Origin: Phycisphaerae bacterium
GTDB lineage: Bacteria; Planctomycetota; Phycisphaerae; Sedimentisphaerales; Anaerohalosphaeraceae
Assembly (NCBI GenBank): GCA_021736615.1
Contig: JAIPFN010000069.1
Location: 1-5,828, forward strand
Length of the DNA: 5,828 bases
Reading direction: 5' to 3'
Made by a program: the position numbers and the translations under genes. Below the pieces are notes generated by a model. It did no database searches, was not told where the DNA came from, and saw only the letters and a program-made list of their open reading frames with translations. Positions 1 to 5,828 of this stretch are shown piece by piece (within the stretch, counting starts at the first letter, position 1; every line of letters starts with the position of its first letter).

Positions 1-1467
1 GTCCATGAACTGTTCGTATGATGTGAACTGACGGGCATCGCCGGTCTTTGGTCCGATCTGCAAACCTGTAGTGGGGTCAGTGCCATTGTTGCAGGCAAGC
101 TCGAACACTTTGGCCCAGTTATAGTAACCCGTCAGGATGCAGCTTTCCTTGCCGAATGCGCTGATCGTAACGCAGCCGCTTGGCCCCCCTGCCCTGGCGT
201 CGACCATGTTTTTGTCGTTATACAGCATTTCCTTGATAATTACGTCGGTATTGAAAAGCGACGGCTGACCGAAACCGGCACGGACGACTTCGCAGGCTCG
301 CTTGAGAAAACTGTCGGGGTTCTTTGCGCTTAGCTGGATGCACGCACTCGGCTGGATGAGCCGCATTTCTTCGACGACATCGAGGATGAGGTATGATAAT
401 TCGTTGACGGCGTCTGCGCCCGTATCCGGGTGTACGCCGCCTACGTTTATCAAGGCGAAATCTGTATAGGTTCCGCTGGCCTCTTCGGTAATGCCCACCT
501 TCGGCGGTGCGGGGTGGTTATGGAACTTGACCCAGAAGCACTGTAGAAGTTCTCTTGCCTGTTCTTTTGTCAACTCGCCGGCGTCGATCTGCTTTTTATA
601 GAATGGGTAAAGGTTGTAATCCAAACGGCCGGGATTGAAAGAGTCCCAGGTATTGAGTTCTGAAATTACGCCGAGGTGGATAAACCAGTATGTCTGGAGG
701 GCCTCCTGGAAGGTTCTCGGCGCGTTTGCGGGAACGTGTTTACAAACCTCTGCGATATTGAGCAGTTCGGTTTTGCGGGTTTCATCGGATTCAACTTTTG
801 CAAGTTCCCTGACTTTATCTTCGCAGCGGCGGGCAAATGTCATGATCGCGTCACAGGCAATGTCCATGGCCTCAAGCTGCTGGCCCTTGTCATATGCGTC
901 GTGGTCGTTAAGGAAATCGAGTTTCTCGCGAGTCTCTGCAATCCTTTCCTTAAATCGGATCATTCCGTATTTATAAATTTTATCGTCCATGATAGCATGG
1001 CCGGGTGAACGCTGCTCCATAAACTCAGTAAAAACACCTGCATCGTAGGCCTGCTGCCATGGCTTTGTCATGCACTTAAACAATTTTTCCCGCATGGTCT
1101 TGCCGGACCAGAATGGGATAATCTTTTCCTCATAAACCTTACTAACGCTTTCGGGCACATCATAACGCGTTCTATCCCTCGTGCTCATAATACGGAAGTC
1201 TTCGAGGTCGTGGCAGCATAGTTCCGGGTAGGTCGGTGTTGCCTTTGGTGCAGGTCCCCTTTCGCCGACGATCAACTCGCCTTCGTTAATACAGATGGAC
1301 TTGTTTTCCATGATATACTTAAAAGACAACGCCCTGCAAACGGGGGTCGAGACCTGCATGGGAACGTCTGACTGGTAAAAATCCGTAATCAGTTCTGCCC
1401 GCTCCGACGAGATATACGGCAAGATTTCCAATGACTGCTGACGAAGCTTACTTACTCTTTCATTCAT
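1..1467 (-). CDS. Glycyl radical enzyme, HypD-like, N-terminal 489 residues (C-terminus beyond left edge)
   Basis: This is an anaerobic radical enzyme of the pyruvate formate-lyase superfamily: a glycine in the C-terminal loop carries the radical and passes it to an active-site cysteine. The reading frame is open from ATG at 1467 to the left edge. The start overlaps the activase stop by 8 bases, and translation is probably coupled. Visible landmarks are GELIVGE (63-69), FMEQRSPGH (149-157), ELNTWDSFNPG (270-280), APPKVGIT (320-327), TYTDF (333-337) and GGPSGCVTISAFGKE (427-441), with the presumed thiyl cysteine at C432. Compared from memory, it tracks Clostridioides difficile trans-4-hydroxy-L-proline dehydratase (HypD, about 790 aa) throughout. 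F149, H157, D275, S331, D336, F337 and Y448 match HypD pocket residues F152, H160, D278, S334, D339, F340 and Y450. The oddity is T434, where dehydratases and other eliminases have Glu (C-X-E). The family call is firm; the substrate is unknown. The glycyl loop and about 300 residues are missing. Confidence 0.93.
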   Translation of the reverse strand, partial: MNERVSKLRQQSLEILPYISSERAELITDFYQSDVPMQVSTPVCRALSFKYIMENKSICINEGELIVGERGPAPKATPTYPELCCHDLEDFRIMSTRDRTRYDVPESVSKVYEEKIIPFWSGKTMREKLFKCMTKPWQQAYDAGVFTEFMEQRSPGHAIMDDKIYKYGMIRFKERIAETREKLDFLNDHDAYDKGQQLEAMDIACDAIMTFARRCEDKVRELAKVESDETRKTELLNIAEVCKHVPANAPRTFQEALQTYWFIHLGVISELNTWDSFNPGRLDYNLYPFYKKQIDAGELTKEQARELLQCFWVKFHNHPAPPKVGITEEASGTYTDFALINVGGVHPDTGADAVNELSYLILDVVEEMRLIQPSACIQLSAKNPDSFLKRACEVVRAGFGQPSLFNTDVIIKEMLYNDKNMVDARAGGPSGCVTISAFGKESCILTGYYNWAKVFELACNNGTDPTTGLQIGPKTGDARQFTSYEQFMD

Positions 1468-2362
1468 TATAACTACCCGCCTTAACTTCTAAACCATAAC
1501 TTTCAAGAATTCCCGCCGCGGCCTTGACGTTTTCATCTTCGGCGTATTCGGCGCGAACGATATCGACAAAATTGATAAGGCGTTTGGCCTTCTCTCTTCC
1601 GCCGCTGTTGTACAACAAAAGTTCAATTAATGAAACATTTCTGAGCGTAGAAACAAACTCGCCCAGCGCTTTAATATTCGACTCGCTATCATTATATCCG
1701 GGAACAAACGGCATCCGAATGATAATATTTGCCCCGGATTCGTCCAACCACCTGATATTTCGTAAGATCGGCTTGTTGGAGACACCGGTTATCTTGCGGT
1801 GAATCTCATCATCGAGATGCTTGACATCGCACAAAAACAAATCGCCTAAAGGACGGACCCTTTTAACGACATCGAGCTTTGCATAACAGGTTGTATCGAC
1901 CGTCGTGTGAATACCGCGATTCCGGCATTCGTCAAGCAAAGCACAAAGCACGTCCGGCTGGGCCAGCGGTTCGCCGCCGGATATCGTTACACCCCCGCCG
2001 GATGAATCATAAAACATTATATCCTTTTCGATCTCGGCGACGATGTCGTTAATATCGCGTTCGGAACCGATAAGCTCACGGGCGGCGGGGATACACGCGT
2101 CAACACACTTGCAGCATTGGGTACATTTTTCGGCGACGGTAGTGATTACGCCGCCTTCAAACGAGATCGCATCATTCGGGCAGGCCTGTATGCATTGGCC
2201 GCAACCGATACAGCGGCTTTGGCGAAAGCCCAGTTCGGGACGAGTCCAGATACTTTCGGGGTTATGACACCACTTGCAATGCAGAGGACATCCCTTAAAG
2301 AATACGGTCGTCCGAATTCCGGGGCCATCGTGAATAGCATATTTCTTTATGTCAAAAATCAT
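1460..2362 (-). CDS. Glycyl-radical-enzyme activating protein (radical SAM, PflA-like with ferredoxin insert)
   Basis: This cytosolic radical SAM enzyme reductively cleaves S-adenosylmethionine and abstracts hydrogen from the conserved glycine of its partner, almost certainly the overlapping downstream gene. At the N-terminus, HDGPGIRTTVFFKGCPLHCKW holds the radical SAM cluster cysteines C25, C29 and C32 (C-X3-C-X2-C). A two-cluster ferredoxin insert follows, with C51/C54/C57/C61 and C80/C83/C86/C90, typical of activases for glycyl radical enzymes other than pyruvate formate-lyase. The SAM-binding SGGEPL motif is at 128-133, and DVKHLD (179-184) and RMPFVPGYND (216-225) are further family motifs. 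At 300 aa the length is normal. The ATG at 2362 is the only standard start after an in-frame upstream TAA, and it puts IFDIKKYAIHDGPG exactly where the family begins. Its ribosome binding site is poor (GAG six bases upstream). The activase precedes its partner, unlike the hypD-hypE order I recall in clostridia. Confidence 0.95.
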   Translation of the reverse strand: MIFDIKKYAIHDGPGIRTTVFFKGCPLHCKWCHNPESIWTRPELGFRQSRCIGCGQCIQACPNDAISFEGGVITTVAEKCTQCCKCVDACIPAARELIGSERDINDIVAEIEKDIMFYDSSGGGVTISGGEPLAQPDVLCALLDECRNRGIHTTVDTTCYAKLDVVKRVRPLGDLFLCDVKHLDDEIHRKITGVSNKPILRNIRWLDESGANIIIRMPFVPGYNDSESNIKALGEFVSTLRNVSLIELLLYNSGGREKAKRLINFVDIVRAEYAEDENVKAAAGILESYGLEVKAGSYNE

Positions 2363-2402
2363 TCTGGACTCATAAACAACATTTTATTTTTGCAAGCACA
2401 AC

Positions 2403-2431
2403 ATTATACTACAAAAATGGTCATTTTGCAA
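2403..2431 (-). promoter_or_regulatory. Sigma70-type promoter of the activase/glycyl radical enzyme operon
   Basis: On the minus strand, TTGCAA (2431-2426) is followed by exactly 17 bases and then a perfect TATAAT (2408-2403). Transcription would start near 2396, giving a leader of about 35 bases before the activase ATG at 2362. No better hexamer pair was seen in the spacer. This is sequence inference only. Confidence 0.7.
2414..2427. promoter_or_regulatory. Operator-like dyad between -35 and -10 of the activase promoter
   Basis: AAAATG-GT-CATTTT is a perfect 6+6 bp inverted repeat with a 2-base centre, lying in the promoter spacer and touching the -35 box. A repressor bound here would block RNA polymerase, which would suit an operon induced by substrate or by anoxia. 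The sequence is AT-rich and short, so chance is possible, and no regulator gene is present in the window. Confidence 0.35.
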
Positions 2432-2442
2432 ACATTTAATGT
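2432..2442. promoter_or_regulatory. Short palindrome directly upstream of the -35 box
   Basis: ACATT-T-AATGT is a perfect 5+5 bp palindrome that abuts the -35 hexamer of the activase promoter on its upstream side. Together with the dyad in the promoter spacer it could form a pair of protein-binding sites about one and a half to two helical turns apart. It resembles no operator I can name with confidence. Confidence 0.25.
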
Positions 2443-2727
2443 GGATTTCAGGCAGAAAAAGACAATATTGGCACGGGTAAAGTCATCTTTAATAAGGACT
2501 TACGCTAAATAGCCGATCCAGTGCCCGGGGAATTATATTGCCCCGATAACAGCCGCTAATCGCAATATTTACGGGACAAAACAGACATTCAAAGAAAAAC
2601 ATCGACAAACCGGCAAAGAAACGGTAAACCTATGGTCAACTTTTTCGAGGACATGACTGTACAGCCGTACGGAAAACGCTCAGATCACAATTACCGAAAT
2701 CGATCTCAACCGCAAGGCCGAAACCAA

Positions 2728-2745
2728 AATTCGTAATTCGTAATT
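2728..2745. repeat. AATTCGT short tandem repeat
   Basis: AATTCGT occurs twice head to tail and is followed by a further AATT, ending next to the terminator of the URO-D gene. It is only 18 bases long. It could be the edge of a dispersed intergenic repeat or a simple replication-slippage product; one window cannot tell these apart. Confidence 0.4.
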
Positions 2746-2770
2746 AAAAACTGGCCGCCAGACCAGTTTT
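2742..2770 (-). terminator. Probable intrinsic terminator of the URO-D family gene
   Basis: One base after the URO-D stop codon, the minus strand reads AAAACTGG (2770-2763), an 8-base loop, then CCAGTTTT (2754-2747) running on into TAATTA. The stem is a perfect 8 bp with a U-rich 3' side. Only four pairs are G-C, so termination may be moderate. The symmetric A/T arms would also permit some termination on the plus strand. Confidence 0.6.
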
Positions 2771-2771
2771 A

Positions 2772-3938
2772 TCAGTACCAGCTGTTTTCGTATGCGCCTT
2801 CGAACAGGGCTACTACGTTTTCTGGCGGAACGCCGCCCTGGATATTGTGGATGTTATTGAATACATATCCGCCGCCGGGCTTGAAGATTCTCATGGCTTC
2901 GGCGGCTTCTGCTTTGACATCTTTCGGGCTTGCAAATGGCAAAGTGTGCTGGCTGTCGCATCCTGCGCCCCAGAATACCATTTTCTTGCCGAACTCGTCT
3001 TTCAATTCCTGTGGGTCCATTCCGTCTGCACTTGTCTGGACCGGGTTTAGAATGTCAACGCCATTGTCGGACAGTTCGTTGATCAGAGACCTGCAGTTTC
3101 CGCAGGTGTGGTACCATATCTTCGCGTCGGTCAGGCTTCTGATGTGCTGGGTGAGTTTCTTCTGCCTTGGTTTGACGATATTCTTGTAAAAGTCAGCGCG
3201 GAACAACGGACCGGACTGGCCTGCAAGATCATCGCCGATCATAATAACATCGACAATATCGCCGACCGCTTCCATAAAACCAGTACAGTAATCGATCCAG
3301 AACTCGGCTATTTTATCCAATACAGCCTCACAGAATTCCTGATTTAAAATCGTATCCATAAGCCACTGTTCCAACCCCCGCATATACCAGCAGGTTTCAT
3401 AGACAACACCGTGTATACCGGTGCAAAGTGCGTATGGGGTTTCCTCACGCATTTTAAGGGCCTCTTCACGAACGCCTGTAAACCTTGTCGGATCGTTACC
3501 CTTGGGGAACGGGTAGTTAGCAACATCCTCAATGGTAGCGTCGGCTAGCGGGTGATGCGAAATGTCCATATAAAGATTCTGATCATCCGGCATGGACCAT
3601 ATGACACCGAACTCATCCTTCAGGTCGTGCCAGAGCCTTCCGTTTCTTTCGTTCTTTTCGATGCCGCCCTTGAAACTATCCGGCCCGTGCGCACAGATGT
3701 ATCGGGTGTCAACGTGAAATCTTTTCAAAACTTCTTCGCTTGGTTTTGCCAATTGCTGGACGGGATCAAGAATAACGATTTCTTCTTTCAGGCCAAGGTA
3801 ATCAAGGAGGTCCTTGTAAGCGTTCTTATGAATACCGGTCTGAAATCCGCCGAGATCGATCGGCACGCGGTCGGCTTCCTGGTGATTTATCGCTTTTAGA
3901 ACTCTTTCTCTCGAAGTCATTGTTTCTTTTTTCGACAT
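2772..3938 (-). CDS. URO-D superfamily protein, MtaA/CmuA-like corrinoid methyltransferase type
   Basis: This is a 388-residue cytosolic TIM-barrel protein of the uroporphyrinogen decarboxylase superfamily. That superfamily includes true heme-pathway HemE and methyltransferases that move methyl groups between corrinoids and thiols or other acceptors (MtaA, MtbA, CmuA). The N-terminus TSRERVLKAINHQEADRVPIDLG is the usual opening of the methyltransferase-like branch. H277-X-C279 in WYHTCGNC and C327 in FWGAGCDSQ reproduce the His-X-Cys...Cys zinc-binding pattern of MtaA-type enzymes, and C282 is an additional nearby cysteine. DILNPVQ (295-301), GGGYVFNNIHNIQGGVPPENV (355-375) and the C-terminal tail are also family-like. 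The zinc triad argues against HemE. ATG at 3938 was preferred over Met7 because AAGGGA lies 8 bases upstream of it. The gene has its own promoter and terminator. Substrate and methyl acceptor cannot be read from the sequence, and no corrinoid protein gene is visible nearby. Confidence 0.88.
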   Translation of the reverse strand: MSKKETMTSRERVLKAINHQEADRVPIDLGGFQTGIHKNAYKDLLDYLGLKEEIVILDPVQQLAKPSEEVLKRFHVDTRYICAHGPDSFKGGIEKNERNGRLWHDLKDEFGVIWSMPDDQNLYMDISHHPLADATIEDVANYPFPKGNDPTRFTGVREEALKMREETPYALCTGIHGVVYETCWYMRGLEQWLMDTILNQEFCEAVLDKIAEFWIDYCTGFMEAVGDIVDVIMIGDDLAGQSGPLFRADFYKNIVKPRQKKLTQHIRSLTDAKIWYHTCGNCRSLINELSDNGVDILNPVQTSADGMDPQELKDEFGKKMVFWGAGCDSQHTLPFASPKDVKAEAAEAMRIFKPGGGYVFNNIHNIQGGVPPENVVALFEGAYENSWY

Positions 3939-3973
3939 TTCTTATTCCCTTAAAAATTGACTTATAGCCGGTC

Positions 3974-4004
3974 AGAGGTGTAAGGCCTGGTTTCCGTGAC
4001 CTCT
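3974..4004 (-). promoter_or_regulatory. Foldable 5' leader of the URO-D family mRNA
   Basis: In the predicted untranslated leader, AGAGGT (4004-3999) can pair with ACCTCT (3979-3974) around a 19-base loop. A second helix, GGTCA (4001-3997) with TGACC (3974-3970), uses overlapping bases, so the two are mutually exclusive. This could be an RNA switch or simply chance complementarity. It matches no riboswitch class that I recognise. Confidence 0.3.
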
Positions 4005-4022
4005 ATTTTTTTATATGTCAGG

Positions 4023-4051
4023 ATACTATAATATTACAATTTCTCTGTCAA
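4023..4051 (-). promoter_or_regulatory. Sigma70-type promoter of the URO-D family gene
   Basis: The minus strand has a perfect TTGACA (4051-4046). At 17-base spacing it is followed by TAGTAT (4028-4023); an alternative -10, TATAGT (4030-4025), sits at 15-base spacing and matches the consensus better. Transcription would start near 4016 and leave a leader of about 78 bases containing the foldable element and AAGGGA before the ATG. Confidence 0.55.
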
Positions 4052-4178
4052 ACACAAAAAAAAAGTATCATTCACTTCCATTTTAGTATAAAATAACATA
4101 ATAAGCAAAAAAGTCAATCAAGACCTTGGCTGTTTTTCTCACTCTTTAATCTGATGAAATTTGAAGGGAAATGAGATT

Positions 4179-4955
4179 ATGAAGTAAAAAGGGTTCACGC
4201 TTATCGAACTGCTCGTTGTAATCGCTATTATCGCCTTGCTGCTTGCTATTTTGATGCCGTCACTGAGGCGAGCCAAAGAAGCGGGCAAGCGAATCCAATG
4301 TATGAATAATACCAAGAGCCTGGCGGCCGGCATGATAATGTATACCAATGACAATGACAGCGAGTTCCCCAAGGCCTGGACACGACCGAAATCGGAAAGT
4401 GACGGATGGCTCCTAGAGGTTGAAGGCCATAAGCAAAACCCGGCGGACGCGTCTAAAGAATTGCAACAAGATGCCATAAGAGGCGGACTTTTATACCCTT
4501 ACGTTGAAAATACAGAAGTTTATTACTGCCCGGTTGCTAAAAGCAATGAATTTCGCACATATTCGATGACACAAGCTCTTAATGGCTTTTATGGTGCAGC
4601 CGGTGGGGAGATTCTGAAAAAGATTTCTCAAGTGAGGAATTCTTCCGGGCGGATCCTGTTTTTAGACGATTATGCTAAAGACTGGGACGCGTGCTGGATG
4701 ATCTATAACAACCAGACAAAGTGGTGGAATACAACGCCTATTCGGCATGGTTCCGGAGGCAATGTGTTCAGCTTTGTTGACGGGCATGCAGATTTTCATC
4801 TTTGGAGGGATGATAGAACAATCAAACTGGCGGAACGATGCTATGAAGAAAATACAGCCGGTGATCTAAGCGCCCCTGCCCAACCTGGAAATGAAGATAT
4901 ATTCTGGGCTCAGAGGGCCACGTGGGGAACTTTAGACTATACACCAACACCGTGA
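4179..4955 (+). CDS. Prepilin-type N-terminal domain protein with H-Xn-DG motif; in-frame TAA at codon 3
   Basis: This is a pseudopilin-like protein of the kind greatly expanded in Planctomycetota and Lentisphaerota. The N-terminal KGFTLIELLVVIAIIALL is a type IV prepilin signal: cleavage after the glycine, mature Phe1 and Glu5, then one hydrophobic helix. After the helix come a short Lys/Arg-rich stretch, MYTNDND, YYCPV, ILFLDDYAKDWD, and near the C-terminus RHGSGGNVFSFVDGHADF, the H-Xn-DG signature (here ten residues between H and DG; nine is usual). The expected start ATG-AAG at 4179, with GAAGGG about 10 bases upstream, is followed by TAA (4185-4187) and then AAA-GGG in the same frame. 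One substitution (AAA to TAA) explains this. The only conventional in-frame restart before the membrane helix ends is TTG at 4236, which would remove most of the signal. The rest is open to TGA at 4955 without frameshift. It may be a recent pseudogene, a sequencing error or an unusual start. The function of such proteins is largely unknown. Confidence 0.8.
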
Positions 4956-5086
4956 GTGCGGTTTTGTTGTGTTTTGTGTCAAGTGACTGGCCGGCGCTGG
5001 CGCTTAGGGCTGTTGTTTTCCAATAATTCGCAGTGAAGTCTTCTATACCTGGTGACTTTGAGAACATGTATCCGGCAAAGTTCAAA

Positions 5087-5123
5087 GACAAAAACTCCGC
5101 CGATCAATTTGCAATCGGCGGAG
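5087..5123 (-). terminator. Intrinsic terminator of the peptidase gene
   Basis: The minus strand carries a perfect 10-bp, GC-rich stem, CTCCGCCGAT (5123-5114) with ATCGGCGGAG (5104-5095), around a 9-base loop. It is followed at once by TTTTTGTCTTT. It lies about 50 bases after the peptidase stop codon. The plus-strand side has no T-run, so it is a one-way terminator for the peptidase transcript and not a shared one for the converging prepilin gene. Confidence 0.88.
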
Positions 5124-5170
5124 ATGTAGATTTGGTTACCTGCCTGACATTTTCATTAGAGGAAATATTA

Positions 5171-5828
5171 TCAATCTCCCTTTTGGCCGTTCTTGATGAA
5201 CTGTTCTGCAAAATATTTTGGGGTCAGATGCTCACCTGTCGAGCGAAGGATCATTTCGTTCCAGTCATTGACGGCACCGGGGCCGAAGACCTGGTCGCGG
5301 AAATACCGGCCTATTCGCTTGTCGCCTACATAACTTACACCCGCATCGCTTTTAAGCTTAAGAATATCTTTGACGATGTGGTTGTGCCACTGCGAGGCCA
5401 GCAGTTCGCCGAGCATGTAATTGTGATAGTAGCAACTTGCCACGGTGAAATGCAGTTTCGAGGCCCAGCCGGCGTCCGGCTTGCCCTCCGGTCTGTTGAC
5501 AAACTGATACTTCTCGACCATATCCCACCACAGGGTGTTCAAATCCTGATCTGGATCGGCATAGACGGCCCTTTCAAAGTTATACATCACCATCGCCCAT
5601 CGGGCAAAAAGTATCTGCTGGAACTGGAGGTACTGGAATGCAACCTCTTCCACTTCTTCTCGCCGGGCATCGCTCAGGCCGAGCATCTGCTGCATCGACG
5701 CGGCATTGCGTGACAAACGTCCGAAGAACATTGCGGCGGCTTCGGTGGTGAAAGTGTGGGCAGGCTCCCGGAGCAGCCAAGGCTCGGAGGGATCGTGATA
5801 CTTGAAATAGACCGCGTGTCCCAGTTCG
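5171..5828 (-). CDS. ACE-like zinc metallopeptidase (family M2), C-terminal 218 residues
   Basis: This is a gluzincin-type zinc peptidase resembling angiotensin-converting enzyme. The right edge cuts it inside the HELGH motif: the last base of the probable first His codon is at 5828, and the first complete codon, Glu, starts at 5827. Counting that Glu as 1, the second zinc His is H4 and the likely third ligand is E29 in FTTEAAAMFFG. Downstream, FARWAMVMYNFERAVY (74-89), DLNTLWWDMVEKYQ (95-108) and KLHFTVASCYY (124-134) match the ACE-type fold, with H126 at the position of ACE His513 and Y133 near Tyr520. The end, with WNEMILRSTGE and YFAEQF, also resembles ACE C-termini. An internal ATG at 5731 is not the start, because the frame stays open and conserved upstream of it. 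Family M3 oligopeptidases share this architecture and are the main alternative. The N-terminal half and any signal peptide lie outside the window. Confidence 0.82.
   Translation of the reverse strand, partial: ELGHAVYFKYHDPSEPWLLREPAHTFTTEAAAMFFGRLSRNAASMQQMLGLSDARREEVEEVAFQYLQFQQILFARWAMVMYNFERAVYADPDQDLNTLWWDMVEKYQFVNRPEGKPDAGWASKLHFTVASCYYHNYMLGELLASQWHNHIVKDILKLKSDAGVSYVGDKRIGRYFRDQVFGPGAVNDWNEMILRSTGEHLTPKYFAEQFIKNGQKGD

What the first reader, a model, noticed from the sequence alone, without database searches (positions are those of the whole stretch)
133..187. HypD-like glycyl radical enzyme with Thr in place of the catalytic Glu (C-V-T instead of C-X-E)
The active-site strand reads GGPSGCVTISAFGKE, with C432 and T434. 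Known glycyl radical dehydratases and eliminases (glycerol, propanediol, choline, hydroxyproline and isethionate enzymes) carry Cys-X-Glu, where Glu acts as general base. HypD uses E436. Everything around the site is HypD-like, and seven pocket residues recalled from HypD are conserved (F149, H157, D275, S331, D336, F337, Y448). An enzyme that keeps a hydroxyproline-type pocket but loses the base should not perform the standard dehydration. It might do a different radical reaction, act on a related cyclic or N-modified substrate, or place its base elsewhere. That makes it a candidate for an undescribed glycyl radical activity.
Basis: partly seen in the sequence, partly recalled or inferred. 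Interest (0 to 1): 0.78.

Follow-up and report, generated by a model that had tools for sequence, protein, structure and literature searches.

The report
Hydroxyproline-type radical enzyme lacking catalytic glutamate
A large natural group of oxygen-sensitive radical enzymes, built like the enzyme that strips water from hydroxyproline, carries threonine where the tested relative needs a glutamate, and its members have switched between the two residues several times, so it offers a way to test what that glutamate really does.

Summary
On the minus strand, window 1-1467 encodes the first 489 residues of a HypD-type glycyl radical enzyme (GRE) with Cys432-Val433-Thr434 (Thr codon ACG at 166-168) where C. 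difficile HypD has Cys434-Val435-Glu436. It is not an error. Of 389 aligned relatives, 304 have Thr, 85 Glu and none anything else; all four Thr codons occur, and the other pocket residues checked are almost invariant. A 95%-identical full-length relative has the glycyl-radical loop. Thr rows fall in one clade (Planctomycetota, Asgard archaea and others) inside which Glu reappears in several nested lineages; at least 9 changes are needed.

A new activity is not well supported. T-type and E-type genes share a peptide-utilisation neighbourhood and were not found together in 57 typed genomes. In HypD, Glu436 is proposed to position the leaving hydroxyl, while Asp278, conserved here, does the acid-base work (PMC7077986). 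Best reading: a T-type HypD that still dehydrates hydroxyproline or a very close analogue. This is inferred; no activity was tested. Against it, E436Q abolishes activity in C. difficile HypD.

The parts
1..1467 (-). HypD-type glycyl radical enzyme, residues 1-489, 3' part outside the window
   Evidence: ORF; NF043068 729.8 bits for the fragment, under the full-length cut-off 1100; full-length relative P0001 1232.7 bits; PDB best match 6vxc
145..189 (-). Cys loop GGPSGCVTISAFGKE (residues 427-441)
   Evidence: sequence, alignment to 6vxc
166..168 (-). Thr434 codon ACG, aligned with Glu436 of C. difficile HypD
172..174 (-). Cys432 codon, catalytic thiyl Cys (Cys434 in C. difficile HypD)
997..999 (-). 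His157 (His160 in C. difficile HypD)
   Evidence: invariant in 389 rows
643..645 (-). Asp275 (Asp278, proposed acid/base in C. difficile HypD)
   Evidence: invariant in 389 rows; role from PMC7077986
457..477 (-). Ser331, Asp336, Phe337 substrate loop (Ser334, Asp339, Phe340)
   Evidence: invariant in 389 rows
124..126 (-). Tyr448 (Tyr450)
   Evidence: Y in 388 of 389 rows, C in one
1460..2362 (-). glycyl-radical activating enzyme (radical SAM with ferredoxin-type 4Fe-4S dicluster segment), overlaps the GRE start by 8 bases
   Evidence: NF043069 T4HPD activase 343.4 bits, under its cut-off 425; TIGR02494 over its cut-off; Pfam
2772..3938 (-). URO-D / MtaA-CmuA-like methyltransferase; also upstream of the activase in L001
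   Evidence: PF01208; 90% identical gene in L001
5171..5827 (-). C-terminal part of an M2 (ACE-like) peptidase, 71% identical to the peptidase directly downstream of the GRE in L009
   Evidence: PF01401, BLASTP

Best explanation
The gene encodes a working HypD-family glycyl radical enzyme in which the CXE glutamate has been replaced by threonine (T-type). It most likely still dehydrates trans-4-hydroxy-L-proline, or a very close analogue, released from Hyp-rich peptides, to a pyrroline carboxylate. Inferred mechanism: the Cys432 thiyl radical takes H from C5, Asp275 removes the amine proton and protonates the leaving hydroxyl, and His157 with Thr434 (probably through a bound water) orients that hydroxyl in place of Glu. 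Within this clade Thr and Glu are exchangeable solutions at the site. Shown by calls: the substitution, its conservation, the switching, the retained residues and the shared context. Inferred: substrate, product, the water and every catalytic step.
Against: E436Q in C. difficile HypD has no detectable activity (PMC7077986). Thr is too short to fill the Glu role directly (inference). Only Thr or Glu is seen among 389 rows, never Ala, Ser, Gln or Asp, which suggests Thr is selected for something specific. ProC (to use the product as proline) is over cut-off in only 17 of 24 T genomes and gives no match in both Thorarchaeota, the WOR-3 and the Latescibacteria genomes (draft genomes, other routes exist). 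No activity data exist, and 15 of 25 T loci with enough downstream sequence have no M2 peptidase there.
Confidence: 0.6

Rival explanations
1. Specificity switch: Thr makes room for, or selects, a related substrate (another Hyp stereoisomer, dihydroxyproline, or N-methyl-hydroxyproline from betaine breakdown), still by radical dehydration.
For: Only Thr or Glu occurs, as for a two-state switch. GREs for N-methyl-cis-4-hydroxy-L- and D-proline have solved structures (8id1, 8iof; entry titles). In L079 (WOR-3) the T-type gene lies next to an MttB-family methyltransferase, an MtgC-like corrinoid protein and a homocysteine methyltransferase; the window and L001 have a MtaA-like gene.
Against: The residues reported to bind the Hyp amine and carboxylate are unchanged. 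MttB-type genes lie by the GRE in 1 of 31 T loci, as far as their flanks reach, and 9 of 24 T genomes have no match at all (draft genomes). Both N-methyl enzymes are only 32-33% identical. T and E share the same peptidase context and were not found together.
Confidence: 0.25
2. A different radical reaction, without dehydration, on a hydroxyproline-like substrate.
For: Pyruvate formate-lyase and benzylsuccinate synthase have Ser rather than Glu near this site (recalled, not tested here). HplG shows that a GRE can cleave C-N in hydroxyproline (7vua entry title).
Against: The proposed acid/base Asp275 and the checked Hyp pocket are retained; repeated change between Thr and Glu inside the clade, in one case with only 10 other fixed differences, argues against a new reaction.
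Confidence: 0.07
3. An inactive or regulatory GRE paralogue.
For: E436Q is dead in C. difficile HypD.
Against: Catalytic Cys, Gly loop and the tested pocket residues are kept over the T rows, and the activase gene overlaps the GRE. In 30 of 32 T genomes one HypD-type gene was found; G144 holds two T copies and G017 an extra untypable fragment.
Confidence: 0.03
4. Sequencing or assembly artefact.
For: No genome is held for the window and the gene is cut by the window edge.
Against: 299 distinct T sequences, all four Thr codons, each two bases from a Glu codon.
Confidence: 0.01

Closest known systems
trans-4-hydroxy-L-proline dehydratase HypD (C. difficile, 6vxc/6vxe)
   Same: P0001 model 54% identical to 6vxc in the structural alignment over 777 residues; thiyl Cys, His160, Asp278, Ser334, Asp339, Phe340, Tyr450, Thr645 and Gly765 equivalents kept; activase gene adjacent
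   Different: Thr instead of Glu436; clade-specific changes around it (P429, S436, C443, A158, I159, E328, Q330); activity untested
N-methyl-4-hydroxyproline dehydratases (8id1, 8iof)
   Same: GRE fold, related substrate by entry title
   Different: 32-33% identical; 8id1 has CVE at the site; not the nearest family
HplG, hydroxyproline C-N lyase (7vua)
   Same: GRE acting on hydroxyproline by entry title
Diol/glycerol dehydratases and CutC
   Same: GRE eliminase fold
   Different: 31-36% identical; keep CXE with Glu as proposed base (PMC7077986; CVE seen in the alignments)

Membership tests
HypD (trans-4-hydroxy-L-proline dehydratase) | Equivalog model NF043068 over its cut-off, full length | tested here: met
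   P0001 1232.7 bits vs 1100; the window fragment alone, 489 of about 787 residues, scores 729.8, under the cut-off
HypD (trans-4-hydroxy-L-proline dehydratase) | CXE motif with Glu436, essential in C. difficile HypD | tested here: not met
   Thr434 in the window and in 304 of 389 aligned rows
HypD (trans-4-hydroxy-L-proline dehydratase) | Cys434, His160, Asp278, Ser334, Asp339, Phe340, Tyr450, Thr645 | tested here: met
   equivalents kept; Thr645 lies outside the window and was read in relatives
HypD (trans-4-hydroxy-L-proline dehydratase) | C-terminal glycyl-radical loop with Gly765 | tested here: met
   in P0001 and in 381 of 389 rows (7 gaps, 1 I in truncated P0021); outside the window itself
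HypD (trans-4-hydroxy-L-proline dehydratase) | Cognate radical-SAM activase | tested here: met
   overlapping gene; best NCBIfam model is the T4HPD activase, 343.4 bits, but under its cut-off 425
HypD (trans-4-hydroxy-L-proline dehydratase) | P5C reductase to turn the product into proline | tested here: inconclusive
   ProC over cut-off in 17 of 24 T genomes and 5 of 6 in-clade E genomes; the window's own genome is not held
HypD (trans-4-hydroxy-L-proline dehydratase) | Dehydration of trans-4-hydroxy-L-proline | not testable with these tools
   needs an assay
HplG (hydroxyproline C-N lyase) | Nearest solved sequence is HplG | tested here: not met
   7vua 411.3 bits vs 6vxc 1012.4 bits for P0001
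N-methyl-4-hydroxyproline dehydratase | Nearest solved sequence is 8id1 or 8iof | tested here: not met
   462.4 and 451.5 bits vs 1012.4 for 6vxc

The most novel reading that the evidence does not exclude
Position 434 is a natural two-state switch. T-type enzymes have a hydroxyl-leaving-group chemistry that does not use the CXE glutamate and act on a substrate other than free trans-4-hydroxy-L-proline (for example another stereoisomer, dihydroxyproline or N-methyl-hydroxyproline). Lineages flip between Thr and Glu as the available substrate changes.
Probability: 0.2. Interest if true: 0.8.

Novelty: new variant of a known kind. Interest (0 to 1): 0.6.

Why it matters
The CXE glutamate is described as conserved among GRE eliminases and is essential in the C. 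difficile HypD that was tested (PMC7077986). A broad natural clade without it, with repeated Thr/Glu exchange on an otherwise constant pocket, is a ready-made set of experiments for the role of that residue. The equivalog model NF043068, and the public name 'trans-4-hydroxy-L-proline dehydratase', are given to T-type proteins (for example P0018) without regard to this residue, so naming such genes in sediment Planctomycetota and Asgard archaea as hydroxyproline dehydratases rests on an untested variant.

Tried and rejected
Sequencing error: rejected. General-base loss as the key consequence: rejected for HypD on the published mechanism. Compensating residue: in the 269-row set no column other than 434 fully separates T from in-clade E. 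Position 545 (mostly Pro in T, Thr in E) follows 434 best of 680 varying columns (8 independent pairs: same way in 6.2 on average, opposite in 0; sign-test median p 0.03, not corrected for the number of columns). It is not general: the window's full-length relatives have Thr545 with Thr434, the P0091 group has Glu434 with Pro545, and in the third protein search 95 of 120 proteins are Thr434 with Ser. Betaine route: weak. In print: searches of the held library (three of them capped lists: 10 of 16, 15 of 74 and 12 of 68 papers shown) listed no paper whose title or opening abstract names a Thr variant; subscription papers are mostly not in that library. Only passages and the outline of PMC7077986 were read; all others were seen as listings.

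Full report
What is there. The minus strand of the window carries a partial GRE gene (1-1467), an activase gene overlapping it by 8 bases (1460-2362), a MtaA/URO-D-like gene (2772-3938) and, at the far end, the C-terminal part of an M2 peptidase (5171-5827); a pilin-like gene lies on the plus strand. The GRE fragment is closest to HypD among NCBIfam models and among solved structures. The catalytic loop reads GGPSGCVTISAFGKE, with Thr434 where C. difficile HypD has Glu436.

Is it real? Yes. The nearest full-length relative, P0001 (787 residues, 95% identical), has the same CVT and an intact glycyl-radical loop RVAGYSDCF. Of the 120 best homologues listed, 117 have T and 3 have E. One scan of genome contigs kept the best 80 of 412 relatives: 31 T and 49 E, the latter 6 inside the clade and 43 outside. 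T-type loci come from records labelled Phycisphaerae, Sedimentisphaerales and other Planctomycetota, Thorarchaeota (L032, L039), Latescibacteria (L034), Lentisphaeria (L028), Synergistetes (L018), WOR-3 (L079) and Pirellulales (L046). A third protein search around the non-planctomycete sequences listed 120 more proteins, 117 T and 3 E. Together 389 rows hold 304 T, 85 E and nothing else; 381 are distinct, 299 T and 82 E, and near-copies remain among them.

How it evolved. On trees built without columns 426-446, all T rows fall in one clade with full support (SH-aLRT 100), marked by Pro429 (two E rows inside it, P0124 and P0145, have Ala) and by changes next to the active site (where those two rows were counted as outside). 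Rooted with the other E rows, the deepest branches of the clade are T, and Glu appears in nine separate nested groups, three of which may share one origin. The minimum number of changes is 8 (98 and 269 rows) or 9 (389 rows). Holding all T rows together as one clade is rejected on the 98-row tree (quick tree, simple model). Each change needs two bases (GAR to ACN), and the one-step intermediates Ala or Lys are not seen. The in-clade E rows mostly keep the clade's own neighbouring residues (S436 in 27 of 28, C443 in 27 of 28), so transfer of a long stretch from outside E-types is unlikely.

Does anything compensate? No other column fully separates T from in-clade E. Position 545 follows best within the planctomycete part but fails in the window's own relatives and elsewhere. 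In the predicted structure both sites start strands (434-437 and 545-551), but contact could not be measured.

One gene per genome. Of 24 T-bearing genomes searched, 23 hold a single HypD-type gene; weaker matches of 38% identity or less are other GREs, and the two pieces in G008 are adjacent parts of one gene. G017 has an extra 151-residue N-terminal fragment, 62% identical, that runs into undetermined bases and cannot be typed. Of 198 class genomes, 25 matched: 10 with T, 14 with E and one other GRE at 37% identity; G144 holds two T copies. Six in-clade E genomes have one copy each. In a phylum draw 15 of 392 genomes matched, one match each, at a stricter threshold and with at most two candidates scored per genome; of the seven genomes not met before, one is T and six are E. 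After removing overlaps, 32 T and 25 E genomes were typed and none was found to hold both. Partial second copies could have been missed in these drafts.

Neighbourhood. Among loci with at least 1.5 kb downstream, the M2 peptidase follows the GRE in 10 of 25 T, 2 of 5 in-clade E and 2 of 33 other E loci. A sodium:solute symporter is found in 9 T and 2 in-clade E loci. A Xaa-Pro aminopeptidase-like M24 peptidase is found in 6 T and 2 in-clade E loci, and in 5 other E loci, two of these weak at 24-27% identity. The window's peptidase is the same protein, 71% identical; in L001, the closest genome locus, no M2 peptidase was found within the fetched flanks. L023 has a 4-hydroxyproline-epimerase-like gene (414.3 bits against a cut-off of 450) and an FAD amino-acid-oxidoreductase-like gene nearby. 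These point to hydroxyproline-rich peptides as the source for both T and E types, by inference. The exception is L079, beside MttB-type methyl-transfer genes; MttB occurs in 15 of 24 T genomes but by the GRE in only 1 of 31 T loci.

Mechanism. The HypD paper (PMC7077986; passages read, outline) states that the CXE motif is conserved among GRE eliminases and that its Glu is proposed as base in the others. In HypD it instead points at the leaving hydroxyl, while Asp278 is the proposed base and acid. E436Q, H160Q, D278N and D339N showed no activity. T-types keep all of these but the Glu. I therefore propose the same reaction with the hydroxyl held by His157 and Thr434, probably through water. This is inference, and E436Q being dead is the strongest fact against it.

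Standing. The full-length relative meets the HypD sequence model but fails the CXE feature, so the protein is described as HypD-like (T-type), probably working like HypD, and is not filed as a proven hydroxyproline dehydratase.

Noticed in passing
window 4179-4955 (+): Type IV pilin-like / DUF1559-like gene (prepilin-like segment GFTLIELLVVIAIIALLLAIL) with an in-frame TAA at its third codon from the likely ATG.
   Followed up: partly
L079 (WOR-3) 5268-9012: MttB-family methyltransferase, MtgC-like corrinoid protein, MetH activation-domain protein and homocysteine methyltransferase divergently beside a T-type GRE.
   Followed up: partly
P0001 position 545 and equivalents: Pro/Thr at 545 follows Thr/Glu at 434 in the planctomycete lineages, the best of 680 columns.
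   Followed up: partly
L009 7037-12124 and similar loci: Recurring run GRE, M2 peptidase, sodium symporter, Xaa-Pro-aminopeptidase-like gene in Phycisphaerae.
   Followed up: yes
L016 5757-7554: The M2 peptidase of L016 is split over two reading frames near an undetermined base.
   Followed up: no
genomes G012, G015, G016, G018, G020, G021, G024: No ProC over cut-off in these T-type genomes, so the fate of the product is unclear there.
   Followed up: no
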